A stretch of 9,731 nt of DNA from the NCBI GenBank assembly GCA_030698575.1, contig JAUYMQ010000419.1, positions 1-9,731 on the forward strand, in the 5' to 3' direction. The translations under genes and the position numbers were made by a program. The notes under the pieces were generated by a model. It made no database searches and was not told the DNA's origin. It worked only from the letters and a program-made list of their open reading frames with translations. This DNA comes from Deltaproteobacteria bacterium. Its GTDB lineage: Bacteria > JAUYMQ01. Below, in pieces: positions 1 to 9,731 of this stretch. How positions within the stretch are numbered: the first letter of the stretch is position 1; every line of letters begins with the position of its first letter.

Positions 1-1
1 C

Positions 2-811
2 TGGACGATGGAAAAGAAACGCGACCAGATCATTCAGGCAATGGGCGCAGTCGAGGCATCCGGCACGTACTACAACTACGGCGGCACAGAAGGCGCCTAT
101 GGCTCAACTGCAGCTGCAGCTGGGAACATGGATACCTGGAACACCAACAACCAGGATCGCGTGCTGTACGGCAACGCTAAGTCGAACAACAGCTCTGGCG
201 ACCACACCACCTCGCTCGGCACAATCGACACCACGAACGACAAGCTGACCGCCGGGCACATCACGCTGCTGAAGCGCATGGCCGGTCTGGCGCGTCCGAA
301 CATCCGGCCGGTGATGCTCAAAGGCGATGTCCCGTGGTATGTGTTCTTTGTCGGCTCGCTCGGCTTCCGCGACATTTCGGCGGATTCCACGATTGTGCAG
401 GCAAACCGCGAAGCGCGCGACCGTGGCGTCGACAACCCGATCTTCGCCGGCGGTGATCTGATCTATGACGGCGTGATCATCAAGGAGGTGCCGGAAATAG
501 ACATTTTCATCGATGGCGACGGCTCCGGGTCTCCGTGGGACGGCGTATGGGGTGCGAACGCTGCGTCGGCTGATGGCCTGGACAACGGCGGCGACACTGC
601 CAGCCGCATCGGCATCGGGTTCTTTACCGGCGCGCAGGCTGTTGGCTTCGGCATCGGACGGATGGCCTCGTTCAAGCGCCGCAAAGAGGACGACTACGAG
701 CACCTGAGCGGCGTCGGCGTATCGATGAAACACGACGTCAAGAAGCTCTTCTACAACAGCAAGCAGCACGGCATGGTGACGTCTTTCCATTCCGCCGCTG
801 CTGACGCATAA
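2..811 (+). CDS. Major capsid protein, N4-gp56/DUF4043 family (5' partial)
   Basis: This is the coat subunit that forms the icosahedral head shell; the family has an HK97-like fold. The frame is open to the left edge, so the gene is cut there. ATG at 8 has no Shine-Dalgarno sequence, and relatives are usually around 400 residues, so the visible ~269 residues are the C-terminal two thirds. Family features, in order, are a DKLTAGHITLLKRMA helix (nt ~239-284), a NIRPVMLKGDVPWYVFF strand region (nt ~299-350), NPIFAGGDLIYDGVIIKE (nt ~436-489), GAQAVGFGIGR (nt ~629-661), and a closing YNSKQHGMVTSFHSAAADA in which the capsid contacts its own fold. The run from DNP to the C-terminus is very typical of DUF4043. 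The next gene starts 11 nt after the stop. Recognition is from memory of the family, but the pattern is strong. Confidence 0.88.
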   Translation, partial: WTMEKKRDQIIQAMGAVEASGTYYNYGGTEGAYGSTAAAAGNMDTWNTNNQDRVLYGNAKSNNSSGDHTTSLGTIDTTNDKLTAGHITLLKRMAGLARPNIRPVMLKGDVPWYVFFVGSLGFRDISADSTIVQANREARDRGVDNPIFAGGDLIYDGVIIKEVPEIDIFIDGDGSGSPWDGVWGANAASADGLDNGGDTASRIGIGFFTGAQAVGFGIGRMASFKRRKEDDYEHLSGVGVSMKHDVKKLFYNSKQHGMVTSFHSAAADA

Positions 812-822
812 GAGGTGACCTG

Positions 823-1674
823 ATGGCTTCCAATCGGCCTTTACCCGGTGACTTGACCGTCACCGGGATGGATCAGGCATCCATGTACGCATGGATGGCG
901 AACGTCACGGATTTGGTCAACGAATTGCAGACCGATCATGCGGCGAACAAACTCGTGGTGGATGAGCTGGCAACGGATCACGCCACTACGAAAGCCACTG
1001 TTGATGCGGCGCGTACCGCGATCATTGAACTATCCGATGATCACGATACAAACCAGACGCACATGACCAATCTCAAAACCTTGGTCAACAACATGCGCAC
1101 CTACCTGACCGGGGACCGTCTCTTTTCGGGGAATCCGGCGCTTCTCATCGATACCAATTTCGATGTCAAGACCGGAGGGGCGTGCGTGGTGTCAATCGAC
1201 GGGGTGCTGGCAACCGTCGCCGCAAGCGCCAACGCCGACACCGGGACGACAAAGACAATTCCCGCTGCGCAGTGGGGCGTGTTTTTGGTGACCGGAGCGG
1301 CGAACGGCGCATTGACTGCGACGTGGGCTGCGGCTAGCGCCGGGTACGCAAATGAGGCGGCTGCAATTGCTGCCCTGCCTGCGGCTCCCGCGTCTGGAGC
1401 GCCTGTCGGCTATGTCACGGTGCAGGCTCACGCCACCGCCGGATTCACGGCGGGCACGGATGCGCTTCAAACTGGAACAGGCGGCAGCATTTCGCCGGAT
1501 ACCAATTACTACAACCTTGCTGATGCTCTTAGCACCATCACGGCTACGGTATCCACGTCGTCCGAGTCCGCTTTGGGCGCTGCTGATCCTGGCGCCGGCC
1601 CGGCCACGTTGTCGAACACCACCGGTCCCGCGACGCTGGCCAACAGCACCGCACTCACTCTTTTACGTTCTTAG
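823..1674 (+). CDS. Unrecognised structural protein with N-terminal coiled coil and Ala/Thr-rich C-terminal region; candidate head fibre or decoration protein
   Basis: I do not recognise this 283-residue protein. ATG 823 follows a good ribosome binding site (AGAGGTGA, 811-818) that overlaps the capsid stop codon. Residues ~28-92 are helical and built around three copies of EL-x-[TD]-DH, with the Glu at 34, 48 and 69. The spacings of 14 and 21 are whole heptads, as in a parallel coiled coil. Residues ~100-165 look beta-rich, with alternating hydrophobic residues. The remainder is rich in Ala, Thr, Ser and Gly and ends in a tandem nine-residue repeat (259-276). There is no signal peptide, membrane segment or enzyme motif. 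A coiled-coil stalk followed by a beta-rich tip is common in trimeric phage fibres, and the place directly after the capsid gene is typical of head decoration or head fibre genes. The function is inferred from these two points only. Confidence 0.72.
   Translation: MASNRPLPGDLTVTGMDQASMYAWMANVTDLVNELQTDHAANKLVVDELATDHATTKATVDAARTAIIELSDDHDTNQTHMTNLKTLVNNMRTYLTGDRLFSGNPALLIDTNFDVKTGGACVVSIDGVLATVAASANADTGTTKTIPAAQWGVFLVTGAANGALTATWAAASAGYANEAAAIAALPAAPASGAPVGYVTVQAHATAGFTAGTDALQTGTGGSISPDTNYYNLADALSTITATVSTSSESALGAADPGAGPATLSNTTGPATLANSTALTLLRS
844..867 (+). promoter_or_regulatory. Perfect 9-bp stem hairpin inside the start of the post-capsid gene
   Basis: CCCGGTGAC (844-852) and GTCACCGGG (859-867) are exact reverse complements separated by the 6-nt loop TTGACC. 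The stem lies 21 nt downstream of the ATG at 823, in codons 8-15. No T-run follows, so it is not an intrinsic terminator. In mRNA it would be a very stable stem next to the initiation region and just past the 3' end of the capsid message. It could shield the capsid mRNA from 3' exonucleases or lower expression of the next gene. The structure is visible in the sequence; the role is inferred. Confidence 0.5.
1597..1650 (+). repeat. Tandem 27-nt repeat encoding GPATL[SA]N[TS]T twice
   Basis: Two adjacent 27-nt units (1597-1623 and 1624-1650) encode GPATLSNTT and GPATLANST, residues 259-276 of the protein starting at 823. The nucleotide copies have diverged at several codon third positions, so this is an old duplication or a selected protein repeat rather than a recent slippage event. 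Confidence 0.7.
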
Positions 1675-1678
1675 GAGG
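1673..1678 (+). promoter_or_regulatory. Strong ribosome binding site (AGGAGG) overlapping an upstream stop codon
   Basis: AGGAGG begins inside the TAG stop (1672-1674) of the preceding gene and lies 5 nt before the ATG at 1684. It is the best Shine-Dalgarno match in the window. This suggests high output of the small beta-rich protein, as expected for a decoration protein needed in hundreds of copies. Confidence 0.75.
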
Positions 1679-1683
1679 CCATC

Positions 1684-2181
1684 ATGGCTGATCTGACTTA
1701 TTCGCAAAAAGCAACTGAACGGCATAGCAGCACTGGCCTGGTAACGGGCAAGGGCGACGCCAACGGCCTGAAGGTGCTTGTTTCCTCAACCGTCGAAATT
1801 CCGCCATCCGCATCCGGCGCGACAGTCAAGTTCGGGCGCATCCCGTCCAATGCTCGGCTGTCGGGTATTTCGCGGGTGTATTGGGACGATCTTACGACTA
1901 CGGGAAGTCCTACGCTGGATATTGGCCTGGCTTCGGTCAACGCCAACATCACCAGTGACCCGGACGCGCTGTCGAACGGCCACGCCGTTTCATCGGCTGA
2001 TGCCGACGGGGCGCAAGCGATTGCCGACCCGGCAGAGTTCGGGAAGCCCGCTTACCTGAACGTGAACGGTCAGACGACCGATCCGGGCGGCGAGTTGGAC
2101 GTGTACGGATCCATTGTGGACGCGGCTACGGTGACCAACACCGGGACCGTGACGCTGGAACTGTTCGGGTATCTCGACTAA
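1684..2181 (+). CDS. Small beta-rich virion protein, candidate head decoration protein
   Basis: The 165-residue product is not recognised as a named family. Its start is fixed by AGGAGG five bases upstream. It consists of short alternating strands with many Thr, Ser, Gly, Asp and Val residues, such as LKVLVSSTVEIP near residue 30, GISRVYWDDL near 60 and TVTLELFGYLD at the C-terminus. This is the look of a compact beta-sandwich. There is no coiled coil, membrane segment or catalytic motif. The usual place for a capsid-stabilising decoration protein is two genes after the coat gene, and the strong ribosome binding site fits a high-copy product. An alternative is a minor head protein. The gene is the last one before the hairpin-bearing gap, so a capsid sub-transcript may end after it. 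Confidence 0.7.
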   Translation: MADLTYSQKATERHSSTGLVTGKGDANGLKVLVSSTVEIPPSASGATVKFGRIPSNARLSGISRVYWDDLTTTGSPTLDIGLASVNANITSDPDALSNGHAVSSADADGAQAIADPAEFGKPAYLNVNGQTTDPGGELDVYGSIVDAATVTNTGTVTLELFGYLD

Positions 2182-2192
2182 CCAACAATTCG

Positions 2193-2214
2193 GGCACGCG
2201 CTCGCCCGCGTGTC
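2193..2214 (+). other. Hairpin in the intergenic gap (8-bp stem)
   Basis: GGCACGCG (2193-2200) pairs with CGCGTGTC (2207-2214) around the loop CTCGCC, with one G-U wobble in RNA. It lies 11 nt after the stop of the small beta-rich gene and abuts a second hairpin. It lacks its own T-run. It may act with the following hairpin as an mRNA 3'-end structure. Confidence 0.45.
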
Positions 2215-2235
2215 GCCGTGGAACGCGGCATTTTC
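2215..2235 (+). terminator. Possible weak intrinsic terminator
   Basis: GCCGTG (2215-2220), a GAA triloop and CGCGGC (2224-2229) form a 6-bp GC-rich stem (one G-U pair) followed by ATTTTC. This is the only place in the window where a GC-rich stem precedes a T-run outside a gene. The stem and T-run are both short, so partial termination is more likely than a full stop. Partial termination would make the head-shell genes more abundant than the genes that follow. I see no convincing -35/-10 promoter in the gap 2182-2256. Confidence 0.45.
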
Positions 2236-2256
2236 TAACCCTGGCGAGAGGATCAA

Positions 2257-2772
2257 ATGCAAAACGGAGAAAGACTGCATATCGGATGCGGCAACACACG
2301 CATTGAGGGCTTTATCAACATAGACCGCCGCCGTACCGAAGCGACAGACCTGGTGGCGGAAGCGTGGGACCTGGATGTGTTCGACGACGTGAAGTATATC
2401 TACACCCGCCACATGCTTGAGCACCTGAACTGCGCCGACGCGCGGCGGGCGCTCACCGCATGGCGGCGGGCGCTGGCGGCGGACGGGATTCTTCATGTTG
2501 TTGTGCCGGACATCGCCTTTCATGCGCGTCAACTGCTCGGCCTGTCGCGCTCGGACAACGCCGACCAGGAAGCTCACGCCCTCGCCGGGTTTTACGGCTG
2601 GCAGCGGGACATGGAAAACGACGTTCACCGCTGGGGGTACACCCCGGCGAGCCTGGCCCGGTTGCTCGGCGAGCACGGTTTCGCGCCAACTGATGATGGG
2701 ATTAAGGCGTTGATCGACCGCGACACCGCGCCCTGGCACATTAATTTGTGTGCCAGGCCGGAGGCTGCATGA
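2257..2772 (+). CDS. Class I SAM-dependent methyltransferase, small (COG4627-like)
   Basis: The predicted 171-residue protein transfers a methyl group from S-adenosylmethionine; the acceptor is unknown. ATG 2257 is preceded by GAGAGG at 2246-2251. The glycine-rich SAM motif is LHIGCG (residues 7-12), followed by EGFINIDRR with Asp23 at the end of strand 2. HMLEHL (52-57) matches the post-motif helix of COG4627-type enzymes, and DGILHVVVPDI (76-86) is the strand 5 region. HRWGYTPASLARLLGEHGF (~124-142) is the usual late helix before the last strands. Such enzymes often occur in surface-polysaccharide clusters, so a sugar acceptor is plausible but unproven. There is no DNA-methylase catalytic motif such as DPPY. 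It overlaps the next gene by ATGA, which suggests translational coupling, and it follows a possible terminator, which suggests a separately acquired cassette. Confidence 0.85.
   Translation: MQNGERLHIGCGNTRIEGFINIDRRRTEATDLVAEAWDLDVFDDVKYIYTRHMLEHLNCADARRALTAWRRALAADGILHVVVPDIAFHARQLLGLSRSDNADQEAHALAGFYGWQRDMENDVHRWGYTPASLARLLGEHGFAPTDDGIKALIDRDTAPWHINLCARPEAA
2760..2764 (+). promoter_or_regulatory. Ribosome binding site that decides the start of the two-domain protein
   Basis: GGAGG at 2760-2764 lies four bases before ATG 2769. The same frame also offers ATG 2748, but no Shine-Dalgarno sequence precedes that codon. The start at 2769, overlapping the upstream TGA as ATGA, is therefore preferred. 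Confidence 0.65.
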
Positions 2773-4145
2773 TTCCCGGCGAGCGCCAGGTGGCGCCCAC
2801 GCTGGACGGTATCCGGGCAGACCATACTGCGCGGTATCGGTGGGCTGCAAGGCAATTGCCAGCTGGCAGAAAGGTAATCGACTTCGCTACCGGATGCGGG
2901 TACGGATCGCGCATATTGGCCGACGCCGGCCATGCCGCGCTCGGCTTTGACATAGACGCAGAGGCCATTGAATACGCCAAGAAACACTACGGCTCCAAGC
3001 CGGGGGAGCGTGGCGCGCACTTCGGCATCGCGGACGGCAACAGCCCGGGAGAATTGCTTCCGGCAGACGCCGCGGTTTGTTTCGAGACCATCGAGCACAT
3101 TGAAGACCCACGCCCGCTGCTGAAGGCGCTGGCGAAGTCTGCGCCGCTGCTGTTGGCAAGCGTGCCGAATGAGGATGTTGTCCACTGGGAACGCTCTCCA
3201 GGAGTAAAAACGCGGTTCCACTTCCGGCATTACACGAAGGGCGAGTTTGACGCCCTGCTGCGCGAATGCGGCTGGATTGTCTCGGAATGGTGGGGACAGG
3301 ACGGCACGGAGTCCGATGTCGAACGGGACATTGCCGGCCGGACGCTGATTGCGGTATGCAAGCGTGCAGAAGCGAGTCCGGCTGTAAGGCCGACGAAGAT
3401 CGCCATTGTCGGCGGGGCCCCGAGCAGCGCGCACCTGGCCCCATATGACGACGCGAGCTATGAAATCTGGGTACACGGCAACCAGATCGACCGGCACGCC
3501 GGCAAGCGGGTAACGCGGATTTTCGAGATCCACGATGACCTGAGCGAGCACGGCGACCCGCTGAAGTATGCGCAGATGCTGGTGGACAAGGGCATTCCGA
3601 TGGTTGTCGGTGAGCTTTTCCCGATCAAGGCGGCGCACGTTGAGGTTTATCCGTTCGAGGCCGTGAATCGGTTCATGGGCGAGCACCTGACCAGCACGCC
3701 GGCCTACATGATGGGCTACGCGATGCTGCGCAGCGATGTGAAGGAAATCATGATCTACGGCTGCGACATGGCCGTTGACGATCACGAGTATTTCTACCAG
3801 CGTCCGGTGATGTACGCATGGATCGGGCTTGCGATTGGGCGGGGCATCAAGATCGGAATTCCAAGGGCGTCGTCGTTGTTCAAGGATCCGTACGTCGAGG
3901 GTAGGAAGTCGGGCGGCAAGCCAAAGCTCGGCCTTGGGCCGTTCAGGGAGTCGGAATTCAAGCTCCTACACACGAAGCACGGCGCGAAGATGGCAGAAAT
4001 ACAGGACCAGATTGCGAAGCTGCAGTTGACCTACGCCGCGCACAACGGCTGTCAGCAGACGTATGAAAAGCTCGGCTCGGCAGCTCGAGCGATTGAGTCC
4101 GGGCAGCACATCGAAACCCTCACACAGACGACGGTGGTGATATGA
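2769..4145 (+). CDS. Two-domain protein: class I methyltransferase plus C-terminal DUF115/Maf-like Rossmann domain
   Basis: With the start at 2769 the product has 458 residues. Residues ~20-200 form a SAM methyltransferase domain: motif I is VIDFATGCGYG (36-46), GFDIDAEAI (59-67) supplies the acidic ribose-binding position, and CFETIEHIEDP is the strand 4/helix region. A second domain begins at KIAIVGGAPSS (210-220), a glycine-rich nucleotide-binding-type loop. It continues with EIWVHGN, FEIHDD, STPAYMMGYAM, IYGCDM (329-334) and YFYQRPVMYAWIGLAIGRG. I know this second part as a recurrent phage protein type that resembles DUF115/Maf-like Rossmann folds; some DUF115/Maf proteins are linked to glycosylation. 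The last ~75 residues are a charged, helical tail. ATGA couplings at both ends place it firmly in the operon. The substrates of both domains are unknown; the methyltransferase call is strong and the second-domain call moderate. Confidence 0.83.
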   Translation: MIPGERQVAPTLDGIRADHTARYRWAARQLPAGRKVIDFATGCGYGSRILADAGHAALGFDIDAEAIEYAKKHYGSKPGERGAHFGIADGNSPGELLPADAAVCFETIEHIEDPRPLLKALAKSAPLLLASVPNEDVVHWERSPGVKTRFHFRHYTKGEFDALLRECGWIVSEWWGQDGTESDVERDIAGRTLIAVCKRAEASPAVRPTKIAIVGGAPSSAHLAPYDDASYEIWVHGNQIDRHAGKRVTRIFEIHDDLSEHGDPLKYAQMLVDKGIPMVVGELFPIKAAHVEVYPFEAVNRFMGEHLTSTPAYMMGYAMLRSDVKEIMIYGCDMAVDDHEYFYQRPVMYAWIGLAIGRGIKIGIPRASSLFKDPYVEGRKSGGKPKLGLGPFRESEFKLLHTKHGAKMAEIQDQIAKLQLTYAAHNGCQQTYEKLGSAARAIESGQHIETLTQTTVVI

Positions 4146-4450
4146 AATTCGAATTCATCTACAAGACTGATGTTCCAGTGATGTCCTACGGCCGCATGGT
4201 TTCGACCGGCGATATTGTCGAGCTTGAGGGGAACCTGGCCGAGAAAGCAAAGGCGCACGTCACGCATTACAGGCTGCTTACAGAGCCGCAGGACGGCGCC
4301 GCGGCGGCAACCGATGCCGAGCAGCAGGACTACGCACAGCACGGCCTCCCGACCGGATTGGACGAACTGCGCGCGGCTTATGAGGCAAAGTTCGGAAAAG
4401 CCCCGCATCACCGGAAGTCGGCTGAAACGCTGCGCGAGGAGCTTGAATAA
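4142..4450 (+). CDS. Small phage protein with C-terminal helical (HeH/SAP-like) segment
   Basis: The 102-residue product is not recognised by name. ATG 4142 overlaps the upstream TGA (ATGA), and a GGTGGTGA stretch lies directly before it. Residues 1-50 look like a small beta fold (KFEFIYKT, GDIVELEG, HYRLL). Residues ~51-68 are a low-complexity Ala/Gln/Asp linker. Residues ~72-101 (LDELRAAYEAKFGKAPHHR, then KSAETLREELE) resemble the helix-extended-loop-helix type of short nucleic-acid or protein-binding segment found in small phage head proteins. This resemblance is weak and based on pattern only. The tail could contact packaged DNA or a partner in the head. It sits between the methyltransferase cassette and the adaptor gene. 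Confidence 0.68.
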   Translation: MKFEFIYKTDVPVMSYGRMVSTGDIVELEGNLAEKAKAHVTHYRLLTEPQDGAAAATDAEQQDYAQHGLPTGLDELRAAYEAKFGKAPHHRKSAETLREELE

Positions 4451-4650
4451 TGGCGGCTTCCCCCGGTGATTATGACGACGAAGGCGAGCCCGTCTGGACC
4501 CCAAACATTCACGGCAACACCGGGCATGCCGGCTACGTGAGTTCTGAGCGCCGCGGCGAAACAGCGGTTCAGGAGCTGCGCGAGGTCGTCGCCGAGGTCA
4601 CACGCGGGCGCATACCGGCGCCAACCAGGCGCGGGCCTGGATTTTATTAA
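4450..4650 (+). CDS. Small hypothetical phage protein
   Basis: This 66-residue product is of unknown function. ATG 4450 shares its A with the upstream TAA (TAATG), and GAGGAG at 4436-4441 gives a well-spaced ribosome binding site. The N-terminal half is polar and probably unstructured (DYDDEGEPVWTPNIHGNTG). One helix follows (TAVQELREVVAEVTRG, ~38-53), and then a proline/arginine tail ending in GPGFY. Small proteins with an ELR-x-VV-x-EVT helix and a short hydrophobic end occur near adaptor genes in related phages, as far as I recall. The tight coupling on the left, and only 10 nt before the next gene on the right, support real expression. Confidence 0.62.
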   Translation: MAASPGDYDDEGEPVWTPNIHGNTGHAGYVSSERRGETAVQELREVVAEVTRGRIPAPTRRGPGFY

Positions 4651-4660
4651 AGGCTAGGCA

Positions 4661-5008
4661 ATGGCAACGAAAGCTGAACTACGCGACCGCGCTGCGAACG
4701 ACCTGGGGCTGTTGCGCCTCGGGCAATCTCTACAGGCGCAGGACGCGACGCGCATCGAGTCGGCCTATGCCGAGGTCTATGCGGACCTGAAAACGGAGGG
4801 GCTGAACGTCTGGGCGTCTACCGGGACCTGCCCGGCCGAATTGACGCCGCACGTCGCCGCGTTGATGGCAGACAACTGCCTGAACACCTACGGCGTATCG
4901 CCGGCACGGTATCAGCGGATCAAGATCGCCGCTGGCAGGGCGAAGCCTGAGATCCGCCGCTTGCTGACCCCTCGCTTTGAGTCCGTAGAAGACGCGACGG
5001 ATTACTAA
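4661..5008 (+). CDS. Head-to-tail adaptor / tail accessory factor, P22 gp4-like
   Basis: The 115-residue, almost wholly helical protein would bind below the portal ring and extend the DNA channel, as P22 gp4 does. Visible support includes the N-terminal helix KAELRDRAANDLGLLRLGQ, then ESAYAEVYADLKTEGLNVW, in which the Trp falls where gp4 has its own (residue ~47). AALMADNCLNTYGVSPARYQ follows, and then a helix ending in EIRRLL. The product is shorter than P22 gp4 (about 166 residues), mostly at the C-terminus. Position gives extra weight: the next gene is a clear gp10-like protein, and gp4-gp10 is the P22 order. ATG 4661 follows AAAGG at 4649-4653. An alternative is a head-completion adaptor of another family with a similar helical fold. 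Confidence 0.7.
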   Translation: MATKAELRDRAANDLGLLRLGQSLQAQDATRIESAYAEVYADLKTEGLNVWASTGTCPAELTPHVAALMADNCLNTYGVSPARYQRIKIAAGRAKPEIRRLLTPRFESVEDATDY

Positions 5009-6403
5009 ATGCTTGTTCCCATCAATCTGACCGGCGGGACGTACAAGCATCCCTCCCTGCCGCTGAGCGCGCAAGTCACGCGCAATTTCTGGCCGCAGCA
5101 GATCGACAACCAATCTGCGCGGTCTCCCTACATCCTCGAATCGTGGCCGGGGCTGACGTTGTTTGGCGCAGGCTCTGGTGCCGACGGTGGGCAGTTCGAG
5201 CATAACGGCATCCTGTACCACGTCTGCGGAACGACCCTGTACACTGTGGCCGCGGATGGCGCGCATACCTCCCGTGGAAGCATCCTCGGTTCCGGTCCGT
5301 GCATCTTCGACGGCATCGGGCAGGACGTCGTTATCGTGCGCGGCGGCGTGGCGAAGGTTTGGGACGGGACTACGCTCTCGACCGTATCCGGCGTTGAAAC
5401 CCCGAACAGCGCGACGCACATCAACAACCAGATGCTCTACGACGGGGACGAGGGGCGCTTTTGCTCGTCGAATGTTGGGGACGCAGCGACGATCAATGCG
5501 CTCAACTACGCGACCGCGGAAAGTAGCGCCGATGACCTGTTGAGGGTGTTTTCCTTCAACGAGCAGGCCTTGCTACTGGGGAGCAAGACCATTGAACGGT
5601 GGTGGAATTCAGGCGTTGGAAATCCTCCGTTCGATCGCGTGCAGGGCGGGACCATAGAAATCGGGCTGAAGGCCATCTATTCCGTAGCGAGCAATAAGGA
5701 CTCCGTTTACCTCCTTGGGACTGACTTTCGCATCTACCGAATGTCCGAAGGCGGGGCGCTCGCAATCACCGATCGCGCCATGTCGCGCGAATTCTCAGAC
5801 TTCTCTGATGCCTCAGACGCGATTGGCTGGTGCTTCACGAAAGACGATCAGTACTTCTACCAGATCACGTTCCCGACTGCGGACAAGTCATTCGTCTACC
5901 CGGAAGGCGGGCAGTGGTTCGAGGTTTCCTCTGGCATGTCAGGATGCCGAAGCGTCGCCAACTCCTACGCCTACGCATTCGGCAAGCACCTGATCGGCGA
6001 CTATCGCAACGGCAACCTGTATGCGCTGGATGACGACGCGTTCACGGAAAACGGCGAGACGATCCGCAGGGTACGCGACACCGGGCCGCTGCACGGCGGG
6101 CTTGTTCGTGCGCCCGGGAAGACGCTTGAAATGAGTCGCTTCGAGCTGATCATGGAGACCGGCGTCGGCCTGGTTTCGGGTCAGGGCAGCGACCCGGTTG
6201 TCATGTTGTCGTTTTCCGATGATGGCGGCCGGACGTTCTGCACCGAGACCTGGGGCACGGTCGGGCAGCTCGGGGCGTATTTGTGGAAGGTGGAATGGTT
6301 CGCGCTCGGCTCGTTCATGTCGCGGATTATCCGCATCGCCATAACCGATCCGGTTAAATGCTCTATTCACTCGGCCGCTGCTGACGTTGACATAGGAATC
6401 TGA
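5009..6403 (+). CDS. Packaged DNA stabilisation protein, P22 gp10-like
   Basis: The 464-residue product matches P22 gp10 (about 472 residues) in length and layout. gp10 binds under gp4, closes the tail tube after packaging and provides the socket for the tail needle. Corresponding landmarks include SPYILESWPGL near residue 39 (gp10 has a comparable S-G-Y-L-x-S-F-P-G-I), LLGSKTIERWW around 189-199 (gp10 GSSTIEYF), GGTIEIGLKAIYSVA soon after (gp10 VQKGIAG), and a C-terminal YLWKVEWFALGSFMSRIIRI-x-I-TDPVK (gp10 W-K-R-V-G-R-I-R...V-x-TKSPV). The beta-rich repeats between these fit the gp10 propeller-like body. The start is ATG directly after the upstream TAA; its Shine-Dalgarno sequence is weak, so it probably depends on ribosomes finishing the adaptor gene. 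It overlaps the next gene as TGATG. Confidence 0.88.
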   Translation: MLVPINLTGGTYKHPSLPLSAQVTRNFWPQQIDNQSARSPYILESWPGLTLFGAGSGADGGQFEHNGILYHVCGTTLYTVAADGAHTSRGSILGSGPCIFDGIGQDVVIVRGGVAKVWDGTTLSTVSGVETPNSATHINNQMLYDGDEGRFCSSNVGDAATINALNYATAESSADDLLRVFSFNEQALLLGSKTIERWWNSGVGNPPFDRVQGGTIEIGLKAIYSVASNKDSVYLLGTDFRIYRMSEGGALAITDRAMSREFSDFSDASDAIGWCFTKDDQYFYQITFPTADKSFVYPEGGQWFEVSSGMSGCRSVANSYAYAFGKHLIGDYRNGNLYALDDDAFTENGETIRRVRDTGPLHGGLVRAPGKTLEMSRFELIMETGVGLVSGQGSDPVVMLSFSDDGGRTFCTETWGTVGQLGAYLWKVEWFALGSFMSRIIRIAITDPVKCSIHSAAADVDIGI

Positions 6404-6810
6404 TGATCCCGATTCAGCCTCCGCCGCCGCCAGAAAAGACCGGCAACGCTCAGGTCGACGCCTACCTGACGCGGATTTACAAGTGGGCCTACCTGCTCTG
6501 GTTCTACATGAGCGGGGAAGGCAGAGGGGACGCGGCGATCATCGATTCGTCCACCGGTGGTGCTGGCAGCAGCGCCCTGGCGGCACTTCGCATTCCCGGT
6601 CTTGATGGCGAGGATGGCGAGGACGGGCAAATGGGCCTCCCCGGCCAACAGGGGGCGCAGGGCGTCACTGGCCAGTCAATTCCCGGCCTGGATGGGCAAG
6701 ATGGCGAGGACGGTTTCGTGTTTCAGCAGCGGACCTACGGAGCGACGTTTGGGCCAGCAGCAGTCGCATCAATTACCGTGGTCGATGGTGTTGTCACGGC
6801 TATCTCATAG
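6403..6810 (+). CDS. Collagen-like virion protein in the tail-needle position
   Basis: The 135-residue product has a proline run (residues 6-10) and an amphipathic, aromatic helix (DAYLTRIYKWAYLLWFYM, 19-36). A Ser/Gly/Ala linker follows, then a collagen-like run of G-X-Y triplets from 66 to 104 (GLD GED GED GQM GLP GQQ GAQ GVT GQS, an IP interruption, GLD GQD GED G). A short beta-type end closes the protein (ASITVVDGVVTAIS). Collagen-like repeats in phage proteins form trimers, and trimers are the norm for tail needles and fibres. In P22 the gene after gp10 encodes gp26, the trimeric needle that plugs gp10. Position and oligomer type together make this a candidate plug or spike, but I see no sequence match to gp26. 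ATG 6403 overlaps the gp10-like stop, with AGGA at 6394-6397. Confidence 0.78.
   Translation: MIPIQPPPPPEKTGNAQVDAYLTRIYKWAYLLWFYMSGEGRGDAAIIDSSTGGAGSSALAALRIPGLDGEDGEDGQMGLPGQQGAQGVTGQSIPGLDGQDGEDGFVFQQRTYGATFGPAAVASITVVDGVVTAIS
6592..6714 (+). repeat. Duplicated 36-nt collagen segment flanking a central G-X-Y stretch
   Basis: The segments 6592-6627 and 6679-6714 encode IPGLDGEDGEDG and IPGLDGQDGEDG, which differ by one residue. Between them lie six further G-X-Y triplets plus the leading residues of the interruption. The nucleotide copies differ mainly at third positions, as expected for an older internal duplication kept by protein-level selection. Confidence 0.7.
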
Positions 6811-6818
6811 GGAAGATC

Positions 6819-7190
6819 ATGCAAAACAAGCCTTTCAACTTCGGCCCGGTAGCGTTGACGAACACGCTGACAACGAACATTCTCAACCCGGCCATCACAT
6901 CACTTGCAGGCCCGGTTGGCTTCACGGCGACGCAGCCCTACATCCTCCTGCGCCATATCCGCATTGTGAACAAAACAGCCGGCGCCGTGACGTTTTCGCT
7001 CTGGAAGGGCGCGACTGGCGCGAATGCGGCCGGAACGGAAGTTATCGGCATCGCCAAGAGCATTCCGGCGAACGATTCCTATGATTACTACGGCCTACTC
7101 CGTTTAGACGCTGCCGATTTCCTTGTCGGCGGGGCGAGCGCAGGCACATCATTGAGCATCCAGGGCGAAGGTGAAATTGGGTTTGTGTAG
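6819..7190 (+). CDS. Small beta-rich virion protein, possible tip or fibre partner
   Basis: The 123-residue protein is not recognised as a named family. ATG 6819 follows AGGGAAG (6809-6815), which overlaps the upstream stop. The sequence reads as a compact beta-sandwich: YILLRHIRIVNKTAGAVTFS (~41-60), LWKGATGANAAGTEV, SIPANDSYDYYGLLRLDAAD, and a final SLSIQGEGEIGFV. Proteins with this I-R-I-V-N-K-T then W-x-G-A-T-G-A pattern occur next to collagen-like genes in related phages, as far as I recall. It could cap the collagen-like protein, like the knob of a spike, or be an independent decoration protein. It overlaps the next gene by 20 nt. Confidence 0.7.
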   Translation: MQNKPFNFGPVALTNTLTTNILNPAITSLAGPVGFTATQPYILLRHIRIVNKTAGAVTFSLWKGATGANAAGTEVIGIAKSIPANDSYDYYGLLRLDAADFLVGGASAGTSLSIQGEGEIGFV

Positions 7191-7602
7191 CATCGGCGCG
7201 CCGAGCGCTGATGAAATAAAGCGCGTCCTGCTCGACCCTGAAATCTGGGAGCGCGAGACCGACGATCACTGCGGGCCGGCTTCATCGTTTCCCGGGCTAC
7301 CGGACACTGTGCGGTGTCTCGGCGGGTACGTCGAGGATGCGATTATCGGGCTTGCCATGACGCACAAGACCGAGGTCGGCACCAAGATCCATTTCGCTGT
7401 GTTGCGGCCCTACAGGGCGCACGCAAGAGCGTTCCTGATGCGTGCCCTAGAGATTCTTGGCCCGGTGTACTGCGATATCCCGGAGTGCTACCGAGCAGTC
7501 ATCAATTTTGCGCTGCATGCCGGATTCGTTGCGACCGGGCGCGCGGGGCGTTACTTGAAACACGGAATCAGCCATCAAAGGACGCGGCTATGTCGATCAT
7601 AA
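7171..7602 (+). CDS. P22 gp14-like protein, DUF2824 (GNAT-like fold)
   Basis: The predicted protein of up to 143 residues belongs to the family of P22 gp14, a late protein needed for particle assembly with a degenerate acetyltransferase-like fold. KIHFAVLRPYRAHARAFLMR (72-91) is the GNAT motif A-like strand and helix, although the usual R/Q-x-x-G-x-G/A acetyl-CoA loop reads RAHARA here. Y-C-DIPECYRAVINFALHAGF (100-119) is the second family hallmark. Acetyltransferase activity is doubtful. The first possible start is GTG 7171, inside the previous gene; TTG 7177 and TTG 7183 are in-frame alternatives, and no ATG lies nearby in the frame. The start is uncertain by a few codons. Its place just before the gp7-like gene is exactly the P22 order. 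Confidence 0.78.
   Translation: MKLGLCSIGAPSADEIKRVLLDPEIWERETDDHCGPASSFPGLPDTVRCLGGYVEDAIIGLAMTHKTEVGTKIHFAVLRPYRAHARAFLMRALEILGPVYCDIPECYRAVINFALHAGFVATGRAGRYLKHGISHQRTRLCRS
7577..7582 (+). promoter_or_regulatory. Ribosome binding site that decides the start of the gp7-like gene
   Basis: AAAGGA at 7577-7582 lies 7 nt before ATG 7590. The reading frame stays open far upstream, to 7314, but that part encodes Arg/Cys/His-rich shadow sequence in another frame of the gp14-like gene. ATG 7590 is the true start. Confidence 0.8.
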
Positions 7603-8417
7603 GTGACCTGTTTGGCGGTGGAGACGCGGCTGACGCATCCAAGGAGGCCGCTGGAGTACAGTCCGCGGCAACGCAAGAGGCGACAGCGTTCCAGCGGGAA
7701 GCGCTTGCGACAACGCGGGCAGACCTGCAGCCGTTTCGTGCGGCCGGCGAGGCCGGGCTGCCGGGTCTCAGCAAGAGCGTTTCCAGCCTGTCGGATCTGG
7801 CGAACGATCCGAATAAGCAGGTCTCCCTCGTCAAGGACAATCCATTCTTCAAGCTACTCGCCGATGACGCGCAGAGCAGGCTCTTCGCCAACCAGGCGGC
7901 CAAGGGCAAGGTCGGATCAGGCGAGACCGCCAAAGCCCTGCAAAACAGCCTGCTCCTGCTTGGCCAGGACTTGCTCAATCAGGACGTGAACCGCAAAAAC
8001 ACGGCCATCAATCAGCAGTTCAACCTCGCCACGTTGGGCGCGAACGCAGCGGCGAGGCAGGGAACAGCGACGGCGAACACGGCGAGCAATATCTCAAATC
8101 TTGCAACAGAGGGCGCAAACGCTACCGCCGCCGGGATTGTCGGCGCCGCGAACGCGAAGACCGCGGCAACCAATTCGGCAATCAACACCGGAATGTCGGC
8201 CGCGGCTTTGTTCCTGTCGGATAAACGGCTGAAAACAGACATCCGCAAGCTCGGGAAGGACGACATAGGCCTGAACGTCTACGCCTTCAAGTACAAGGGC
8301 GACGACAAGCGGCGCGTCGGCCACATGGCGCAGGATGTGGAGAAGAAATTCCCCGATGCGGTGAAGACCATCCGCGATATCAAGTTCATCGATTACGGAG
8401 AACTCCATGCCAATTGA
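7590..8417 (+). CDS. P22 gp7-like DNA-ejection protein with C-terminal S74-type intramolecular chaperone/protease domain
   Basis: The 275-residue product starts MSIISDLFGGG. Residues ~20-200 have the gp7 layout: an Ala/Gln-rich helix, then ADLQPFRAAGEAGLPGLSKS (gp7 has a comparable L-K-P-F...L), a middle part with GKVGSGETAKALQNSLLLLG (gp7 G-G-L-G-S-T-A-T-S-N-Q-L), and an Asn/Ala/Thr-rich tail. In P22 gp7 is one of three proteins released from the virion into the host envelope. Residues 209-275 are different: LSDKRLKTDIRKLG, then GLNVYAFKY, GHMAQDVEKKFPDAV and a final IKFIDYGEL match the Peptidase_S74 self-cleaving domain of tail spikes and fibres. Ser210 and Lys215 have the S-x4-K spacing of the catalytic dyad. 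Cleavage before Ser210 would leave a 209-residue body, near gp7 in size. It overlaps the upstream gene by 13 nt and the downstream gene by 11 nt. Confidence 0.8.
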   Translation: MSIISDLFGGGDAADASKEAAGVQSAATQEATAFQREALATTRADLQPFRAAGEAGLPGLSKSVSSLSDLANDPNKQVSLVKDNPFFKLLADDAQSRLFANQAAKGKVGSGETAKALQNSLLLLGQDLLNQDVNRKNTAINQQFNLATLGANAAARQGTATANTASNISNLATEGANATAAGIVGAANAKTAATNSAINTGMSAAALFLSDKRLKTDIRKLGKDDIGLNVYAFKYKGDDKRRVGHMAQDVEKKFPDAVKTIRDIKFIDYGELHAN

Positions 8418-9651
8418 TGCGCGTATTCCGCTTCAGACGACGACCATCGACACGGCGCCCGGGCTGAATGCCCTTGCCGGCGCTTTTCGATACCGCGAGC
8501 AGCAGAAAGAGCGCAAGGAGGAACGCCAGCAGGACCTCGAGCTGCGCCGGCAGGAGCTGGGAATGCGCCAGCAGGAGATGGGGCAGCGCAAGGAGGTGCT
8601 GGACATGCAGATCGCCAGCGCGAAATACACGCAGCTGGACGATCGCGAGAAGCGCCGCATGAGAAGCACCGTATTGGGCGCTGCGCAGCTTAACGGATAT
8701 TTGGAGGCCGGAGATACAGAGGGCGCCGCGAGCTTCCTGCGGACCCGCAAAGGGCAGATCGAGCAGGCCAAGGCTATCGATCCGACAATGGACTCAAACG
8801 AGACCGACCAGGCCCTGCAAATGCTCCAATCAGGGAATATCGACCAGCTCAAGAAAACGACGCAGAGCGCCATCAAGCTCGGGCAGGATTTGAAGATTCT
8901 GGACAAGCCCGAAAAGATAGACTCGTTCGCGCCGGTGTACGGGCCGAAGGGTGAGGTCGTCGCGCAGCGCAATGTGAAAACAGGGGAAGTCAAAGCGTCC
9001 CCGCTCGCGCCGGAGAAGTCAAAGCTGATGTCGCCGGAAGAACTGCAGCAGAAAATGAGCATAGCCGCGGCCGGCAAGCCGAGCGTCACTGTCAAAGTGG
9101 ACGCCAAGATGGGCGAGAGTTTCGCCAAGGAAATCGGGCCGATGATGACCGAATCCAGGTCGGCGGCTCAGGGCGCATTGCAGGCTATCGACACAGTGAA
9201 GCGTATCCGCGGAGCCATTGAGGGCGGGAACGTATCGCTTGGCCCGACCGCAACGCTGCGGCAGAACCTGAATCAATTCGGGCAGGTATTGGGCGTTACC
9301 GGAGAGACCACGGAAGAAAAGCTAGTGAATACCCGCAACGTCATCCGTGGACTGGCTCAATTGGCGATTTCGGCTCGGAAGCAACTGAAAGGGCAGGGCC
9401 AAGTGTCCGACTACGAGGGCAAGTTGATTCAACGCGGTGAGGCCGGCGAAGTCGGAGACTTCACCATGCCGGAACTGAAAGACTTCATCGGCGTGACTGA
9501 ACAAATGGCTGGCAAGGTCGTGAAAGAGCACAAACGGACCCTGGATGTGATGCGCTCTGACCCAAGCCTTGAACGATTTGTTCCGTTTTACGGTGTTGGC
9601 GAAGACGCGGAAGAGCTGACTGTCGGCAGGTTCAAGGTCAAGGTCAAATAA
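8407..9651 (+). CDS. P22 gp20-like DNA-ejection (internal virion) protein
   Basis: The 414-residue protein begins MPIDARIPLQ. A long, highly charged helix (residues ~28-85) contains repeated R-x-Q-E-L/M-G-x-R-Q-Q-E units, typical of a coiled coil. A linker (~165-210) is rich in Lys, Pro and Gly. The C-terminal part, ~220-400, is helical (AAQGALQAIDTVKRIRGAIE, then EKLVNTRNVIRGLAQLAISA and DYEGKLIQRGEAG). It ends in a short basic tail, GRFKVKVK. No membrane segment or enzyme motif is visible. Phage proteins of this kind follow gp7-like genes and precede a large gp16-like protein; P22 gp20 is about 471 residues. The assignment rests mainly on gene order and helical, charged composition. ATG 8407 has GGAG at 8397-8400. 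The stop overlaps the next ATG as TAATG. Confidence 0.75.
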   Translation: MPIDARIPLQTTTIDTAPGLNALAGAFRYREQQKERKEERQQDLELRRQELGMRQQEMGQRKEVLDMQIASAKYTQLDDREKRRMRSTVLGAAQLNGYLEAGDTEGAASFLRTRKGQIEQAKAIDPTMDSNETDQALQMLQSGNIDQLKKTTQSAIKLGQDLKILDKPEKIDSFAPVYGPKGEVVAQRNVKTGEVKASPLAPEKSKLMSPEELQQKMSIAAAGKPSVTVKVDAKMGESFAKEIGPMMTESRSAAQGALQAIDTVKRIRGAIEGGNVSLGPTATLRQNLNQFGQVLGVTGETTEEKLVNTRNVIRGLAQLAISARKQLKGQGQVSDYEGKLIQRGEAGEVGDFTMPELKDFIGVTEQMAGKVVKEHKRTLDVMRSDPSLERFVPFYGVGEDAEELTVGRFKVKVK

Positions 9652-9731
9652 TGGCCGAGTACGTTGTCACTGACCCGGCGAGCGGCCGGGAAGTTACCCT
9701 CACCGGGGACTCGCCGCCGAACGAGCAGGAG
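9651..9731 (+). CDS. N-terminus of the protein in the gp16 position (3' partial)
   Basis: ATG 9651 shares its A with the TAA of the gp20-like gene, and the frame stays open for 27 codons to the right edge. It starts MAEYVVTDPASGREVTLTGD and continues SPPNEQE. This is the short beta-hairpin module (Y-V-V-T-x-P-x-G...L-T-G-D-x-P-P-x-E-Q-E) often seen at the very N-terminus of large phage internal proteins, including transglycosylase-bearing ejection proteins. The catalytic part, if any, lies outside the window. By gene order this should be the third ejection protein, the counterpart of P22 gp16. Existence of the gene is well supported; function is inferred from position. Confidence 0.7.
   Translation, partial: MAEYVVTDPASGREVTLTGDSPPNEQE

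Follow-up and report, generated by a model that had tools for sequence, protein, structure and literature searches.

Results

The window, by which we mean the whole 9,731-base stretch of DNA analysed, corresponds to contig C455 of genome G000 (653 contigs) and carries part of a podophage late operon, ordered as major capsid protein (MCP), variable protein, 165-residue cement protein, methyltransferase MT1, fusion protein, two small genes, portal adaptor, head closure protein Hc3 and injection proteins; the features from the MCP to Hc3 all lie on the forward strand. The MCP is represented by its C-terminal part (positions 8-811; phrog_334, E 2.9e-29; Phage_capsid_3, E 2.3e-25), its 5′ side being cut by the contig start, and a profile of its relatives matches the MCP of cyanophage Pam1 (7eel, E 4e-84). 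Then comes d823 (823-1674), a small virion protein with no assigned role that is kept in L004, L005, L020, L031 and other loci and whose presence varies among relatives. Between the cement gene (1684-2181) and the portal adaptor gene (4661-5008) lies a slot whose right border, the adaptor, is kept in relatives in the order seen for the annotated adaptor of Pam5. In the window the slot holds MT1 (2257-2772), a fusion protein (2769-4145) made of a methyltransferase domain, MTd (2769-3377), and a C-terminal domain, Cdom (3378-4145), a small FxxG-like head-operon protein (4142-4450; phrog_590, E 4.5e-9) that adjoins Cdom again in relatives, and a small gene without a known family, called from its open reading frame only (4450-4650). 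ATGA overlaps join the genes at 2769-2772 and at 4142-4145, and Hc3 (5009-6403; phrog_578, E 8.9e-76) follows the adaptor. Open reading frames and profile matches agree with the first-pass annotation in its coordinates, its ATGA overlaps and both of its methyltransferase calls, and they bear out its placement of the cassette between a head decoration candidate, here the cement protein, and the portal adaptor. Farther downstream, a short protein encoded 3′ of Hc3 (6403-6810) contains collagen-like GXX repeats (GLDGEDGEDGQMGLPGQQG), and a P22 gp7-like DNA ejection protein (7590-8417) ends in a Peptidase_S74 (endosialidase chaperone) domain, an unexpected combination.

The protein encoded at 1684-2181 is homologous to a structurally proven cement protein. 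Its profile matches cement gp1 of Ralstonia phage GP4 (PDB 8h89_J, E 7.5e-5), and the best fold match of its AlphaFold2 (AF2) model (pLDDT 82.5) is the Pam1 cement protein (7eel_H, E 1.6e-4, TM 0.60/0.69). The GP4 cement forms trimers on the head exterior (PMC9698820). Capsid and cement proteins of the Pam1, Pam5 and GP4 heads are homologous to those of the window, and Pam1 and Pam5 share with it the order MCP, cement, adaptor; however, their slot lacks Cdom and their cement is of type B, whereas that of the window, the candidate substrate of Cdom, is of type A. At locus L154, about six tandem cement-like genes follow the MCP gene in one operon.

MT1 (171 residues) is a class-I SAM methyltransferase by its match to Pfam Methyltransf_23 (30.6 bits against a cut-off of 27, E 3.4e-7), and it has no NCBIfam match. 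The gene at 2769-4145 encodes 458 residues from an ATG start, a GTG at 2748 being the less likely start, and its residues 29-169, MTd, match the same Pfam family (42.4 bits, cut-off 27, E 8e-11). MTd is also fused to Cdom in L004 and is a separate gene with an ATGA overlap in L024; elsewhere its place is taken by another methyltransferase or a radical SAM enzyme, or is left empty. A counterpart of MT1 was sought in L004, the closest relative, and in all other related operons, and none was found. A double-methyltransferase cassette as a conserved unit is ruled out, with MT1 private to the window and MTd optional, and the emphasis that the first-pass annotation had placed on the pair was wrong.

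Cdom comprises residues 204-458, approximately, of the fusion protein (3378-4142 in the window) and has no family match in Pfam or PHROGs. The closest relative, L004, shares the operon, with Cdom 87% identical, the methyltransferase fusion present and MT1 missing; L005 encodes Cdom as its own gene, with no methyltransferase. A profile scan returned 43 viral loci, in about 30 of which a standalone Cdom gene lies between the cement and adaptor genes. The standalone gene, of 235-265 and typically about 245 residues, is the usual form of Cdom, and since dozens of contigs have it at the same position, the arrangement in the window is not a matter of chance. In an alignment of 37 Cdom sequences P22, W31, H52 and G128 are invariant and S106, D130, E137, Y138, Q141 and R142 nearly so, polar pocket-type residues are kept down to about 26% identity, and a long C-terminal helix (residues 191-240) is conserved, as judged from the alignment and the AF2 model. 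Taken from the sequences, conservation across these 37 divergent members looks enzyme-like. Among cultured phages the sole record with a Cdom relative is Microcystis phage PP496355, where it stands just before terminase. Cdom is upstream of terminase in some distant phages as well, away from any known cement gene, and PHROGs supplied no name for the small virion-like neighbours of distant Cdoms. Searches of sampled genomes for PF06002 and Cdom found almost none, and a search of genome contigs found one contig of a Ca. Brocadia MAG that carries the standard Cdom operon. In an unrelated genome, two tandem Cdom paralogues follow a possible virion protein (L078:1480-2866; G101:C114).

What kind of domain is Cdom? 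An AF2 model built from the 37 sequences (mean pLDDT 90.1) was matched best by VIA to residues 269-498 of the Maf flagellin glycosyltransferase (5mu5; Z 11.6 over 157 residues), followed by GT42 CstI and CstII (Z 10.4-11.2), archaeal HPPK (8sd5; 10.6), TPK (about 9) and mammalian sialyltransferases (7-8), after which the scores drop to 5.7. Foldseek recovered the same fold group, weakly, with TPK as the top match, and the name MptE-like is given to several proteins of this fold from uncultured phages. By the AF2 model and VIA, the fold of Cdom is that of both the DUF115/MptE-like and the GT42 proteins. It is an enzyme-type fold; a match to a non-enzymatic structural fold, which the first-pass annotation had named as evidence that would tell against it, was not found. 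Sequence comparison gave a different answer. The top match of the Cdom profile in the PDB is a sialyltransferase, weakly (E 0.03), and the profile alignment with GT42 covers the stretch TS..YM..A....G...I...G.D. None of the 37 members matches PF01973 at E <= 1, and hhalign of Cdom alignment A3 against nine bacterial PF01973 proteins was not significant (probability 0.6%, E 0.1, 15 columns); four of the 37 match CST-I (PF06002), with a best E of 0.053, below the cut-off; and the three-domain architecture of Maf is absent, the standalone genes being only about 235-265 residues long. The Pfam and profile tests speak against Cdom as a sequence member of DUF115 or GT42, and because they fail we term it a Maf/GT42/MptE-fold domain and not a family member. 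The segment that holds the catalytic His in CstII is presumably absent from Cdom. The original DUF115/Maf-like call is thus upheld for the fold (Z 11.6 to Maf, 10.6 to HPPK) and not for sequence membership of PF01973 or GT42. The central PF01973 domain of Maf is said to resemble Cst-II (PMC11339370), with which the Cdom result agrees.

We surveyed 103 non-redundant head operons, drawn from capsid-anchored scans and the earlier Cdom loci. Cdom is present in 37 and absent from 66, about two thirds, with at least 15 gains or losses on the capsid tree, and in the main lineage its slot is constant: 3′ of the cement gene and before the adaptor gene. Because this position is fixed, a scatter of the genes at random genome positions, raised in the first-pass annotation as a counterargument to its own reading, is excluded for the main lineage. 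Every operon with Cdom has a type-A cement (37/37), as against 13 of the 66 without it, of which a further 41 have a different cement and 12 have none detected. The link holds for independent pairs on the capsid tree (9.6:0, p about 0.002) and in the MCP-anchored subset, in which operons were not selected by way of Cdom (type A in 30/30 with Cdom and 13/66 without). A filter-free HMM search for divergent Cdoms in the operons lacking one found nothing better than E 1.2, and an Hc3-anchored scan returned mostly other capsid lineages, in which window-type MCP and Cdom were both undetected. Cdom thus implies a type-A cement and not the reverse, as would be expected of a cement that is the target of Cdom; alternatively, the neighbouring genes may be inherited together.

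The contents of the slot add a second dependence. SAM enzymes of four kinds immediately precede Cdom, and their genes often overlap its start: MTd in the window, L004 and L024, a second methyltransferase type in seven operons, a Methyltransf_24-like protein in two and a radical SAM/SPASM protein in four. Each of the 16 stands next to Cdom, and the 66 Cdom-lacking operons contain no such enzyme (pairs 8.9:0, p about 0.004). As the models for these partners were derived from loci that carry Cdom, the 16/16 may be biased. Because of this possible bias, we listed all unidentified slot ORFs of the Cdom-lacking operons and found among them no methyltransferase or radical SAM protein; they comprise 2OG-Fe(II)-oxygenase-like proteins in seven operons, an HNH gene and small proteins. 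The oxygenase-like genes follow the cement gene in L112, L113, L151, L243, L255, L260 and L336, which have no Cdom and other cement types; these calls come from weak Pfam scores and, for L151 and L243, from judgement by eye. Further genes were noted: a Sulfotransfer_2 protein directly 3′ of the capsid gene of phage CBW1004C-Prop1 (L158:7101-7631), a protein that resembles it by eye and has no Pfam match (L244:6298-6783), and HNH endonuclease genes within or beside the slot (L016:5513-5998, L090:8541-9029 and L022:7127-7612, the last two by sequence).

Does the cement itself carry a mark of Cdom? In a first set, cement position 66 is Tyr in 34/34 operons with Cdom and 4/13 without; the prediction was then fixed before the sample was widened, and the residue was found in 36/37 operons with Cdom as against 4/13 type-A operons without it (p 2.6e-6). 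Position 72 and columns of the MCP, which mark lineage, do as well, paired tests give p of about 0.06, and in L250 a cement with Met66 stands beside an intact Cdom. Since lineage columns score equally and L250 breaks the pattern, we reject Tyr66 as a modification site beyond a weak lead and claim none.

Maf and GT42 enzymes take CMP-nonulosonic acids as donors. One phage contig (G298, locus L047), which belongs to a distant branch and has another capsid, carries a Cdom that overlaps the capsid gene (ATGA), and the contig also encodes NeuB (NCBIfam NeuB, E 4e-79; PseI, 6e-66) together with a cytidylyltransferase whose nearest match is PseF (E 7e-21). Among the Cdom virus records searched it alone has NeuB, and the same search of 20 phage contigs lacking Cdom found none. 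The capsid/Cdom overlap, NeuB, a cupin sugar-isomerase-like gene and the PseF-like cytidylyltransferase were noted at L047:2700-8953 and L362:1093-1884. At L049:593-1354, the stop of a glycosyltransferase-like gene (phrog_1574, weak Anp1) overlaps the start of a distant Cdom. In the genome of the window, a putative host only, two NeuB genes adjoin a CTP_transf_3 cytidylyltransferase gene on contig C394; several NeuB genes are found in the Brocadia MAG that carries a Cdom operon, again only a putative host.

Discussion

What might a Maf/GT42/MptE-fold domain do in a phage head operon? To our knowledge, few systems of phage virion glycosylation are known. Here, a conserved family that has no model in Pfam or PHROGs is tied to one cement type and accompanied by putative tailoring enzymes that are swappable. 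The gene set is suggestive of a chemical decoration that these phages apply to their own shell. We propose that Cdom is a transferase that would modify the cement protein encoded just upstream, and that the likeliest donor would be a CMP-activated nonulosonic (sialic-acid-like) sugar, normally obtained from the host and in one distant relative probably made by the phage. Cement trimers bearing the modification would then cover the capsid, and the SAM enzyme directly upstream of Cdom would act on the added group by methylation or another tailoring step, a task that in the window may fall to the fused MTd and the extra MT1. Such a tailoring role would account for the exchange of the SAM enzyme between phages. 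To this whole chain, from a transferase acting on the cement, perhaps with a nonulosonic sugar, to interchangeable SAM enzymes that tailor its product, we assign a probability of about 0.4. Doubtful, in our view, is the more specific version, a podophage capsid-coating family in which a one-domain Maf/GT42-type O-glycosyltransferase adds a nonulosonic sugar to the cement trimers and swappable SAM tailoring yields a variable sugar coat. The first-pass annotation had suggested virion modification; the tie of Cdom to type-A cement, the restriction of the SAM enzymes to its side and the one phage with a donor pathway all favour that idea, and the modification itself we infer. Several observations weigh against this reading: the sequence tests for family membership fail, the fold also includes pyrophosphokinases, genes that lie side by side may be inherited together even if neither acts on the other, about two thirds of the sampled operons have no Cdom, 13 of them despite a type-A cement, NeuB is found in only one of the Cdom virus records searched, on a distant branch, and in other distant phages Cdom is away from any known cement gene.

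The same enzymes might instead act on the host. Cdom and the SAM enzymes would then alter the host envelope late in infection, by sialic-acid-like capping and methylation of surface polysaccharide, with the head operon providing late expression only; the purpose might be, for example, to keep progeny from re-adsorbing to debris or to prevent superinfection. GT42 enzymes normally sialylate lipooligosaccharide, the NeuB and CMP-sugar synthetase of one Cdom phage would serve this purpose too, and the TayeBlu paper (PMC12772287), with its annotated phage sialyltransferase and its speculation about exopolysaccharide, belongs on the same side. We nevertheless hold an envelope target to be unlikely, as it leaves unexplained both the strict tie to one cement type and the single fixed slot of the main lineage. 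That tie, together with the conserved long helix at residues 191-240, would be accommodated by an inactive assembly helper or chaperone of type-A cement, built on an old enzyme fold and binding the cement trimers through the helix, but a helper would not be expected to keep polar pocket-type residues down to about 26% identity, to have SAM companions that occur only with Cdom, or to be dispensed with in 13 type-A operons; we judge it the less probable of these two.

Two further readings take the enzymes away from any surface. Archaeal HPPK/MptE (DUF115) and TPK share the core fold of Cdom (Z 9-10.6), and TPK, at about 9, tops the Foldseek matches, so that Cdom could be a small-molecule enzyme of this kind with a pterin or nucleotide substrate, perhaps in DNA or cofactor modification. 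Its context, however, is virion structure with SAM and sugar enzymes and not cofactor synthesis: Cdom is linked to a capsid cement and accompanied by methyltransferases, radical SAM proteins and, in distant phages, a glycosyltransferase-like gene or NeuB. This reading is improbable, marginally more so than the inactive helper. The least probable is that the slot is a neutral cargo site for unrelated enzymes (methyltransferases, 2OG-oxygenase-like proteins, sulfotransferase, HNH) with no common substrate. HNH genes, 2OG-oxygenase-like genes and a sulfotransferase do indeed occur there, but phylogeny-aware tests show the SAM enzymes to depend on Cdom and Cdom to depend on the cement type.

How would a cement-modifying transferase compare with known systems? 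Maf (MAF_flag10, PF01973) moves CMP-activated nonulosonic acids onto Ser/Thr residues of a surface protein that polymerises, flagellin (PMC11339370). Cdom has the Maf fold in common, but it is a single domain of about 245 residues without the Maf N- and C-terminal domains, has no sequence match to PF01973 and is linked to a phage cement instead of flagellin. With the GT42 enzymes CstI and CstII (PF06002) it shares the fold (Z about 11) and the TS..YM..A....G...I...G.D stretch, whereas its sequence scores below the family cut-off. The mycobacteriophages Che8 and Rita are reported to encode glycosyltransferases and to carry glycans on their major capsid proteins (PMC11256854, citing Freeman et al. 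2023); by comparison, Cdom is linked to the cement in podophages, is of a different fold class as far as is known, and has swappable SAM enzymes.

If our proposal is true, shell modification would be a regular, evolvable trait in a large group of environmental podophages. The analysis yields a short list of genes for testing in which the likely substrate protein is named, and, again if the proposal is true, the Maf and GT42 enzymes that are used in glycoengineering would gain a minimal relative with a single domain.
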